64,000 nucleotides of DNA from a virus: positions 184,137 to 248,136 of the IMG/VR virus record IMGVR_UViG_3300040801_004532. One strand, given 5' to 3'. Position 1 is the stretch's first letter, and each line of letters opens with the position of its first letter. The notes under the pieces were generated by a model. It saw only the letters and a list, made by a program, of their open reading frames with translations. It did not search any database and was not told the DNA's origin. Of the stretch, positions 1-64,000 are shown piece after piece. Made by a program: the position numbers and the translations under genes.

Positions 1-617
1 AATTAAAATACAATTCTGTTGAAGAGTCTGAATTTGATAAAAGCTATCTTGAAAATTATCAAAACAAATTGCATCGTTTAGCCGAAACGGCATCTTCTCT
101 CAACATGGAATTAAAAGAGAGCAACGAACTTGCTGAAATCCTTTTGTTCTGGAAAACCGGATTTTCTCCATCTGGTATCCCATCAATGTTGATTGATGAA
201 GCGATTCCTTTTATGAATGAGAAAATTTCAGAATATTTGGATATGATTACAAACGGAAGATATGTTGTTTCATTTGATACATTAGCTGAAACAAAAGCCG
301 GAGAATTTCGTGATAAGATTTCTGTTCATGTTTTAGATACCTTTACAAGGGCAAATTCAAGAACACAACTTTCAGGCGGTCAAACTAGAATTATTGATAT
401 TGCTACAATTTTGACTCTGGCGGATTTAAATTCAATGATTCAAGATGTCAAAATAAACATCATGCTTTTTGATGAAATCTTTGATAGTTTGGATGATGAA
501 AATGTTGGTTATGTTGCAAAAGTTTTAAATAAGTTAAAAATAGGAAAATCAATTTATATTATTTCACACCAACATCAAGATCATTTGGAGGCTGATGAAA
601 CGCTGAGATTTAACTAA
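1..617 (+). CDS. SbcC/gp46-like recombination ATPase, C-terminal part (5' truncated by window)
   Basis: The frame is open from the left edge, so this is only the C-terminal end of a longer protein. It carries the ABC-ATPase signature LSGGQ, followed by a Walker B segment (NIMLFDEIFDSLD) and a switch histidine (IISHQHQD). This order and spacing are those of the C-terminal half of SMC/Rad50/SbcC proteins, including T4 gp46, which works with a gp47 nuclease in recombination-dependent replication and host DNA breakdown. The coiled coil and N-terminal Walker A half must lie upstream. The stop overlaps the next start (TAATG). The exact family member (SbcC, gp46 or another Rad50-like protein) cannot be settled from this fragment. 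Confidence 0.75.
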   Translation, partial: LKYNSVEESEFDKSYLENYQNKLHRLAETASSLNMELKESNELAEILLFWKTGFSPSGIPSMLIDEAIPFMNEKISEYLDMITNGRYVVSFDTLAETKAGEFRDKISVHVLDTFTRANSRTQLSGGQTRIIDIATILTLADLNSMIQDVKINIMLFDEIFDSLDDENVGYVAKVLNKLKIGKSIYIISHQHQDHLEADETLRFN

Positions 618-1000
618 TGAAAATAAAAACAGATTTTGTCACAAATAGTTCATCAACATGCTATATATTTTCATGTAAAAAATATATTCCCAAGGAAGAA
701 TTTGGGTTTAAAAGATTCTTAGCCTTTGATAGCTTTATATGCACAAATAAAAGAGAAGAACTAATTGCATATGCAGATTGTATCCCCGTTAAGAAATGTG
801 ATTGGATAATGTCTGCAATAGGACCATCGAATTTTTATCAACTTTCAGAAAAAGAATTTAGCATGTGTATTGATCTAATAAATGCAGGAAAACACGTAGT
901 TACCGTAAGATTAGATCGTTCACAAGAATATAATATTAACTGTCTTATAGAAAAAATGGAGGAAACAAATTCAGTATTGGTACTCAAGGAGGAACATTGA
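617..1000 (+). CDS. Small protein with conserved N-terminal TDFVTNSSS motif, next to radical SAM enzyme
   Basis: 127 residues, function unknown. The first ten residues (MKIKTDFVTN) followed by SSS are nearly identical to the start of the protein at 39196-39726, although the two proteins are otherwise dissimilar. Both lie directly beside a radical SAM gene: here the stop overlaps the TTG start of the radical SAM gene (TTGA). The rest contains several cysteines and no domain I recognise. From memory, many unrelated bacterial and phage proteins start with a similar TDFVTNSSSSSF stretch; its role is not known to me. A modification-substrate or leader-like role is inference from the paired arrangement only. 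Confidence 0.7.
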   Translation: MKIKTDFVTNSSSTCYIFSCKKYIPKEEFGFKRFLAFDSFICTNKREELIAYADCIPVKKCDWIMSAIGPSNFYQLSEKEFSMCIDLINAGKHVVTVRLDRSQEYNINCLIEKMEETNSVLVLKEEH

Positions 1001-2061
1001 AATCATTAAATACAGCAAAGAGTCCGATAGCAATTGTAAATTGGTTGCTTACAAGAAAATGTAATCTTGAGTGCGACTATTGTGCAATTGTAAAAAATTA
1101 TCCAGACATGCCAAAAAGCTATCCGTTTGTGGGGCATTATTATCAAAATGAAATGTCAACTGAGGTTGTTCTTAAAGCCCTAGAAAAATTTCATAAATAT
1201 AATCCAAATACTTTTCATATCTTTTATGGAGGGGAACCCTTATTAAGAAAAGATTTAGCAACAATAATAAGTTTCTGTAATAACTTGGAGATTCCATATA
1301 CAATAATTAGTAATAACAGCGAAGCTGTGCAGCCTCTAATAGAAAAGCTTTTTGAAGAAGTTGGATTTGTTGAGGGGTTTACAAGCTCTGTTGATCCTAT
1401 TGTCTATACTCAAGAGGATTATGTTGATCCCTCAAGATTACACAAAAGCACTGAAGGATTATCTCGTTTAAAGCATATGAAGAAATGGGCAAATGTTAGG
1501 GACGTGGTTGCTGAAATAACAATTTCACAAGGCATGGAAAATTATTTAATTCCTTTAATTAAAGATTTGAGCGAAAACCAAATTTATAGCGATATTACTT
1601 TCGTTGATATTGCTAAAAATGACTTTTACGATTTTTCAAATGTTAGAGACGAGGAGTTTTTAGTTAAACCAACATTGAAATTAGCAAAGATTTTTCTGGA
1701 GTTACTTGAAAGCGATTATCTAATTCATATGAAAGATCTTCTTCTCCCAGAAATGTTTGATACACTCCCATCAAATTTTGATTGTGATCTTGAAAATCGA
1801 GTCCATAATGTTACAGTTGATGCAGATGGTAGTATGCGCTTATGTCTTAGAATAAAAGGTGAGGTAACTCCAACAATCCATGTTTCAAATTTGTTTGACT
1901 CATCAGGAGCCGTATCAAAAGATTTTTACGATTTAATGTGTGTTGATAAGAGAAGACATTGTGAATTATGCAATCACTCGTGTTTAATGATGAGCAAACA
2001 TATATCCAAAAGACCATCAAAGAAAGATATAATAGATAGTTTATTCCATAGGGAGGACTAA
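997..2061 (+). CDS. Radical SAM protein with C-terminal cysteine cluster (SPASM-like)
   Basis: 354 residues. Cysteines 22, 26 and 29 form the CX3CX2C motif (KCNLECDYC) that binds the 4Fe-4S cluster reducing S-adenosylmethionine. A YGGEPLLR segment follows, matching the GGE motif of the family. The C-terminal third holds further cysteines (around VDADGSMRLC and HCELCNHSC), consistent with a SPASM or twitch auxiliary cluster as in peptide- and protein-modifying radical SAM enzymes. The start is TTG at 997 behind a strong AAGGAGGA site; the ATG-less start overlaps the upstream stop. The adjacent TDFVTNSSS protein is a possible partner. The substrate is unknown. It is not QueE, which uses a different cysteine spacing. 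Confidence 0.85.
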   Translation: MKSLNTAKSPIAIVNWLLTRKCNLECDYCAIVKNYPDMPKSYPFVGHYYQNEMSTEVVLKALEKFHKYNPNTFHIFYGGEPLLRKDLATIISFCNNLEIPYTIISNNSEAVQPLIEKLFEEVGFVEGFTSSVDPIVYTQEDYVDPSRLHKSTEGLSRLKHMKKWANVRDVVAEITISQGMENYLIPLIKDLSENQIYSDITFVDIAKNDFYDFSNVRDEEFLVKPTLKLAKIFLELLESDYLIHMKDLLLPEMFDTLPSNFDCDLENRVHNVTVDADGSMRLCLRIKGEVTPTIHVSNLFDSSGAVSKDFYDLMCVDKRRHCELCNHSCLMMSKHISKRPSKKDIIDSLFHRED

Positions 2062-2064
2062 AAG

Positions 2065-2400
2065 ATGCCACAAGCTGACCAAGATGTTATTCGTAGCGCC
2101 ATTGAGTTTTGGGAAAAGGTATATCAGGCGGGAGAAGCAAAGGTAAAATTTACTAAGAAAACAGATGGAACAATCAGAATCATGCGGTTCACTCTTGATT
2201 TTAGCAGGATCCCAAAAAAGCAACATCCAAAAAGTGTAAATATGGCACAGATCCTAAGGTTAATTCAAAAGAGTGGAATTATCCATGTTTATGATTTGGA
2301 CAAAAAAGAGTGGAGATCGGTTCCTTTTAGAAGCGTTGATTGGCTTGAGATCGGAGATGAACGATACAAGATAAGACCATTTAAAAGGGGTGAGAAATGA
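2065..2400 (+). CDS. WYL_2 (DUF2693)-like small beta-barrel protein
   Basis: 111 residues. The centre reads VKFTKKTDGTIRIMRFTLD, then a proline-rich loop and VYDLDKKEWRSVPFRSVDW, which matches my recollection of the phage WYL_2/DUF2693 Sm-like barrel family (a 'KkdGtiR.m..TL ... vyDldk.eWRsfr.d.i..w' pattern). Such small proteins are common in large phages; their molecular role is unclear, with nucleic-acid or ligand binding suspected from the WYL relationship. It sits behind a GGGAGG site and overlaps the next gene by ATGA, so it is co-translated with the downstream genes that lead into the ubiquitin-like cluster. Confidence 0.6.
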   Translation: MPQADQDVIRSAIEFWEKVYQAGEAKVKFTKKTDGTIRIMRFTLDFSRIPKKQHPKSVNMAQILRLIQKSGIIHVYDLDKKEWRSVPFRSVDWLEIGDERYKIRPFKRGEK

Positions 2401-2777
2401 CAGTTATAAATGATATTTTGAAAGAAATGAAAACAACAGATCTGACCCAACAGGTCAGACAATTTTGTGATATAATAACAAAAGAAGAAAGAGAAAAATT
2501 TAAAAATCCGGAACTATTACCGAGAGGTGCCAATGTTTTCCTTTCAATTGAAGTACCAGGGAGAAGCGATAAGGAAATCGGTTTTTTAACATTAGAACGT
2601 GAAGGAGAAGAAGACTATTTAATTGTCTATCATACCCTGGAAAAATATAGAGTTTCATCTGATCCAGAGAATATGATACCACCAAGACGAAGAAAAGTAT
2701 GGGCAGTTAATGAAAACAAGGCTGAAAAAATTTTAACCCAGTTTGCTAAAACCGTGAAACTTTTAAGAGGTGAATAA
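2397..2777 (+). CDS. Hypothetical protein, coupled to upstream and downstream genes
   Basis: 126 residues, not recognised. The sequence looks like a helical N-terminus (about residues 1-40), a central beta-rich segment (VFLSIEVPG, IGFLTLERE, YLIVYHTLEKYRVS) and a C-terminal helix (NKAEKILTQFAKTVKLL). The start overlaps the upstream stop (ATGA) and the stop lies immediately before the next ATG, with an AGAGGTG site inside its end. Its place suggests it belongs to the same translational unit as the 857-residue protein, the JAB peptidase and the E1-like proteins, but nothing in the sequence itself shows a function. Confidence 0.6.
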   Translation: MTVINDILKEMKTTDLTQQVRQFCDIITKEEREKFKNPELLPRGANVFLSIEVPGRSDKEIGFLTLEREGEEDYLIVYHTLEKYRVSSDPENMIPPRRRKVWAVNENKAEKILTQFAKTVKLLRGE

Positions 2778-5351
2778 ATGAAAGATGTTCTGTTAGGTAC
2801 TTCGAATCTAGGAGAAAATCGAGCAGTTGAAGAGATAAGGATTAGCCCAAATTATGCAAATCTGATAATATCAACATTCGAAGGTACAAAGGAGGATGAT
2901 TCTACCCCAGCTATTAAACGAAAAACTATATTCACTAAAGATTATATTTCCAAATTAAATGAGTCAAATAAATTATTTACTGGAAATGTTATGCCTCCGA
3001 ATTGCAGATATATAGAACCAATCAACAGAGGGGTCATTGCAGTTATTGAAGAACCCCCTTCATTTAGGACAATTTTTGTTGATAGAGACCTCCGGGAGGA
3101 ATTTAATGTATTATCAAAACAAGGACGCTTGGATGAATATGAAATACCAAAGAATTTCTTAGAGAAAAACAGACAACCATACTACCTTAATTTAGCAATA
3201 CCTTATACCATCTTTCTTATGTGGATAACGGAATATTTCAGCGTTGGAATAACTGAAGTATATTTTCGTACAAATCAATTGATGGGTCTTTCAGACAACC
3301 TTCTTTTAGCTCCATTTTTAAATATACCAACTGAGCAACGAATTTGCTATCAATCTGGAAATAAATGTATATCCCTAACTGCAGCTATACAACAAGGGAT
3401 TAAGGCCTTTTGGGAATCAACATTTAACTCAGATTATACACACAATTATGAAAGTTATAAAGAAACCCCAGTCGTTGGAAATTATCTTGAATGGCAAGCT
3501 ATGTCTAAAATAAATCCATTGTTTATCTATAACGCAGACTGGCAAGTTAGGCCTTATAATTTAGGTCAAAGAATTAACAATTTAATTGAGCAGGCAGGAG
3601 GAAGGTCAAAAAATAAATTCGGTTATGCAGAACTTGCTGACTTATTTTATTCAAGACTAGATTCAGGCGTTGATATAAAACCTTCTCCAAGATCTAAAAA
3701 TAAATATAGATTGTTTTTTGATATAGCAAATAGTCTATATTTAGATGATATACTTCATATTGAAGTTGGCGATACATTTAAAACACATGATGGAAAGATA
3801 GCATATATTGACTCTCTTGCTGGATTTTCAGATGGGAGCGAAATTAAATATATCCAAATAGATATTAATGGAAAAAAACATCTGATGAAATATACAAAGG
3901 AATGTAAAAAATTCCTTTTTGATAAAGTAAAAGAAGACCGATTTGCCAAAGAATATACGTTATCAAATGGCCAGGTGATTAAGGAAGGTGATATACTTAT
4001 TATAAAACCAACTAAATCTATGGAAATTTTCAGACGAGTTGAATATATAAGAAAAAGCCGTGGCCTTGAAGAAGATGCAGAAATAAGAGTTGGTCGAAAT
4101 TATTACCTTGCATCAAGATTAAAAGCTGAAAAGTTAGATGCTGATGAACCCATATATAAAGGTGTAAAACTAATAAAAGATAAAGAGTATATTATCTCTA
4201 CTGGTGGAGGTGGTATATTTTCTGAGGGTTATAGATGTAAATTTGAAAAACTTGATGCTCACAGAGATTCGTTAGTAGCATCATTTATTCAAAGTGGGGG
4301 ACGAAGACGAACTCTAAACCTGTCGGTTCCAAGACAAACCCAACTAGCTTATCCACTTGATCAAACTAAGCCACTTAAGACAGGAATCTCAAAAATAGGG
4401 AGAAAAGTCTTCACAGTAACTAAAAATGGATCTCATCCAAGCAAAGAAGGAATGTGGCAAGTGGGTCCATCTCTAATATTTGACGGCAGTTATGCAGTAA
4501 ATGCTTTAACTGTTGGGGATTTTATTAAAGAACTATATGATGACGATAAATTTCATATATCCGGGGTAGATTTTGATATTGATTTTGCAATTGGTGAAAA
4601 GGTTGTCGTAGCCAATTGGGAAGACCCCCTTTCTGTTCTATCTGTAAAAACTATTCAGGGGTTTAAGGAAACAGATAATCATTTCGATTTTGTCCTTTCA
4701 GATAAAGCAGGCAATTTAACAACAGAGCAATTTATTGATCCCCAATCAAATATCTATTCTGGCAAAATTAGAAAGGTTACAAATAAATGGGGACGATTAT
4801 CAGTTGGTACAAAAATTATTGCTGATGTACCAGGAATCCCCAACTTTCCGAAGAAGGACGTAAATATTATTGTTGCTTTCATTATTGATATACCAGACGA
4901 ACCGTTAGTATTGTGTTCAAATGGTTGTACGTTATGGTATAACGATGTCGTAGAAAAATTTAAGAAGATAAAGATGGGATCAAAACAATGGGAAAAGCTA
5001 CAACATGTTCCCCTAGATTTATCAAAGATTAAATTTCAGGCAGGGGATGTGGTTAACGGATTCTCTGACTTTAGAGAGTCTGGTGGATACCTTTTATATG
5101 ACCCATCACCAACCAGATCACTGAAAGCAATGCCAATGAATGTTATGCATATTGGAGACGAAGGATATCATTATGTTGCTGATAAATATTTTATGAATGA
5201 TATGATTTTCGATTGTATTCCAGCTCCAAGAGTCGCAACAACTAAAGTTGCCGATTCTGATATAGTTAAGGGATATTTAAATATTAATAGTTACCAGATT
5301 GAAGAAGATGATAGTTCAATATTTTCATTTCTGAAACCAAAGGAGAATTAA
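2778..5351 (+). CDS. Large protein with E2/PRTRC-B-like N-terminal region (tentative)
   Basis: 857 residues. No motif is certain, but residues about 135-225 run: two hydrophobic strands, then VYFRTNQL, LLLAPFLNI, RICYQSG (Cys190) and FWESTFNSDYTHN. That order resembles, from memory, the prokaryotic E2-like (Prok-E2_D, PRTRC protein B) pattern of a strand, 'aPFpNv', an 'R(V/I)C' cysteine and an 'FF.S.FTH' helix. If so, Cys190 would be the thioester cysteine. The remaining 600 residues, with many beta-type stretches and no recognised domain, are unexplained. It overlaps the JAB gene start by one base (TAATG) and is preceded by an AGAGGTG site. Alternative: an unrelated large phage protein. Confidence 0.5.
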   Translation: MKDVLLGTSNLGENRAVEEIRISPNYANLIISTFEGTKEDDSTPAIKRKTIFTKDYISKLNESNKLFTGNVMPPNCRYIEPINRGVIAVIEEPPSFRTIFVDRDLREEFNVLSKQGRLDEYEIPKNFLEKNRQPYYLNLAIPYTIFLMWITEYFSVGITEVYFRTNQLMGLSDNLLLAPFLNIPTEQRICYQSGNKCISLTAAIQQGIKAFWESTFNSDYTHNYESYKETPVVGNYLEWQAMSKINPLFIYNADWQVRPYNLGQRINNLIEQAGGRSKNKFGYAELADLFYSRLDSGVDIKPSPRSKNKYRLFFDIANSLYLDDILHIEVGDTFKTHDGKIAYIDSLAGFSDGSEIKYIQIDINGKKHLMKYTKECKKFLFDKVKEDRFAKEYTLSNGQVIKEGDILIIKPTKSMEIFRRVEYIRKSRGLEEDAEIRVGRNYYLASRLKAEKLDADEPIYKGVKLIKDKEYIISTGGGGIFSEGYRCKFEKLDAHRDSLVASFIQSGGRRRTLNLSVPRQTQLAYPLDQTKPLKTGISKIGRKVFTVTKNGSHPSKEGMWQVGPSLIFDGSYAVNALTVGDFIKELYDDDKFHISGVDFDIDFAIGEKVVVANWEDPLSVLSVKTIQGFKETDNHFDFVLSDKAGNLTTEQFIDPQSNIYSGKIRKVTNKWGRLSVGTKIIADVPGIPNFPKKDVNIIVAFIIDIPDEPLVLCSNGCTLWYNDVVEKFKKIKMGSKQWEKLQHVPLDLSKIKFQAGDVVNGFSDFRESGGYLLYDPSPTRSLKAMPMNVMHIGDEGYHYVADKYFMNDMIFDCIPAPRVATTKVADSDIVKGYLNINSYQIEEDDSSIFSFLKPKEN

Positions 5352-7057
5352 TGTTTACAGTATTCGTGAATGATGGCACACAGGAAATGCCAGACGATGA
5401 TATTATGTATATTGTTGGGAAAGAGGGTATATTCCTAAAGAAAAAAATGGGAATTATGGAAAGCATTGCTCCCGTTAAAAACATTTCTATTCTAGAGAGT
5501 GTCGGTTCAATGGCGAAAATGCATATTCCGCCCATTCCTGGTCCAACATTTGCAAAGGCGGTTTCCTTTTTCAGAGAAGTTTATAAAGAACATTTTGGAG
5601 AGTCGATTGTTCTTATATTCTTCAATGAAAAAAGTGGAAGATATAAATTATTTCCGCCACATCAAAAGGTTACATCTGCATCATTAGATTACAATAGAGG
5701 CATTACCATCGAAGGATGGACTATGGTTGGAACAATTCATAGTCATGGAGGTATGTCAGCATTCCATTCGGGTGTTGATGATGATGATGAAAAAACATTC
5801 GATGGATTGCATATTACAGTTGGAAATGTAAAAGATGAGGATGTAAGCATCTCTGCATCTATTGTATCCAACGGCTATCGCTTTATGATTGAACCAGAAG
5901 AATATATAAAGCAAGTCAAAAAGACAAAAGAAATTGATGAAGAAAGAACAAGCTATTCAACCAAAGTTTATAAATATGATCCAGTTCAAAAGAAAACTGT
6001 GCTTGATGTAGAGGCAAGCAAAAAAAGAGCCTATAGCTGGAGAAAATATGATAAACGATATAGAGTTATGGTTCCCGAAAGCAAAAGCAAACATCCAGAA
6101 ACATGGATGAACAATGTTGAAAAGGGGACTTATGCCTACAGACGTGGTGGATATTACGGCGGTTATTACGGCAATTATGGGGGATGGGGACATCATTACG
6201 ATAGAAGTGCATGGGGTCAAAGATTCCTGCCTGCCAAAACCCCTACCCAGACAACAAAACCAGGATCACCTCCGTTAAATGTTGGTCCATCGGCCAATGT
6301 AAAACCCGTTGAATTTCCAACTCATGATATACCAGTAGACCCAGATATGCCTTGCCTTACATGCAAGCATAGAGAGTGTAAAATTCTGGGTGAAGCAGAA
6401 GACGAATTTGATGAAGATTTTTATAAATGCGAGAACTGTGGTACCATATACCATGGTGAAATTGATATTTGCGATAAGTGCAATACAGATGATCATTTAA
6501 TTCTTATTGAGGCCAAAGATATGAAAGACCTATATGAGCCTCTTGTTCTTGATGAAATTGACAGAGATGCAGCTATAGCAGCACAACCAGATCAGCTTGG
6601 CTTTACATCATGCCCAGTTTGCAAAAGCGTATTTATGCGATTGGAAACTGATGACGAATGCCCATTTTGTAGTGCAGCGCTTGAAGGAGACAATGAATTA
6701 TTAACAAAACAAGTCGAATGCCCGTGGTGCTATCAAGGGGTATATGAAACAAAATTAGATCATCAACGACGGTGCCCATATTGCCGAAATGAAATCCCTT
6801 TGGATGCCAAACTTTTGACCATAGGATTTGATCCAGATGATGAAATTGAAAATCATATGAGATCTGATTCCGGGCCAGAAGATGAACAATCTGAAGATTT
6901 TCATGAAGAGGTCTTGCGTCAAGCTAAGCAAGCCGACGAATCAATCGAACGAATCCCCGATCCCAGTAAATCTGAAATTCCTATTTCATCCAGATTTACA
7001 GCTAAAAGGATCAAAGATATGATGCGTAAAGCATTTAGGGGGAAAGGTCATGCCTGA
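5351..7057 (+). CDS. JAMM/JAB-domain metallopeptidase with zinc-ribbon tail
   Basis: 568 residues. The JAMM signature HxH-X7-S-X2-D is complete: His130 and His132 (IHSHGG), Ser140 and Asp143, with Glu84 a candidate for the catalytic glutamate. JAB proteases remove ubiquitin-like proteins or mature their C-termini. A charged linker follows, then a Gly/Tyr-rich stretch (about residues 262-280), a proline-rich linker and four paired CxxC knuckles between about residues 333 and 480, as in zinc ribbons. The end is acidic, then basic. The gene overlaps the ThiF-like gene downstream (start at 7050 lies inside it). With two E1-like proteins and a ubiquitin-like protein next door, a role in processing that protein is the best inference. 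Confidence 0.85.
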   Translation: MFTVFVNDGTQEMPDDDIMYIVGKEGIFLKKKMGIMESIAPVKNISILESVGSMAKMHIPPIPGPTFAKAVSFFREVYKEHFGESIVLIFFNEKSGRYKLFPPHQKVTSASLDYNRGITIEGWTMVGTIHSHGGMSAFHSGVDDDDEKTFDGLHITVGNVKDEDVSISASIVSNGYRFMIEPEEYIKQVKKTKEIDEERTSYSTKVYKYDPVQKKTVLDVEASKKRAYSWRKYDKRYRVMVPESKSKHPETWMNNVEKGTYAYRRGGYYGGYYGNYGGWGHHYDRSAWGQRFLPAKTPTQTTKPGSPPLNVGPSANVKPVEFPTHDIPVDPDMPCLTCKHRECKILGEAEDEFDEDFYKCENCGTIYHGEIDICDKCNTDDHLILIEAKDMKDLYEPLVLDEIDRDAAIAAQPDQLGFTSCPVCKSVFMRLETDDECPFCSAALEGDNELLTKQVECPWCYQGVYETKLDHQRRCPYCRNEIPLDAKLLTIGFDPDDEIENHMRSDSGPEDEQSEDFHEEVLRQAKQADESIERIPDPSKSEIPISSRFTAKRIKDMMRKAFRGKGHA

Positions 7058-7736
7058 AAACCTAAATATTGTTATAATAGGGCTGGGAGGTATTGGTTCT
7101 GTTTTATCAGAAAGATTAAGTCGATTTCTAAATTATAATAGAGAATTGAAAACAAATATACTATTAGTTGATGGTGATTCATACGAGCCAAAAAATCAAG
7201 ATAGACAAGATTTCCTACAATTCGGAAACAAAGCCGAAATTAAGGCTGATGAATTAGCGATGAAATTTGGCGAGATTGAATTTGATGCCGTTGGTGAATA
7301 TATAAACGACGGCAATATTTCAGAAACAATACGGGATGGAGACATTATCTTCATTTGTGTTGACAATCACAAATCCAGAATGATAATTAACAATTACTGT
7401 AAAACTTTAACCAATGTTATTTTAATTTCTGGTGGGAATGAGCTTACAGATGGAAATGCACAACTTTATGTCAGAGAAGGAGGTGTGGATAAAACTCCCG
7501 ACTTGTGTACATACCATCCAGAGATAGCAAATCCCGACGATAAATTACCCGAAGAAATGTCTTGTGAAGAATTATCCCAGTCAGAGCCACAGTTGTATTT
7601 TACAAATCTAGGAGTGGCTACTCTTATGTGTTGGATGTTTTATAATGCGTTTGTCAATAAAGTATATGATAGATCCGAAGCTTATTTCGATATTCTTACA
7701 ATGTCTGCAGACTCCAAAATCCGAGTTACAAAGTGA
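7050..7736 (+). CDS. E1/ThiF-like adenylyltransferase, PRTRC-ThiF type
   Basis: 228 residues. A Rossmann ATP-binding loop GLGGIG sits at residues 11-16, an acidic end of strand 2 at Asp41/Asp43, and NQDRQD at 49-54 corresponds to the NxxRQ element of E1/ThiF/MoeB enzymes that adenylate the C-terminal glycine of ubiquitin-like proteins. The C-terminal part MSCEELSQSEPQ, then TNLGVATLMCW, resembles the 'SC.ea..kqd.f.N...A' pattern I remember from PRTRC-system ThiF proteins; Cys172 or Cys153 could be the thioester cysteine. It is shorter than typical ThiF. The start lies inside the JAB gene behind a strong GGGGGAAAGG site. Confidence 0.8.
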   Translation: MPENLNIVIIGLGGIGSVLSERLSRFLNYNRELKTNILLVDGDSYEPKNQDRQDFLQFGNKAEIKADELAMKFGEIEFDAVGEYINDGNISETIRDGDIIFICVDNHKSRMIINNYCKTLTNVILISGGNELTDGNAQLYVREGGVDKTPDLCTYHPEIANPDDKLPEEMSCEELSQSEPQLYFTNLGVATLMCWMFYNAFVNKVYDRSEAYFDILTMSADSKIRVTK

Positions 7737-7788
7737 ATTGTGAATCTCGGATCAACCAAACTTTTTCTTTCGAAGGGAGAAATGAACA

Positions 7789-8262
7789 ATGGGTGCAACT
7801 TTTACTCGTGATCAACTGGAAGTCAAGACCGCAGTCGAACTGAAACGTATGTGCGTGGACGAGCTGGGAATCCCCGGGATGACCAAAAAGCCGAAGGCCG
7901 TGGTCATCAACGCAATCATGGAAAAATTCGGGACCAGAACCGTGGCCTCCGGCGGCACCATCTCCAAAGATGGTGGCAAAATGACCGGAATGGAATGGCA
8001 GGCCCGAAGTGTCATGACCAAACCGGGTGCTCCTACCGGTGCCAAAACAACCACAACCATCCATGTTTCCTGCGGTGCCTCCGCCGGGAATTTCCCCGTA
8101 GCGGGCCGCAAGGTTTCCGAAGTCGGGGAATTCCTCCGGGAAGTTCTGAACGTGGATCGCCTATCGACCGGCCTGGTCAACGGCCATGAAGTCGACGCCG
8201 GCTATGTCCTGAAACCCGGCGACAATCTCGAGTTCCTCAAACCGGCAGGTAAAAAGGGATAA
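7789..8262 (+). CDS. Ubiquitin-like beta-grasp protein with N-terminal SAP-like domain, G+C-rich
   Basis: 157 residues. Residues about 11-48 fit a SAP/HeH helix-turn-helix pattern (ELKRMCVDELGIPGM, then VVINAIMEKFG), often nucleic-acid binding. Residues about 88-157 fit a beta-grasp fold: strand TTTTIHVSCG, a helix (EVGEFLREVL), VNGHEVDAGYVLKPGDNLEFL and a C-terminal PAGKKG tail, recalling ThiS/MoaD ('vNge...LkdGD.vei') and the GxKG ending of PRTRC protein C. Two JAMM/E1 neighbours support the reading. Base use is unlike the neighbours: 34 of 60 bases are G or C at 7861-7920 and 37 of 60 at 8101-8160, against 15 of 60 at 7381-7440 and 8821-8880. The start follows a GAAGGGAG site. Confidence 0.75.
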   Translation: MGATFTRDQLEVKTAVELKRMCVDELGIPGMTKKPKAVVINAIMEKFGTRTVASGGTISKDGGKMTGMEWQARSVMTKPGAPTGAKTTTTIHVSCGASAGNFPVAGRKVSEVGEFLREVLNVDRLSTGLVNGHEVDAGYVLKPGDNLEFLKPAGKKG

Positions 8263-8264
8263 AC

Positions 8265-8309
8265 TGCCATATTAAGCAGTATGTTAGAAGGGGGGCCTCC
8301 GGGCCCCCC
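8265..8309 (+). terminator. G+C-rich hairpins after the ubiquitin-like gene (possible attenuator)
   Basis: Two hairpins fill the gap before the second E1-like gene: ACTGC (8265-8269) with GCAGT (8276-8280), and a strong GGGGGGCC (8290-8297) with GGCCCCCC (8302-8309) around a 4-base loop. No clear T-run follows (AATCTTAAAA), so this may be a weak terminator, an attenuator or an mRNA-end stabiliser that separates expression of the ubiquitin-like gene from the genes after it. It shows the same high G+C character as the gene before it, so both may have arrived together. Confidence 0.5.
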
Positions 8310-8337
8310 AATCTTAAAAAAGAGAGGAAATGTATTA

Positions 8338-9234
8338 GTGCTTCGTAAAGTGACAGTAATTGGACTTGGAACTCTTGGTGGGTTCCTTTGCAAGCACATA
8401 TCAGAACTAGAGAATATAAAAGAAATGGTTATCGTTGATAATGATATTGTGGAAAGCAAAAATGTTTTCTCATCTATTTACAAATATTCTCACATTGGCG
8501 AATATAAGGTCGACGCTCTAAAGGAAATAATTGAGGACGATGTTGCTGTCACAATCAGGAAACAAGATTATAGAGAAGGAAGTACAATTTTACCACTCAG
8601 CGATCTAGTAATTGATTGTCGTGATGTGGTTTGTGATAGAAAAGGCGAAATTGATGTAAGATTATTTATATCAGAAAGAATTCTTATTTTCGATTGTAGA
8701 AAATTTGTCAGAAATACTTGTAGTTATGATGGTAGTTATTCTTTAAAATTGAACAAAAGCGAAATAAACAAAGCAGCCTTTTTCGCTGCTCAAATAATAA
8801 ATAGCGAAGAACTCCCCGATATGATAAAAAATAATATGGTTCAAAGAATTGATTTAAATCTATTGCCATCTGTAATGAGCAGAGCAATAAGAAGAACCCT
8901 TGAAAATAAGATAGATATAATTTATGATCTAACAGAGAATGCAAGAAGGTTACATTGCATTGATGAAAATATCCGACCAATCTTAACATTAAATAAACAA
9001 AAAGATACAAAAGTTTTTGTTGGTACAAGGGATGATACCAGAAAATTTCCAGAGGTAATAACGAGCAAGTATCAAATAATACCACAAAATTCATTAAAAG
9101 ATTCTTTCGATGTAATTCAAAAGTTAACTGAAGTTGTTCAAAGACAACCAGGCGTAAGAAATTTCATAGTTACAGTAAGGAGCGAAAATGGGGAAGATTT
9201 TGTCGAGTTACTGGAAGAAACAGGAGCCGCGTGA
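8338..9234 (+). CDS. Second E1/ThiF-like Rossmann protein
   Basis: 298 residues from GTG 8338. An upstream in-frame ATG at 8281 would put the strong hairpin inside the gene and add a low-complexity Gly/Pro leader, while GTG 8338 has an AGAGAGG site ten bases upstream and starts directly before the Rossmann strand. Residues 9-14 are GLGTLG, Asp34 ends the second strand, and ESKNVF (about 39-44) with YKVDAL (about 56-61) match the E1 pattern of an Asn/Arg loop followed by 'g..Ka.al'. A clear catalytic cysteine is not evident. The C-terminal half (from about residue 150) is not recognised. Its end overlaps the E2-like gene by 47 bases, so the two are tightly coupled. Confidence 0.7.
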   Translation: MLRKVTVIGLGTLGGFLCKHISELENIKEMVIVDNDIVESKNVFSSIYKYSHIGEYKVDALKEIIEDDVAVTIRKQDYREGSTILPLSDLVIDCRDVVCDRKGEIDVRLFISERILIFDCRKFVRNTCSYDGSYSLKLNKSEINKAAFFAAQIINSEELPDMIKNNMVQRIDLNLLPSVMSRAIRRTLENKIDIIYDLTENARRLHCIDENIRPILTLNKQKDTKVFVGTRDDTRKFPEVITSKYQIIPQNSLKDSFDVIQKLTEVVQRQPGVRNFIVTVRSENGEDFVELLEETGAA

Positions 9235-9661
9235 ATTTATCGAAGATCGAATAACAATATGGGGGTATAACCCACACCTACCAGTAGTTGAAGAAGCCCA
9301 TGTATACGAAGGCATAATTGTTCCTGATAGGATGATAAAAGACAAAAATGTTTATCAGATTGTACAATTAGACGAGCTTTATTATATAAACGGTTTCGTA
9401 GTAATAACAGAAAATGAGTTAGTTAAAAATGTAATTTTATTTGGTTATCATCCAAATCGAGATCCAGAAACACATCTATATTGTTTACCCGACAGAAAAA
9501 AGAATATTAAATTTACACAAGAATATTTTAGTTTGTTGATGACTAACATCAAGACATATTATCTTGATGATTGCTTTTATATGCCCGGCAAACATCAGGT
9601 CAAATATAAAAAATTAAAGTCGTTGTATGTTCAAATGAACGAAGGAGAAAAACATGGATGA
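9188..9661 (+). CDS. Candidate E2-like (UBC-fold) conjugating protein
   Basis: 157 residues. Residues 86-101 read GYHPNRDPETHLYCLP: a His-Pro-Asn (88-90) followed nine residues later by Cys99-Leu100. Eukaryotic E2 enzymes carry 'yHPNi...G.iCLd' at the active site, and the hydrophobic strands before it (VYQIVQLDEL, GFVVITENEL, NVILFGY) and helix after it (KFTQEYFSLLMTNI) fit a UBC-type meander and helix. Cys99 would accept the ubiquitin-like protein from the E1-like partner. The gene starts inside the second E1-like gene behind AAGGAGCG and its end overlaps the next start. The match is by eye on a short motif; a coincidence is possible. Confidence 0.5.
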   Translation: MGKILSSYWKKQEPREFIEDRITIWGYNPHLPVVEEAHVYEGIIVPDRMIKDKNVYQIVQLDELYYINGFVVITENELVKNVILFGYHPNRDPETHLYCLPDRKKNIKFTQEYFSLLMTNIKTYYLDDCFYMPGKHQVKYKKLKSLYVQMNEGEKHG

Positions 9662-9878
9662 AGAAAAGAATAATATAATGGAAGACTATATAAGGTCCTT
9701 GATTAAAGATGAGTTAAAAAACATAGATGTAATATTAAAAAAGGAAGAAGCCAATGAAATAGTAAAGGCAATTATGCCACAATTAGATAGCTTAATAGCA
9801 GATCGTATAAAGCTGCATTTTTCAGAGCTGGCGAAAATGGTCCAGCAAAAATTTGGTGGAAGTGACAAAGGAGAGTAG
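9654..9878 (+). CDS. Small charged helical protein
   Basis: 74 residues, not recognised. It is almost all charged and hydrophobic heptad-like sequence (MEDYIRSLIKDELKNI and SLIADRIKLHFSELAKMV), so probably a helical or coiled-coil protein. It overlaps the E2-like gene by eight bases, has an AAGGAG site and ends four bases before the RNA polymerase beta' gene, linking the ubiquitin-like cluster with the polymerase genes in one transcript. A role as a small accessory to either is possible but unsupported. Confidence 0.6.
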   Translation: MDEEKNNIMEDYIRSLIKDELKNIDVILKKEEANEIVKAIMPQLDSLIADRIKLHFSELAKMVQQKFGGSDKGE

Positions 9879-9881
9879 ATA

Positions 9882-12548
9882 ATGCCAAAGTTATTGGATT
9901 ATTCTGCATTTTGTGAAAACCTAGAGGAAGTTTCCTCTCTAAAAGTGTTTGGAAAGAAAAAGTTTCATCCACATGGTCTGTTCTCCGAGCAAATTTTCGG
10001 CCCGATAAAAAATTATACTTGCCAATGTGGCATCTATTATGGAATTTCTAAATCGGGCGGTAAATGCGACCTTTGTGGGGTCGATATTGTTAATAGTGAT
10101 GAACGAAGAAAAAGATTTGCAAAAATCAAAATACCAATACCAGTTGTCAATCCAATCTTTTATGATTTGCTTGCAGAGATTGGAGGAAAAACATTAAAGC
10201 ATGCAATTGATGAATTGATGCGTAATGACAAAAGCTTCCTTTATATGGATGGCGGTGAGCATATTATCAGCACAGATGAACCCCCAGATGGAGTACGAAT
10301 ATACGAAAGAACAGATGCAATAATGAAGCTAGTGAGTGATCTAGCAAATCTGTTTGCAAACGATGGGGTAGAAGAATGGAAATTAATTACAAACAATATA
10401 GATAGCCTTTTGATAAACCAAATAATCGTTTTACCTCCGGATCTCAGACCAACATCTGCTTCTGGTGGCGGTAAACATTTGATGGATAAAATCAATAGGT
10501 ATTATGTTCAGATATTAACAAAGAAAGAAATTATGAAAGATACAATGCTTGATATTATACGAGACAAGAAATTATATTATACCTACTTCAAGCAATTGCA
10601 GAAAGATGTAAATGAATTATACCATCGTATATTAGAAAAGATGGCTAAAAAAGAAGGGTTGATCAGAGGAAACATTTTGGGGAAACGAATTGATTTCTCC
10701 GGTAGAGCAGTCATTACTCCTGATCCAACCCTCAACCTTGATGAGTGTGTTTTACCATATACAATGGTTCTGGAGATATTTAAACTTCCGATTGCAAAAC
10801 GAATCATTCAGCTTGGTAAATTTAAACTATTGAATAAAGCTATTGATTTTGTTGATAGATGTATTGAAACAAATTCTCCAGTATTATGCAAAATCTGTGA
10901 AGAGATAACCAAAGATGAGGTATGTATTCTAAACCGTCAACCATCTCTTCATAAACTTGGAATGCTTGGATTTAATATTAAACTAACATTGGATAAGGTT
11001 ATAAAAATACATCCGCTTGTTTGTCCTCCATTCAATGCAGATTTCGATGGAGATCAAATGGCAGTTTATATCCCAATTACAGAAGAAGCAAAACAAGAAG
11101 TTCGTGAAAAAATGTTTGTTACAAAAAATCTAAGTAGTCCGGCAAATGAGGGGTTGACAACAACACCGAGTCAAGATGTAATCCTTGGTATTTATTTTAT
11201 CACATCAGAAGATTATCCAGATCGAGAAGAAGGTTTTAAAATTTTCAATGACTGTCTGCCTTCTGATTATCCAGAAATAAAAGAAATCATAAATAAAAAT
11301 AAATTGATGGTTATTTTAAATGATATTAAAGATAGATATCCAGAAAACACAACAATGAAAGTACTAGATTCAATTAAAAGAGTTGGTTTCAAATATGCAA
11401 CTCTTTTAGGTTCAACAATGTCACTTGATGATTTTGATATTGCTGGCGTCGAAAAAGTGAAGAGTGATATATTTGGAAAAGATGATGTAAGAGAGCAATT
11501 AACCGCTTTTTCTAATCCAGAAGTAACCAGTTTTCTAAAAGATAATTTTCCATATGCTTACATGATCGAATCTGGAGCAAGAGGAAGCTGGGATCAAGCC
11601 AAACAGCTAATATTGGCAAGAGGGTTCATCTCAAATTTTGAAGGCGAAATTCTTCCTGTACCGATTAAACATAGTTTGGTTGAAGGGTTAACTCAAGAGG
11701 AATTCTTTTATTCAACATATGGATGTAGAAAAGGTCTTCTTGATGTTGCGTTGAATACAGGTACAAGCGGATACTTATCTAGAAAATTAATTTTTACATG
11801 TGCGAACCTTCAACTAGATGAAGGACTTGATGATTGCGGAACAACTGACCTATTAGAAGTCGATGTTAAAAACGAAAGAAAAGCAAGAATGTTAGTTAAT
11901 CGCTATTATCTAAATGGCGGAAAACTAGTAAAAATTACACCAGATAACTATAAAGATATAGTTGGAAAAACAATTGAAATAAGAAGTCCGATTTTATGTA
12001 ACTCGCCAAAACTTTGCAAGATTTGTTACGGCGATCTTCATAAAAAATTAAACAGTAGGTTTGTTGGAATCATTGCAGCTCAAACATTGGGCGAGCGAGG
12101 AACTCAGCTTGTATTAAGAACCTTTCATACATCTGGTTCAGCGATTATCAAAGGGGTCGATGATTATAAAGATCAATCAATGAGACAAAGTGATATTATT
12201 GGAGATCTTGCATCGGTCGCAAGGATGCTACATAAATTTACAGGCAAGACATACGTTCAAATAGTAGACGAATTATTTGAGGTTTACAATAAAGATATTT
12301 ACCATGTCCATTTTGAATGTGTAGTTGCACAGCTAATGTGGCACAATAATAAAAAGTGGAGATTATTGAAAAATAGAGATACGGTAAAACCAACGTATTA
12401 TAGTATTCAATCAGTGCCAAATCAAGAGAGTTGGATATTGGCAATGGCATTTTCAAACCCCAAGCGTAGCATTTTACGGGGTATTGTATATGAAGGTAAA
12501 TATTCAGGGATAATGGACAAAATTCTCAAAGGAGAAAAAATTGAATGA
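9882..12548 (+). CDS. Phage multi-subunit RNA polymerase, beta'-like subunit
   Basis: 888 residues. The catalytic NADFDGDQM motif (about 385-393) that chelates the active-site magnesium is intact. Other beta' landmarks are in order: a zinc-site-like CQCG...CDLCG near residue 50, RGNILGKRIDFSGRAVI (about 262-278), ESGARGSWDQAKQ (bridge-helix region, about 563-575), a second cysteine set LCNSPKLCKICYG (about 706-718) and AAQTLGERGTQLVLRTFH (about 731-748, trigger-loop region). It is far shorter than bacterial beta' (about 1400) but unsplit, unlike the fragmented subunits of phiKZ-type phages. It overlaps the beta gene by ATGA. It presumably transcribes phage genes without host core enzyme; whether it is virion-packaged is unknown. 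Confidence 0.93.
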   Translation: MPKLLDYSAFCENLEEVSSLKVFGKKKFHPHGLFSEQIFGPIKNYTCQCGIYYGISKSGGKCDLCGVDIVNSDERRKRFAKIKIPIPVVNPIFYDLLAEIGGKTLKHAIDELMRNDKSFLYMDGGEHIISTDEPPDGVRIYERTDAIMKLVSDLANLFANDGVEEWKLITNNIDSLLINQIIVLPPDLRPTSASGGGKHLMDKINRYYVQILTKKEIMKDTMLDIIRDKKLYYTYFKQLQKDVNELYHRILEKMAKKEGLIRGNILGKRIDFSGRAVITPDPTLNLDECVLPYTMVLEIFKLPIAKRIIQLGKFKLLNKAIDFVDRCIETNSPVLCKICEEITKDEVCILNRQPSLHKLGMLGFNIKLTLDKVIKIHPLVCPPFNADFDGDQMAVYIPITEEAKQEVREKMFVTKNLSSPANEGLTTTPSQDVILGIYFITSEDYPDREEGFKIFNDCLPSDYPEIKEIINKNKLMVILNDIKDRYPENTTMKVLDSIKRVGFKYATLLGSTMSLDDFDIAGVEKVKSDIFGKDDVREQLTAFSNPEVTSFLKDNFPYAYMIESGARGSWDQAKQLILARGFISNFEGEILPVPIKHSLVEGLTQEEFFYSTYGCRKGLLDVALNTGTSGYLSRKLIFTCANLQLDEGLDDCGTTDLLEVDVKNERKARMLVNRYYLNGGKLVKITPDNYKDIVGKTIEIRSPILCNSPKLCKICYGDLHKKLNSRFVGIIAAQTLGERGTQLVLRTFHTSGSAIIKGVDDYKDQSMRQSDIIGDLASVARMLHKFTGKTYVQIVDELFEVYNKDIYHVHFECVVAQLMWHNNKKWRLLKNRDTVKPTYYSIQSVPNQESWILAMAFSNPKRSILRGIVYEGKYSGIMDKILKGEKIE

Positions 12549-15544
12549 AAATAGTCAATCCTACCTACAAAATTCAGGATGAAGACAATAGCATCTTCAC
12601 TCTGAGAAAACGGGACTACGAAAATATTTTACCCTTAGCGAGACAAATTCTTGAACCAGTAAGAGAAATTGGTTTCGAAATTACAGAACTTGAACTAAGA
12701 GATTCAAGATTTTCTTCCGGTGAACTTTCAAGAACGATAAAGCAAACTCTTGTTATTCGCCTTCAAAAAGGAACCTCAAATATTGATCTTTCAATATTCG
12801 TTCCAAAATTAGTTGACGACAATTATATATTTATCAATGGAAGGAAAAAGATTCCGTTATTTCAATTATTTGATATTCCTGTTGTAACAAGGGGCGAGTC
12901 GATAAAATTAAGAACTAATGTAGCAACATTGATGGTGGTTGTAGAAAAAGAGGAACCAAAAATTAATATAAGTTTTCTCGGAAAGAAAGTGCCTCTATCA
13001 TTATTGATGTTAGCATATTATGGCCCAGAAGTACTAAACAAACGATTTAATTTATCACAGTTCAATATAAAAGATACAAGTAATTTAATGGAGTTGTTAA
13101 TCGAAGATATAAAACTATTTTGGATTGAGTCAAAGGGTTATACCCAAGATGATTTTATAGTTGAATTAGGACGCGATTATTCAAGATATAATGCAAAATC
13201 AAAGGGCGAAGATGTTGTATATGCCCTAGATTTGATTCCAAAAATTGATCCAATCACAGCTCAATTTTTACAAACCGGATCAATTATCGAAGAGTTATTA
13301 TTGGCATTACAAACAGGCGATATAGATGATACGTTATTTACAAATAAGAGAATTAGATGTTTTGAATATATGATCTTTTCTAAACTATCTAAAATTGTTT
13401 TCGATCTTTGTTTTTCAAACAGGACAAGCAGACAACCAAAATTCAACATTAACTCAAATCAAATTATTTCAGAATGTAATGTTTCAGATATTGTTCAGTT
13501 TGATTTTTCAATCAACCCAATTGAAGAATTAACTAAAATGTCAAGAGTTAGTCTTTTGGGTCCAGGCGGATTTAAAAGAGAAAACATTCCAAGGCATTTA
13601 CGAGATATTTGCCCGTCGATGTTTGGACGGATTTGTCCGGTTGATACACCAGATCGTGATAATTGTGGTGTATTGCAAAATTTTGTTTCAAATGTGAAAC
13701 TTGAGGAAAACATGAGGTTCTCAGAGGAAATCTCTGAACAACCAATATCAATTCCTGTTTCGATGGTTCCGTTCTTGAAGAATGATGATCCAACCAGATT
13801 ACAAATGGCATCATCACAAATGAGACAGGCGATTCTTTTAAAAGATTTTGATGAACCCATGATAAAATCTGGATGTGAGGGACTATATACAGACAAAACC
13901 CAATTTGTCAAAAAGGCGAAGAAAAATGGGGAAGTGATCCACGTTGACAACAAGTATTTAATTGTAATCTATGATGATGGTGAAGCAGAAATCTTTGACA
14001 TAATGTATCGAAAAATTTATGTTGAGCACATGGATTTTATGAATATCTATGTCAAAGCGGGTGACAAGTTCAAGGCTGGGGATATACTTGCTGAAAGTAA
14101 TTTTTGTAAAGATGGAAATATATGCTTTGGAAAAAATCTCTTGACAGGAGTTATGGTTTACTACGGTAATAATTATGAAGATGGAATTGTTGTTTCAGAT
14201 AGACTTGTTAATGAAGATGTTTTAACATCAGTACATTTTAAAGATCTATCATTTACACTACCACCAAATAAGGTCTTGTTATCATTACAAGAAGGAAGAT
14301 ACAAGCCGTTGCCGAAAGCTCTGGAACAATTAAGCGCAGGGTCTCCTTATGCAAAGATAAAAACTCTTTCTACCGATGATATGTATTCTGTATTTTCAGA
14401 AGAAATTTCATTGGAAGCTGAAAAATCATTTATTATTCCTGAGGTAAATATCTATGCAAATACATGGAATGATGAAATTCCTGAGTTCAATGACTGGATT
14501 GAAAAGACAGTCAGTGAACAACAAGAGCGAGATGCAGGATTAAGAAAAATTATAAAGGACAAACTTCCATCCGAAATATCTAAGAAATTCATTAAGGAAA
14601 GCGGATTGGAACTGTCTTCATTTGTTGGAAAGTATAAAATGAAGCGAGAAAAAATAAACGGCATCCATATTGAAATGTATGGTATTCACTTTAGAAAAAT
14701 AAAAGTGGGTGATAAAATAGCGAACAGGCATGGAAATAAAGGAGTTATTTCCAGAATTGTTCCTCATGAAAAGATGCCAAAATTAGAAGATGGAAGACAT
14801 CTTGATATCTGCATCAATCCATTGGGTATTATCTCAAGAATGAACATCGGACAGTTGTTCGAATTGCAATTATCAATGTCTTTATATGATTTACAACAGA
14901 CATTGCTAAAAATGATTAACGAAGAAAAACCCCAAGACGAGATTAAAAAATATCTTATGGGGTATATAAATACTGTGGATAAAACAAAAACCGGATGGTA
15001 TTCAGAGCAATTTGAGAATCAATTACCAAAAGAAATCACAAACGAATTTGTTGCAACCTTAGTTTTAATTCAACCACCTTTTGAGTCATGTAAATTAGAT
15101 GATATTAAAAAGGCTCTTGAATATACCGGTACCGAATTTAAACAAAAGGTTTATGATCCGTTATCAAAAACCTATTTTAAAAATCCCATTGCTGCAGGTT
15201 ACATTTATTTCCTAAGGATGGTTCATATTGCAGAAGAAAAATTAGCAGCGAGAGGCATTGGAGCATATGCAAAAAGAACCCTTCAACCATTAGGGGGAAG
15301 GAAAAATAAAGGTGGCCAAAGATGCGGCGAAATGGAAACAGCTTGTATTATTGGTCATGATGCACCAATAAATCTATTTGAATTTCTTACTACAAAATCT
15401 GACTGTATAGATTTGAAAAATTTGTACATCAGGAAGTTTATTGATCCAAATTTAGTTGACGAAAGTAAAGAGGTTGATTCCATTCCGGAATCTGTAAAAT
15501 TGTTAAATGCGTACTTAACAGTTATTGGAGTAAAACAAAAATGA
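12545..15544 (+). CDS. Phage multi-subunit RNA polymerase, beta-like subunit
   Basis: 999 residues. Beta-subunit motifs appear in the canonical order: GRICPVDTPDRDNCG (about 359-373), YGNNYEDGIVVSDRL (about 539-553), KIANRHGNKGVISRIVPHEK (about 721-740), DICINPLGIISRMNIGQ (about 758-774) and GGRKNKGGQRCGEMETAC (about 918-935). Together with the beta' chain it would complete the two-barrel catalytic core. It is shorter than bacterial beta (about 1200-1340), lacking lineage insertions. The order beta' then beta is the reverse of the bacterial rpoB-rpoC operon. No alpha, omega or sigma homologue is visible in this window, as expected for phage enzymes that use their own promoter-recognition factor. 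Confidence 0.93.
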   Translation: MKIVNPTYKIQDEDNSIFTLRKRDYENILPLARQILEPVREIGFEITELELRDSRFSSGELSRTIKQTLVIRLQKGTSNIDLSIFVPKLVDDNYIFINGRKKIPLFQLFDIPVVTRGESIKLRTNVATLMVVVEKEEPKINISFLGKKVPLSLLMLAYYGPEVLNKRFNLSQFNIKDTSNLMELLIEDIKLFWIESKGYTQDDFIVELGRDYSRYNAKSKGEDVVYALDLIPKIDPITAQFLQTGSIIEELLLALQTGDIDDTLFTNKRIRCFEYMIFSKLSKIVFDLCFSNRTSRQPKFNINSNQIISECNVSDIVQFDFSINPIEELTKMSRVSLLGPGGFKRENIPRHLRDICPSMFGRICPVDTPDRDNCGVLQNFVSNVKLEENMRFSEEISEQPISIPVSMVPFLKNDDPTRLQMASSQMRQAILLKDFDEPMIKSGCEGLYTDKTQFVKKAKKNGEVIHVDNKYLIVIYDDGEAEIFDIMYRKIYVEHMDFMNIYVKAGDKFKAGDILAESNFCKDGNICFGKNLLTGVMVYYGNNYEDGIVVSDRLVNEDVLTSVHFKDLSFTLPPNKVLLSLQEGRYKPLPKALEQLSAGSPYAKIKTLSTDDMYSVFSEEISLEAEKSFIIPEVNIYANTWNDEIPEFNDWIEKTVSEQQERDAGLRKIIKDKLPSEISKKFIKESGLELSSFVGKYKMKREKINGIHIEMYGIHFRKIKVGDKIANRHGNKGVISRIVPHEKMPKLEDGRHLDICINPLGIISRMNIGQLFELQLSMSLYDLQQTLLKMINEEKPQDEIKKYLMGYINTVDKTKTGWYSEQFENQLPKEITNEFVATLVLIQPPFESCKLDDIKKALEYTGTEFKQKVYDPLSKTYFKNPIAAGYIYFLRMVHIAEEKLAARGIGAYAKRTLQPLGGRKNKGGQRCGEMETACIIGHDAPINLFEFLTTKSDCIDLKNLYIRKFIDPNLVDESKEVDSIPESVKLLNAYLTVIGVKQK

Positions 15545-15717
15545 CCTCATCGACAGCCTTTTCAAATTACAATATGTATTTTACTATCAACAAACTTTAC
15601 AAGTCATCTTCTACTGAGCCAAATAAGGCTGAGAAGCAATGTACCGAGACAGATACGCCCAAAGAAAAAATAAAGGAAACATCTTTTATGTTCGATACCT
15701 CGGAGTTAGACATATGA
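15541..15717 (+). CDS. Small ORF (58 aa) coupled by ATGA at both ends
   Basis: A 58-residue reading frame that fills the gap between the RNA polymerase beta gene and the next zinc protein. Its ATG overlaps the beta stop (ATGA, 15541-15544) and its own stop overlaps the next ATG (ATGA, 15714-15717), which is a strong sign of a real translated gene. A GGAG lies ten bases before the start. The product is hydrophilic, Ser/Thr/Lys-rich (starting MTSSTAFSNYN), with no recognised motif. Position next to the polymerase could hint at an accessory subunit, which is speculation. Confidence 0.55.
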   Translation: MTSSTAFSNYNMYFTINKLYKSSSTEPNKAEKQCTETDTPKEKIKETSFMFDTSELDI

Positions 15718-16031
15718 AACCAACATGTCCGATTTGTGGTGGAGAAATTTTACTTGAACATATATTAAATTTATCTCATGTATATAAAATAGATAAAGAT
15801 AAATTTATAAGAGAGGACAACAATGATTTAATTAATAGTGGGGGATGGGTTCGTTTAATCTGCGAAAATGACAGAGAGCATCAATTAGAACCCACCCCCA
15901 CATCAGATATACCATATAATGATTTTATAGAATGGAAAGACGCTATCACTGATAAATTTTATGATTCTTGTGATAAAAAAAATATTGAAGGAGAACTAAT
16001 TCATGGAATGTTTGCCAGATATTCAGTGTGA
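15714..16031 (+). CDS. Small zinc-binding protein, hypothetical
   Basis: 105 residues from ATG 15714. The longer frame from 15639 is less likely because ATG 15714 overlaps the preceding stop (ATGA), has a CGGAG site and begins directly at the metal motif. It starts MKPTCPICGGEI, with a CxxC knuckle, and has a further LICEND and a SCDKK segment, so a single zinc site is plausible. The centre is acidic and mixed. Its end overlaps the FolE2 gene by 29 bases. Function unknown; its neighbours suggest it is part of the same transcript as FolE2. Confidence 0.6.
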   Translation: MKPTCPICGGEILLEHILNLSHVYKIDKDKFIREDNNDLINSGGWVRLICENDREHQLEPTPTSDIPYNDFIEWKDAITDKFYDSCDKKNIEGELIHGMFARYSV

Positions 16032-16866
16032 CTCTCCCAATGTCCCTATTCCAATTCAGCAGGTTGGAGTTGAAAATGTTGAGGTCCCTTTTAGAATCGA
16101 ATCGAAATATGGGGGATATTATCAACTCAACGCAAATGTATCAATGAGGACAAATCTAAATGAAAAGACAAAGGGAATTTCAATGTCCCGCCTGCTCTTA
16201 ACATTGAAACCATATTTGGATTTGCCTCTGAAGCATACTCTTATAAAACAAATTTTAATTGATTTGAAAGACAATGTTGGCAGCGAAGCAAGTTATATGA
16301 AATTTGAATTTCGAATGCCAATTAAAAGAAAATCTATTAAATCAGATAATGAATTTCCAATCTATTACAAATGTAGGTTTGAAGGACAACTTATTCAAAA
16401 TGATAACGGTTCAAATGACAGTTTATTCAGATTTTACCAAGGAGTTGTAATTCAATATGCTTCGTATTGTCCTTGCTCAGCAGAATTATGCAATGATCTA
16501 ACAACAAAAGGAAGTATTGGTTTTCCTCATAACCAAAGATCATTTGCTGATATTCTTGTTGAAGTACAGGAAGATTATTATGTTTGGTTAGAAGATATTA
16601 TTGAAAGCGTTGAGTCAAAAATCAAAACTCTTCCATATCCTGTTATCAAAAGGGTTGATGAGCAAGAGATTGCAAGAGTTGCAGCCGAAAATCCAATGTT
16701 CGTTGAAGATGCGATAAGATTGATTTCACAATCATTAAACCAAAATGAAAAAATCCATGATTGGATTGTAAAATGTAGTCATCAAGAATCAATTCATACA
16801 TCTGAGGCAATTGCAATTAACTGGAAAGGTATTAACGAAGGGTTTAACGGAAGGCGATATTTATGA
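16003..16866 (+). CDS. folE2: GTP cyclohydrolase I type 2 (GCYH-IB, FolE2)
   Basis: 287 residues, close to the usual FolE2 length. Family landmarks are visible: an N-terminal LPDIQ, GISMSRLL (about 64-71), SYCPCSAELC (about 153-162, carrying the metal cysteine) and GFPHNQRSFADI (about 172-183). The enzyme converts GTP to 7,8-dihydroneopterin triphosphate, the first step toward folate and toward preQ0, the precursor of queuosine and of the 7-deazaguanine bases some phages put in their DNA. The rest of that pathway is not in this window. The start follows AAGGAG and lies inside the upstream zinc-protein gene; its stop overlaps the next start. Confidence 0.9.
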   Translation: MECLPDIQCDSPNVPIPIQQVGVENVEVPFRIESKYGGYYQLNANVSMRTNLNEKTKGISMSRLLLTLKPYLDLPLKHTLIKQILIDLKDNVGSEASYMKFEFRMPIKRKSIKSDNEFPIYYKCRFEGQLIQNDNGSNDSLFRFYQGVVIQYASYCPCSAELCNDLTTKGSIGFPHNQRSFADILVEVQEDYYVWLEDIIESVESKIKTLPYPVIKRVDEQEIARVAAENPMFVEDAIRLISQSLNQNEKIHDWIVKCSHQESIHTSEAIAINWKGINEGFNGRRYL

Positions 16867-17567
16867 TAAATGTTGGGATTTCTTATAGATTTTTTGATAA
16901 TTACCCAGAGTTTCCTATCCCGAAAGATATCCAATTATCATATAAACTATATGAGGATTATATTAAAAATCGAGAAATCATCCTACATTCCATAGAAAAA
17001 AATAATATAAACTTACTAGCATCACACCTGCCCCTTGATACATTAAAAACAGAGTTTGAGAAAATCGGTGAGATGATCCAACAAATTGCCCTTTCGACAG
17101 GATGCTCAAAATTTGTTATTCACCCCAATAGGAATATTGAAAAATTCCTTGACTTTTTTATAAGATGTGTCCCAGCTCCAATCACATTATGCATTGAAAC
17201 ATTCGGATGGAAAAGCAGGAAGGTGTTCAGAACTCCGCTAGATATTATATGGGCTATCGAACAGTTTGGCAACGGAAGAATGTCAATGGTGATTGACACT
17301 TCACATATTGAAAGTCTTTGGTTTGACTACAAAATAATGCCATCGCTTCTTAGATATACCTCATTGATCCATCTATCAAATAGGGCAAAAGGACTGGGAC
17401 AACATCTTCCGTTTAATCATGGGGAAGGGAATTTAAATTTAGTTTCTTTTATAAAGGATCTTAAACATAGATATAATTGGTCAGGTGATATTATTTTGGA
17501 ATATATGCCAGAATATAGACACAAACTATTAAAGAACGAACAGTATATAAAGGAATTATTAAAATAA
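16863..17567 (+). CDS. Xylose isomerase/AP endonuclease-type TIM-barrel protein
   Basis: 234 residues. Strand and metal-site features of the AP_endonuc_2 sugar-isomerase fold are visible: an N-terminal strand VGISYRF, LLASHLPL, KFVIHPNRN, TLCIETFG (a Glu ligand), MVIDTSHIES (Asp/His), LIHLSNRA, HLPFNHGEGNL and a final DIILEYMPEY (Glu). Members include endonuclease IV and sugar isomerases/epimerases; the gene is shorter than both. It overlaps the FolE2 stop by four bases, which suggests a linked metabolic role, perhaps on a sugar or nucleotide, but the substrate cannot be read from sequence. Confidence 0.65.
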   Translation: MINVGISYRFFDNYPEFPIPKDIQLSYKLYEDYIKNREIILHSIEKNNINLLASHLPLDTLKTEFEKIGEMIQQIALSTGCSKFVIHPNRNIEKFLDFFIRCVPAPITLCIETFGWKSRKVFRTPLDIIWAIEQFGNGRMSMVIDTSHIESLWFDYKIMPSLLRYTSLIHLSNRAKGLGQHLPFNHGEGNLNLVSFIKDLKHRYNWSGDIILEYMPEYRHKLLKNEQYIKELLK

Positions 17568-17585
17568 ATCTTGAAAGGATTGTAA

Positions 17586-17939
17586 ATGAATCAAAAGAAG
17601 CTATTTGATTTATATTTAAAAGAACGAGAGTATCAACGATGTTGTTTTGGGGAATATTATGATGTAAAATCTTTCAATCTTGCAAGTTTTTTAAATTTTA
17701 TTGATACGTATCTAAAGAAATGCCAAACGGCATATTCAGAAAAATGGGATACAGAGACGCCACCATGGTTGATAAATTGCAAAGAGATGCTCCAGGATGG
17801 GTCTGCACCAATTCAAGCATATGAAGACCTAATAAAAGTTTTTGCTCTAGCGGGTGCCGCCCTAGAAACATTTTCAGACATTGATATTGATGAGTGGCGA
17901 CGAAACCCTGAAAATGATATTAGACGATGGCGAGAATAA
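17586..17939 (+). CDS. Conserved phage-type small helical protein, possibly nucleotide-related
   Basis: 117 residues. The sequence REYQRCCFGEYYDVKSFNL, then LASFLNFIDTYLKKCQTAYS, PPWLINC and KVFALAGAALETFSDIDID, resembles a family I remember from many large phages in which a four-helix arrangement with conserved E/D residues recalls MazG-like or dNTP pyrophosphohydrolase-type folds. I cannot place it with confidence. It follows an AAAGGA site and lies 18 bases after the TIM-barrel gene. Alternative: a structural accessory protein. Confidence 0.55.
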   Translation: MNQKKLFDLYLKEREYQRCCFGEYYDVKSFNLASFLNFIDTYLKKCQTAYSEKWDTETPPWLINCKEMLQDGSAPIQAYEDLIKVFALAGAALETFSDIDIDEWRRNPENDIRRWRE

Positions 17940-17963
17940 AACATGGAAGGAGAACTTTTTAAC

Positions 17964-18692
17964 ATGAACGAAAACCTATCGAAAATGGTCAAAGAAGGTG
18001 GACCACAGGAGGAGGAGCATTTTGACTTTCCTGAAGACATGAACGAGGAAAATCCAACTGAAAATCAAGAACAACAGGCGCCTGATATTACAGCCTCATC
18101 TATTGAGATTACATCATTATCTGACTGGTTTGATGATAATGTAGAAAATTTTCCAAATATCACAAAACCAACAATTACAGTTCGTGGGGTTGATCCAAAC
18201 GAACAACTCATTATTACAATCCCGGATGGGGAAGACCAAGAAAAAAGAAAGTTGCTTGTTTTTGATGACGCAAACATTCTGCCGGTTTTAAATATTCCGG
18301 CGATAGATATGCGTGTTTATAACAATGGATTTAGAATTGTTTACAATCTTGGAAATGGGATTTTCATTAAAAGCTATGGAATAAGAACAGGGTTGATTTC
18401 AGTATTTTGTCATGATGTTGACGACCTTTTGATTCCATATGCTATTGTTAAATCAAAGAAAAAGGATTCTGAAATTCAGATACAAACTCGTGATATTTCT
18501 GAAGTCACACAAAAAATTGCAGAACCACTTGATTATGAAGCATTGCAAATCAGGTACAAACAGAGTTCAAAAGCAGAGGGACTTCAAACAAATTTGGATG
18601 CAATCAAATGGTTGCTTGAACGGCAAGGGTCAATTGAAGACATTAATCATCACCTCCAGATAGATAATGTTATAATTGATACCTTAGCCTAA
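17964..18692 (+). CDS. Hypothetical protein with acidic N-terminus
   Basis: 242 residues from ATG 17964. An ATG at 17943 is also in frame but lacks a Shine-Dalgarno site, while AAGGAG (17947-17952) lies eleven bases before 17964. The first 60 residues are highly acidic and probably disordered. Residues about 70-160 look like a compact beta-rich domain (TITVRGVDPNEQLIITIPDG, LPVLNIPAID, GFRIVYNLGNGIFIKS). The C-terminal part is helical (ISEVTQKIAEPLDYEALQI, then KWLLERQGSIEDIN). No family is recognised. It is followed by a structured intergenic region. Confidence 0.6.
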   Translation: MNENLSKMVKEGGPQEEEHFDFPEDMNEENPTENQEQQAPDITASSIEITSLSDWFDDNVENFPNITKPTITVRGVDPNEQLIITIPDGEDQEKRKLLVFDDANILPVLNIPAIDMRVYNNGFRIVYNLGNGIFIKSYGIRTGLISVFCHDVDDLLIPYAIVKSKKKDSEIQIQTRDISEVTQKIAEPLDYEALQIRYKQSSKAEGLQTNLDAIKWLLERQGSIEDINHHLQIDNVIIDTLA

Positions 18693-18698
18693 GGGAGT

Positions 18699-18770
18699 TT
18701 GGCAGTGGTGAACAGAGGCTTTGGAGCTTGGCGGCTTATGCATCGTAGTAGCCACTGCCAATTTCTTTTA
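18699..18770 (+). ncRNA. Structured intergenic RNA element, large-loop hairpin
   Basis: TTGGCAGTGG (18699-18708) pairs perfectly with CCACTGCCAA (18752-18761), enclosing 43 bases that can fold further, and is followed by a T-rich stretch (TTTCTTTTA). This could be a terminator after the gene ending at 18692, a small RNA, or a translation-control leader for the next gene, whose ATG (18773) lies only eleven bases after the stem and has no Shine-Dalgarno site. It resembles in layout, not sequence, the element at 46729-46824 (TTGG...CCAA plus T-run). Confidence 0.4.
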
Positions 18771-18772
18771 TA

Positions 18773-19504
18773 ATGAAACTTAATAATCATTTAAGATTAA
18801 TTCTAAGCGATGTTTATGTATATGATATTGAGGCATGCCATTATACCATCTTAAAAAATATGGGGTTCGATCTTTCTAATATCGATCCATCTGATAAATT
18901 AGGAAGAAATATTGAGATCGGAAAGATGATGCGAGATAATCCGAGAATTACTTCATTGCTAAGGACAACAACAAACTCATTGATAGATGATTATATCAAT
19001 GAAAATAACATAAAAGAAAATGAAATAGTCATAAGACAATACGATGGAATCCTTCTGACAAAAAAATTACATACTACAAATATAGGACATATACCATTAG
19101 ATTTAAGAAAGACATTTGATACTTTTATTTCATCAATAAACCGAGATATGTATATTGCGTTGGATAATAAAAATAATGTAACCGCAAAAGGTATCTCTCA
19201 TTTATATGATGAAATGAAAGAGATATATAAAAAAATATGTAAGGTAGTTGAAATGAACAAAAGTTCAAGATTCAAACATTTACAAAGGATAAAGGATGAC
19301 TTCTTTACTGTAGATAACCCAAATCTTTTTGGGATCCCAATTAAGGATAAAAAATTCAACGTATTCTTAATTGGTTATGGCGAGCTTGAAATCTCCAAGT
19401 CCACTTTAAAAATTATGGACTGTGATGATATTGACAGAAACCAATACTTTAAACATTATATTGAACCTTTTACAAAATCAATCGTCTTTGAAAGTGTGAG
19501 GTGA
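18773..19504 (+). CDS. Hypothetical protein with weak polymerase-palm-like motifs
   Basis: 243 residues, not assigned. The order VYDIEACHYTILKN, then LRTTTNSLID, IVIRQYDGILL and YIALDNKNNVTAKGI loosely recalls family B DNA polymerase elements: motif A (D..), the K...NS helix, an acidic motif C and the KxY/KG strand. If real, this would be a reduced palm-like domain of a polymerase relative; the key second aspartate of a DTD motif is absent, so activity is doubtful. No ribosome-binding site precedes the ATG. Its end overlaps the next gene's GTG/GGTGA region. Confidence 0.5.
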   Translation: MKLNNHLRLILSDVYVYDIEACHYTILKNMGFDLSNIDPSDKLGRNIEIGKMMRDNPRITSLLRTTTNSLIDDYINENNIKENEIVIRQYDGILLTKKLHTTNIGHIPLDLRKTFDTFISSINRDMYIALDNKNNVTAKGISHLYDEMKEIYKKICKVVEMNKSSRFKHLQRIKDDFFTVDNPNLFGIPIKDKKFNVFLIGYGELEISKSTLKIMDCDDIDRNQYFKHYIEPFTKSIVFESVR

Positions 19505-19506
19505 CA

Positions 19507-20121
19507 ATGCTTGTATTAAATGTAGCCGCTGGAAAATTTGACCCACTTCCCGTAAAGTCAGAAGAAGATTCAATGATGCCCAAGTTTATATTGAATGTTG
19601 ATAAAGCATATTATTCACAAGAACTACCACATGTAATTGAACATAGGGCAAGTTCGTGGGAAAAAGATCCAGATCGGATAACTAGAAGAGAATATCTAAA
19701 TCGAGATGTAAATGACTTCATGGAGAGAACTCAACTCAAATTTGATCGTGTTTGTATCTATAGATACCTTGAGCATGTATCATTCACAGATGTCTTATAT
19801 TTTATTTACCTGGTTTCAACCGTTACAAAAAAGGGGGCGTTGGTTGACGTAATCGTCCCTAACTATACAATTTTGGCAGAAATGTTATTAAACGAAGATT
19901 ATTATAGAGAAAATTCAGATTTTGATTTTGAAGCTCACAATATCCTTTTAACTACCGAGCTTCTCAATGAACCATCTTGCCCCCATGCATCTATTTGGAC
20001 AGAATCAAGAGCTCGTTATTTTTGGACTTTAGAAAAAAGGTTCAAAATTGTTGATATTAATAGAGGCTTTAAATTTGATGGGCGAGATATCTATTTAAGG
20101 TTTGTTGTAGAAAGGATTTAA
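19507..20121 (+). CDS. Probable SAM-dependent methyltransferase-like protein
   Basis: 204 residues from ATG 19507; GTG 19501 is an alternative in frame but overlaps the GAGGTGA ribosome-binding site. The N-terminus VLNVAAGKFDPL fits the strand-loop of a Rossmann methyltransferase motif I. FDRVCIYRYLEHVSF, then TKKGALVDVIVPNY, matches the 'fD.i...r.lEHv ... LKkgG.l.iivPn' pattern of class I methyltransferases acting after motif IV. The C-terminal segment (FWTLEKRFKIVDI) resembles the last strands. The substrate is unknown. It overlaps the preceding gene's end and is followed by a GTG-started gene. Confidence 0.55.
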   Translation: MLVLNVAAGKFDPLPVKSEEDSMMPKFILNVDKAYYSQELPHVIEHRASSWEKDPDRITRREYLNRDVNDFMERTQLKFDRVCIYRYLEHVSFTDVLYFIYLVSTVTKKGALVDVIVPNYTILAEMLLNEDYYRENSDFDFEAHNILLTTELLNEPSCPHASIWTESRARYFWTLEKRFKIVDINRGFKFDGRDIYLRFVVERI

Positions 20122-20124
20122 TAA

Positions 20125-20451
20125 GTGGCACCAAAAAAATTCGATGGTTATGATATACATGTATTACGGAATCCCTGTGTATATTCAGAAAGAAAAAACC
20201 CCACTGAAATCATCAGGTGTAATATAGCATTTGGTATGATGAATGATAATAAACTACGTGTCATAAAAAATAGGTTTTCTGGTATAGTCGGTGCTATAGA
20301 TCTCAATCAAACAATTGAATTATTTGCCGGCCTTATAGCAACAATAAAATTTGATGGTAGGATGGACCTATTTCATGAAGGAATGAGAAAACAACTAATA
20401 GAGAATATAACCTCGATAGTAAACGCGGAAAACTTTGAGAAGGGTGAGTAA
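20125..20451 (+). CDS. Hypothetical protein, GTG start
   Basis: 108 residues, not recognised. The start is GTG at 20125, seven bases after AAAGGA. The sequence has a basic start (MAPKKFDGYDIHVLRNPCV), a central strand-rich part (IIRCNIAFGMMNDNKLRVIKN) and a C-terminal helix (MRKQLIENITSIVN). The stop lies directly before the ATG of the next gene, whose GGGTGAG site is inside this gene's end, so translation is coupled. Confidence 0.55.
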   Translation: MAPKKFDGYDIHVLRNPCVYSERKNPTEIIRCNIAFGMMNDNKLRVIKNRFSGIVGAIDLNQTIELFAGLIATIKFDGRMDLFHEGMRKQLIENITSIVNAENFEKGE

Positions 20452-21393
20452 ATGTCAAGAGAAACATTCGATCAACGAGCAGTAGCAATGGGATTAACCC
20501 CAGTTGCTTATAAAGGACTTTATTCATATTCAGATAGATTCGGAGAAATCATCTATAGGAATTTTTCAACAATGGTAAGTGCAGGCGCTGGTCTTTCAGA
20601 CGAGGTTCATCCAACGGATGGTTTTATTTCAAATCTTATGGGTGTATTCACAAAAGGACCAGAGGATGTTGATTATAAATATTGTGGATATGTATCCTCA
20701 ATTTATCAATTCATTGGAAATGAAACCTTAAACGAAAATGTAAGAGAAGCAATCAATTCTGTAGGGGTTCCTGTTCTAGAAGAGAACCCGATCCTATGGC
20801 GAGATTTAACCAACATGAGGAACGAGATTATTATCAGAAGTAATAAATCAATTCCAAATGTTGGGGATGTCCTTCCTGTTATTATCGTTAACAATAGTTA
20901 TGATGGGACAAAGGCAGCAAGCTTATCTTTTGGAATCGCGTTGGACGGTCCCGGAAATAGCAAAACAATTTTCGGATTCAATCTTGGAGAATTAAAGCAG
21001 GTCCATATAGCAGGATCAAATACACGTCTTTCATCAGCGGTCTCCGGTTATATGCAAGTTTTTTCACAGGATATCCATTCGATGATTTCTGACTCCTTTT
21101 CAAGCCAATTATCGGAAGATGATATGTTAGCATCGTTGGACGTTGTTGAAGAAATTGGTGGCAAAAGAAGAAGAGAAAGAATTTCTTCACTCCTTGCTGA
21201 AATAAATACCCCTCAGTATGAAGATCAACCACAGTCGTTACCTTCTGCATGGCAAATCTTTTTGGCAATTGCAAGGTATAGCAGCTTAGAACCAAATTTA
21301 AATGTCAGGCGGATGCTAGAAAATGCTGCAGAAAGTGTTTTAGTTATTCCTGAAAGGATGTACGGAGTTCTATCTCGGCTCCATTCATCATAG
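20452..21393 (+). CDS. Hypothetical protein, possibly DUF932-like
   Basis: 313 residues. A segment VLPVIIVNNSYDGTKAASLS, then FGIAL and a later helix (IHSMISDSFSSQLSEDDML) faintly recall DUF932 phage/plasmid proteins ('i.i.NsyDGs.a....g..r.vC'), but the cysteine of that family is missing. The rest is mixed alpha/beta. It is the last gene before a strong terminator and so ends the long operon that begins upstream. Position just before the tail genes could also mean a structural role; neither is shown. Confidence 0.45.
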   Translation: MSRETFDQRAVAMGLTPVAYKGLYSYSDRFGEIIYRNFSTMVSAGAGLSDEVHPTDGFISNLMGVFTKGPEDVDYKYCGYVSSIYQFIGNETLNENVREAINSVGVPVLEENPILWRDLTNMRNEIIIRSNKSIPNVGDVLPVIIVNNSYDGTKAASLSFGIALDGPGNSKTIFGFNLGELKQVHIAGSNTRLSSAVSGYMQVFSQDIHSMISDSFSSQLSEDDMLASLDVVEEIGGKRRRERISSLLAEINTPQYEDQPQSLPSAWQIFLAIARYSSLEPNLNVRRMLENAAESVLVIPERMYGVLSRLHSS

Positions 21394-21424
21394 CCCACAC
21401 CAAAGCATGGGCTCCTCCACAACA

Positions 21425-21461
21425 GAGAGGGGGGTTTGGAACCCCCCCTCTCATTTTTTTT
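21425..21461 (+). terminator. Strong intrinsic terminator
   Basis: GAGAGGGGGG (21425-21434) pairs with CCCCCCTCTC (ending 21452) around a short TTTGGAA loop and is followed by A and an eight-T run (21454-21461). A smaller AGCCCA/TGGGCT hairpin lies just upstream (about 21394-21415). This ends the long plus-strand operon and separates it from the tail-gene block. Confidence 0.9.
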
Positions 21462-21480
21462 GGAACAAAAAATAAAAGGA
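21455..21480 (+). promoter_or_regulatory. TTGGAACAAAAAATAAAA element, possible promoter variant
   Basis: Right after the terminator stem comes TTTGGAACAAAAAATAAAAGG, one base different in its core from the TTAGAACA element found before five minus-strand transcripts. It precedes the first gene of the tail block. Because the T-run belongs to the terminator, this may be chance; a related TTAAGAACAAACAATAAAGG stretch (22761-22780) precedes the terminase gene. Confidence 0.3.
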
Positions 21481-21493
21481 GTGGATAAATAGA

Positions 21494-22747
21494 ATGGCTC
21501 AAGATAAAAGCAGATATTGGACTCCATCAAGAACGTACGAATTTGCATTGAAAATTGGTAAGAAAGATATTACTCCTGATTTATATAAATTGACAATATT
21601 AACATCAATAGACGTCCCTTATCAGACGTTTGTACTTGAGTTATTTTTGGACCCGGCTGATTTTTTGTTAGAAGAAATTTATGGGCAAACTCCGCTAAAG
21701 CTATCAAGTAAATTATTTGCAACTTCAGAGCGAACACCTCTTGAGCAAATAGATTTTGACCTGATGTTTTTAACTGAAGATATACCAATTGAAACACAAA
21801 TGCAAAGTTCTCAAGAAGGTATACATGGAGAGCAAAAAGATCGAATACCAATTACAATAACCGCTGTTGCTAGAAAACCATATATAACAATGAATACATT
21901 TGTCAATGGAGTTTTTAATGGAAGCACAATCAATTCAGCGATTTCACAGTTAGTTTCTAATACTAATGCTTCATTAAAATATGATACAAACGGTCGAAAT
22001 TCATTGAAGATTGATCAAATATTAGTTCCGCCTGCAACTCTATATAAAAACCTGATGTATCTTAATAGAACATTTGGAATTTTTGATGGCGTTCCAGCTT
22101 TCTTTTGTCTATATGATGATACAATATATATCAAAAATCTAACAAGAAAAATGAAGGAATCCAACTTATTTACAATTTATCAATTAGCATTGGATGCTAA
22201 TAACGATGAAATTTACAAAAAAGCAAATGATGGGAAAACATTCTACACAGTTGATAAAGTCTTTACTGATTATAAGGGAAATGCTGCATTTGCTTCGATC
22301 GGACCAAGGATGCGTCACAGAGTAAAGCCAAGCGATAGATTATATTACGACATTGATATTTCTTTAGATGGGTTTACAAAAAATTATGGATTAATATCAA
22401 AACAAAATAGAATCTTTTATGATACTGAAGCTATTAATCCCGCAAAAAGAATTGCTTTTCATAAGGACCATACTGGCTATGAAACTAGTGAAACCTTTAT
22501 TCGTGGTAATCTATCTAAGAATATTGCTTCTCTTTCTGAAATGAATATCATATTGAAACAAAGTATAAAAATATTAAACTTGATGAACGTTGGAGAATCT
22601 GTTCAATTCAATAGTAAGAGCGATGAACCCTCTAGTTTAACAGGAAGATATATCCTTAAAGCTAGTGAACTTTCTTTTACAAAGGCAAAAGATTGGGAAT
22701 CATCTGCTGCATTGAAACTAATTAGAACAAACAGAACAGTAACTTAA
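21494..22747 (+). CDS. Tail/baseplate hub-like structural protein
   Basis: 417 residues. The arrangement of an N-terminal beta domain (YEFALKIGKKDITPDLYKLT), a central ITAVARKPYITMNTFVNG, and VPPATLYKNLMYLNRTFGIF followed by FFCLYDDTIYIKNL resembles T4 gp27/gpD-type baseplate hub proteins, in which a short-loop 'l.yln..fg.' segment is common in my recollection. The C-terminal part ends in strands (SSLTGRYILKASELSFTK). Position before terminase and tape measure in a structural block supports a virion role. Exact identity is not proven. Confidence 0.5.
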   Translation: MAQDKSRYWTPSRTYEFALKIGKKDITPDLYKLTILTSIDVPYQTFVLELFLDPADFLLEEIYGQTPLKLSSKLFATSERTPLEQIDFDLMFLTEDIPIETQMQSSQEGIHGEQKDRIPITITAVARKPYITMNTFVNGVFNGSTINSAISQLVSNTNASLKYDTNGRNSLKIDQILVPPATLYKNLMYLNRTFGIFDGVPAFFCLYDDTIYIKNLTRKMKESNLFTIYQLALDANNDEIYKKANDGKTFYTVDKVFTDYKGNAAFASIGPRMRHRVKPSDRLYYDIDISLDGFTKNYGLISKQNRIFYDTEAINPAKRIAFHKDHTGYETSETFIRGNLSKNIASLSEMNIILKQSIKILNLMNVGESVQFNSKSDEPSSLTGRYILKASELSFTKAKDWESSAALKLIRTNRTVT

Positions 22748-22788
22748 ACAAAGATATTTTTTAAGAACAAACAATAAAGGAATCCTTT

Positions 22789-24441
22789 ATGGCGACAAGA
22801 AAACCACAACAACTAAAACAATTAGCAAACAAATATGTTGCGGAGTTCTTGCGTTGCCGAGCCAACTTTGAATATTTTTGTCGAACGTATATTTTCTTAG
22901 AGTTGCCTGGAAAGGATGTTCTTTTCAATCCATATGGAAAACAAATTGAATTAGTTGATTTAATTGAAGAAAAGCGGCATGTATTAGTTCTCAAGAGTAG
23001 GCAGATTGGTATATCAACAGTCATTCAGGCTTATGCAGCTTGGTTAGCAGTGTTTTATAACAACGTTGTAATTGGTATTATTTCAAAGGATGGGGCCGAA
23101 GCAACCGACTTTGCAAGAGTTATTCGTGGAATGGTTGAAAAACTTCCGGAGTGGATGAAACCTCTTGGAGGTCTCCTTGGAAGAGGTTTCGCAAAAAGAA
23201 CTGAACGTTCTTTTATCTTGACAAATGGTAGTAAAGTATATGCTTCACCAGTTAATCCAAACGCACCTGATAAAACACTTCGTGGTAAGGCAATTACCTT
23301 TTTGGTAATCGACGAAGCAGCATTTGTTCATCATATAAGTTCTGCATGGACTTCTATGGTACCAGCCTTATCAACAAACCAAATGCAAGCAAGAAAAGCT
23401 TCAATACCATACGGAACAATTGTTCTTTCAACACCAAACAAAACTGTTGGTGTTGGCCAATGGTATTTTGAACGATATATGAAAGCTATTTCAAGTGACG
23501 ATATTTTTGCACCATTTGTTATTCACTGGAAAATGATTCCAGAATTAGCAGATGATCCAGACTGGTATCAAACACAATGCTCTCTATTTGATAATGATCC
23601 AAAACGAATTGCTCAGGAATTAGAACTTAAATTCCTACCAACTGAGGGATCGTTCTTTGAAGCTGATACTGTTGAGGCAATGCAGTCAGCATGTATAGAC
23701 CCATTTGAAAGAATCAAAATTTACAATGGGGAAATTTGGAAATTTGCAAATCCCATTCATGGAAGGTTTTATATGATAGGGGTTGATACTGCACCTGAGC
23801 ATGGAACAGATAAATCAGCAATTAGTGTATGGGATTATGAAACACTTGAGCAAGTTTGGGAATATCAAGGAAAGTGTAAGGTTCTTGATTTTGTTAAGGT
23901 AGTCAAAGTTGCAGCAACTGAATTTCCAGGTGTAATTGTTGTTGAATCAAACTCATATGGAAATCAGGTTGTTGAGCATCTAAATGCAAGTGAATTTTCC
24001 CATATGTTATATAAAGAAAAACGTGGCAAAAATACTTATGTTCCTGGTCTTTCAACTAACTCAAGAACAAGACCATTAATGATTGATGCTCTTTACTCAT
24101 ATATGACTGAATTTCCAGAGTCCGTTAAATCACAAAGATTAGCCTTAGAATTAACAGGATTGGTTTCAAAAGCTAGTGGGAAGGTTGAAGCTGACTCTGG
24201 TTGCACAGATGATATTGCATTATCTGCTGCGTGCTGTATGTTTGTAAGAAAATATGATCCTCCTCTTATGATTGATACACAGGCCTATACTGCTCTTTCT
24301 GGAGAAATGACTGATATTGTATCAATGAACTCTGATTCCCCAATGGTTGATTTTACAAACCAAGGAATTATGAAACACCTAAGAGATAAATATGATGAAA
24401 ATACTGGCTTTGTAGATACCTTATCATTTTTTAAGGAGTAA
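22789..24441 (+). CDS. terL: Terminase large subunit (TerL)
   Basis: 550 residues. The ATPase half has a Walker A-type KSRQIGIST (about 66-74) and a Walker B ITFLVIDEAAF (about 166-176), with a coupling STPNKT motif. The C-terminal nuclease half starts with MIGVDTAPEHGTDKSAIS (about 326-343), the RNase H-like aspartate of T4 gp17-type enzymes, and has VVESNSYGNQVVEHL and a late ADSGCTDDIALSAA. It packages DNA into the prohead through the portal. The start follows AAAGGAATCC and its stop overlaps the next ATG. No small subunit or portal is visible in the window. Confidence 0.93.
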   Translation: MATRKPQQLKQLANKYVAEFLRCRANFEYFCRTYIFLELPGKDVLFNPYGKQIELVDLIEEKRHVLVLKSRQIGISTVIQAYAAWLAVFYNNVVIGIISKDGAEATDFARVIRGMVEKLPEWMKPLGGLLGRGFAKRTERSFILTNGSKVYASPVNPNAPDKTLRGKAITFLVIDEAAFVHHISSAWTSMVPALSTNQMQARKASIPYGTIVLSTPNKTVGVGQWYFERYMKAISSDDIFAPFVIHWKMIPELADDPDWYQTQCSLFDNDPKRIAQELELKFLPTEGSFFEADTVEAMQSACIDPFERIKIYNGEIWKFANPIHGRFYMIGVDTAPEHGTDKSAISVWDYETLEQVWEYQGKCKVLDFVKVVKVAATEFPGVIVVESNSYGNQVVEHLNASEFSHMLYKEKRGKNTYVPGLSTNSRTRPLMIDALYSYMTEFPESVKSQRLALELTGLVSKASGKVEADSGCTDDIALSAACCMFVRKYDPPLMIDTQAYTALSGEMTDIVSMNSDSPMVDFTNQGIMKHLRDKYDENTGFVDTLSFFKE

Positions 24442-24449
24442 TGATTTAT

Positions 24450-25334
24450 ATGGATATTAACGAATTATTTTCGGTTCCTGTCGGATTAAAACCAGTAATC
24501 AATTTGGACGGAACTAAATTTTACTCATCCCCAAAATTAAAGGCAAGTTTTTCGTTAGCATTTAAAAAATCATCCAAGGGACGTTCGGTATCAAAAGAGG
24601 TTGCTGAGCTTGTTGATCGTGAAATAATTGTACCATGTTATAAAAGTAAAAATATATTTTCATTTATAAAAAAGAAATTAACTAAAGGTGATATAAACGA
24701 CTATATACTTGCTTTTTATAACGTGGACGAAAAACGAGTTGTTGTAATTATTGATAATAATGTATCAATTTTTGGAACTGCAGCAAACAATGAGTTAGTA
24801 TCTACCACAATGCATGAATGTATGCACTTATCAGCAGGAAAAAATCTAAGAGGATTTTTAAGATATTTTGAATCATATCTACAAAGATATTATATTGAGT
24901 TTTTATCTGATTACTTTAAATTAGAAAAGGTATCAAGCAATCAAATTGATGATTTTATCAAATATTTAATAAAATATGAAATGCGCGGACCAAGATATGC
25001 CAATAGAGATTTAGCTAACTATTTCAGATTTATTGAAGAAACATTTAAAGGATCTAGCAAATTAGAATCACAAGACTTCCAACTTAGACTCACAAATTAT
25101 ATAGTTGCTGCCAAGCTTTTTATTGTAAGCCCAAATTCTCTATTTAAAAACCATAGAAAATTTTCTATGGTTTTCACTTCTTTAAATAGAGCTTATTGGG
25201 AGGCATTTGGCGAAAAAAATAAATATACTACCCCTATACAAGAAATTATTACTCTCTCAGAAGTAGCTTGTGTATTATCTGAAATGAAACCAACTGAGCC
25301 TGTAATAAGAAAATTATTTAAAAATGCAAAATAG
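24450..25334 (+). CDS. HExxH metallopeptidase-like protein, next to terminase
   Basis: 294 residues from ATG 24450; ATG 24441 is in frame but is only two bases from AAGGAG, too close. The centre has TTMHECMHLSAGK (HExxH, zincin-type), followed by FESYLQRYYIEFLSDYF, which offers downstream glutamates or aspartates that could complete a gluzincin or similar site. Most of the rest is helical. A virion-maturation or prohead-protease role is possible given its place between terminase and tape measure, but no known phage protease family was recognised. Confidence 0.55.
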   Translation: MDINELFSVPVGLKPVINLDGTKFYSSPKLKASFSLAFKKSSKGRSVSKEVAELVDREIIVPCYKSKNIFSFIKKKLTKGDINDYILAFYNVDEKRVVVIIDNNVSIFGTAANNELVSTTMHECMHLSAGKNLRGFLRYFESYLQRYYIEFLSDYFKLEKVSSNQIDDFIKYLIKYEMRGPRYANRDLANYFRFIEETFKGSSKLESQDFQLRLTNYIVAAKLFIVSPNSLFKNHRKFSMVFTSLNRAYWEAFGEKNKYTTPIQEIITLSEVACVLSEMKPTEPVIRKLFKNAK

Positions 25335-25343
25335 AGGTAATAA

Positions 25344-28250
25344 ATGCCAGATAAGTATGATCCCAACGAACCCGGCAGTATAACTCAAGAAGCTGATAAT
25401 CAAGATGAAAGAATATCAGGAATTAGCAATGTAAACCGTACGATCTCAAACATGCAAAGAAATGTTGATACACGATTGCAAGAGATCGATGATGAAGTTG
25501 GAGACTCTGAAGCAATTAGTGAAGTTCAAAATTCATTACGAAAAGTTTTAGCTTCTATGAGCGGAACTATTGGGGATATAGGAAGAGGTTTTAGCAATAT
25601 TGCAAAAACCACTGCTGAGACTACAAGTCAATCAATTAAACAATATTCACAAGCTATAAGTCAAGACATTAGTTATAACAAACAGAATATTGTAGCAATG
25701 GCTTTATCAAGATCAACGCCAATCTTTGGTTACTTCGCTGCCAAATTTATGGAAACCGACGTTTTCAAATCAGCAGCAGAAAGAATCAAAGCAAATATTG
25801 GTGATATGCTAAGTGGAATTGGCGGAAGAATTAAAAGTGCTTTTACTGGTAGAGGGAAAGGGGAAAGAGAAGCAACAGAAAGCGGTATCCCGAAAATGCA
25901 GAAGGGTGGGTATGTTGAAAAGGGAGGTATGGCATATCTCCATCCAGCAGAAGTTGTTATGCCAATTGAGAAGGTACTTGAAAAAATTGATGAAAGTATT
26001 TCGGTAGCCCAAGACCTAGCTAAAATTTCAAAACGCGCACAGTTGAATACCATGGCAAAGTTGTCAACTTTTGTTGACGAACAAAAGAAATTTCAAAAAC
26101 AAGGTATTATTAAAGGCTTCATTAATGCTTATGCAACAGTCCAAAGTAGATACATGGAACCTTCAAATATGCGAATGTTGCGAGCTGTGTTGTCAATTCA
26201 AGATACTCTTGGCGCAACAGTAGGAACATGGCCACAAGTATGGCAAAAATTATTAGTTGAACATCCAACATTTAGAAATATAATGTTTACTCTAAGGGGT
26301 CTATATTCTACAATTGCGCTCCCTGCAAGACTAACATATGCTCTTTTTAAAAGACGTGGTGGATACGAAGGACATCTCTCAAGAGATAAAAGTCCAATGG
26401 CTGCAACAGCTTATAATGTTGGATTAGTATATACAGGTGGAATGTGGCGCCTTGATAATATTGCACTCTTTACTCGAGCAACTGCTGAAGCAACAAGAGA
26501 TCTATCATCAGCAATAACAGGGAAACGATATCCACAGCTTCGAGGTGTCGGACAGGGATTTTTCTCTCTAATAGGATTAGGTCGAACTGTTTTAAATTTT
26601 GCCACTAAATTTACACCAGCCTTAACTGGAGCTTTTGTAGATGCGTTAACTGGCGGGACCGGAAAAAAGGGATGGTCAATAGGAATGTCAATTGGTGAAT
26701 CTCTTACTTCTGAAACATTTATAACAAGACTTGGTGAAAAAATTAAAATGTTGATTCCCAGCCTCAGACAAGAAGAGGGAATATACGGCGCTGGAGGAAT
26801 AGTTGAAGCTCTTCCAGGGCTTCATGCTGAAGCAAGAAAACGAGGAGCAATTCCTGTTTACGATGTTACATCTCAGAAATTAATAGAATACCAAGAGGAG
26901 ATCCTTTCTCTAACAGAAGTAGCAAATAAATGGAATAAAAAACAGTTTAAAAGCCAAGCTGAAGAAGTAGACCAAACAAAAGAATTAGTTAAACATGAAA
27001 AACGTAAATTATTTTTTCGCCTTCTTAGTAAAGGAGGAGGATTTATAAAAAGTATTTTGGGATTTATTCCCAGCCTCTTAGGTGGATTGGGCGGTGGTCT
27101 TTTTAGAATGCTTGGACTTGGTGGTCTTGGTGCTGGTCTTGGAGGATTGTTGGGTGGTGCAGGTCGAGGCGCTGGAGGAATAGCAAAAGGTATTGGAGGA
27201 ATGGTTTCCTCTGGATTTAAAACAGCCGCACCAAAGATTAAAACCGTACTTTCAGGTGTTCTGTCAAGTCCAATGGTATGGAAAGGAGGGGCCCTAGCAT
27301 TTGCAGGATTTATTGGATGGGAAATTGGGAAATGGCTTGATAAGCTTCTTGGAATTTCTGAAAAATTTGAAAAAATGCAAAACAAGTGGGACAAGGCATC
27401 TGAAGAACTTGGCAAAACTGTAACCGATGCTACAAGAGCAGCGGCGACAGCTGCCAGAGAAAAAGGCGGAGCTGAAGGGTTTGCAGGAAAACGAACTACT
27501 GCCCTTGTTGCTGGAATGGGAAAAGTTTCTGCTGAAAGACAACAGGATATCGGATCTTTTGGACGAAGACATATAGCAGGAATTGAAGATGCACAACGAA
27601 AGTTTATGATGGAAAACATCAATGAATATCTGAAGTACGGACCAGAACAAGTTGATATGATGAGGCAGAGATGGTTAAGCGAAGGCGGGTGGATAGGAAA
27701 AACTTGGGGCGGTGACCATCTTAAATATGGTCGTATGAGAGAAAAAGCATTTTTATCATATCTTCAAACTCATGGGAAATCGTTATCAGAATCTGAACTT
27801 CAAAAACAATATAGAGCATACGAAATAGGTTTTGCCAAAGAACATCCAATGCTGGCAGCAGGAATAAAAGGTAAAGAATTGGCAGCAATGGCAGGGGAGA
27901 AGGGTAAAGAATATTTAGAAGCTATGAAGAAAGGTGCAGGAGTTGCATCAGAAAAAGTAGTTGGGGTTTATACACAAGCAACAGAATTAGCTGCTGCTGA
28001 AACAAGAAATCTTGCAGCAAATACAAAAGAGTTACGAAACACAATGGAAAAATATGGAGAAAAGGCTGCAGATGCCACACTCCGTGCAGGTAAAAATTTA
28101 GAGACCAATTTAGCTCAAGCAACAAATATAGTATCAAATCAAGTTTCACAGAGCACACAACGAATAACAAATATCGGCGGGGATGCAAGAAAATATTTCA
28201 GTGCATATTCAGAAGCAGTAATTAGAGGTGATACCCTAGAGGAGTATTAA
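25344..28250 (+). CDS. Tail tape measure protein
   Basis: 968 residues, long and Ala/Gly/Lys-rich with amphipathic helices at both ends. Residues about 187-205 hold KMQKGGYVEKGGMAYLHPAE, then VVMPIEK, which fits the recurring 'GG.v...G.a.l.paEvViPl' motif of tape measure proteins. A Gly-rich hydrophobic stretch (about 565-620; LLGGLGGGLFRMLGLGGLGA) and a second hydrophobic segment near 650-665 would form membrane-active regions that act during DNA injection. Its length sets tail length. The start follows AGAGGTAA and the stop precedes the next gene by three bases. Confidence 0.8.
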   Translation: MPDKYDPNEPGSITQEADNQDERISGISNVNRTISNMQRNVDTRLQEIDDEVGDSEAISEVQNSLRKVLASMSGTIGDIGRGFSNIAKTTAETTSQSIKQYSQAISQDISYNKQNIVAMALSRSTPIFGYFAAKFMETDVFKSAAERIKANIGDMLSGIGGRIKSAFTGRGKGEREATESGIPKMQKGGYVEKGGMAYLHPAEVVMPIEKVLEKIDESISVAQDLAKISKRAQLNTMAKLSTFVDEQKKFQKQGIIKGFINAYATVQSRYMEPSNMRMLRAVLSIQDTLGATVGTWPQVWQKLLVEHPTFRNIMFTLRGLYSTIALPARLTYALFKRRGGYEGHLSRDKSPMAATAYNVGLVYTGGMWRLDNIALFTRATAEATRDLSSAITGKRYPQLRGVGQGFFSLIGLGRTVLNFATKFTPALTGAFVDALTGGTGKKGWSIGMSIGESLTSETFITRLGEKIKMLIPSLRQEEGIYGAGGIVEALPGLHAEARKRGAIPVYDVTSQKLIEYQEEILSLTEVANKWNKKQFKSQAEEVDQTKELVKHEKRKLFFRLLSKGGGFIKSILGFIPSLLGGLGGGLFRMLGLGGLGAGLGGLLGGAGRGAGGIAKGIGGMVSSGFKTAAPKIKTVLSGVLSSPMVWKGGALAFAGFIGWEIGKWLDKLLGISEKFEKMQNKWDKASEELGKTVTDATRAAATAAREKGGAEGFAGKRTTALVAGMGKVSAERQQDIGSFGRRHIAGIEDAQRKFMMENINEYLKYGPEQVDMMRQRWLSEGGWIGKTWGGDHLKYGRMREKAFLSYLQTHGKSLSESELQKQYRAYEIGFAKEHPMLAAGIKGKELAAMAGEKGKEYLEAMKKGAGVASEKVVGVYTQATELAAAETRNLAANTKELRNTMEKYGEKAADATLRAGKNLETNLAQATNIVSNQVSQSTQRITNIGGDARKYFSAYSEAVIRGDTLEEY

Positions 28251-28253
28251 AAC

Positions 28254-29492
28254 ATGGCAGAAAAGATTGATTTCGTAATCGGGCTACCACCAGATTTATC
28301 TACTGATGGATCTGTAGCTGGCAGAACAAATGTTGTTATGAGAAATTCGATGCCCATAGCTCGTATATATCCAGGAATTCCATCGTTTACAAAAGGTCTT
28401 TCATTATTCACAAGACAGGGTGCTTTTGGATCTCCTTCGGATACAGGGTTAACATACTCAAAGATCTTATATGACCATGGTTTTACTATCCAACAGGGAA
28501 GCGAAAAAAGCGGGTATATTGAAGTTGCATTTCAGGCTGATAGTTTTCCAACTGACTCATTTACAAATGAATACGGAGAGAATTTCCTGCAAAAATTCAC
28601 CGATGTTGCATCAGAAGGTGCTGCATCCCTTTCACAAATGATGGGTGCAAGATCAGCCGGAGAGGCGCTTAGAAAATTAACCGAGTCATTAAAACAAGGC
28701 GGAACTGCAGGAAAGATGGTTGGCACAGGAATGAGCAAAAGTATTGATGTTGCCAATGATTTGATAAGAGGAATTAGTGGGGCAATACCAGGTATTGGAA
28801 GGGGCGTTGATTTAGTATCGTCACTCGCTGCCGGTTCAAGAATTGATTTTCCGATGGTTTGGAAAACAAGTGGCTTTCAACCTTCATATACAATGACCGT
28901 TAGATTATACAATCCAAATCCAGCAAGCGAAAATGCAACCAACAAATATATAATTGGACCAATTGCAGCATTGATGTTATTGGGGATCCCTCTTTCAAAA
29001 GACGGGGTTACATATAGCTGGCCTTTTATTCATAGGATTAAATCACCCGGAATTTATGATTTAGATCCAGCATTTATCTCTAATATTACAATAATCAAAG
29101 GTGGTGACCAACAGCAAATTTCGTATCAGCAACGACTTTCAATTGTGGATGTTAGAATTGATTTTGGAAGTTTATTTAGTAGTATTTTAGCATCCAAGGG
29201 TCTTAACAAAACAAGACCAACACTTGAAAACTATCTAGCAACATTAAGGGAATCTAAACCAGGTGTTACAAAATTTAGTAGTACAGGTCAAACATCTCAA
29301 GAAATAAGCGAAAGAGAAAGAATACGAATTGCACAACAACAACTTCTACAACAAAGGAATGTAGCTCCTACGTATCAAGAAACCACAGATGCGGAAAAAC
29401 AGGATCCGCCGGATCGAGTCACACAGGCAATAAAAAATATTGCGAATAATTTAATTGATCAAATACCGGATGGGTTTAAGATTAGCTTTTAA
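28254..29492 (+). CDS. Tail/baseplate structural protein
   Basis: 412 residues. The segment DFPMVWKTSGFQPSYTMTVR, then LYNPNPASENATNKYIIGP and IAALMLLGIPLS, corresponds to a conserved stretch I remember from tail-end baseplate proteins of large myophages. N-terminal half has a beta domain and a Gly-rich hydrophobic helix region (AGSIRSG-like). It directly follows the tape measure gene behind a GAGGAG site and is the last plus-strand gene of the block; it ends with a four-base overlap of a convergent gene. A T4 gp48/gp54-type tail-cap role is a guess. Confidence 0.55.
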   Translation: MAEKIDFVIGLPPDLSTDGSVAGRTNVVMRNSMPIARIYPGIPSFTKGLSLFTRQGAFGSPSDTGLTYSKILYDHGFTIQQGSEKSGYIEVAFQADSFPTDSFTNEYGENFLQKFTDVASEGAASLSQMMGARSAGEALRKLTESLKQGGTAGKMVGTGMSKSIDVANDLIRGISGAIPGIGRGVDLVSSLAAGSRIDFPMVWKTSGFQPSYTMTVRLYNPNPASENATNKYIIGPIAALMLLGIPLSKDGVTYSWPFIHRIKSPGIYDLDPAFISNITIIKGGDQQQISYQQRLSIVDVRIDFGSLFSSILASKGLNKTRPTLENYLATLRESKPGVTKFSSTGQTSQEISERERIRIAQQQLLQQRNVAPTYQETTDAEKQDPPDRVTQAIKNIANNLIDQIPDGFKISF

Positions 29493-30607
29493 CAAAGAGA
29501 ATTTCTGAATATAGAGGTTAGATAAAATGCAAGAAATGAATTGATTGTGAATTTTGTTTGTGACGTATATTTCTCATATGCTTCTTCCATATCAGCATCG
29601 TCCAAAATGTTTTTTATAAGAATTTGTATTTGAGCTTTAAAATATAGTTGGGCTGTAGTTCTTTTTACTGCCATCAATTTTTTAACATATGAAGTATACC
29701 CACTCCCACAAATCATAGAAACAGAAGATAAATCCTTAATAAACAAATTTAACGCAATCTTTATATCATTATTATGCTTACTATTCGTTAATTGGTTTAC
29801 AATGATAGTTGCAATTGAGGTTTTAACTTTACTTATTTTCTTGGCTTCATCAAATGCTTTTCTGTCAACATTTTTATACATAGTTATTTTTTTGACAACA
29901 TCATCAATAACTTTTTGACCCCTTTGAATTGTTTTATATTGATAAGCATTTGACCCAGTTTCAGTTTCGTCCTCTCCACCTTGTGTTGTAATTTTAATTC
30001 CTTCCTTCTTGTATCTATAATAATTCTCAGCAAAGCTCTTCACACTTTGAGAAATCCTATGTCGTGAAATCATAATAAATTGAATGATATTTTCCAGGTC
30101 CCACTTTTCCAAAGTTTTTCTAAATGATCTGTCAACTTCTGTGGCCAAATAATAAAGACTATTCGGGATGGTTTTCTCTCGATAAAATAAATGAGTTCTG
30201 GTCAAATTATCCAATGTATATCTAAAAGTATCTTCGTCACAGTATTTCATTTGGACATGCATCCGTCTTGAGTAGTGCATAACCATATAATAAACCAAGG
30301 TTGAAAAATAGGATTTTCTGTCATTCTCATTTAGAAAATAATGCATAATAACGATTAATAAATTTGTCAATGGATCTTTTACCAAAACCCATTTTTCTGC
30401 TTTAGTCCCTTTATATGTTCTTTTAACATAATCTTTTACATCTTTATCTGTCAATCTCGTTAAATTTAAAAATTCATAATATATCTTTTTCGTTCTTGGA
30501 TAATAGCAAGGTTCGGATAGAGCAGATAATTCTTTCGCCGCACTCTTCATAACAAAATGACTTAAACGGCTTTTGTTAATATTTGCTTTTTGTAAAAGTT
30601 CTTCCAT
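29489..30607 (-). CDS. Hypothetical protein
   Basis: 372 residues, mainly helical and basic, no domain recognised. It is the last gene of the minus-strand baseplate block and is separated from the gp6-like gene by two bases, so it is probably co-transcribed with it. The end overlaps the convergent plus-strand tail gene by four bases with no terminator visible in between, so transcripts of the two blocks may run into each other. Residues about 75-200 have many Tyr, Phe and Arg (YYMVMHYSRRMHVQMKY), but no signature. Confidence 0.55.
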   Translation of the reverse strand: MEELLQKANINKSRLSHFVMKSAAKELSALSEPCYYPRTKKIYYEFLNLTRLTDKDVKDYVKRTYKGTKAEKWVLVKDPLTNLLIVIMHYFLNENDRKSYFSTLVYYMVMHYSRRMHVQMKYCDEDTFRYTLDNLTRTHLFYREKTIPNSLYYLATEVDRSFRKTLEKWDLENIIQFIMISRHRISQSVKSFAENYYRYKKEGIKITTQGGEDETETGSNAYQYKTIQRGQKVIDDVVKKITMYKNVDRKAFDEAKKISKVKTSIATIIVNQLTNSKHNNDIKIALNLFIKDLSSVSMICGSGYTSYVKKLMAVKRTTAQLYFKAQIQILIKNILDDADMEEAYEKYTSQTKFTINSFLAFYLTSIFRNSLC

Positions 30608-30609
30608 AA

Positions 30610-33063
30610 TTAGAATATCCTAATTGTGATATTATCTGTAGTGAAATAGACATATTCTGGACCATATTGTAACAATTCCTCTTGGGTGAAATTGTCAATA
30701 TCAAAGTTAAAGAAAATACTTGTCTCAGGTTTCAGAAGACGACAATGATCCACACCATCAACTTCTTGAACAACATCAATAATCTCTGATCTATATATAT
30801 TAGCTTCAAGACCAAATCTAGATGAAAACGCATCAACCAAGGCCTCTCGTATAGCCTGCGTTAGGTCCCCAATTGATCCCGAGTATGTACTTGACCTAAA
30901 AACATCCAAAGAAATCTCAAGTGGAATATTATATGAAGGAATAACCCAACCATTTTCTCCATAAAGATATTTAAAACCTTCGGTTGTAACATATACCATT
31001 TCATCTGTTTTTGGTTGAGTGAACACCCACGATGTACCATCAGTCGACAGTGTTGCAATATTCTCATCATACCCCTGCCATGCACCCGTTCCATTTAGAA
31101 CAATAAACCTATCCCCAACTGATGCTGATATAGGTGGATCGCTCAATCGAGATTCAACTGCAGGAAGGTCAACCTCATTGAATTGCATATTCCGCAATGA
31201 CCCCGTTGTACTTCCAAATTTAAAGCTTACAAAGTCTGTTAGCATTCTATAATCTTTAAATGACAAGGTTGACAATAGAAGTTGTAATACTTGGCTTTCA
31301 AAATCTCTCTGATTAATACTATCATAATAAGATTTCTTGACCGTAGGAATATCATATACAGTAAATGTAGTGGAGTCTGTTCCAACAGCACTAGACATAG
31401 TAAAGTCATCTAATGATTGTCTAAAGGTTACATTGGCTGAATACTGTCCAATAAACCCTTCTGTTGGATGCTGAATTGTAAAGAAATATGTTAACTCCCC
31501 TCTTGTTATAACTGAATGATCTGGGAAGACATAAACAAATGATGTTCCATCATTTATCATATTATATGTTGCACCTGTTTCTGATATTTCCATTTCACAC
31601 GTAGTGAGCGTATAATCAGTCTCAGGTGACTTATAATATAACCTGTATTCCGCCGTTTGACCACTCCTTGAGACGACTAGATTGTCTGCATATAGGTCAT
31701 AGTCCGATCCATAACTTGTCACTAGAGTCGGTATCTGCTCGATTTCAAACATAATATATGTATATGCTGCAGAAGAATTTAATCTGTCAATATCCATATC
31801 ATATAATGTATAGTAATCTGTACCTTCAAAGGAAATTACTGTTTGTCTAGGAACATATGTATCTGTAAATGTCTCATAGAGATTTCTTGTTGGGACTAGA
31901 TCATTCCCAAAATAAATAGTCGAATATAGAGAAATTTCATTTACTTTTAAATCAGATCGTTTTAAGACAGGTAATGAGTTCTGACCAATAGGAGAATTAT
32001 CAATGATAACATTAGCATTTACATAGTCATTTTCTGTAACTGTTCTCTCTAATGCTGTTAAGTTTGTAATTGCATTTTGTCTTATTTGCTCAAGTGATTC
32101 TTCATCTTCTCCATTAAAAGCAGGTGACGGGTTGGTAATATTATATTGAACAATTTCTGTAACTCCAGCATTTGTTGTATTGTAAATTCTTCCGCCAGAT
32201 TTTACTGAACCAGCAATTACATTCCCATCAACTCCATCTGTTAATTGAAGAGAAACAAGAACTTCTGCTCCGGCCTCAGGTTGATACCCAATTAAACCAT
32301 TTCCAAATTGTAATGTAACACCATCGTCTGTTCTTCGTTTAACATACCCCTTTGTACTGGAGTCCATCAAAAATAAACTTGAAATTTCAGTATATGTTTG
32401 GTATGCAGTATTTCCTTGTGGTCTAATCCGAACTGTCAAATCTGATAATTGGCCAGCAAACGGAACATCAATTGTTACAAATTGATATTGTTGAAGATCT
32501 TCGCTAACCTGAAACTCTTGTTCTGAGGTGCTATATTGTGTAAATGGTAAAACAAAAAAGAAAGAATCTGATCCTAATGTAACCGGGAGATTATATGTTC
32601 TATTTTCTTCACGAACTGTAATTGTAACACTTGAGTTATTTGTAACCTCAATTGTAACATCATAATAAGTTGTAAACTTTATTCCACCTTCTGCTGTTAC
32701 TTCAAACCCTTCATCAATTGTAAACGAAGTTAATGCATCCTCAAAACCAAATGGGATTTCAAAAAGGACATTTACTTGAGCTGGAGTTGCTTCTTCCGGA
32801 CTATAACCTAGGAATGATGATAGATTATAAATTGATTCTGGAAGTTGGGCTTTAGTTAAAAAGAATTCTCGATATGTTGAGATTTGATAGAACAGAGTAT
32901 TACTAGTAAGAGTTGAAAGAATTTCAACTAGGAATGAAAGAAATGATGACTTCGTAAGATCCACATTTTCAAGTTCTAAATATTGTCTAAGAAGCGAAAT
33001 TATTTGGTTTCTTATTTCGTCTCTAGATTTATAGATCTGGTACGAAGCTGTTTCATTTGCCAT
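30610..33063 (-). CDS. Baseplate wedge protein, gp6/baseplate J-like
   Basis: 817 residues. The N-terminus follows the T4 gp6/baseplate-J layout: a helix (REIRNQ-type, residues about 12-30), SSFLSFLVEILSTLTSNTLF, FFLTKAQLPESIYNLSSFLG, a domain with FEIPFGF and 'GG..f.....v.i', then the repeated strand domains and a C-terminal part with IREALVDAFSSRFGLEANIY and VVQEVDGVDHCRLL. Gp6 forms the wedge ring of the contractile baseplate. The protein is larger than T4 gp6 (660). It lies between a 224-residue structural protein and an unknown gene in a baseplate operon with gp25 and gp26-like genes. Confidence 0.8.
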   Translation of the reverse strand: MANETASYQIYKSRDEIRNQIISLLRQYLELENVDLTKSSFLSFLVEILSTLTSNTLFYQISTYREFFLTKAQLPESIYNLSSFLGYSPEEATPAQVNVLFEIPFGFEDALTSFTIDEGFEVTAEGGIKFTTYYDVTIEVTNNSSVTITVREENRTYNLPVTLGSDSFFFVLPFTQYSTSEQEFQVSEDLQQYQFVTIDVPFAGQLSDLTVRIRPQGNTAYQTYTEISSLFLMDSSTKGYVKRRTDDGVTLQFGNGLIGYQPEAGAEVLVSLQLTDGVDGNVIAGSVKSGGRIYNTTNAGVTEIVQYNITNPSPAFNGEDEESLEQIRQNAITNLTALERTVTENDYVNANVIIDNSPIGQNSLPVLKRSDLKVNEISLYSTIYFGNDLVPTRNLYETFTDTYVPRQTVISFEGTDYYTLYDMDIDRLNSSAAYTYIMFEIEQIPTLVTSYGSDYDLYADNLVVSRSGQTAEYRLYYKSPETDYTLTTCEMEISETGATYNMINDGTSFVYVFPDHSVITRGELTYFFTIQHPTEGFIGQYSANVTFRQSLDDFTMSSAVGTDSTTFTVYDIPTVKKSYYDSINQRDFESQVLQLLLSTLSFKDYRMLTDFVSFKFGSTTGSLRNMQFNEVDLPAVESRLSDPPISASVGDRFIVLNGTGAWQGYDENIATLSTDGTSWVFTQPKTDEMVYVTTEGFKYLYGENGWVIPSYNIPLEISLDVFRSSTYSGSIGDLTQAIREALVDAFSSRFGLEANIYRSEIIDVVQEVDGVDHCRLLKPETSIFFNFDIDNFTQEELLQYGPEYVYFTTDNITIRIF

Positions 33064-33078
33064 CTTTAATCTCCATTA

Positions 33079-33753
33079 TTAGCAAGGCGCAACAACATTG
33101 TTGGCGAAATAATAACCGCTTCTCGAGTCATATAAATTTCCTACGATTATTTTCCTCAACAGTTCATTTTTTGATAATAATCTTGAAAGACATTCTGCAT
33201 TTTCAAGAGTATGTATCTTTTTATCATACTCAAAAAATGCAAATACATCTGTAGTTTGTTGCTCTAGTTGTGTAGATGTCACACTTTGCTCAATATTTAC
33301 CTTTAACTTCCAGAATGTTTTATCTCTATTCGTTGAAGTTTCAACACCGACTACATTGTAAATTGGATATATATCATTCGATGGTCGCAGATATGATTGT
33401 TCAACTTTTATTTTATCATTAACGAGAGGAGTAAATCCGTAGGTACTTGGTATTGCAAATGTTGTTTCCCCTTGTTTGACATAACCAATTTCTTGTCCAT
33501 CATATTGAGTATTTATTTCCTCGATATAATAAACAGGCAATAGAAGTATTTTATTCCATCTTACACCAGAGTATTCTCCAACTCTGTCATATGATCCAGC
33601 AAAAACATTTTCATCTTCCCAAATTGTTTCGTTTGTATCAATGTGATAATAAGTTGTTAAAAAAGCAACAACGTCTTTGCTATAAAAATCATATATCAGA
33701 TTTTGATACTCATGGATATAATCGTATATTCTTTGAAATTTTTGTGTGCTCAT
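33079..33753 (-). CDS. Baseplate structural protein, hypothetical
   Basis: 224 residues. N-terminal IYDYIHEYQNLIYDFYSKDV, FLTTYYHIDTNETIWEDENV and FAGSYDRVGEYSGVRWNKIL look like a virion wedge-type protein; T4 gp53 would be the functional match by neighbourhood between gp25 and gp6, but the sequence match is not clear. Central part beta-rich. Its start overlaps the gp25 stop (TAATG), so the two are translated together. Confidence 0.55.
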   Translation of the reverse strand: MSTQKFQRIYDYIHEYQNLIYDFYSKDVVAFLTTYYHIDTNETIWEDENVFAGSYDRVGEYSGVRWNKILLLPVYYIEEINTQYDGQEIGYVKQGETTFAIPSTYGFTPLVNDKIKVEQSYLRPSNDIYPIYNVVGVETSTNRDKTFWKLKVNIEQSVTSTQLEQQTTDVFAFFEYDKKIHTLENAECLSRLLSKNELLRKIIVGNLYDSRSGYYFANNVVAPC

Positions 33754-34187
33754 TATGTTGTTGGTCCTCCGGGGAGAACTGTACTATCATCAAACTTAAC
33801 TGATAAAACACCATCTTCGCCTTGGTACTCAGCAAATACATCTACCGTAAACCCTTTACCTTGTGGAAGTATTCTAACCTGTATATCTGTTATAGTAGCT
33901 CGATCATCATATGTTCTTATTTGTGCTTCAACTTCTGTTTTAATTCTTTCAATTGTTGTATCATCAACTGGATCAAAAATTAGTTCTGGTAAATCACTAC
34001 CATATTCAGGGTCAAATAAAAAGCTTTGTCTTCTCGTTGTTAGAATATTATTCCATGAGCTAATTATAACATCAATATTTTTTACTCTCTTGAAATCTCC
34101 TGAGGCAGTAATTTTCGGAAGAAAGTCATATATTCTATTGTCAGAACCTATAACCTGTTTATCAAATCTCTTTAATAGATTTGCCAT
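33753..34187 (-). CDS. Baseplate wedge protein gp25-like (IraD/gp25 domain)
   Basis: 144 residues. It has the gp25 pattern: IDVIISSWNNILTTRRQSFL, then FDPEYGSDLPELIFDPVDD, TIERIKTEVEAQIRTYDDRA and a final strand pair ITDIQVRILPQGKGFTVDVF. gp25 is a small baseplate wedge subunit that starts sheath assembly in T4-type tails. Start overlaps the preceding small gene's stop (TAATG) and its own stop overlaps the next ATG, giving tight coupling within the baseplate operon. Confidence 0.85.
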   Translation of the reverse strand: MANLLKRFDKQVIGSDNRIYDFLPKITASGDFKRVKNIDVIISSWNNILTTRRQSFLFDPEYGSDLPELIFDPVDDTTIERIKTEVEAQIRTYDDRATITDIQVRILPQGKGFTVDVFAEYQGEDGVLSVKFDDSTVLPGGPTT

Positions 34188-34321
34188 TATTTTTTAGAAA
34201 ATTCCTCCACGAGAGCTTTTTGTTTATCTTCTTCTAGGTCAGATTTCCACTTCAAATAATTTTGAAATCTCTTAACCGGCATTTTAACTGTATCTGAATA
34301 TGATTGCTTTGCCATTTCCAT
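34187..34321 (-). CDS. Small gp51-like baseplate-hub assembly peptide (possible frameshift product)
   Basis: 44 residues from ATG 34321. The sequence SYSDTVKMPVKRFQNYLKWK fits the 'd...MPv.rf..yl.w...e' signature of gp51-type hub assembly or tail chaperone peptides, and the neighbours are gp26- and gp25-like, as in T4 where 25, 26 and 51 are adjacent. Its stop overlaps the gp25 start. The ATG has no good ribosome-binding site, and the same frame is open upstream to 34405, overlapping the end of the gp26-like gene in the +1 frame with plausible coding sequence. It may therefore be made by +1 frameshifting at the T-run at 34392-34397. Confidence 0.6.
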   Translation of the reverse strand: MEMAKQSYSDTVKMPVKRFQNYLKWKSDLEEDKQKALVEEFSKK

Positions 34322-34370
34322 ACAGGCAAAGATATTCTTTTCTAGTGAGTCACGGTATTTATTTATAATA

Positions 34371-35156
34371 TCAGACTGAGTACACCATGCGAAAAAAGTT
34401 TTCCACTAGATCAATGTTGATTTCTTCTTCATTACCACAATGAGAACAATGGCTTTTCATCTTTAAGATGATACCGTATTGGCCAAATGCCTCTTTATAT
34501 TTTCTATATATCTCACGTTTATCTCTTGCAGCCAAAGTTCTGTATGCATCAATAACGTCTTCTCTATCTGAATAAATAATGCTATCGCCCTCTTCTGGAT
34601 TCTGTTGGAATCTTTTAATGATCAATGTTTCGGTTAGTAGATCAATATTGGTTCCAACAGAAGATCCGTGAGCCTTATAAGCAACCATTTCATCATATAA
34701 AGAAGGTTGTTTAACAACTGCATGAACACCTTTAGTAACTGGAAGTTCCACATCTATTTCTTTTGACAAAATGTCTTTCCCTGGATATTGATTCATATTG
34801 AATGTGGATGATGCTTGAACTGTAACGGGGTAATCTCGTCTACAAGAACCACATGTAACATCATAATTTCTTATTTCTTCATAGGTTATATGATATAGAC
34901 CGTACAATAAAGCATCACGGTCTTTTAATGTAACTCTTTTTAGAAATTCATTATAGTCTGTAATTCCTTCTGGTTTTTGTGTAGTTGCGGAAAATAAACA
35001 TTGATTTAAATGCTCGTTAATTTTGGCGGGTGTTATAAGACTTCCCTTTAGCTTTTCCTCTTCTTGAACAGTTAAAGATCTTACATGAAACGACATCTTT
35101 GTTTGAGGTGTTATGACCTCATATTCCGGATACGATACATCAAATCCTTTAAACAT
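34371..35156 (-). CDS. Baseplate hub protein gp26-like (T4_baseplate family)
   Basis: 261 residues. The N-terminal half fits the gp26 pattern: a short strand, FHVRSLTVQEEEKLKGSLI, INEHLNQCLF, FLKRVTLKDRDALLYGLY, then HITYEEIRNYDVTCGSCRRD with a CxxC. Near the end a second CxxC (SHCSHCGNEEEINIDL) completes a zinc site, and a T-rich tail (ENFFRM) precedes the stop. In T4 gp26 takes part in hub assembly. It sits right behind a GAAAGGAGA site and next to the small gp51-like frame, which overlaps its end. Confidence 0.75.
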   Translation of the reverse strand: MFKGFDVSYPEYEVITPQTKMSFHVRSLTVQEEEKLKGSLITPAKINEHLNQCLFSATTQKPEGITDYNEFLKRVTLKDRDALLYGLYHITYEEIRNYDVTCGSCRRDYPVTVQASSTFNMNQYPGKDILSKEIDVELPVTKGVHAVVKQPSLYDEMVAYKAHGSSVGTNIDLLTETLIIKRFQQNPEEGDSIIYSDREDVIDAYRTLAARDKREIYRKYKEAFGQYGIILKMKSHCSHCGNEEEINIDLVENFFRMVYSV

Positions 35157-35187
35157 TATGGTCTATCTCCTTTCGTTCGCTTTAAAA

Positions 35188-36351
35188 TTATTTTATTTTG
35201 CTTGCTTTCTTCTGTAGTTTAGCAATCTTTGCATTGACTCCCGCTTTACATTTTGCGGGATTTTTAGTTCTGGCACACATCGCTTCCGCTTTCTTCATGT
35301 TAGCAATTTGTGAACCAATTGCAGCTTTCTTTGCTTGCGCCATACATGCAGCTTTTTCTGCTCCCTTCTTACCAGCACATGCTTTTGCCGCAGCACTCAA
35401 TTTTGACTTATATAATTTATATGCACCATACGCAATTAAAGCCAGCAGCGCCGCAGCACCAATGGCTTGACCACCTGGAGTTTGAGCAAACTCCTTTGAT
35501 TTTTCAACAGCTGCTCTTGCTGCACTAACAGCATCTGGATAGCTAGCTTTAATTTTATTCATCAAACCAGTAAGTGCTTCTTGCCCCTTTCCAGCTAATC
35601 TCTTTCCAGCAGCTGCAACTTTTTCAGCACCACTCTGTGGACCTCTCATCGCTCCTTTAATTGATGCAGCTTGTGAGGCAGATAAACTTCCCTGACCTCC
35701 AGTGCCGACACCACCTTTTTGAGCTATCATTCTTTGAAGTGAGGGGTCTGTTTTCTTTAAGAACTGTCCCCACCCAATTTTACTTTTTTGAGCGGCAGCC
35801 TTAGATGCTGCTGCAATAGCATCTTTGGCATCTGCGCCCTTAGCAGCAGCTCGTCTAAGAGTTGAGGCAACAGCTTCTGGTGTTGCGCCAGCAGCTTTAG
35901 CAATTTTTCTTGCCCAAGTTGTAACATCAGTTGGAGTCAATGGTGCCTCGCTTATAATCATACTACCAGCTGGAATATCATGAGATTCAGTTATGAACTC
36001 AAGTACCGGCTTTGCTGAAGAGTAAAATGGATAAACTGAGTTGACTTCACAAAGAAAATTAGCTATAAATCCTGTATCTAGTTTTTCAATGATTGGACTA
36101 TTAATTACTTGCTCTCTTAGTTCAGAGAATACTTTTAACTCATCAAGAGTATCAAATTTATTTTCTGGTAATTCATTTCTTACAATCATTGAAATAATTT
36201 GATAATCGCTAGCTTCATTAAAAATAAAGTTTTTTGTTAGCTCTTTCTGTTGTTTATCCAAAGATGATGCATCAACTAAAAGCGATAAAACTTCTCGACA
36301 AATCACGAGAAATTGTAGTGACTCGCTAACTTTACCATTCGTGATAAACAT
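35188..36351 (-). CDS. Ala/Lys-rich protein with TM helix and C-terminal C-TKNP-KC motif
   Basis: 387 residues. The N-terminal 60 residues (LLVDASSLDKQQKELTKNF, then NEASDYQIISMIV) match the start of the proteins at 52200-52766 and 53271-53756. Then comes an Ala/Lys/Gly-rich middle (about 130-290), a hydrophobic segment (IGAAALLALIAYGAYKLY, about 308-325) likely to be a membrane helix, and the same cysteine tail as the other two copies: ACAGKKG, then AEKAACMAQ, MCARTKNPAKCKAG. This is the longest member of a three-copy family in the window. It follows the tail tube gene, so it may be a virion protein; no function is known to me. Confidence 0.6.
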   Translation of the reverse strand: MFITNGKVSESLQFLVICREVLSLLVDASSLDKQQKELTKNFIFNEASDYQIISMIVRNELPENKFDTLDELKVFSELREQVINSPIIEKLDTGFIANFLCEVNSVYPFYSSAKPVLEFITESHDIPAGSMIISEAPLTPTDVTTWARKIAKAAGATPEAVASTLRRAAAKGADAKDAIAAASKAAAQKSKIGWGQFLKKTDPSLQRMIAQKGGVGTGGQGSLSASQAASIKGAMRGPQSGAEKVAAAGKRLAGKGQEALTGLMNKIKASYPDAVSAARAAVEKSKEFAQTPGGQAIGAAALLALIAYGAYKLYKSKLSAAAKACAGKKGAEKAACMAQAKKAAIGSQIANMKKAEAMCARTKNPAKCKAGVNAKIAKLQKKASKIK

Positions 36352-36375
36352 TTTTAATCCTCCGTTCTTTAATTA

Positions 36376-37098
36376 TTAAGTAGCTGAATTAACTGCATTG
36401 CCATTTGAATCAACAATGCTATTTTTCATTGCGTAAACATTATCAGCTAGACTTTGGCATTTTGTTTTTACCCAATCTTCATGCCAAATATAGTCTACGT
36501 TAAATTCAATTTCAACATCAAGACGCCCAACAGTTTCAACATCACTTGTAAATAGATCTTGTGGGTCCTTAGTTGGGAATACACCATCATATGCTGCATA
36601 GTATTCAACTGTTTTTGCATCAGGAGCTGTAGTCCAGTAATACATAATACATGCATATGTTCCTTTGGAATACCCTGAAAGTTGTTCCCCGTCTACAAGG
36701 TCAGTTGTACCTGATCTGTAGTCTCTAATCATCTTGATCCAACCATGGAAAATATTTAGCATTGGGGTTCCGTTAAATTCCAAGAATTTAACTGAAACTG
36801 AGTTTCCATAGTCAATGTTACCTGGTACTGCCCACTTGATTCCGCCCAATCCTGTAAACTCAACCTTGTTTAGAGTTCCTCCTGGAGGTGTAACAGAAAG
36901 ACAAGCTCCAGCTAATAGGTTTCCGATGTCTCCCACGCTTGGTAATTTTGTGTAATCCGGTAATGCAGAAGGTAATTTTGCAAAGTATACAAAATGATAC
37001 CCTGTAACATATGGATCAGCAACACCGGCAACTGTTCCACCAAAGTTACGAGTTGCAAGGTTATTTGGTACAGCGGCGAATGAATTTTTTATTGCCAT
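36376..37098 (-). CDS. Tail tube protein (gp19-like)
   Basis: 240 residues, starting behind a GGAGG site. The sequence GWIKMIRDYRSG, YSKGTYACIMYYWTTAPDAK, then YAAYDGVFPTKDPQDLFTSD and RLDVEIEFNVDYIWHEDW, matches my recollection of T4 gp19-type tube subunits in large phages, in which the 'v.f....W..' and 'PtkdP' loops are conserved. It would build the inner tube of the contractile tail. Adjacent genes: the C-TKNP-KC protein downstream and a HAD phosphatase upstream; the sheath gene is in the next minus-strand block. Confidence 0.7.
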   Translation of the reverse strand: MAIKNSFAAVPNNLATRNFGGTVAGVADPYVTGYHFVYFAKLPSALPDYTKLPSVGDIGNLLAGACLSVTPPGGTLNKVEFTGLGGIKWAVPGNIDYGNSVSVKFLEFNGTPMLNIFHGWIKMIRDYRSGTTDLVDGEQLSGYSKGTYACIMYYWTTAPDAKTVEYYAAYDGVFPTKDPQDLFTSDVETVGRLDVEIEFNVDYIWHEDWVKTKCQSLADNVYAMKNSIVDSNGNAVNSAT

Positions 37099-37119
37099 TA
37101 TACTATTCCTCCGAGTTGA

Positions 37120-37644
37120 TTAACCAAATTTCATTCTCTTTTTAATTGTTTTAAAGACAGCGTCCCAATTGCCATCTTTAATAAATATCGCTTTATCATC
37201 AATGTAAAAATCAGCAGCCAATTTTTCTGCTGTAACTCGATCAAAATAAATACCGTTTAATTTTAACCAATTCTCAACACTTCTAATTTGATCTATGTGA
37301 TCTCCACCCGTCTCTTTTGCATTTTCTTCTGAAGCCCTTGTTGTAAAGATCACAATTTCATATCCATTATTCTTTAGCCAATCAATCACTTTTTTCGCCC
37401 CTTCAAATGGATCATCATAAATTGTACCATCTTCGTAACCTTTTGAGTACTTATGAATCGTTCCATCTAAATCAATCATCGCTCTTCGACTCATTTGTTC
37501 TACCATAATCCAGTTTTCATTTGGGTAAGCTACCGAGATGACTTGTCTTTTCTTTTTCTTTTTCTTTGTTGGAAACGAATCAATAGCAAAACCACCAACG
37601 GCTTCTGTTCCTTGTAACTTTTCTAGGTATTTTTTTATGTTCAT
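37120..37644 (-). CDS. HAD-family phosphatase
   Basis: 174 residues from ATG 37644, which follows AAGGATAG; the ATG at 37671 lies nearer the TTTAGAACA element and has no ribosome-binding site. The HAD motif I is MIDLDGTI (nucleophile Asp plus acid/base Asp), motif II IVIFTTRAS, and a DFYIDDKAIF corresponds to motif IV with the metal-binding aspartates. The N-terminal part (about 40 residues, Lys-rich KKKKKKR) is an extension. Such phage HAD proteins act on nucleotides or DNA 3' phosphates; the substrate is unknown. It is the first gene of the minus-strand block 29489-37644. Confidence 0.75.
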   Translation of the reverse strand: MNIKKYLEKLQGTEAVGGFAIDSFPTKKKKKKRQVISVAYPNENWIMVEQMSRRAMIDLDGTIHKYSKGYEDGTIYDDPFEGAKKVIDWLKNNGYEIVIFTTRASEENAKETGGDHIDQIRSVENWLKLNGIYFDRVTAEKLAADFYIDDKAIFIKDGNWDAVFKTIKKRMKFG

Positions 37645-37675
37645 TTCTATCCTTATCGGTTGGATACTCATTTTT

Positions 37676-37700
37676 ATTTTGTTCTAAAAAATTACTAATG
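37676..37700 (-). promoter_or_regulatory. Candidate phage promoter, TTTAGAACAAAATA element
   Basis: Minus strand TTTTTTAGAACAAAATAAAAATG; core TTAGAACA at 37680-37687. It precedes the first gene of the minus-strand tube/baseplate block. The same element, with AT-rich flanks, occurs before four other minus-strand transcripts (44641, 45728, 48088, 56139), so it is likely a real promoter class, perhaps used by the phage RNA polymerase. Confidence 0.5.
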
Positions 37701-37722
37701 TCTCAAGTTTAAAATGACTAAA

Positions 37723-37743
37723 ACTATATATATAAATTAGTGA
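37723..37743 (+). promoter_or_regulatory. Shared plus-strand element before accessory island 1
   Basis: TATATATAAATTAGTGA sits 41 bases before the first gene of the plus-strand island. It matches the element at 45735-45755 in 20 of 21 bases, at nearly the same distance from its gene. A -10-like TATA stretch and the fixed spacing suggest a plus-strand promoter used in both accessory islands. Confidence 0.5.
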
Positions 37744-37783
37744 TATAGATGTTTTAACTGTTTTTTTTAAGGAGGTGTACACG

Positions 37784-38158
37784 ATGAGTGCGAGGAGTGG
37801 TTTTTCAATTGGTCAAATAGTTCTATTTATTTTAGCTTTATTATGGTTTTTTGATGATGATGATAAAGAAAACAAAGCGGATGTTAATTCAGATGAGCCA
37901 GAAATAACTCAATCTATTAAGGAAACAGCAGACTCATTAGTAGGCACTATAAATGAAACAGCAGACAAGATTAATGTGGCAGCAGATAATTTTTTAAAAT
38001 CAAAAGAACCCGATAGTAAAGAAACCGAAGGCGAAAAGAAAAATGAAACCCCGCCTGATATAATCGACGACAAAAAAGAAGAAGAAAAACAACTCGATCC
38101 CCCCTTAATTGAGGAAATGGAAAAGGAACAAGAATCTCTAACCGGCAGAAAGCTTTAA
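37784..38158 (+). CDS. Small membrane-anchored acidic protein
   Basis: 124 residues from ATG 37784; a GTG at 37775 would overlap the AAGGAGGTG ribosome-binding site. A hydrophobic segment at about residues 6-22 (FSIGQIVLFILALLWFF) forms one membrane helix, followed by DDDDKEN and a highly charged, acidic, helical-looking tail up to the C-terminus. Likely inner-membrane with a soluble charged domain. It is the first gene of the plus-strand island, driven by the shared element upstream, and lies nine bases before the second radical SAM gene. Function unknown. Confidence 0.6.
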   Translation: MSARSGFSIGQIVLFILALLWFFDDDDKENKADVNSDEPEITQSIKETADSLVGTINETADKINVAADNFLKSKEPDSKETEGEKKNETPPDIIDDKKEEEKQLDPPLIEEMEKEQESLTGRKL

Positions 38159-38167
38159 AGGAGCACT

Positions 38168-39193
38168 ATGGAACAAGCAAGAGAATTGGTAATATTCGAT
38201 AAAATATTTAGAAATGAAAATTATGAACTTTTTTTTAATACCATGTCTGGATTCGAAATTCTTCGTGGTGTAAATGGGAAAGAAGATCCGTTTTGGTTAG
38301 AACTTCCATCTCTATTAGACATTGGAATTATGGGAACCTGCTATCACAATTGTCCATTTTGTTATCAAGGACATATTAAAGAACCAAATATGACTTTTGA
38401 AAATTACAAATGGATAATTAACCAGGTGAAACATCATACAAATCAGGTTGCTCTTGGTGGACGAGGGGACCCAAATAAACATAAGGACTTCAGAAAAATA
38501 GTTGAATATTCCAGGAATAGTGGTGTGGTTCCGAACTATACAACAAGCGGAATCGATCTGACGGATGAAGAAGTGGAGACATCAAAACTATGTGGTGCAA
38601 TAGCCGTGAGTGACTACGAAAAACCCTTTACATACCAAGCCTTAAAAATGTTCATGGATGCAGGTATAAAAACAAATATCCATCAAATTTTCTCATCAGG
38701 AACATTTACAAAATCAATGAAAATAATCTATGGTTATAGTCCATGGCAAAGTCAAAAAAGAGAAAAGGTTGACACTGAAAGATTGAATGCTGTAGTGTTT
38801 CTCCTATTCAAACCTCAAGGAGAAGGAAAAAATATACCAGCATTTATTCCAAGCGAATATCAACTAAAGACATTTTCAGAGATGGTATTAAAAGGCAAAG
38901 CAAAATTCAAAATTGGTATGGATAGTTGTTTGGTTAATCATTTAATAAGATATGCAACTCCAACGGATGGACAAATGATGTCACTTGATACCTGTGAGGG
39001 TGCAAGAATGTCAGCATATATTTCACCTGATTTAAAAATGATGCCTTGCAGCTTTTCAAGAAAAAGCAGTGGAGTACAACTATCAAATAAAAAATCAATA
39101 TCTAATGTATGGGAAAATTCAAGGATTTTCAAATCCTTCAGAAGTAAACTGAAAAGAAAACCGGATAAATGTCCAATAAATTTTGAGGTATAA
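38168..39193 (+). CDS. Radical SAM protein with SPASM-like cysteines, second copy
   Basis: 341 residues. Cysteines 58, 62 and 65 form CX3CX2C (GTCYHNCPFCYQG), and GGRGDPNKHKDF follows with the G-rich SAM loop. The C-terminal third has DSC, DTCEGAR, MPCSFS and a final KCPINF, an arrangement expected of SPASM-like extra Fe-S clusters as in peptide-modifying enzymes. It is not an obvious paralogue of the radical SAM protein at 997-2061 beyond the fold. The TDFVTNSSS protein begins three bases after its stop, mirroring the first locus with order reversed. Start follows AAAGGAG. Substrate unknown. Confidence 0.85.
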   Translation: MEQARELVIFDKIFRNENYELFFNTMSGFEILRGVNGKEDPFWLELPSLLDIGIMGTCYHNCPFCYQGHIKEPNMTFENYKWIINQVKHHTNQVALGGRGDPNKHKDFRKIVEYSRNSGVVPNYTTSGIDLTDEEVETSKLCGAIAVSDYEKPFTYQALKMFMDAGIKTNIHQIFSSGTFTKSMKIIYGYSPWQSQKREKVDTERLNAVVFLLFKPQGEGKNIPAFIPSEYQLKTFSEMVLKGKAKFKIGMDSCLVNHLIRYATPTDGQMMSLDTCEGARMSAYISPDLKMMPCSFSRKSSGVQLSNKKSISNVWENSRIFKSFRSKLKRKPDKCPINFEV

Positions 39194-39195
39194 CC

Positions 39196-39726
39196 ATGAA
39201 GATAAAAACAGACTTTGTAACAAACTCATCTAGTTCATCATTTATAGTTGTTTTTCCTGAAAGGGTAAAATCATTAAACCAAGTAGAAAGATTCATTTCC
39301 CAAGGATATTCAAACACGATATTGAGGGACATAAAAAATCAACAGGCATTAAATGTTAAAAGAAACAGGGAAAAGATAAAAAAACTCTTGATAAAAGAAT
39401 TATGTGATGGAAGTTTAATGGGCAATTATATAGTCCCAGAAAAGGTTGAATATTCTGATTTTCAGAATAAGTTTTGCAAAAGAGAAGGAATTAGCACCAA
39501 AGAATTATATGACAACAAACAATGGTATCACTTATTTCGTGATGAATTTAATCGGGAACAAACAAGGTGGGCAACAGATGCAGCAAACAAGTTTCTTGAA
39601 ACACTTGAAGAAAACTGTTATGTCTATTATTTCCACTATGGAGACGAAGGAGGGGGACTCTACGCACAAATGGAACACGGAGATATCTTCAGAAAGCTCC
39701 CCAATATCAGAATCAGTCACCATTGA
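39196..39726 (+). CDS. TDFVTNSSS-motif protein, second copy, next to radical SAM enzyme
   Basis: 176 residues. Begins MKIKTDFVTNSSSSSFIVV, the first thirteen residues identical to the protein at 617-1000. After that the two differ: this one has a charged helical middle (NREKIKKLLIKELCDG) and a C-terminal region with YYFHYGDEGGGLYAQMEHGD that may bind metal. It starts three bases after the radical SAM stop behind GAGGTATA. A gene in another frame overlaps or follows its end. As at the first locus, its pairing with a radical SAM enzyme suggests a partnership, for example as a modified substrate, which is inference. Confidence 0.75.
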   Translation: MKIKTDFVTNSSSSSFIVVFPERVKSLNQVERFISQGYSNTILRDIKNQQALNVKRNREKIKKLLIKELCDGSLMGNYIVPEKVEYSDFQNKFCKREGISTKELYDNKQWYHLFRDEFNREQTRWATDAANKFLETLEENCYVYYFHYGDEGGGLYAQMEHGDIFRKLPNIRISHH

Positions 39727-39772
39727 AAATCAAAACAAAAAACACAAGTTAGATTTTACAGACGGGAATGAA

Positions 39773-40279
39773 ATGGTTTATGAGACATATTGTGCAGTTG
39801 AACTCGTTGCTATTCCGCCAAATTTTGACATTAAAAGTCATTTAACTATGCGAGAACAAGCAGGAATATTCGAATATACAAATGTTAGTATTAAACATCT
39901 TGAAGGCATTTCAATGGGCGTACAAAATACACCTGTTTTTACCCTTCTTAATAATCCAAATGTAGCCTTACAATCTATGATATATTTCTTATATATATTA
40001 GATCAATTAGGATTTATTATAAGAGGAATAGGTAGTGGTTTCCATATGGCTATGCATGGTAATTATGAACAATTGTTACGATCATATGAGCGTGCAAGGG
40101 GAACTGTATATATCCAAAATCATAGAGCAGATACTATAAACTTTGCTATAATAAATATGATTCAAATTCTAAATAATGAAACAATTGAAAAAGCTATAAA
40201 AATCGCAGCTTGTGAATATAATGAACAGAAGCTAGCAACCGAAAAAATAGAATCATTACTCCAAACAACAGGAGGATAG
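39773..40279 (+). CDS. Hypothetical protein, start uncertain
   Basis: 168 residues from ATG 39773. The frame is open further upstream, with ATGs at 39620 and 39638 inside the preceding gene, but that part looks like a shadow of the other frame, and none of the starts has a convincing ribosome-binding site. The protein has mixed strands and helices (ETYCAVELVAIPPNF, VFTLLNNPNVALQSMIYFLY) and no recognised domain. It ends three bases before the CreA-like gene. The true 5' end may need mapping. Confidence 0.55.
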   Translation: MVYETYCAVELVAIPPNFDIKSHLTMREQAGIFEYTNVSIKHLEGISMGVQNTPVFTLLNNPNVALQSMIYFLYILDQLGFIIRGIGSGFHMAMHGNYEQLLRSYERARGTVYIQNHRADTINFAIINMIQILNNETIEKAIKIAACEYNEQKLATEKIESLLQTTGG

Positions 40280-40281
40280 AA

Positions 40282-40785
40282 ATGATGCGACGAAGAACAT
40301 TTTGGATTTGTATGGCTTTCATTTCCTTGTGTCTTGTTTTACTCTTCGTTCCGCTTTGTTATAGCGAAACGGACGCGACAAGGATTGGTAAGGTCAAATG
40401 TGTGAACCGAGCCATTCAGGGAGATGATTATATTGAAGTATTGAGAATGGTAGACCCAGATAACCCATTTGTATCAATCTTTTTCACTCGGATAGACTCT
40501 GGAAAAGTATTTGCTATGGCAAACCCGAGTAATACATCTATAGCAACTCGCCTTGTTGGAGAAATTCCAATCGACAAAAATGGTAAAAGGATCATTGATA
40601 CATCTCCTGCTGTCCTTGGAAAATTATCACAATCAATTGGAACCAAGGAGATGAATATAGCTCGTTTCTATGACAAAGAAAAGGATGCATTAGTCTATAT
40701 CGTTTATTCAACAAAATGGCTGGAAGGATCCTTGAAACATTCAATCTCCGTTGTACCATTAGGGAATCCACTAACCTCAAAATAA
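40282..40785 (+). CDS. creA: CreA-like exported protein
   Basis: 167 residues. An N-terminal signal peptide is clear: basic RRR, a hydrophobic core (FWICMAFISLCLVLLFVPLC), and a likely cleavage after CYS-ETD, so the mature protein is periplasmic. The rest matches the CreA family as I remember E. coli CreA: IGKVKC, DPDNPFVSIFFTRID, and RFYDKEKDALVYIVYST with WLEGSLKHSISVVPLG near the end, corresponding to 'RFYD..r.aL.YlaYsdk...GSpk.aiSavPv'. CreA function is not settled. Finding it on a phage is unusual and supports a Gram-negative host. It is followed by the PagL-like gene 13 bases later. Confidence 0.7.
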   Translation: MMRRRTFWICMAFISLCLVLLFVPLCYSETDATRIGKVKCVNRAIQGDDYIEVLRMVDPDNPFVSIFFTRIDSGKVFAMANPSNTSIATRLVGEIPIDKNGKRIIDTSPAVLGKLSQSIGTKEMNIARFYDKEKDALVYIVYSTKWLEGSLKHSISVVPLGNPLTSK

Positions 40786-40797
40786 GGAAACGAAACA

Positions 40798-41364
40798 ATG
40801 AAAAAAGTGTTACTGGTCGGAATAGCGATGATGTTAATTTTCGTTTCTTCGTCTTATGCAGATTGGTTAGATTTTGATCGTCATGGAACAAGAATTTTCT
40901 ATGGTGTCAATGATATGACGACAATTGGGCCGGATCCTTCAGAAACTGACAAATATTCGTGGGGATCGGTCAGTTATCTTTTAGAAAAAGATATATATAA
41001 ATGGTTATCAATTCAAACGACTCTTGGTGTTGGTTATTTAGAATCAGATATCCAATCCACTCCATCCATCGAAGGACGTATCTTATTAAAGGCTCATTAT
41101 AGTATCTTCCATATATCAATTGGGGGTGGGCCTGCTTATTTGTTTGAAACAGATGATATTCCTGATTTGGCAGATTCACCAATATACGGCATTATATCAG
41201 GAGAAGCAGGAATTCATTTTATCGAAGAAGAAAAGTTTGATGTTAGAGCAGGGTATGCTGTTGAACATCTGTCCTCTCCCCTTCACCAAGGAAAAAAAGG
41301 TGATAATCAAGATCCGGGGTGGAATGTTGGAGGAATCGTCATACAAGCAACGTGGAGGTTCTGA
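40798..41364 (+). CDS. PagL-like outer-membrane beta-barrel (acyloxyacyl hydrolase-type)
   Basis: 188 residues. Signal peptide MKKVLLVGIAMMLIFVSSSYA with a cleavage before DWL. The mature part has alternating strands (WGSVSYLLE, WLSIQTTLGVGYLES, GRILLKAHYSIFHISIG) and ends in ATWRF, the typical C-terminal Phe of outer-membrane barrels. The segment GYAVEHLSSPLHQ (His157, Ser159), then NQDPGWNVGG resembles the PagL active-site pattern 'H.SNAG...pN.G.n', in which His and Ser are catalytic. PagL removes an acyl chain from lipid A. If right, the phage remodels host lipopolysaccharide or blocks receptors. The active-site Asn-Ala-Gly is not conserved, so activity is uncertain. Confidence 0.55.
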   Translation: MKKVLLVGIAMMLIFVSSSYADWLDFDRHGTRIFYGVNDMTTIGPDPSETDKYSWGSVSYLLEKDIYKWLSIQTTLGVGYLESDIQSTPSIEGRILLKAHYSIFHISIGGGPAYLFETDDIPDLADSPIYGIISGEAGIHFIEEEKFDVRAGYAVEHLSSPLHQGKKGDNQDPGWNVGGIVIQATWRF

Positions 41365-41609
41365 TGAATGTGGCTCAATGGTTGGCCAAAATAGTAGAAG
41401 AAAAACATAAACACTGCTGTTATAACGGAGGAAAAAAGCATAATTATAAATCCATATGGGAACGACACCCAAGTGGGTTTAAGGCTAGGGAGTGGGAAGG
41501 AACAGTAGCTCAATTTGAATCCTTGGCATTTACAGAAGTTTATATGGGCGAAGTTTGTCGGTGGTGCGGTGATATAATTCATCGAGATGAACTAAAAGAA
41601 AAAACTTAG
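41364..41609 (+). CDS. Small Cys/His-rich protein
   Basis: 81 residues from ATG 41364, which overlaps the preceding stop (TGATG) behind GGAGG; a longer frame from 41319 would overlap the barrel gene. It has HKHCCYNGG near residue 16 and CRWCGDIIH near 66, likely one zinc site made of Cys and His, and a helix between. It is the last gene of the plus-strand island before a strong terminator. Function unknown. Confidence 0.6.
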   Translation: MNVAQWLAKIVEEKHKHCCYNGGKKHNYKSIWERHPSGFKAREWEGTVAQFESLAFTEVYMGEVCRWCGDIIHRDELKEKT

Positions 41610-41617
41610 TTCTAACG

Positions 41618-41661
41618 AAAAAAAAGAGTCGAAGGGATTTCTCCCCCCGACTCTTTTTTTT
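41618..41661. terminator. Bidirectional terminator between convergent blocks
   Basis: AAAAAAAAGAGTCG (41618-41631) and CGACTCTTTTTTTT (41648-41661) pair as one stem, with an inner GGGATTTCTCCC part. The A-run on one side and T-run on the other let it work for both the plus-strand island ending at 41609 and the minus-strand sheath gene ending at 41690. Confidence 0.9.
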
Positions 41662-41689
41662 GCCTGGCAGTATAGGCTACTAGGCTGGT

Positions 41690-43684
41690 TTATTCGATGA
41701 AGAAGTTTAACAAGATCTGTTCTGTTGTTCTTGTTGGTTGTAGGATTATATCAACATGGAATTTCTTTGTTTTACGTTCATAATCTGTAGCTCCTACATC
41801 AACAGAGTAACTATCAAGACCACGTCTGTTTTTAATATCTTCAAGGAAATCAACAATAGCTGCTGAAACCTGTCCCCATGTAATTTGGTCATTTTGCTCA
41901 AAAATAAAGTTTCGGCAGAATTGCTCAATTGCTCTCTTTGCATAAAGAACAAGTCTTACAATATTTAGATCTTGAAGAGCACTTGCTCTAGCTTGTGAGG
42001 TCAATTGTCCCCAAACAACATACCCATTTGAAAACTTAACAATTGGGTTTAGTTGTTTTAGATATAGCTGATCTCTTTGAGATAGTCTTGGATTAAATCT
42101 CAACTCTTTAATTGAATCAATTGCAGCTCTTTGGAAACCAGCCGCTGCAAACCACAGTTCAGAAACTGTATCATTTCTTGGAATAATATATGACATATGG
42201 TAAATAGGTGAAAACCAAATATCATCTCCTGTAAATGGATCAGATACTTTATTAAATGGTTCATATAATGCAACAAAATAGTTATTGAATACATTAGTAT
42301 CTTGACGAGTTGAAATTGCATTATTGACAGTTGAGTTGTCACCATTGTCCATGATACCAACACAATCTCGTCTGGTTTGACATAGTGTGCTGATAGCTGT
42401 TTTTACATCTGCTGGATAACCAGCATCATAAACTAGGGTGAAGTAAATATTTTCAGTATCAAGTATTTGGTCATCAATAAGTCCAGAATAAGCTTGTTCC
42501 AATAGGGTTGGAGCTGAATATGGGTACCAAGTTCCACCTGGATCTGTTGCTGGAGTTTCAATATTTAAAGAACCATTTGGTTTTCTTAGACTTCCTTCTG
42601 ATCCTTTCTTTAAAGGTTTTGGATCTCCAGAAATAAATGGAGTGGCAACACTTGCATATGACTCTTTAATTAGGTAAGTAATATCTGAGTTTACATCAAA
42701 TGATGTAGTATTTCCATTCCATCCTGTTGTTGCTCCAGTTAGATTTCTATCTGAGAAGACATTGATTTCATCACCAACACTTCCCCCTGAAGCTCCCAAC
42801 CAACCCCAAATCTCATTTCCTCTTCCATCCTTTGCAATTACTACATAATTTGCGTTTCCTGTTTCTGGATTTGTTTCCCAGTCAGAGAAATCCTGCTTAT
42901 TATCTGTAATCTTAGCAGAACCAGCTGTTAAAGTAACAGAAACAGTACCAATGTTATTATCGTAATTCTTTGCGATTAAATAATATCCATCAGTATAATC
43001 TTCATTTGATAGAACCATTTCAGCCCGTAATACAGTTGAATAATTTTCAAGAATGTTTGCGATGAAAATTGAATCGCCCGCTGAATCAACTGCTTCTGGA
43101 TCAAATGAAACTTCAAAAGACTCAATGATAACATCTTCGCCATCTGATTGTTTTTCATAAACATCTAGAACATAGACGCCATTTAATGTTGGGTTTGAAT
43201 GCTCCGTAAATCTTACACCAAGAGCGTTATAGTAATCACCTCTACCAATTGGTCTGATGATACAAAGAGGTTTTACATCCCCTGATGTTTCAAGTTGTGT
43301 TTTAATATCGTTTTCATCATTTAGTGTTGCGTCGTAATCAACCCAAACAACTGTTGTAGCATCTGCTGGGGCAAGTCTTGTGTTGATTCTGATAAACGAA
43401 TATGCAGCATCATCTGGAAGCAATCTCATCCAGTATAAACCACCAGACTCACCTAGATGATTATAAACGACATATGGAGCTTGACCATAATTCTTTGTAT
43501 AATCTTTAATATCCGGTTCGCCCCACTCTGCAATAAAGTCAGATCTTGAACCTACAAAGATTAATTCGTTATCTCTTCCTTTTCTTGTAAAACCACTTAT
43601 AAATCCAATGGTTGAAGGAACCACTTGGATATATTGTGATAAATCTATGATTTTGGTAAAAACACCTGGCGAAACATTTGCCAT
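41690..43684 (-). CDS. Tail sheath protein
   Basis: 664 residues. It begins ANVSPGVFTKIIDLSQYIQ, then VPSTIGFISGFTRKGRDNEL, the typical start of contractile sheath proteins, and has YGQAPYVVYNHLGESGGLYW. The C-terminal domain has the conserved pattern VRLVLYAKRAIEQFCRNFIF, ITWGQVSAAIVDFLEDIKNR, RGLDSYSVDV and a final HVDIILQPTRTTEQILLNF, where the last strand swaps between subunits. It wraps the tail tube. Start follows AGGAGGATACG. Its promoter region (about 43700-43730) has an imperfect TTTTAGAGAAAAGATA element. Confidence 0.9.
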   Translation of the reverse strand: MANVSPGVFTKIIDLSQYIQVVPSTIGFISGFTRKGRDNELIFVGSRSDFIAEWGEPDIKDYTKNYGQAPYVVYNHLGESGGLYWMRLLPDDAAYSFIRINTRLAPADATTVVWVDYDATLNDENDIKTQLETSGDVKPLCIIRPIGRGDYYNALGVRFTEHSNPTLNGVYVLDVYEKQSDGEDVIIESFEVSFDPEAVDSAGDSIFIANILENYSTVLRAEMVLSNEDYTDGYYLIAKNYDNNIGTVSVTLTAGSAKITDNKQDFSDWETNPETGNANYVVIAKDGRGNEIWGWLGASGGSVGDEINVFSDRNLTGATTGWNGNTTSFDVNSDITYLIKESYASVATPFISGDPKPLKKGSEGSLRKPNGSLNIETPATDPGGTWYPYSAPTLLEQAYSGLIDDQILDTENIYFTLVYDAGYPADVKTAISTLCQTRRDCVGIMDNGDNSTVNNAISTRQDTNVFNNYFVALYEPFNKVSDPFTGDDIWFSPIYHMSYIIPRNDTVSELWFAAAGFQRAAIDSIKELRFNPRLSQRDQLYLKQLNPIVKFSNGYVVWGQLTSQARASALQDLNIVRLVLYAKRAIEQFCRNFIFEQNDQITWGQVSAAIVDFLEDIKNRRGLDSYSVDVGATDYERKTKKFHVDIILQPTRTTEQILLNFFIE

Positions 43685-43873
43685 TAGCGTATCCTCCTGT
43701 TTATTATCTTTTCTCTAAAATATAAGTGAGTTGCCTTTTCAATAACAACAACGATCTCCTTGAAACTTTTTCTTCTTAAATAATTTCTCTATATTTTAAG
43801 ATACGCTTTCCAAAATGATCTACCTATTGCTAGGTAAATCAATTTCTTCCTTGATTTTCCTTTTACATTAAGT

Positions 43874-44593
43874 TTACAAATACAAATACCATACAAAAAT
43901 TAATCTTCTCTGAGCTGTTTTAATTAATGATGGAAATGTAACACGTGCAAAAATGCTAAATTGACCACTATATGCCGGCGCAGTACTTTCAGCAGAAAAT
44001 AGTCCTGCCTCACTCAATTGTTCTCCATTTGCGTCATTAACCCCAACTGTTATTTGAATTTTTACAACCAAAAGTTTATCATCATTCAATGCATCGGCTT
44101 CAAATGAAGGATTGCCTCCCGGGACTGAGTCAAAGGTCTTTTTATAATAACCTGTTTTTGGATAAACTCCACCAGAAGGAGTTGGATCACCCATAATCTG
44201 CCAATCACCATAACCAGCAGCAGTAGAATCAGTAATCATAACCGGCGAAGCTAAGCCAGTATCTGTAATAATTGGAGGAACAGGATCAAGAGGATCAGCG
44301 GGTCTAACTCCCCCCTCTCCAATTCCAAACCAAGAAACATATTCATCTTTTGTTGGGGTTGCAGATGAATTAACATTTACTAATCTTTGAGCTAACATTT
44401 CTCTACCAAGATATAAAACTAAATTGCTTTTATGGACCAACTTTTTATTTCCAGTCTCATCCGCTTCAAAGATTTGAACTTCACCTTGTGGTCTTCGTTC
44501 AGAGGCCTTGGGCGAATTACCCATACCATCACTCAAACAATTATCGCCATAGATCTCTTTGATAACAACCTCTGTGTCTTTAGTTTTGCTCAT
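43874..44593 (-). CDS. Virion structural protein, hypothetical
   Basis: 239 residues. NLVLYLGREMLAQRL, then WFGIGEGGVRPADPLDPVP, SEAGLFSAEST and FSIFARVTFPSLIKTAQRRL are typical of a family of phage structural proteins annotated without function, with a glycine-rich loop between strands. It follows the TTTAGAACA element at 44641 and starts behind AAGGATATC. It ends 189 bases before the sheath gene start; that gap holds no gene that I can support. Confidence 0.5.
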   Translation of the reverse strand: MSKTKDTEVVIKEIYGDNCLSDGMGNSPKASERRPQGEVQIFEADETGNKKLVHKSNLVLYLGREMLAQRLVNVNSSATPTKDEYVSWFGIGEGGVRPADPLDPVPPIITDTGLASPVMITDSTAAGYGDWQIMGDPTPSGGVYPKTGYYKKTFDSVPGGNPSFEADALNDDKLLVVKIQITVGVNDANGEQLSEAGLFSAESTAPAYSGQFSIFARVTFPSLIKTAQRRLIFVWYLYL

Positions 44594-44640
44594 TTTTTAA
44601 GATATCCTTCTCTAATGGAATCGAAATATACTTTATATTT

Positions 44641-44665
44641 TGTTCTAAATAATACACTCGTTTAG
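44641..44665 (-). promoter_or_regulatory. Candidate phage promoter, TTTAGAACAAAATA element
   Basis: Minus strand TTATTTAGAACAAAATATAA; core TTAGAACA at 44641-44648, about 50 bases before the ATG at 44593. It lies downstream of a terminator for the preceding transcript, as expected of a new promoter. Confidence 0.5.
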
Positions 44666-44677
44666 TTCCAACCGACG

Positions 44678-44736
44678 AAAAAAAATGGAGAGAGATGAAA
44701 GATGAAGCTCCATCTGTTCAAAAATCATCTCCCCCC
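44678..44736 (-). terminator. Intrinsic terminator of the 45633-44764 transcript
   Basis: On the minus strand GGGGGGAGATGA (44736-44725) pairs with TCATCTCTCTCC (44698-44687) around a loop with its own GATG/CATC hairpin, followed by A and an eight-T run (44685-44678). It ends the gene stopping at 44764. Confidence 0.6.
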
Positions 44737-44763
44737 ATAGGAATCCTACACAATACTGTTGTA

Positions 44764-45633
44764 TTACTCCTCTAAGAATGCCCCACAATTAGGGCAATAT
44801 TTAAAAGATGATTTTGATTTTGTTCCACAAACTTTACATTGTAGACGTCTCTTTACAGTCAAAGGTTCTTGAATAGTTGATCCTCCTGACGTATTTCCTT
44901 TTAGTCTGATAATTATAGTTTGTGATTGTTCTAGCTCCCCAATTGTACCATAACGAAATTGCTGATTACACTCACTACCTTTTACTGTAATTCCTTCATC
45001 ATCAAGAGGAACACTATCAACCATTTCAATTCCAATATCTCTCGCGCTTGATTGGTTGAAAAAAGCACTATTAGACATTTTAACTGACTCGTTTGATAGG
45101 TTCTCTACTGGACTAGCAGAACTTTGTGTTTCGCCTCCGGTAAATTTATTATCACAGGTATATTTCACTTCATCGTTCCACCCATAATATGTACTAAATG
45201 GTAACCAATAATAAGAAGGATATCTGTGATGATGATGGTGATGATGCTCCTCATGAATAATTGTTTTCTTAATAAGTTCTGGTTTTTCTTTTTCAAACGC
45301 AAACTCAATTCTTATAAAACCATCATCTATTTTATCACCACGGTAGTCTTGAATTTCTTTTGTCTTTTGAATAAACCTAAATCTATTCCGTGCAACATTT
45401 CCACTTAAGAATCCTTCGAGCTCTGTTGTTTCATTTGGTCCAAGAATCAACGAACTGCCGTCAATTACATCTACACCATCAATGTGGATTTTAACAGATG
45501 CACGTCTTGAATTGAGGTTTTTTAGAAGTAAAGAATATTCACTTCCAAAAGGCAGGTAGACTGCGTCGTCTCTTATTCTAAGAATACGACCATTACATTT
45601 TACTTCGGCAACGAACTGATCTTTATAAGTCAT
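44764..45633 (-). CDS. Structural-type protein with His tract and C-terminal zinc ribbon
   Basis: 289 residues. N-terminal beta-rich domain (GSEYSLLLKNLNSRRASVKI), then a linker with EEHHHHHHHRYP, where a run of seven histidines follows a Glu-rich segment. A second domain has GITVKGSECNQQF and IIIRLKGNTSGG. The end QCKVCGTKSKSSFKYCPNCG is a clear zinc ribbon. It looks like a conserved phage protein of unknown role, first gene of its minus-strand block. The His tract could bind nickel or zinc; it is encoded by CAT/CAC repeats. Confidence 0.6.
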   Translation of the reverse strand: MTYKDQFVAEVKCNGRILRIRDDAVYLPFGSEYSLLLKNLNSRRASVKIHIDGVDVIDGSSLILGPNETTELEGFLSGNVARNRFRFIQKTKEIQDYRGDKIDDGFIRIEFAFEKEKPELIKKTIIHEEHHHHHHHRYPSYYWLPFSTYYGWNDEVKYTCDNKFTGGETQSSASPVENLSNESVKMSNSAFFNQSSARDIGIEMVDSVPLDDEGITVKGSECNQQFRYGTIGELEQSQTIIIRLKGNTSGGSTIQEPLTVKRRLQCKVCGTKSKSSFKYCPNCGAFLEE

Positions 45634-45714
45634 GACGATTTCCTCCTTGACAGGTCACGGACTAGAACCTCATTTTTTTTTAGTTTAAAGTCCGTTGGTG
45701 AATCGTGTAGGTCT

Positions 45715-45735
45715 TCCTATATATATATGTTCTAA
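45715..45735 (-). promoter_or_regulatory. Candidate phage promoter, TTAGAACA element
   Basis: Minus strand TAGTTAGAACATATATATAT; core at 45728-45735. The flanks are AT-rich but differ from the other four copies. It would drive the gene starting at 45633. A 7-base hairpin, ACGGACT with AGTCCGT, lies in its leader (about 45663-45703). Confidence 0.4.
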
Positions 45736-45755
45736 CTATATATATTAATTAGTGA
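45735..45755 (+). promoter_or_regulatory. Shared plus-strand element before accessory island 2
   Basis: TATATATTAATTAGTGA, nearly identical to 37723-37743 (20 of 21 positions), and 40 bases before the ATG at 45795. It overlaps the TTAGAACA core of the divergent minus-strand element (45728-45735), so the two promoters face away from each other. Confidence 0.5.
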
Positions 45756-45794
45756 ATGGATGGAAACTTATTACTATTATTTATGGAGGATAAA

Positions 45795-45959
45795 ATGAAA
45801 GAACTAGTTAGATGTAACAATTTTTCAAAGTGTCCGTCAAGGGATTGCCCCCATTGGGAGCCTCACGAAATAGACCGAACATGTAGCGAGGATACCTGCG
45901 AGGGGTGGAAAGTTGCGTTTGACCAATACAACAAGAAGGTAAAATGCATTAAAATTTAA
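45795..45959 (+). CDS. Small cysteine-rich protein
   Basis: 54 residues from ATG 45795 behind TGGAGG; a longer frame from 45756 has no ribosome-binding site. It has seven cysteines: RCNNFSKCPSRDCPHW, then TCSEDTCEGW and VKCIKI near the end. This suggests a metal or Fe-S site. It is the first of four small genes in the second plus-strand island. Not recognised. Confidence 0.6.
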   Translation: MKELVRCNNFSKCPSRDCPHWEPHEIDRTCSEDTCEGWKVAFDQYNKKVKCIKI

Positions 45960-45978
45960 TTATTTAAAGGAGGTCTTT

Positions 45979-46239
45979 ATGAAGACAAAATTCATTTGTC
46001 CTCAATGTAGGGATGAGGGACGCCCAACTGTCAACTTGATAGTCACAGGGGCAAATCCAAGACCGGAATGTCCTGTTTGCGGCTTCAAATGTCGTAGGTA
46101 TGGAAATACGATGATTGATCAATCGGAAGATCGTCGGGGGGCATTCAACAGCGTTGGAAACTGGGATGCCCGTTTCACGAAATACGATCGAGGCGGAAAG
46201 GATCGAATCTGGCACTCAAGTTGGGGCGCCGAAAATTAA
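45979..46239 (+). CDS. Small zinc-ribbon protein
   Basis: 86 residues behind AAAGGAGG. CPQCRDEG (residues 7-14) and PECPVCGFKC (about 29-38) form a clear pair of knuckles for one zinc ion. The C-terminal half (FNSVGNWDARFTKYDRGG) is basic and aromatic. Nearby genes are also Cys-rich, so the group may be linked in function, perhaps DNA- or RNA-binding. Not recognised further. Confidence 0.6.
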   Translation: MKTKFICPQCRDEGRPTVNLIVTGANPRPECPVCGFKCRRYGNTMIDQSEDRRGAFNSVGNWDARFTKYDRGGKDRIWHSSWGAEN

Positions 46240-46253
46240 AGGAGATTAAATAA

Positions 46254-46598
46254 ATGACAACCCTAGAAGAGATGATTCCAGACTATCCCGTTCATAGAAT
46301 AACCCCCAAATGTTGTCGTTGTGGAGGCGAATTGACGTTGGAAGATAATCTTGGAAACGGCGTAATGTTATATACATGCCCTTTGTGTGATTATCCTCCT
46401 CCCGAGGATGATCACAATCTCTTCTGTGTCTCAAGTCAATTGGAAACTCGGGTGTATAAAAATCATTGTTGGAATTGTGGTGCAGCAATTGATTCTACCT
46501 TTGCAACCCCTTCGAGAACGCCCGGTATGGGCTACTACTGCCCTCGCTGTGGTGAAGATCTTACAAAGTGGAAACTAATGAAAGGAGGTGTTGTTTAA
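46254..46598 (+). CDS. Protein with several CxxC knuckles
   Basis: 114 residues. Four CxxC knuckles are visible: CCRCGG, YTCPLCD, HCWNCGAA and YYCPRCGEDL, so two zinc ribbons. The second ribbon, ending YCPRCGEDL, is close to classical zinc-ribbon ends. The next gene starts inside its stop (TAATG) with AAAGGAGGTG just upstream, so the two are coupled. Function unknown. Confidence 0.65.
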   Translation: MTTLEEMIPDYPVHRITPKCCRCGGELTLEDNLGNGVMLYTCPLCDYPPPEDDHNLFCVSSQLETRVYKNHCWNCGAAIDSTFATPSRTPGMGYYCPRCGEDLTKWKLMKGGVV

Positions 46599-46723
46599 TG
46601 CCAAAAAAAGACGGAAGCGGTCCAAAAGGGCAAGGTCCAAAAGATGGACGTGGCGGCGGAACTGGCCGTAACACGGGAAAAGGAAGTGGTTCAAAAAGCG
46701 GGGGTCAGAAAGGCAACTGCTAA
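46598..46723 (+). CDS. 41-aa Gly/Lys-rich small protein
   Basis: 41 residues, behind a near-perfect AAAGGAGGTG site and overlapping the upstream stop. The start MPKKDGSGPKGQGPKDGRGG recalls the N-terminal 'MPrgDGtGP.g.GP.tGRg' pattern of DUF5320-like and related small proteins. The rest is Gly/Lys/Ser-rich and ends in QKGNC. It may be disordered and nucleic-acid binding, or a short adhesive tag; no firm function. Confidence 0.6.
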   Translation: MPKKDGSGPKGQGPKDGRGGGTGRNTGKGSGSKSGGQKGNC

Positions 46724-46728
46724 TCAGT

Positions 46729-46824
46729 TTGGAGATGGGGAGGTCCGACTGTTGGATACGGGAGCGATCGAATCCTGTTACCGCGCAGTTGGAGATTCGA
46801 TCACTCCCCATCTCCAATTTTTTT
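46729..46824 (+). ncRNA. Structured RNA and terminator after the small-gene island
   Basis: TTGGAGATGGGGAG (46729-46742) pairs perfectly (14 bp) with CTCCCCATCTCCAA (46804-46817), directly followed by seven Ts (46818-46824): a terminator with a 61-base loop. Inside, GGGAGCGATCGAATC (46760-46774) can instead pair with GATTCGATCACTCCC (46794-46808), with one mismatch, using the same CTCCC. The two stems exclude each other, like a switch. It may be an ordinary terminator with extra structure, or a small regulatory RNA. It is not a tRNA: the apparent T-arm has no proper closing pair. Confidence 0.55.
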
Positions 46825-46832
46825 GCTTTAAA

Positions 46833-48041
46833 TTATTCAAATAATGGTTTGTCAATAACAGGTCTTTCGATTGAGTGTTTATAGTTCTTCCAATCATCTT
46901 CAATTGTTTGTGGCCACATATAAAATTTTGCATCAAAGTTTTTAATCAGCCCAGCTTTTGAAAGTTCTGCTTTAACAATATAACCACCAACTAGAGGATG
47001 TAATCCTTTTCGTTTTAGATAGCTTGTTTGTCCTTCAAAACAACCACATTGCATACCAAAAATTGAACCGAACATTGCTTGCATTTGAATATGTAAATGA
47101 CCTGCCAATAGAAATCTCACACTTGGTTTATCTTTTACATCTCTTGAAATATTTGCAAGTTCAGTATATGCAATTTGTTCAACGCCCTTTTGAATACGAT
47201 ATGAATAAGAATACGGCACACCTCCAGAAGGATGCCAAAGCTTCATATCTACACCAGGAAGGATTGGAATATCTGCATCATCAAATCCAATGTAGTGAAC
47301 ATCTGATCTTTGTGCCTCAATTGCTAATAAAGGATTATGCCCTCCGCCTCTTTTAATAAATGAATAATCGTGGTTACCACCAAGCATGTACCATTCAAAA
47401 CCTCTTGGTAAATTAACAATTACAGAGTCCTCTTGTTCTTCAGCCGATAATGCATAAACCTCAAATTGTTGGCCGGGATAAACATTATAACCAGCGCAAA
47501 CATCGCCAGGTGTAAAAATATATTTTACTCCCTTTTTCCTACATATTTCACAAAATTCATTTAACGCTGTTAGTTGACATTCTTTTGAACCAAAATGTAA
47601 ATCGGATGCAACACCAAAAATAATTTCTTTGTCTTCAAGGGGATCATTAATTGGATCTCCTTCCGATGCAACATCAGAACTTAAAATGATATTTTTATCA
47701 TCACAAATAATTTCATATCCCTGTTTTCTGAAATAATCAATCAATTCAAAAATTTCACCAGGCGAACAGCTTAACTCATCACATAATGTTTCACCTCTGA
47801 CTGTTTTTCTTTTTTCTAGTATTGTAATAAATGCCTGATCAATAGACTCTTTTTCTTCAACGCCTCCATAATCTTCATCAGTTAAATGTTCCCTTTTTAC
47901 CTTTGAAATATATTTATAAAATGTTTTGATATTGCTCCCATAGCCAAACTCTTTTTGTGCTCGATGATAAATATTTTTTGTCTCTGCGCCGTTTAATATT
48001 TCCTGTTTTACAAATTCAATTAAACCAGGATATAAAGTCAT
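46833..48041 (-). CDS. Calcineurin-like metallophosphoesterase with N-terminal helical domain
   Basis: 402 residues from ATG 48041; the upstream GTG (48056) would overlap the GTGGAGG site. The metal-binding motifs are in order: SDLHFGS (D-x-H), TPGDVCAG (GD), GGNHDYS (GNHD), an IAYTEL region and AGHLHIQM (GHxH). The N-terminal 110 residues look like a winged-helix or DNA-binding domain (TVRGETLCDELS, then FELIDYFRKQGYEI). Members of this superfamily act on nucleotides, DNA ends or phosphoproteins. It lies downstream of a TTAGAACA element (48088). Confidence 0.8.
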   Translation of the reverse strand: MTLYPGLIEFVKQEILNGAETKNIYHRAQKEFGYGSNIKTFYKYISKVKREHLTDEDYGGVEEKESIDQAFITILEKRKTVRGETLCDELSCSPGEIFELIDYFRKQGYEIICDDKNIILSSDVASEGDPINDPLEDKEIIFGVASDLHFGSKECQLTALNEFCEICRKKGVKYIFTPGDVCAGYNVYPGQQFEVYALSAEEQEDSVIVNLPRGFEWYMLGGNHDYSFIKRGGGHNPLLAIEAQRSDVHYIGFDDADIPILPGVDMKLWHPSGGVPYSYSYRIQKGVEQIAYTELANISRDVKDKPSVRFLLAGHLHIQMQAMFGSIFGMQCGCFEGQTSYLKRKGLHPLVGGYIVKAELSKAGLIKNFDAKFYMWPQTIEDDWKNYKHSIERPVIDKPLFE

Positions 48042-48077
48042 CAAAAATTCCTCCACACATTAGATTATTAAAAACCT

Positions 48078-48102
48078 ATCATTTTTTTGTTCTAAATTGG
48101 CA
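48078..48102 (-). promoter_or_regulatory. Candidate phage promoter, TTTAGAACAAAAAAAT element
   Basis: Minus strand AATTTAGAACAAAAAAATGA; core at 48088-48095, about 47 bases before the ATG at 48041. It precedes the metallophosphoesterase gene, which follows the end of the large tail gene (48159) without an obvious terminator. Confidence 0.5.
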
Positions 48103-48158
48103 GATTAATATCTTGATATACTTAGAAAGGAATTATAGGAGGGTTTAAAACTATTGTA

Positions 48159-50948
48159 TTATAGAATTATTCTTTTGCCATTTTCTTGTAATAAATATTT
48201 GCCATTTTCTTGTAGTAAATAACCTGAAATTTCTTCAACTCTTATCGTAAAATAATCAAAATTATATGTACAATCGAATCTTCCTTCTTCATCAAAATCT
48301 CTAAATCCACCTGTTTGATAATAATCAAAACTATAAACAGGAGGAACATCTTCATCAGGAATTAACCATGAAATTTGATAATTATCTGTTGGAACTGAAG
48401 CTGACAATAATACAACAAATCTATCTTCATATCTCTTTTTAACAATTCCTGAAATTATAAACTCGCTGGTTGAATCTGTTGAAAGATTAATTAAAACTGG
48501 ATAATGAGTATGCGTAAGAGGACTATTTAAATAAACAGTTACTTCAGATAATCCTTGTGCAATATCTTCATTGCCATATTGCAAACCTTCACAAATAATC
48601 CATTCTAAATGATAATTTGTTGAATCCATCGGACCAGACAGATCCACTTCAAACTCATTGATACTTTTTCTTGTTACAGAATGTGAATATATAGCAGGAC
48701 TTGTATCTACTGTATTTACAAGTGAAACAAGAACGTTATAATTTGGTCCACATAAATTCGGTACTATAATTGTCTTTGAAGTATCCCCAATATTCAACGG
48801 AACTATCCCGGTTGTTGTAGAAGTGGTATCAACCAAAAACCAATCTAGATAATAATTGGGAGATGAAATCGAACCAGTAAAATCAACTGTAAAACTCGAT
48901 GTTTGTTTGCTAGTGATTATATAATCATAAACATACTGAACTTCATCTGGATTGTTGTTTCGTAAAGATGCAATAACTGTATAATTTAAATCAGGTTGTG
49001 GAGTATCAAATATTACTGTGGTTCCTGATACACCCTCTCTAATCTTATGAGAATATGGACCAAGTCTTACAAGGTTTGATATTTCTGATACAACAAACCC
49101 CGTACCATCAGAAGGGGGACAATGTAAACTATCATAGATAGTTTCCTCATAAGTGATTTCAACATTATCCTCACCGCTAACAACAGCACCATAATCAAAA
49201 GCTGAACCACAATCAAATGTATCCCTTGAATAATATCTAGCTACAGATGTTGAGTCGCTGCAAGTTATTGTACTAATTAAACTCCAAAAAGAACCATATG
49301 ATGCTCCTGATGGAGGTTTAGTTTGATCATTAGATACATGTAATTGAGTACAAATATATTGATTCCCATTTAGATCTGGGACAACATCATTTACGGCATA
49401 TGCGATACCAGCTTGCCATATCCCTCTCCAATTCATAGTTGCAGGAACTGCACCAGTAAAGGTTCTCTTACATTGAGCAACTAACTCATTATTACATAGA
49501 GTAACTGCTGTCGAATCAAGTGAAGGTTCTGGACAGCAAGGACTACTGTTACCTGTTATAAAGTCATGAACTGTTTGCTCAGCATAAAAATCAAATGCAT
49601 CTTCAACAATGATCGTATTTGGAACTCTACTTCTAACTTGAAGCTGTTCCAATAATAGAATTCTTGCTCGATAAGGTTTAAAGAAGTTAATTGCAGGTGC
49701 AAGAGTCTTGAAAAATTCTTGAACTCCAAATAAAATAAAACCGAAGTTTACAAAACCAAAACCAATATTAGCACGAACCCAAAGAGCCATATCCTTCAAA
49801 AGTGAGTATAGAACATCCAAGGGTTCCCCGGCCGAATCAAGCTGTGATTTAATATCAGGGGCTATAACGCCCAGCCAGTATTCTGCACTATTAGAATTTA
49901 CTAGAAAGTTGGTTGGTGTAGGACGAGTAAATTCGTCTAAGTATTGTTGGTATCTTTGTTTTTGATCTAGTCGGCTAGTTGGAACCACATTTATAATCGA
50001 ATCAAACTCAGCTTTGATTATTTCAGGATCTATGCTTGTTCCATCATAACATAGATAATCAGCACCCCATAATGGCAAGTCTTCACGTCCAACAGAAAAT
50101 TGTTTGTTGAACATATAAACAGCTGAGAGGTATAGTTCAAGAAAGCTTCTTAGTTCACCAATGTATGAGATTTCGGCTGAAGCAGTAGGAACAGAACCTG
50201 TTGATTGATAATAATCAAACTCATCTTGGCATCTTCGAACTATAGTCGACATCTCAAAATTATCAACTTCAACAATAGGTTGTACACCAATATAAGGAGT
50301 TTTAGATGGAAGATTTATTTTAGTTGTATTATGTAACTGAATGATTTGTTCAGCCGTATATAACCAATGTGGATCTCCCTGAGTTAAATTTGCATAAGGG
50401 AATGCAATATCAATTGGGTTTGTGGTTGTACCAGCAACAACTTTTCCATCAAAGTAAAGAGTGTTTTGATTTAACTTTTTAAGGAAAAATTCATAAATAT
50501 CAACTTCTGTAACACCATAATATTGAAGGACATCAACTAATGATTGTGGTGTTCCCTTTACCTTATATAGATTAACAAGATCAAGGAAAAACTGAATTTT
50601 CTGTTCTAGAGGGTTTTCATCAAAATCTCTTAGGCTTGTTGAATGTGGATAACCAAAGCTTCTAAACAACTCATCTAAATCGCTATTCGAAATTGAACGA
50701 ACATCGGATGCCCTTAGTGAAGATGTAGCCAAAGACCTATGTGAAGCAAATAGATCAATAATTAATCTTCTTAACCTATTATAATCAGTTGTTAAAAATG
50801 ATGATTGATCAACAACATTTGAGAAATAATCTTCTAATTTGGTCCTATCTGATTTTGCAATGGCATCCAACGCATCAGTTACATTACCTGTTCCACCACT
50901 AACTGACTTGAAAATCTCCCAAAAGAGATCTATTTTATCATATGCCAT
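48159..50948 (-). CDS. Large tail/baseplate protein
   Basis: 929 residues. The N-terminal third fits a tail wedge or gpI-type protein: LFWEIFKSVSGGTGNV, FLDLVNLYKVKGTPQSLVDV, then LQYYGVTEVDIYEFFLKK. A later segment WQAGIAYAVNDVVPDLNG, then NQYICTQLH resembles the 'W..g..Y..gD.V...g..Y.c...h' carbohydrate-binding motif. The C-terminus has repeated strand domains of about 70 residues with 'GDTSKTIIVPN', a Ser/Thr-rich TSTTT segment, and ends with two copies of YLLQENGK. The start overlaps the upstream stop (TAATG). Gp7 or gpI type baseplate or fibre-base protein are both possible. Confidence 0.6.
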   Translation of the reverse strand: MAYDKIDLFWEIFKSVSGGTGNVTDALDAIAKSDRTKLEDYFSNVVDQSSFLTTDYNRLRRLIIDLFASHRSLATSSLRASDVRSISNSDLDELFRSFGYPHSTSLRDFDENPLEQKIQFFLDLVNLYKVKGTPQSLVDVLQYYGVTEVDIYEFFLKKLNQNTLYFDGKVVAGTTTNPIDIAFPYANLTQGDPHWLYTAEQIIQLHNTTKINLPSKTPYIGVQPIVEVDNFEMSTIVRRCQDEFDYYQSTGSVPTASAEISYIGELRSFLELYLSAVYMFNKQFSVGREDLPLWGADYLCYDGTSIDPEIIKAEFDSIINVVPTSRLDQKQRYQQYLDEFTRPTPTNFLVNSNSAEYWLGVIAPDIKSQLDSAGEPLDVLYSLLKDMALWVRANIGFGFVNFGFILFGVQEFFKTLAPAINFFKPYRARILLLEQLQVRSRVPNTIIVEDAFDFYAEQTVHDFITGNSSPCCPEPSLDSTAVTLCNNELVAQCKRTFTGAVPATMNWRGIWQAGIAYAVNDVVPDLNGNQYICTQLHVSNDQTKPPSGASYGSFWSLISTITCSDSTSVARYYSRDTFDCGSAFDYGAVVSGEDNVEITYEETIYDSLHCPPSDGTGFVVSEISNLVRLGPYSHKIREGVSGTTVIFDTPQPDLNYTVIASLRNNNPDEVQYVYDYIITSKQTSSFTVDFTGSISSPNYYLDWFLVDTTSTTTGIVPLNIGDTSKTIIVPNLCGPNYNVLVSLVNTVDTSPAIYSHSVTRKSINEFEVDLSGPMDSTNYHLEWIICEGLQYGNEDIAQGLSEVTVYLNSPLTHTHYPVLINLSTDSTSEFIISGIVKKRYEDRFVVLLSASVPTDNYQISWLIPDEDVPPVYSFDYYQTGGFRDFDEEGRFDCTYNFDYFTIRVEEISGYLLQENGKYLLQENGKRIIL

Positions 50949-51619
50949 TATGGTTCATCCCCACAGTTAATATCAAACAGAACATTTTGGTTTGTAAGAT
51001 ATAGAAAATACTCATCCATCAATTTAGCCTCAAAACAACTTGCTAACAACGTACCATCTGTTACCAAATCTGAAGCACAGTATATGTCAATATTTTCGTA
51101 TATTTTTAGATCTAGATATAGATAAATTAATTTTGATAACGGAGTGTTTAATGAATCAAATGTAGCATTAACAATTACTATTCCCGCTGTTGCATCCACA
51201 ATTAAGTCAACCGCTGTCGAATCAATTGATGCAGTAGTATCAATAAATACGACAGATGTTGAATCAATTCTATAATTTAAAAGCGCATCCAACATTACAA
51301 AATCATGGTCTTTTAGGTTAAAAATATTATTCCCAGTTTCTCCTGGAACTAAATATTTAGATCCTGGGTAAATCATCAATCTTTGCCGTGTGAGAGTTGG
51401 CCAACATTGATTTCGTGATTCTGCTTTATATAAATAATTATAGTAATCATATGGATAATCATCATCACATAAAAGTTGAACGACAGAGGCTGGAGTCAAG
51501 AAGTTTTCTGGCACGGGAACCGGCGCAGGAATTTCATATCTATTTATAATTGAGGTAGTTACAAATTTGTAGAACCAGGTTTGGAACTCGGGTATAAGCT
51601 CCGAATTAGCTACTGTCAT
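50948..51619 (-). CDS. Structural protein, hypothetical
   Basis: 223 residues. Not recognised. Beginning has VANSELIPEFQTWFYKFVTT and proline-rich PAPVPVPENF; the centre is beta-rich with several aspartates (SIDSTAVDLIVDATAG). Stop overlaps the next start and start overlaps the HD gene stop, so it belongs to the same tail operon. A virion role is likely from position alone. Confidence 0.5.
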   Translation of the reverse strand: MTVANSELIPEFQTWFYKFVTTSIINRYEIPAPVPVPENFLTPASVVQLLCDDDYPYDYYNYLYKAESRNQCWPTLTRQRLMIYPGSKYLVPGETGNNIFNLKDHDFVMLDALLNYRIDSTSVVFIDTTASIDSTAVDLIVDATAGIVIVNATFDSLNTPLSKLIYLYLDLKIYENIDIYCASDLVTDGTLLASCFEAKLMDEYFLYLTNQNVLFDINCGDEP

Positions 51620-52182
51620 TATTCCCTCACGTCTGTTTGGATTAGGTCAGCTGTGCTCATCATATCTAAAATATGAACGAAAAGGGTTGTGGGATTGAAA
51701 TCTCTAAAATCAAATTCTTTTCCTCTCACATCTGTACTCCATTGACCAGAGTGAAATCTGACAGCTTCTTCCAAAATAAGGAATTGCCCTTCTGTTAATA
51801 GTTTGGTAAATGTTCCTTTATTTTGGGCGATCATATCCGCAGCTTGTTTATCGTGGGTATAATCGGTATGTTTTCTAGTCCCTAGATTTCCATACTTTAG
51901 AGAATCATGAAGAGCTACAGCAATCAACAGCGTATCTGCATCTGTTGTTTTTGTCTCTATATTAAATAACCTCATGATTTTAGAACAAGCATATAGCATA
52001 TGATAAACATGCTCTGCCTGTGATGGTACTTCACCGTTTTTCTTCTTATGATATTTTCCGGTTGATGAAGTTGGTTTGTCCCAAATATCAGGAAGGATGC
52101 TATCAATCCCCTTCCACAATTTGAATCCTTTTTCTGTTAAATTTGTTTCAAGAAGTTCGAGAATCTTTCCTTTATATGTCAA
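51619..52182 (-). CDS. HD-domain phosphohydrolase
   Basis: 187 residues. The HD pattern is visible: HVYHMLYA (first His), VALHDSLKYG (the HD), HDKQAADMI, VRFHSGQWS and a final HILDMMSTADLI with the last metal Asp. This family hydrolyses nucleotides, including phage dNTPases and 5'-nucleotidases. It stands among tail and lysis-type genes, so its link to them is not clear. Start behind TAAAGGAAAG. The ends overlap neighbours, giving coupling. Confidence 0.7.
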   Translation of the reverse strand: MTYKGKILELLETNLTEKGFKLWKGIDSILPDIWDKPTSSTGKYHKKKNGEVPSQAEHVYHMLYACSKIMRLFNIETKTTDADTLLIAVALHDSLKYGNLGTRKHTDYTHDKQAADMIAQNKGTFTKLLTEGQFLILEEAVRFHSGQWSTDVRGKEFDFRDFNPTTLFVHILDMMSTADLIQTDVRE

Positions 52183-52199
52183 TTTTATTCCCTTTCTAT

Positions 52200-52766
52200 T
52201 TACTTTTCTGATTGTGTTGTTACAGAAATAGTGGCTCGTTTTTTAAGATCTTCAATTCTACCTTGAAGTTCTCTTAGATCCTCTGTCCATTTTTCAATTT
52301 TGGCCTGTCCCTTTTCTTTACATTTTTCTGGATTTTTTGATTTAGAACAATTTTTCATTTGTCTTTTGATAAGATTTATTAATTTATTATATTTAGTCAT
52401 TTTTGCTCTAATCAAACACATATCTCTAGCTCTTCCTGATGAAAATACCCCACATTTTCTTGATGCCTTTGAGAAAGCACCACGAATAGCTCTATAAGCT
52501 ACCCACCCTGGAGGAGACAGTAAAAACATTCCAAAAACTGTTTTTAAAAGACCTTCATTTAATTTATTTAATTCAAATCTCTCATTTACTATCTCTTCTG
52601 CTTGCTCGTCTAATTTTGTTATTTTTCCATCAAGTAGAAATGCTTTAATTTGTGCTTCAGATGCTTCTTTTTGTAGCCAATTCAGAAGCTGAAGTTTTGC
52701 TGATTTTGATAACTCACTTTCTGTAACTATTATTCCTGACAACAATGTTAGTTCTTTTTTATCCAT
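52200..52766 (-). CDS. Membrane protein with C-terminal C-KNPEKC motif, paralogue of 53271 and 35188 genes
   Basis: 188 residues. The first 70 residues (SKSAKLQLLNWLQKEASEAQ, then KAFLLDGKITKLDEQAEEIV, NERF) are almost the same as in the protein at 53271-53756, and more distantly in 35188-36351. A hydrophobic segment (LLKTVFGMFLLSPPGWVAYR) is followed by a basic part and the cysteine tail: RKCGVFSSGRARDMC, then NCSKSKNPEKCKEK. The tail might form disulphides or bind metal. It lies in the lysis-like cluster. Function unknown. Confidence 0.6.
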   Translation of the reverse strand: MDKKELTLLSGIIVTESELSKSAKLQLLNWLQKEASEAQIKAFLLDGKITKLDEQAEEIVNERFELNKLNEGLLKTVFGMFLLSPPGWVAYRAIRGAFSKASRKCGVFSSGRARDMCLIRAKMTKYNKLINLIKRQMKNCSKSKNPEKCKEKGQAKIEKWTEDLRELQGRIEDLKKRATISVTTQSEK

Positions 52767-52794
52767 TTTTTTAACCCTCTTATTTTATTATATA

Positions 52795-53259
52795 TTATGG
52801 TGGTGGCAATGCTTTATACTCAGGATGCAACTTTCTAAAATTTTCTTTTTGTTCAGGAGGAAGTTGTATATAGAAATCAAATACTTCTTTTGTGATATAA
52901 ACCTCCTTTTCGGGCGGGGCTTTTATACTATCCATAATCTTTTTAGAATCGCTTCCGGCTTCTTTTAAAGCTTCTTTAACCTTCTTGTCTGTAAGCAAAT
53001 CCCTTATCGCCTCTTGATTTTGTTCAATTGCTTCTTGTTGTTTTGAGTTAAATTGCTTTAATGTTTTTAACTCATCTCTATCTTTTTCGATCATAAGTTG
53101 AAGAGTCTGGTTATCAACTTTCTTATTTAATTCCTCTGCAATTCCTTTATATACAACCCCAACCAACGAAAATATCACAGCAGCAATAATTGGTGTAATA
53201 ATCGAAACATTTTTAAACCAAGGTTTCTTTGGTGGAGGTTCATTTTTCTTCCAGAACAT
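52795..53259 (-). CDS. Candidate i-spanin-like membrane protein
   Basis: 154 residues. A single N-terminal hydrophobic segment (VSIITPIIAAVIFSLVGVVY, about 20-38) followed by a long charged coiled coil (QLMIEKDRDELKTLKQFNSK, ending EALKEAGSDSKKIMDS) and a proline-rich C-terminus. This topology is that of inner-membrane spanins (Rz-like), which help break the outer membrane in Gram-negative lysis. It stands next to a holin-like gene and a DUF5675 gene, supporting the guess. No partner lipoprotein (o-spanin) was seen. Confidence 0.45.
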   Translation of the reverse strand: MFWKKNEPPPKKPWFKNVSIITPIIAAVIFSLVGVVYKGIAEELNKKVDNQTLQLMIEKDRDELKTLKQFNSKQQEAIEQNQEAIRDLLTDKKVKEALKEAGSDSKKIMDSIKAPPEKEVYITKEVFDFYIQLPPEQKENFRKLHPEYKALPPP

Positions 53260-53270
53260 CTTGCCCTCAC

Positions 53271-53756
53271 TTAGTCCATTGTTTTTTCCATTCTAGCAAT
53301 TTTCTTAGATAGTTTAGCTTTACACTTTTCAGGATTTTTAGTTTGATCGCATCTTGCCAGTAATTTCTTAAGTGCTTCTAGTTTTGCTTTAGCTTTAAAT
53401 TTGCTAATGCATCGTTGTCTATCTTCACCAGATCTTCCAGCACAGGCACGCCCTGCTTTTGACATATAAGTCTTATAAATATTTTTTGCCATTAAAAGAC
53501 CAGTAGCCCCAAACGCGGCCACGGTCATACCAAGCCATGCTGTCACAGGATCAAACTCAAGAATAGCAAATCGTTCGTTTACAATCTCTTCTGCCTGCTC
53601 ATCCAATTTAACAATCCTGCCATCTAACACCAAAGCTTTCACTTGTGCATCAGTTGCTTCATTCTGAATAAAATTTAAAAGTTGATGTTTTGCTTGTTTG
53701 CTTAACTCAGAAACAATGACAGCTTCTGCAGCAAACAGCCGTAATTCTTTATCCAT
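53271..53756 (-). CDS. Membrane protein with C-terminal C-TKNPEKC motif, paralogue of 52200 gene
   Basis: 161 residues from ATG 53756; ATG 53768 would overlap the GGAGG site. First 70 residues: VSELSKQAKHQLLNFIQNEA, then VKALVLDGRIVKLDEQAEEI, VNERF match the 52200 gene closely. A hydrophobic segment follows (VTAWLGMTVAAFGATGLLMA), then the tail ACAGRSGEDRQRCISKF, and RCDQTKNPEKCKAK. The repeated cysteines suggest a structural or metal role. It overlaps neither neighbour but lies two bases from the holin-like gene. Confidence 0.6.
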   Translation of the reverse strand: MDKELRLFAAEAVIVSELSKQAKHQLLNFIQNEATDAQVKALVLDGRIVKLDEQAEEIVNERFAILEFDPVTAWLGMTVAAFGATGLLMAKNIYKTYMSKAGRACAGRSGEDRQRCISKFKAKAKLEALKKLLARCDQTKNPEKCKAKLSKKIARMEKTMD

Positions 53757-53770
53757 GTTATCCTCCATAC

Positions 53771-54394
53771 TTATTTATCGCCATTTGCGTCTCTGTTTTT
53801 ATTATCTAAACCTGTTAAAAATTTTGCCATTCGTCTATCACCAAACCACCACGTAACACACGAAACGGTTAAATAAATAACAATCGAAGTAACCTGGGTA
53901 TATATCCCCGTTGCTTCTTCAACAGTCATTCCTGGTAGACCATGTTTTTGCATTATATCCCATGCCATATAGGTAAGTACTGAAGTTACTCCAGTCAGGT
54001 ATAATGTCAAACCTGGACGCATGAATCCTCTTAACCAATCAATAAATGCAAATCCCATAGCCAAAATAACAGCACAAGGAATTGCAAAAAATCTACCAAA
54101 TTTTCCTTCAACGCTGAATAGTTTATCAATCCATTTATCACTAAACAATTGTTTTTGTCCAGCTTTCTGCGACTCGACATATGCCTGAGTATCTGCCAAT
54201 TCAACAGCGCCTTCAATTTGAGCTTTAGTTACAGCAATATTCATTTCAGCTTCCATCTTCATAGCTTCAGTTTCTGCTTTAACCATATCTTTTTCATGTT
54301 GAAGCTTTAATTTCATTGTTTTGTAGTTCAAAATACCAGTTGCAACATTACCGATAATACCAGTTAGCCCACCTAATATAGTTTCAAAGATCAT
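53771..54394 (-). CDS. Holin-like membrane protein
   Basis: 207 residues. The N-terminus has a glycine-rich hydrophobic segment (ILGGLTGIIGNVATGIL), then a long charged helix (KLKLQHEKDMVKAETEAMKM). The C-terminal half has three membrane segments (FFAIPCAVILAMGFAFIDWL, TLYLTGVTSVLTYMAWDI, VTSIVIYLTVSCVTWWFGDR), ending WWFGDRRMAKFL; the 'W(Y/F)GDR' end is common in phage holin-type proteins. It would release endolysin by permeabilising the inner membrane. It is in a lysis-like cluster with DUF5675 and spanin-like genes. Confidence 0.55.
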   Translation of the reverse strand: MIFETILGGLTGIIGNVATGILNYKTMKLKLQHEKDMVKAETEAMKMEAEMNIAVTKAQIEGAVELADTQAYVESQKAGQKQLFSDKWIDKLFSVEGKFGRFFAIPCAVILAMGFAFIDWLRGFMRPGLTLYLTGVTSVLTYMAWDIMQKHGLPGMTVEEATGIYTQVTSIVIYLTVSCVTWWFGDRRMAKFLTGLDNKNRDANGDK

Positions 54395-54397
54395 TTT

Positions 54398-54829
54398 CTA
54401 ATCCCCCCAATTTTCAAAGATTTTCAAAGTGAAGGGTTGGTCAGCCATTTTATTCATGAATCTTCTTAAAGTGATTCTGGAATTTAAAACAGCCCATTGA
54501 TTTAACAGGGTTCCAAATTTATCGCCTAAAATAATGCATCCATTAACATGTGATTTGTAACCCATCTTTGTATCGCCAGCCCAATTACCCGAATGAATAA
54601 GTATAAATGTTCTATCTGGAACTTCTTTTACCCAATACACTTTTCCAAATCTTGGAGAAGAACGAATCACTGCTGGGTATTCCCCAGAAGGGATACAAGA
54701 GATATTCCTTTGATTATCTCTCCACGGAAGCTCAAGAGAATGACACATGAAATTTTCATAGTAGAAAAGCCCGTGTGTTCCCTGATCTCCTCGTTCTATC
54801 CTAAAAAGTTTTACAACTGGTTTATCCAT
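54398..54829 (-). CDS. DUF5675-family protein
   Basis: 143 residues. Motifs of DUF5675 are visible: CHSLELPWRDNQRNISCIPS, GEYPAVIR, VPDRTFILIHSGNWAGDT and NGCIILGDKFG. The spacing of His, Gly-Asn and a Gly-Cys resembles L,D-transpeptidase-like folds, so a peptidoglycan-related activity is suspected. It occurs with phage lysis genes, and here lies next to the holin-like protein. The 31-residue upstream frame may be translated before it. It could supply part of the cell-wall attack of lysis. Confidence 0.7.
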   Translation of the reverse strand: MDKPVVKLFRIERGDQGTHGLFYYENFMCHSLELPWRDNQRNISCIPSGEYPAVIRSSPRFGKVYWVKEVPDRTFILIHSGNWAGDTKMGYKSHVNGCIILGDKFGTLLNQWAVLNSRITLRRFMNKMADQPFTLKIFENWGD

Positions 54830-54854
54830 TTTAAGGTTCCATTGTTTTTTGAAA

Positions 54855-54950
54855 TTATTTTTCCTTTCTTCTTGCTTTTGGGAAAATCTTAATTTGTTGT
54901 TTACGTCTTAAACGCCAAATAAGTCTTATACATTCCCTATTATTTTTCAA
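54855..54950 (-). CDS. 31-aa basic ORF, TTG start (weak)
   Basis: A 31-residue reading frame starting with TTG at 54950, eight bases after CCGGAGG, in a 145-base gap between two genes. The peptide is very basic (LRRKQQIKIFPKARRKEK near the end) and has one cysteine. The clear ribosome-binding site supports translation, but the size and TTG start leave room for chance. Confidence 0.35.
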   Translation of the reverse strand: MKNNRECIRLIWRLRRKQQIKIFPKARRKEK

Positions 54951-54974
54951 ATAAATACCTCCGGTTAGAAGAAT

Positions 54975-55901
54975 TTAGGCTTTTTTCTTTTTCATCAAAT
55001 TGATGACTTGTTTCAAAACCTCAACCGGAGTGTCATTTTTTGCAGACATAGCAGCTTGCTCATAGATGATCTCCTGAATCTTTGGATTTTTTGTGCCTGC
55101 TTTTTCAATGTATTTAAAAATATCTTCCTTTGTTAATCTTCTTTTAAACTCTTGAAGAGTTATTTGTTTCTTCTTTGGTTTGCTTCCACGATCCTCAAAA
55201 ATACCAACTTTTCTTAGCGTTTGGGTTAATAACTTCTCCATTGATTCTTTATCTACAATTGACTCCCCTTGTTCTTCAACTTTAGCATTTTCAGATGTTT
55301 TCTTTTTCTTGGGGGAGTGATCTTTTCCACAAGATTCTTCAACCTCTTCTTCATCTTCTGGTTTTACAGGGGGTTCGTTAACCGTCTCCTGTTCATTAAA
55401 CATTGTGGCAAATTTCTTTGATAATTTCTCAACTATTTTATTTGTTAATTCTTCTTCCTCAGTAATTTTTTTGTCCTCTTTTTTGGCTTTTTCTTCTTCC
55501 TCTTTAACAATAACTCCTTGCTTTTGTCCATCTTCTGTTGATGAAACCAATTTTGTTTTTAATGTTGGTTTTGGAATCCACCCACCATCCTTAATTTTAG
55601 CTTCAATTACAAGAGGATTAGAAAATTTAGCATAATCCTTCCAAGGTGTTAAATAATTACCATCAGCAATAACTTCAAGTTTTACTTCTCCTTCATCCCC
55701 TTCTTTTATTCTTTTGCCAATTACAGTATTCAACGGAGGAAGGTCAACAGTAATTGATTCTCTACCAACCTTCGCTGGAAATCCATATTCTACACCTTCA
55801 TATACAATTTTAAAATAGCTATCTAATTGGTCGCTTTGAACTCCGCCAATTTGAATTTCAAAATTTAATTGGCAAGACTCATTTACATTTATCCTTAACA
55901 T
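54975..55901 (-). CDS. Charged protein with N-terminal beta domain, possible prohead core/scaffold
   Basis: 308 residues. The first 105 residues form a beta-rich domain (LNFEIQIGGVQSDQLDSYFK, YGFPAKVGRESITVDLPPL), then a long acidic and lysine-rich middle (KEEEEKAKKEDKKITEEEEL) that is probably disordered, and a C-terminal helical part (TLQEFKRRLTKEDIFKYIEK, PVEVLKQVINLMKKKK). This pattern resembles prohead core or scaffold proteins in large phages, but no direct match is sure. Starts behind GGAGG. Confidence 0.5.
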   Translation of the reverse strand: MLRINVNESCQLNFEIQIGGVQSDQLDSYFKIVYEGVEYGFPAKVGRESITVDLPPLNTVIGKRIKEGDEGEVKLEVIADGNYLTPWKDYAKFSNPLVIEAKIKDGGWIPKPTLKTKLVSSTEDGQKQGVIVKEEEEKAKKEDKKITEEEELTNKIVEKLSKKFATMFNEQETVNEPPVKPEDEEEVEESCGKDHSPKKKKTSENAKVEEQGESIVDKESMEKLLTQTLRKVGIFEDRGSKPKKKQITLQEFKRRLTKEDIFKYIEKAGTKNPKIQEIIYEQAAMSAKNDTPVEVLKQVINLMKKKKA

Positions 55902-55916
55902 GATAGAGTTCCTCCA

Positions 55917-56117
55917 TTACTCGTCTGTCAATAGTCTTACAGTTATATTTTTATATAATTCCTCTGAAATCTTTTTCCTTACAATTTCTAGATCTTTAAC
56001 AATGATTGTCGGAATAACTTTTTCTTCGTCTTTTCTATAAGGTGGTGCACCGCCCCCACCATATCTAGTACCACAGCATTGATTGAACATGCCCATCGTT
56101 GCGATGCTTACTGACAT
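55917..56117 (-). CDS. Small hypothetical protein
   Basis: 66 residues. Begins MSVSIATMGMFNQCCGTRYG, with a CC pair and Gly-rich stretch, then a basic/acidic helix (VIPTIIVKDLEIVRKKISEE). No family recognised. Starts behind AGGAATG and follows the TTAGAACA element at 56139. It is first in the transcript ahead of the charged scaffold-like gene. Confidence 0.5.
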   Translation of the reverse strand: MSVSIATMGMFNQCCGTRYGGGGAPPYRKDEEKVIPTIIVKDLEIVRKKISEELYKNITVRLLTDE

Positions 56118-56130
56118 AGTTTACATTCCT

Positions 56131-56155
56131 TTTTATTTTGTTCTAAATTTATTAC
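56131..56155 (-). promoter_or_regulatory. Candidate phage promoter, TTTAGAACAAAATA element
   Basis: Minus strand AATTTAGAACAAAATAAAAA; core at 56139-56146, 22 bases before the ATG at 56117. Best match to the copy at 37680-37687. Confidence 0.5.
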
Positions 56156-56159
56156 TGTC

Positions 56160-56462
56160 TTACATCTTTTGTTTTGGGTCAAAACATAAAAATCGTTTAC
56201 AAACATCTGGTCTAAAACTTTCGTTGTATATTTTACATTTCCCGTTTTCTAGAAATTCACATTGACCATCGACAATTTCTAATATAGGAAGTCTCCCTTT
56301 AACACTTAAATTTTTTGCTCCATATTCTTTTAAAGCATTATATTCCTCTTTTGTCAGTCTTATATGTGGAAACCAATCTTTACAACAATCACAACAATCT
56401 GGAGGGCAAACTCCGGTTATTGGTTTACCTAATAATCTTCTATGTTTATTTTTTTTCATCAT
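56160..56462 (-). CDS. YkgJ-like cysteine cluster protein
   Basis: 100 residues. [12 protein letters not shown] (about 19-30), then [32 protein letters not shown] and CKRFLCFD near the end match the YkgJ/CxxCxxCC family pattern ('C..CC.C...i.l...e...C.fL..g.C.iY..RP..Cr.fpC'). Such proteins are thought to bind zinc or iron. It overlaps the end of the DUF285 gene. A second copy of the family lies at 60810-61262. Confidence 0.7.
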
Positions 56463-58351
56463 ACTTGACCGCCATCACCAATGTCCCAATTATGATCATT
56501 TACTAATGCCTGTCTTGCTGTTAATGCTGCACCAGAAGAAAATTTACTATTACCGGCATCAAAGGATACATCATTTTGTACATCCTGTGCTTCCCAACCA
56601 ATTAGAAGAGCATCATAATTTGTTGTTGATAAGCCATGGGTAAAATTAAACATAAGTAGCATAGTTTGAACTGATGTAATATTCCAACCGCTTATATCTT
56701 GATCAAATGCAACTGCGTTATAAAACATTTCTCTCATATTTTGAACTAATGATGTATCCCAACCACCAATATCTTGATTAAATGCAGTTGCACCACTAAA
56801 CATAGTAACCATATCTGTAACAGAAGAAGTATTCCACCCTCCAATATCTTGATTAAATACATCTGCGCCCTGAAACATAGAATTCATATTTGTAACAGAG
56901 GTAGTATCCCATCCGCCAATATCTTGATTAAATGTAGTTGCACCACTAAACATACTCGCCATATTTGTAACAGAAGAAGTATTCCAACCGCTTATATCTT
57001 GATTAAATGCAGTTGCACCATAAAACATACTCGCCATATCTGTAACAGAAGAAGTATTCCAACCGCTTATATCTTGATCAAATGCAGTTACATCACTAAA
57101 CATACTACCCATATCTGTAACAGAAGAAGTATTCCAACCACCAATATCTTGATTAAAGGTATTTGTGTTATAAAACATACCCGCCATATTTGTAACAGAA
57201 GAAGTATTCCAACTTCCAATATCTTGATTAAATGTAGTTAAATTAGAAAACATATAACTCATATCTGTAACAGAGGTAGTATCCCAACCACCAATATCTT
57301 GATTAAATGCAGTTGCACCACCAAACATACTACCCATATCTGTAACAGAAGAAGTATTCCAACCACCAATATCTTGATTAAAGGTATTTGCGTTATTAAA
57401 CATACCCGCCATATCTGTAACTGATGATACATCCCACCCACTAATATCTTGATTAAACGCCTGTGCGTTATTAAACATACCCGCCATATCTGTAACTGAT
57501 GATACATCCCACCCACTAATATCTTGATTAAACGCCTGTGCGTTATAAAACATATAACTCATATCTGTAACTGATGATACATCCCACCCACTAATATCTT
57601 GATTAAACGAAGTCTTACTATAAAACATACCCGCCATATTTGTAACAGATGATACATCCCAATTTACTATATTTTGACTAAAATCAGACGCTCTATAAAA
57701 CATATAACTCATATTTGTAACTGATGATACATCCCATCCACTAATATCTTGGTTAAATTTGTCATTATAACTAAACATATAACTCATATTTTGGACTGAT
57801 GACACATCCCAATTTGAAATATTCCCATTAAATATAGTAGGCCCAACTCCTCCTTTCCCCTCTGAATCAGATCCAAACATATAAGTCATATCTTGAACTG
57901 ATGATACATCCAGTTGGATAATCGAAGTAGCATCAGCCATAGAAACACAATTTGCAAATGCATAACTCATATTAGTTGTTTCAGATAAATCTAAAACATC
58001 AGTAGCAGTTACGGTCATATTAATACAACCATAAAAATAACCACCAGCATTTCCTAATTTTAACGACCCCCATTTTTTTATTTCCCTTACTGCTGGAGCA
58101 TATGAGTTATTATTAAACCTAAATCCTTCAATAGTTCCTGTTATTGTTATTTCATATGGGCCGCTACCTGAATAATTATGATTTTTAGCTGAATCATTCC
58201 AAGAGGTAATTATATCATTACTACCATCACCCCATTCAACCTTAAAATTGTAATTACCATTGGATATTAATGGCAATTCAAATGGACTTGATGGTTCAAC
58301 TGTAAATATAAACTCTTGTGATTTTTTAAGAACAAATGAAATTGAAGTCAT
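56459..58351 (-). CDS. DUF285/BspA-type repeat adhesin
   Basis: 630 residues. About 16-17 repeats of 25 residues follow the consensus [20 protein letters not shown], then a short variable part. The first block has DVSSV at the centre, the later block NTSSV or DTTSV. DUF285 (BspA-like) repeats form beta-strand ladders and occur in surface adhesins and fibre proteins. The N-terminus ([20 protein letters not shown]) and the C-terminus ([20 protein letters not shown]) are outside the repeat. It probably forms part of a host-binding tail fibre or spike. The repeats are near-identical at DNA level with 75-base steps. Confidence 0.8.
56640..57900 (-). repeat. 75-base tandem repeat array inside the DUF285 gene
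   Basis: The coding repeats show as 75-base steps. Copies at about 57406-57480 and 57481-57555 are nearly identical over their whole length (ACATCCCACCCACTAATATC with matching flanks), while others differ at synonymous and non-synonymous sites. The high identity between neighbours favours slippage or recombination, so copy number could vary between isolates. Confidence 0.7.
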
Positions 58352-58366
58352 TCTAAATGTCTCCTT

Positions 58367-58888
58367 TTATGGACTTACAATCTGTTTCCAATATGTAAAC
58401 TGACCACATTCTGTTGCGTCGACTTCAATACGATATGTTTCAATAACATTAGAAGCAGTTCCAACAGATGCAGCATCAGAATAAATCCTAACTCTTGCAG
58501 CAATCATATTTCCGTTTTCATCATATGTTGGATCATCAATATAGAAGTTGTGATGAACAAGTCCAAGTGTCTTTTGAACATCTGCAGCAATTGCAGAGAA
58601 ATCACTGGTATATACTTGAACATCATCTAGCTTACCCCAAGGGAAATAAGTCGGGTGTGTTAATACAACATACCATGTCCCAACAGTATCAGGAGTAAAA
58701 TGATATTTATAACTTCCGTTGCCAAGTTCAATGATACTTTCACTCACAAAATCAGATACTTCATTATTCGACGGGTTATATACATAAGTGGTAAAAGCTG
58801 TAGCATCAATTCCTGAAATCAGATTACCGCTATTATCAGCTACAGTAAAACACTCTTCAACTTGTTGATTTACAATCCCTTGTATCAT
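58367..58888 (-). CDS. Fibre/structural protein, hypothetical
   Basis: 173 residues. Resembles an Ig-like or fibre accessory domain: VEECFTVADNSGNLISGIDA, FTPDTVGTWYVVLTHPTYF, with a C-terminal helix (TLGLVHHNFYIDDPTYDENG, VRIYSDAASVGT) of the kind found in phage virion proteins. It starts behind GGGAGTAA and sits between two fibre-like genes. No function known. Confidence 0.5.
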   Translation of the reverse strand: MIQGIVNQQVEECFTVADNSGNLISGIDATAFTTYVYNPSNNEVSDFVSESIIELGNGSYKYHFTPDTVGTWYVVLTHPTYFPWGKLDDVQVYTSDFSAIAADVQKTLGLVHHNFYIDDPTYDENGNMIAARVRIYSDAASVGTASNVIETYRIEVDATECGQFTYWKQIVSP

Positions 58889-58892
58889 TTAT

Positions 58893-59897
58893 TTACTCCC
58901 TATAAACCCAAATTTTAGTTTGTGTTCCTGAGTTTATATACTCAAATGCATATAGAACACCATCAAAAACAATTGGAATTGTCGCAGTCCCAATCCCTGG
59001 TGCACTTACACTATTATCAGTACCAAGCGTAATATTTGTAAGATCAATTCTTCTTAAATCTCTTGTTACCCAATCTGGGCTATCAAATTCGCTTCCACCA
59101 TAATAAAGATAATTGCCATATGACATCATAGTTTGAGGGTTGCGAGACTCAGCAATTTTATAAAATATATGAGACCCTACTAGATCCCACCCTAAACCTT
59201 CTCCGCGCCATTGATAAATAACTGCAGAAATGGGAGTGTTCTTTTTAGACATACCGTATAATTTTCCATTGGTTGCGCTGTGCAATGCAGTTACTTTATT
59301 TCCAAATGACCCCTCATAGGTCCAAAGGGTTCCATTATCTAATCTCCATGTTCCATTATCAACAGCACACCAAAGTTCACCATTATGAATTTCAAAACCA
59401 TTTGTCAAAACTCCATTCCCTGCATATAGATCCTGCGACCACGATCCATCATAAACATAAACATAGTAGCCACTACAAACATAAAATTTTCCATTAAAAT
59501 ATTTAGCATCATTTGGATCTCCGCTAGGGTTATATTCAGGTGTCCAAGACCCTATGTTTTTATAAATACCATAAGAATCAAATCCAGTATATAATAGTCC
59601 AGCAACTTCTAGAAAATTTGGTGAACTATAAGGAAATTGGAAAGATGGATACACCTCCCAGGTCCAATTATCCCCAAATAAATTACTATAAATCCACATA
59701 TTATTTGAAATCTTAGATCCTGCCCACACATAACCATCACTTGGACCTATATTAACTGCATAAACTATATCATCAACTATTCCGTCACCAGTATACCCAG
59801 GAGTATCACCAAGGGGAGTCCAAGTACTATCTGGTGGATTAATCGGTGGAGTTGGTTGGTAACTTGAATTTTTAAATACTAATGATATATTACCCAT
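58893..59897 (-). CDS. Fibre-type protein, possible propeller
   Basis: 334 residues from ATG 59897 (GAGGAG eight to thirteen bases upstream; ATG 59918 lies inside the upstream gene). Short repeated strands with Gly and Trp: DGYVWAGSKISNNMWIY, GNWAG-like turns, YFNGKFYVCSGYYVYVYDG, GELWCAVDNGTWRLDNGTLW, GKLYGMSKKN, NYLYYGGSEF. This four-strand pattern with aromatic residues is typical of kelch- or WD-type propellers. It would be a receptor- or sugar-binding part of the tail. Not assigned to a family. Confidence 0.5.
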   Translation of the reverse strand: MGNISLVFKNSSYQPTPPINPPDSTWTPLGDTPGYTGDGIVDDIVYAVNIGPSDGYVWAGSKISNNMWIYSNLFGDNWTWEVYPSFQFPYSSPNFLEVAGLLYTGFDSYGIYKNIGSWTPEYNPSGDPNDAKYFNGKFYVCSGYYVYVYDGSWSQDLYAGNGVLTNGFEIHNGELWCAVDNGTWRLDNGTLWTYEGSFGNKVTALHSATNGKLYGMSKKNTPISAVIYQWRGEGLGWDLVGSHIFYKIAESRNPQTMMSYGNYLYYGGSEFDSPDWVTRDLRRIDLTNITLGTDNSVSAPGIGTATIPIVFDGVLYAFEYINSGTQTKIWVYRE

Positions 59898-59899
59898 TT

Positions 59900-60784
59900 T
59901 TACTCCTCTTCTTCCCAAGTATATTCACTTAATTTGTCAATAGTCATTCCAGGTAATAATACTGTACATCGTCTATATGACTCAATAGATGCAAACCCTT
60001 TACTTACAACATCATCTGATGGTGTATATATCCTTCCCCTCAGATACCAACCAGGCGGAATTGCATTTACTGCTGCACCTTCAGCATTTAGTTCATCACC
60101 CATAGGACAGTTTCCATACATTCGATGCTTATTAAGATATACCTTATACGAAATAATATCCTCTCCAGAATACGAATACATTTGACTTCCTGACAAACCA
60201 AGAGCAGCAGCAGGAATTGAACCAGCAGGATTTGGATAATAATTACCAGGAGGAACAGCAACATCCATCGTTGCATATTGTCCCCAAGGTGCATCAAAGA
60301 AATATAAAGTTCCATCCTTTATATATATTGGACAATGAAAGGATAGAAGAAATTCTTTAGCTTTATAACCAGAAGGAACATCTGGACCTGTGTATAAATT
60401 ATTATCATTAGAGAAATCCCAAACCATTTCAACTCCACCGCCAATACTAGTTGAGTCATCTCCAACCATTGTAAAATATGTAGATGTTCCCAATGGTCTT
60501 GAATCAGCTCTTACAACGGGTCTTCCGTCTGGCATATGTGGAGGTTCTGTAGTCGGTAGAGGTTCGCCTTGATGAGCTGCAATAACAGCAGGAAGCGTTG
60601 AAGTTGTATCAACTGAACTTAATTCATCTTTAAACCATATATCACATTCAACTTCATTTGCATTTATATAATCCAAAGCAACAGTTATTTCGGATTCTCT
60701 AATTTCATATGAGAGGGAATCTAGCGAAACTTTTTGATTTGGAAAATCATTTACTATACTAAAGATATATTTTGTTGCTGCCAT
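59900..60784 (-). CDS. Structural/fibre protein, hypothetical
   Basis: 294 residues from ATG 60784; the TTG at 60802 overlaps the GGAGG site. N-terminus KYIFSIVNDFPNQKVSLDSL, then a proline-rich linker (LPTTEPPHMPDGRP) and a beta-rich part with YYPNPAGSIPAAALG, then GEDIISYKVYLNKHRMY. It is conserved-looking as a virion protein of large phages, role unknown. It stands in the fibre-gene run. Confidence 0.5.
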   Translation of the reverse strand: MAATKYIFSIVNDFPNQKVSLDSLSYEIRESEITVALDYINANEVECDIWFKDELSSVDTTSTLPAVIAAHQGEPLPTTEPPHMPDGRPVVRADSRPLGTSTYFTMVGDDSTSIGGGVEMVWDFSNDNNLYTGPDVPSGYKAKEFLLSFHCPIYIKDGTLYFFDAPWGQYATMDVAVPPGNYYPNPAGSIPAAALGLSGSQMYSYSGEDIISYKVYLNKHRMYGNCPMGDELNAEGAAVNAIPPGWYLRGRIYTPSDDVVSKGFASIESYRRCTVLLPGMTIDKLSEYTWEEEE

Positions 60785-60809
60785 TTTTATAAGGTCCTCC
60801 AAATATTTC

Positions 60810-61262
60810 CTAATTGTTTTGTTTTAATTCATGACCTTTCTCTTCTCCGAAATAAAACAGAATAATAGAAGTTTTAACTTTTTGCTGACTAGCTATCTGA
60901 AAAAGCATATCAACAAAAGAAAGAAAATCATCGTTATTAAAATCTATTTTTCCTTCTTCGGCTTCCTCCACTCGAAAAAGAATTTTATTATTATATGAAG
61001 TTGTTTTTACAATTATTCCTAAATTATCTGGTCGCCACTTTGATAAAGCTAGTTCTTTTTTAGGAGACTTCAAAATTTGAAGCCACAAACATTCAAAATT
61101 TCTACACGCTTTAGGTCTACTCTTATATTTAACACAACGATTATTTACAAGTTTATCACACCACTCGCCTGCTTCTTTATCTGTATCTCTCCAGGTAAAT
61201 TCGCTTTTATCTATTCTACATACAAGACAGCAGATATTGCATTTCCCACATAAGTTTTTCAC
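60810..61262 (-). CDS. YkgJ-like cysteine cluster protein, second copy
   Basis: 150 residues, GTG start behind AAGGAG. LCGKCNICCLVC (about 4-15), WCDKLVNNRCVKYKSRPKAC (about 34-53) and RNFECLWLQ match the YkgJ-like pattern of Cys clusters, though with differing spacing from the copy at 56160-56462. The C-terminal half is unrecognised. Two such proteins among fibre genes is unusual; they may modify or assemble fibre proteins or be unrelated passengers. Confidence 0.65.
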   Translation of the reverse strand: MKNLCGKCNICCLVCRIDKSEFTWRDTDKEAGEWCDKLVNNRCVKYKSRPKACRNFECLWLQILKSPKKELALSKWRPDNLGIIVKTTSYNNKILFRVEEAEEGKIDFNNDDFLSFVDMLFQIASQQKVKTSIILFYFGEEKGHELKQNN

Positions 61263-61275
61263 TTACTACTCCTTT

Positions 61276-61971
61276 CTATTCCACTCTCCATATAGATAGC
61301 CTTGCCCTTTGTATACCAGTAGTTCCTCCCCCAGTATCATAATAATCTAAATCTATATTTATATTTCCACTTAAAGCAGCTTCATACATTCCAGAAACCA
61401 TGTGGTAAAGTCCAGCCCCACCTTTCGAATCTTCATCATAGTGATAACCAATTGTTGTTGTGTCATTAATCTGAATCCTAACATTAGACTCACTATTTTT
61501 ATCATCTAATCTAACATATTCAGCACTATATTCAATATGATAAGTTCCGCTTGGCAATGATGTTTTTGATAAACGAACCTTCTGTTGTGGTGTTGCGCTT
61601 GTTGTACTACTGGCTGTTTCAGATGAATTATATCCTCGCTCAGTTCCAAATACAGTTCCGGGAATTTCTATAACAACAACTCCACCACCAGCATTTGTTG
61701 CATCAACCCCATCTCCAATAAAGTCTAAGGTATTATGTGGAGTATCTGTTACAGGACTTCCTTCATCTTGTACAGAAACTCCCTTAACAGAGTCAATAGT
61801 CACTTTCTTTTTTGCATAAGAATCAGCACTATCTTCTAGAAGCAAAAGATCTGAAGAAGCAGGCGTTGTTTTGGATGTTAAAAGATTTACCTCCCCTTCA
61901 CCCTCTGTAAAGACTCGGTCACCATTAACTTGTGCTCTGGTCTCAAAATTTATTTTTCCTTTCCATTTCAT
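61276..61971 (-). CDS. Fibre-type structural protein
   Basis: 231 residues. Begins with a short basic part, then SSDLLLLEDSADSYAKKKVT, and LDFIGDGVDATNAGGGVVVI, the kind of 'Ed...yakkKv' motif common in phage fibre N-terminal regions. The C-terminal part has beta strands (VRLSKTSLPSGTYHIEYSAE, NIDLDYYDTGGG). No family. Starts behind AGGGG. Confidence 0.5.
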   Translation of the reverse strand: MKWKGKINFETRAQVNGDRVFTEGEGEVNLLTSKTTPASSDLLLLEDSADSYAKKKVTIDSVKGVSVQDEGSPVTDTPHNTLDFIGDGVDATNAGGGVVVIEIPGTVFGTERGYNSSETASSTTSATPQQKVRLSKTSLPSGTYHIEYSAEYVRLDDKNSESNVRIQINDTTTIGYHYDEDSKGGAGLYHMVSGMYEAALSGNINIDLDYYDTGGGTTGIQRARLSIWRVE

Positions 61972-62012
61972 AGTTTAAAACCCCTATTGTCTTTTGACAT
62001 TGGCTTGCGCCA

Positions 62013-63152
62013 TTAGGTTAAATTTATTTTATTTATATTTAAAAGTGAAACAGTATTAACTTTACCAATAATAGATCTATTTATTGTATTAACTTTTCCT
62101 GACCAGAGAGCTTCTTCGGGTCCTGTTGAATAAAAAGTCCCTGGTGAATTTTGATTATTAAATTCAATTGCAATCCAATCTGCAGATCTTGCAATATTAG
62201 AAACTCTTGCCTCATCCACAATACCATCAAGATATTCATCATCAGCTGGTGAAAAAATTAAATCAAGAGTTGAGCTATCATTGATTGTACCTGTTTCATT
62301 TTGTGAGTAATCTAAAGTATCATTGACATACAAATCAATTGATGCCCCATCATATGTTACAGTTAAATAATACCAATTACCTGGGGAAAGATTAATATCT
62401 GGTCCAGTAAATATATCAACAACACCACTACTTAATACAAAATATGCAGCAATATATGTCTCGCCTGCCGCTGGTCGATAAACATAAAGAGAATAATTAA
62501 ATGGATTCTCTTTACTTAAAATATCGTACCATCCATCATTAGCTGAAGGTATACTTTCAAGATTTAACCAGGTAGATAAAGTTATATATTGGGTGATGTT
62601 TAGACTGCTTCCATTGCCGCAATTAATCTGATCACTATTATCTTTTTCAAAATCTTGTGCTTTAGAAATTTTACCATTTGTCTCTGCTGGTGCATTTGCT
62701 CCAGTTTTTGTTCCATCATTTCCATATTGTGTACTATCAGAAATTGTTGAGGTTGTTTCATCTGACATATGATAAACAGCCATATAATTATCATCCCAAA
62801 CTCCAGTTGGATCCTGCTGGTCTGATGCAGATTCATATCCATAATAGATATATATTTCTGTATCTACACTGGATGAAAGCGTGGGAATTCTAATCCAAAC
62901 AATTAGCTCACCTGTGGTTGAATCATATGAATCTATCTCATGTGAAAGTTGACTGGTTGCATCTGATGATAATGAAGTAAAAAGAATATCTCCACCATCA
63001 ATCTTTCCTACTTTTCCTCCAAAATCAGCATGCCTTAAATCAGAATCAGTGACAGAGTATAAAACTGGAAAATTGGATTGAGTGGATACAACTTTCGTAC
63101 TGTCTATAGTTATCTTTTTTCTATACCCCCAATTTTGATCAAACCATGCCAT
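62013..63152 (-). CDS. DUF2341 plus LamG-like tail fibre protein
   Basis: 379 residues. WFDQNWGYRKKITID, NFPVLYSVTDSDLRHADFGG, then GGDILFTSLSS, HEIDSYDSTTGELIVWIRIP and TEIYIYYGYESA follow DUF2341. From about residue 125 a LamG/concanavalin-type jelly roll follows: VWDDNYMAVYHMSDE, STQYGNDGT, LSTWLNLESI, NWYYLTVTYDGASIDLYVND and SNIARSADWIAIEFNNQ. Such proteins bind sugars and sit in fibres or capsid decorations. Starts behind TGAGGAG. Confidence 0.75.
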   Translation of the reverse strand: MAWFDQNWGYRKKITIDSTKVVSTQSNFPVLYSVTDSDLRHADFGGKVGKIDGGDILFTSLSSDATSQLSHEIDSYDSTTGELIVWIRIPTLSSSVDTEIYIYYGYESASDQQDPTGVWDDNYMAVYHMSDETTSTISDSTQYGNDGTKTGANAPAETNGKISKAQDFEKDNSDQINCGNGSSLNITQYITLSTWLNLESIPSANDGWYDILSKENPFNYSLYVYRPAAGETYIAAYFVLSSGVVDIFTGPDINLSPGNWYYLTVTYDGASIDLYVNDTLDYSQNETGTINDSSTLDLIFSPADDEYLDGIVDEARVSNIARSADWIAIEFNNQNSPGTFYSTGPEEALWSGKVNTINRSIIGKVNTVSLLNINKINLT

Positions 63153-63176
63153 TTTTTCTCCTCAATTCCAAAGACA

Positions 63177-64000
63177 TTACGTAGTTGTTTCTACTATTGT
63201 ATAATCGCCTGGGTTAAAGTAAATAATTGTTGAAGACCATGCATAACCAACTTTTTGAACATACTTGGCTTCCCCAGTTGGAGCTGTATGTGTTAATACA
63301 CCAGTAGTCTGACTTACATATAAATCTTGTCCTGTAGTCCAACTCCAAGAATCATTTCTAATAAACCCATGAAGTAAAATATTTTTGGTTCCAGTTCCTG
63401 TTTCAAGAGCAAGTGCCCTAGCAGGCATTGTAGCTGTTGAGTCGGCATCTGCTTCATCAAAATGGCCATCTGCTGCCATATATAAAACTGCGCCAATTCC
63501 TGTTGAGTTTGTATCTACAGTTGCTTGGACTCTTGTTCCAGTACCTGTAAGATTTGAAGAAGGCAAATTTAATAGACCACCTGCCGAATCACCGCTTGTT
63601 CCTGAGCTACCAGATGTACCAGATGTTCCGCCTCCGGTTCCTATATTGGTTGCAATAATAACAACCCTAACATTTTCAGTATTTGTTGCAGACCAAATCC
63701 GAATTGTATCTATTGAAATTCTTTCTATTTGTTCAACACCAACTGTAAAATCATTATCAGTTGTATATGCTTCAACCACAACATCCTTAGTTCCTAAATT
63801 ATGTGGTATATCATAATAGTATAAACCTGTTGTTGTATCTAAATTCCAGGTTGAAATAGTTGCAACATATTTTGTTATTGCGTCTGAACCACTTGTTCCT
63901 GATGATCCTGATGTACCTGATGAACCAGAAGATCCACTTGTTCCTGATGTACCCGATGAACCAGAACTACCACTTGTTCCTGATGATCCTGATGTACCCG
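63177..64000 (-). CDS. Tail fibre-like protein with GTSGSS repeats (5' truncated by window)
   Basis: The frame is open to the right edge, so only the C-terminal part is seen (about 274 residues). The first visible part has about 35 residues of GTSGSS repeats, then DAITKYVATISTWNLDTTTG, YYYDIPHNLGTKDVVVEAYT and a second repeat GTSGSSGTSGDSAGG, and a beta-rich end (GAVLYMAADGHFDEAD, GYAWSSTIIYFNPGDY). It resembles fibre or decoration proteins of large phages. A GTG at 63779 is only an internal start. Confidence 0.65.
   Translation of the reverse strand, partial: GTSGSSGTSGSSGSSGTSGTSGSSGSSGTSGSSGTSGSDAITKYVATISTWNLDTTTGLYYYDIPHNLGTKDVVVEAYTTDNDFTVGVEQIERISIDTIRIWSATNTENVRVVIIATNIGTGGGTSGTSGSSGTSGDSAGGLLNLPSSNLTGTGTRVQATVDTNSTGIGAVLYMAADGHFDEADADSTATMPARALALETGTGTKNILLHGFIRNDSWSWTTGQDLYVSQTTGVLTHTAPTGEAKYVQKVGYAWSSTIIYFNPGDYTIVETTT
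63885..64000 (-). repeat. Short Gly-Ser-Thr coding repeats
   Basis: The DNA repeats in 9- and 18-base steps (TCATCAGGAACAAGTGG and variants) and encodes GTSGSS units. It continues past the window edge. It probably forms a flexible or collagen-like linker in a fibre and may vary in length. Confidence 0.6.

Follow-up and report, generated by a model that had tools for sequence, protein, structure and literature searches.

A conserved N-terminal TNSSS tag on otherwise unrelated proteins is coupled to an uncatalogued group of radical SAM enzymes in phages, bacteria and archaea

SPASM radical SAM enzymes modify RiPP precursors and sulfatases. In prokaryotic conflict systems, the part of Kaur et al. 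(2020, PMC7159879) concerned with FtsH ternary systems proposes that a radical SAM gene modifies the peptide effector of a neighboring gene. The STAND architecture, in turn, usually includes a C-terminal sensor half (PMC12931631). Here we describe a pairing between a radical SAM enzyme and proteins that begin with a short conserved sequence, the TNSSS tag. The radical SAM group next to this tag is uncatalogued, and no Pfam or NCBIfam model and no open-licence PMC paper was found describing a tag-radical SAM system. A search of the open-licence PMC literature did not find 'DFVTNSSS', and the occurrences of 'TNSSS' were unrelated.

The window, meaning the whole 64,000-nt stretch analyzed here, covers the final 64 kb of an IMG/VR virus record of 248,136 bases and contains two such pairs (Table 1). 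Reading both ORFs upheld the statement of an earlier note on this DNA that the first 13 residues of the two tagged proteins are identical, and the reversed gene order described there was also found, with the tagged gene preceding the radical SAM gene at locus 1 and following it at locus 2. As had been reported, the locus-2 tagged ORF lies directly 3' of its radical SAM gene; the intergenic gap is 2 nt (39194-39195) and a ribosome-site-like GAGG lies about 8 nt upstream of the ORF. The two radical SAM genes do differ: with 16% identity, they belong to clades whose deep separation has 100% support. The C-terminal YFHYGDEGG segment, which had been put forward as a possible functional domain, is real: 44-45 homologues retain D150, E160, H161 and the last residue, H176, and this conservation is confined to the one C-terminal family. 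The record was found to carry five TNSSS genes and not two (record coordinates 180062, 180410, 180884, 184753 for locus 1 and 223332 for locus 2). The first three, encoding 98-143 aa, lie outside the window, some 4-5 kb before locus 1, beside genes that we presume to be UvsW-like and SbcC/SbcD-like. The PHROG families of two window proteins (7397 and 7293) are also present in Straboviridae of the RB43/RB16/KP27 type. Elsewhere in the window, a minus-strand ORF among structural genes (37120-37671) resembles a HAD-type phosphatase.

Table 1. Features of the two TNSSS loci, with position in the window, strand and remarks
Locus 1 TNSSS-tagged protein	617..1000	+	127 aa
Locus 1 radical SAM enzyme, type B	997..2061	+	
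Locus 2 radical SAM enzyme, type A	38168..39193	+	341 aa; CYHNCPFC = CX3CX2C at residues 58-65; PHROG 7293, E 7e-25
Locus 2 TNSSS-tagged protein, C-terminal family 1 (phrog_7397)	39196..39726	+	176 aa; AlphaFold pLDDT 91
Locus 2 N-terminal tag MKIKTDFVTNSSSSSF, residues 1-16	39196..39243	+	residues 1-10 predicted flexible
Locus 2 conserved C-terminal part Y.YGDEGG....MEHG..F..LP.I.ISHH	39619..39723	+	E160 and H176 invariant
Phage cassette gene 3	about 39773..40279	+	start uncertain, ORF open from 39446; no known family

We assessed the breadth of the tag with a degenerate-codon scan in which positions 6-10 were fixed, 11-12 restricted and 13-16 free. Tag-bearing stretches numbered 51 in IMG/VR and at least 118 in cellular genomes, the carriers including Bacillota, Bacteroidota, delta-proteobacteria, Acidobacteria, Omnitrophota, Lokiarchaeota, Thermoplasmatales and Methanosarcina. 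Among the matches listed from both sources, 256 of 258 distinct tagged proteins share one common register, with the consensus M-K-I/V-R/K-x-D-F-V-T-N-S-S-S-S/T/V-S/C/N-F/Y; positions 13-16 are conserved although the search pattern left them unconstrained. Because the reversed strict pattern gave no match in the same genomes, the tag is not a product of chance. Variants were also encountered, namely GFVSNSSS in an RB43-type phage and Vibrio phage D479, GFVTNSSS in Clostridia, and SEVTNSSS, SFVTNSSS and DFTTNSSS in other phages. Past residue 20, the 258 proteins split into 67 BLAST clusters (1e-4), so the tag is their sole common feature; a few of these clusters contain LRR or BRCT domains. PADLOC gave no convincing match for the tagged proteins. 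At several loci (L010, L023, L052, L095, L164), three to ten TNSSS genes with differing C-termini follow one another in tandem, and these clusters resemble tag-protein cassettes.

A conserved N-terminus could in principle be a DNA or RNA element, such as a translation or recombination signal, that is read as protein by chance, and its location exactly at the start codon of many genes is in keeping with such an element. However, the tag codons vary at synonymous sites throughout the 258 proteins, with serine split between AGY and TCN, and many synonymous positions also distinguish the tags of loci 1 and 2 (AGT/TCA for Ser11, GTC/GTA, AAT/AAC, GAT/GAC). The tag is therefore conserved at the protein level, and conservation as a nucleic-acid element, already contradicted by this variation, has a negligible probability.

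The coupling between tag and enzyme was then examined from both directions. In tag-first counts, which begin from the motif itself, a radical SAM gene of the group was found in 90 of the 118 cellular stretches listed (80 within 150 nt; same strand in 87/89) and in 40 of 51 viral stretches (29/51 within 150 nt; same strand in 40/40), and in many of the stretches lacking the enzyme the tagged gene lies near the stretch end. Searching from the enzyme, 147 Clostridia genomes yielded the radical SAM gene (E<1e-117) in five, one of which was the centre genome picked for its tag, and all five had a tagged protein no more than two genes away; two of the five were missed by the strict pattern and carry GFVTNSSS. 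Seven of 245 Oscillospirales genomes possessed the enzyme, six of these with the tag at matching loci and the seventh with an internal stop in its radical SAM gene. A match in genome G436 was discarded for a stop in frame. Across these 392 genomes, a few of which are in both samples, every intact radical SAM gene of the group lies near a gene for a tagged protein, and no tag was found without the enzyme. The Coriobacteriia sample added one new positive, its sole new match without a tag being weak (110 bits), while the Bacteroidota sample returned only its own centre genome.

Among viruses, a tag gene was found within 4-5 kb of the enzyme in 47/80 type-A loci (50/80 with variants) and in 26 to 30 of 53 type-B loci, which leaves 30/80 and 23/53 phage loci, respectively, without one. 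Reversed controls gave no match at the viral enzyme-first loci, as did four scrambled-motif controls; a further pattern, 'N[TS]SSS', cannot serve as a control since it overlaps with the true motif. In KP27 the tag genes and the radical SAM gene are about 20 kb apart, and in some of the large phage records that encode a type-B enzyme, no convincing tag was found over the entire length. From the cellular co-occurrence and the viral loci without a tag, it follows that the coupling is near-obligate in the sampled cellular genomes and looser in phages. The earlier idea that the association is real and was kept twice in one genome is supported: both clades recur beside TNSSS genes in many other phages and the cellular pairing is near-obligate. 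It needs two corrections, in that not all phages have the two genes side by side and that a third gene belongs to the cassette.

At phage locus 2, this cassette consists of the radical SAM enzyme, the tagged protein and gene 3. Homologues of gene 3, for which no PDB relative was found, follow the type-A enzyme in 63/80 viral loci and were also encountered in 20/30 of the type-A loci without a nearby tag gene. Since gene 3 is kept beside the type-A enzyme even where the tag is missing, it may be another substrate or partner of that enzyme. Where no tag gene is close by, the substrate of the type-A enzyme may be gene 3 or a tagged protein encoded farther away, as in KP27.

The same retention of gene 3, the phage enzymes that have no tag gene close to them and the occurrence of tagged genes in tandem arrays would also suit a different account, in which the tag is a signal for targeting, degradation or a chaperone and the radical SAM enzyme makes something else in the same pathway. 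We regard this as very unlikely, as the uncatalogued radical SAM group is the only partner that accompanies the tag whatever the C-terminal family, phylum or context, and the tag sequence lacks the hydrophobic core or twin arginine typical of export signals.

We sought to place the enzymes themselves among known families. No Pfam or NCBIfam cut-off was reached that would name the locus-2 tagged protein or its radical SAM enzyme. For the latter, Pfam PF04055 gave 26.7 bits against a cut-off of 29.5 (E 7e-6) and NCBIfam matches were far below their cut-offs; prokaryotic viperin was rejected on this basis (NF038283, 13.6 bits against 180). PF04055 was matched by 38/62 of the radical SAM relatives at E<1e-3. 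Profile comparison matched the group to the peptide- and protein-modifying SPASM/Twitch enzymes SkfB, SuiB, PqqE, anSME, CteB and YydG; the best solved relatives we take to be SkfB, the SuiB-like 5v1q, PqqE, a GDGT synthase, BtrN and anSME, with YydG weaker. The SPASM part of the locus-2 enzyme is shortened, keeping Cys 254, 276, 294 and 335 before the protein ends; this partial, Twitch-like set falls short of the full SPASM cysteines for two auxiliary clusters, which its cellular relatives retain. A tree of 62 tag-adjacent radical SAM enzymes resolved four groups: type B (locus 1, phage), type A (locus 2, phage and a Lokiarchaeal contig), a cellular H group with CX3CX2C-Y-R/K (CX3CX2C in L058), and a mostly clostridial group. 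Gene order switches four times across this tree, and the two clades at our loci share the same tag. In the mostly clostridial group, CX3CX2C is replaced by CX7CX6C (29 rows, including L074, L087, L130 and L151) or CX5CX3C (2 rows, L038 and L052), motifs that were not named for radical SAM enzymes in the open-licence PMC literature.

To characterize what these enzymes recognize, we compared adjacent tag-enzyme pairs whose radical SAM proteins are at least 55% identical. Across the 648 comparisons joining different C-terminal clusters, the tags averaged 91% identity and the C-termini 25%, which is about background. In the top cases, radical SAM enzymes 82-96% identical were paired with proteins of unrelated C-termini whose tags were 94-100% identical, so the tag is the only shared feature left to account for specificity. 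This is the strongest available hint that the tag may be what the enzyme recognizes. AlphaFold gave mean confidences of 91 for the locus-2 protein and 88 for a protein of an unrelated cluster, with residues 1-10 at only 51 and 45 and the fold beginning at residues 13-17; neither modeled fold had a PDB match. An invariant sequence within a tail predicted to be flexible implies recognition in trans. We infer with good support that the tag is the recognition site of the radical SAM enzyme and, with less support, that the tail is also the part modified.

Taken as one reading, it is probable that the TNSSS tag is both the recognition and the modification site of the enzyme, in a RiPP-like maturation of folded proteins. 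The TNSSS N-terminus would then be a portable maturation tag: a dedicated enzyme of the SPASM/Twitch group would bind the flexible tail of its folded partner and modify at least one residue in or beside D/G-F-V-T-N-S-S-S-x-x-F/Y, and the modified tail would serve whichever domain comes after it. The change might be a cross-link, an oxidation or an epimerisation. The tag might instead be a leader-like docking peptide only, with the chemistry taking place on the folded domain that follows, perhaps around D150/E160/H161/H176 in the C-terminal part of the locus-2 protein. RiPP leaders act in this manner, and the locus-2 C-terminal family has invariant residues of its own. Yet near-identical enzymes have partners whose C-terminal domains are unrelated and have no residue pattern in common, and the Ser/Thr/Asn-rich invariance of the tag exceeds what docking needs; docking alone is accordingly an unlikely explanation, and we favor modification of the tag itself.

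The cellular H-group pairs have a distinct genomic setting. A large P-loop gene was found beside 21/35 H-group radical SAM genes, accompanied in 17/35 by a small protein, f4, compared to 0/66 in the other groups. The large protein consists of an N-terminal effector domain followed by a NACHT/nSTAND3 core and matches Avs2 profiles (best E 5e-82); its N-termini are swapped between trypsin-like, TIR-like (weak), DUF4062 and, by Avs2 match, nuclease-type domains. An MBL gene of the operon matches Avs1a and LmuA. TNSSS-radical SAM pairs were observed within Avs2-like STAND NTPase operons at L061, L065, L099, L107, L115, L117, L132 and L172, and also at L083, L090 and L110. Most of the seemingly complete H-group NTPases have 820-935 aa (one has 1,343 aa), compared with 1,375-1,576 positions in the Avs2 profiles, and so the usual C-terminal sensor half may be absent from most of them. 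Profile comparison identified f4 as an untagged paralogue of the tagged protein (probability 96, E 1.8e-9). This setting suggests that the STAND protein may act together with the tagged protein and f4. Further H-group pairs occur near what we assume to be siderophore-type ABC transporters (L058, L103, L105, L123, L128, L129, L149, L174), and nitrogenase-like genes occur near three of these loci (L058, L105, L174), the one at L105 being clearly vanadium-nitrogenase alpha-like. Given such neighbors, defense is not the sole context of H-group pairs.

A broader scheme can be offered tentatively, and we consider it possible but rather doubtful. TNSSS would serve as a general tag at the N-terminus, modified by a dedicated radical SAM group, one clade of which carries the non-canonical CX7CX6C, and would equip effector or sensor proteins in phage-host conflict. 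The bacterial form would be a compact Avs-like STAND operon whose sensor part the tagged protein and f4 perhaps contribute in trans, and the phage tagged proteins and enzymes would be mimics, decoys or counter-defense.

If the maturation reading is true, it would represent a widespread and undescribed protein modification in phages, bacteria and archaea, in which one short tag makes unrelated folded proteins substrates of a radical SAM enzyme. The tag lets many hypothetical proteins be recognized at once and offers an easily fused substrate for enzymology. The link of radical SAM chemistry to STAND/Avs immune operons makes a role in phage-host conflict directly testable.

Several described systems resemble this one in part. 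The window proteins match PHROG 7397 and PHROG 7293, yet both families are listed as of unknown function and are not linked to each other. The SPASM/Twitch peptide maturases (SkfB, SuiB, CteB, PqqE, mycofactocin maturase) similarly possess a radical SAM core with a partial or full SPASM part and are paired with a conserved N-terminal sequence in their RiPP precursors. TNSSS partners, however, are not short precursors but folded proteins, about 100-700 aa in length, whose C-terminal parts are of 67 different kinds; the locus-2 partner (176 aa, pLDDT 91) is no short precursor of leader and core. No Pfam match to an RRE (PqqD-like) domain was found in the 62 radical SAM enzymes, which have only about 50 residues before the barrel. 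Like our group, anSME, one of the solved relatives, is a SPASM radical SAM enzyme whose target is a short motif within a folded protein, but the TNSSS tag lacks the C/S-x-P/A-x-R motif and is placed at the extreme N-terminus, and its partners are not sulfatases (no sulfatase match among 87 tagged partners). The proposed maturation resembles that of RiPPs or sulfatases, but as the RiPP features examined (short precursor, RRE) were not found and the sulfatase motif is absent, we file the system under neither. The FtsH ternary conflict systems likewise combine a radical SAM gene with the effector of a neighboring gene in a prokaryotic conflict setting, whereas they are built around vWA-MoxR/FtsH, and the relevant part of that account (PMC7159879) does not mention a TNSSS tag. 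The Avs (AVAST) systems are approached by the cellular H-group pairs, although no STAND NTPase is found beside phage locus 2. These pairs lie in operons with an Avs2-matching NTPase, swapped effectors and an Avs1a-like MBL gene, and they differ from Avs in that the NTPase is mostly shorter than the Avs2 profiles and is accompanied by f4, a tagged protein and a radical SAM enzyme.
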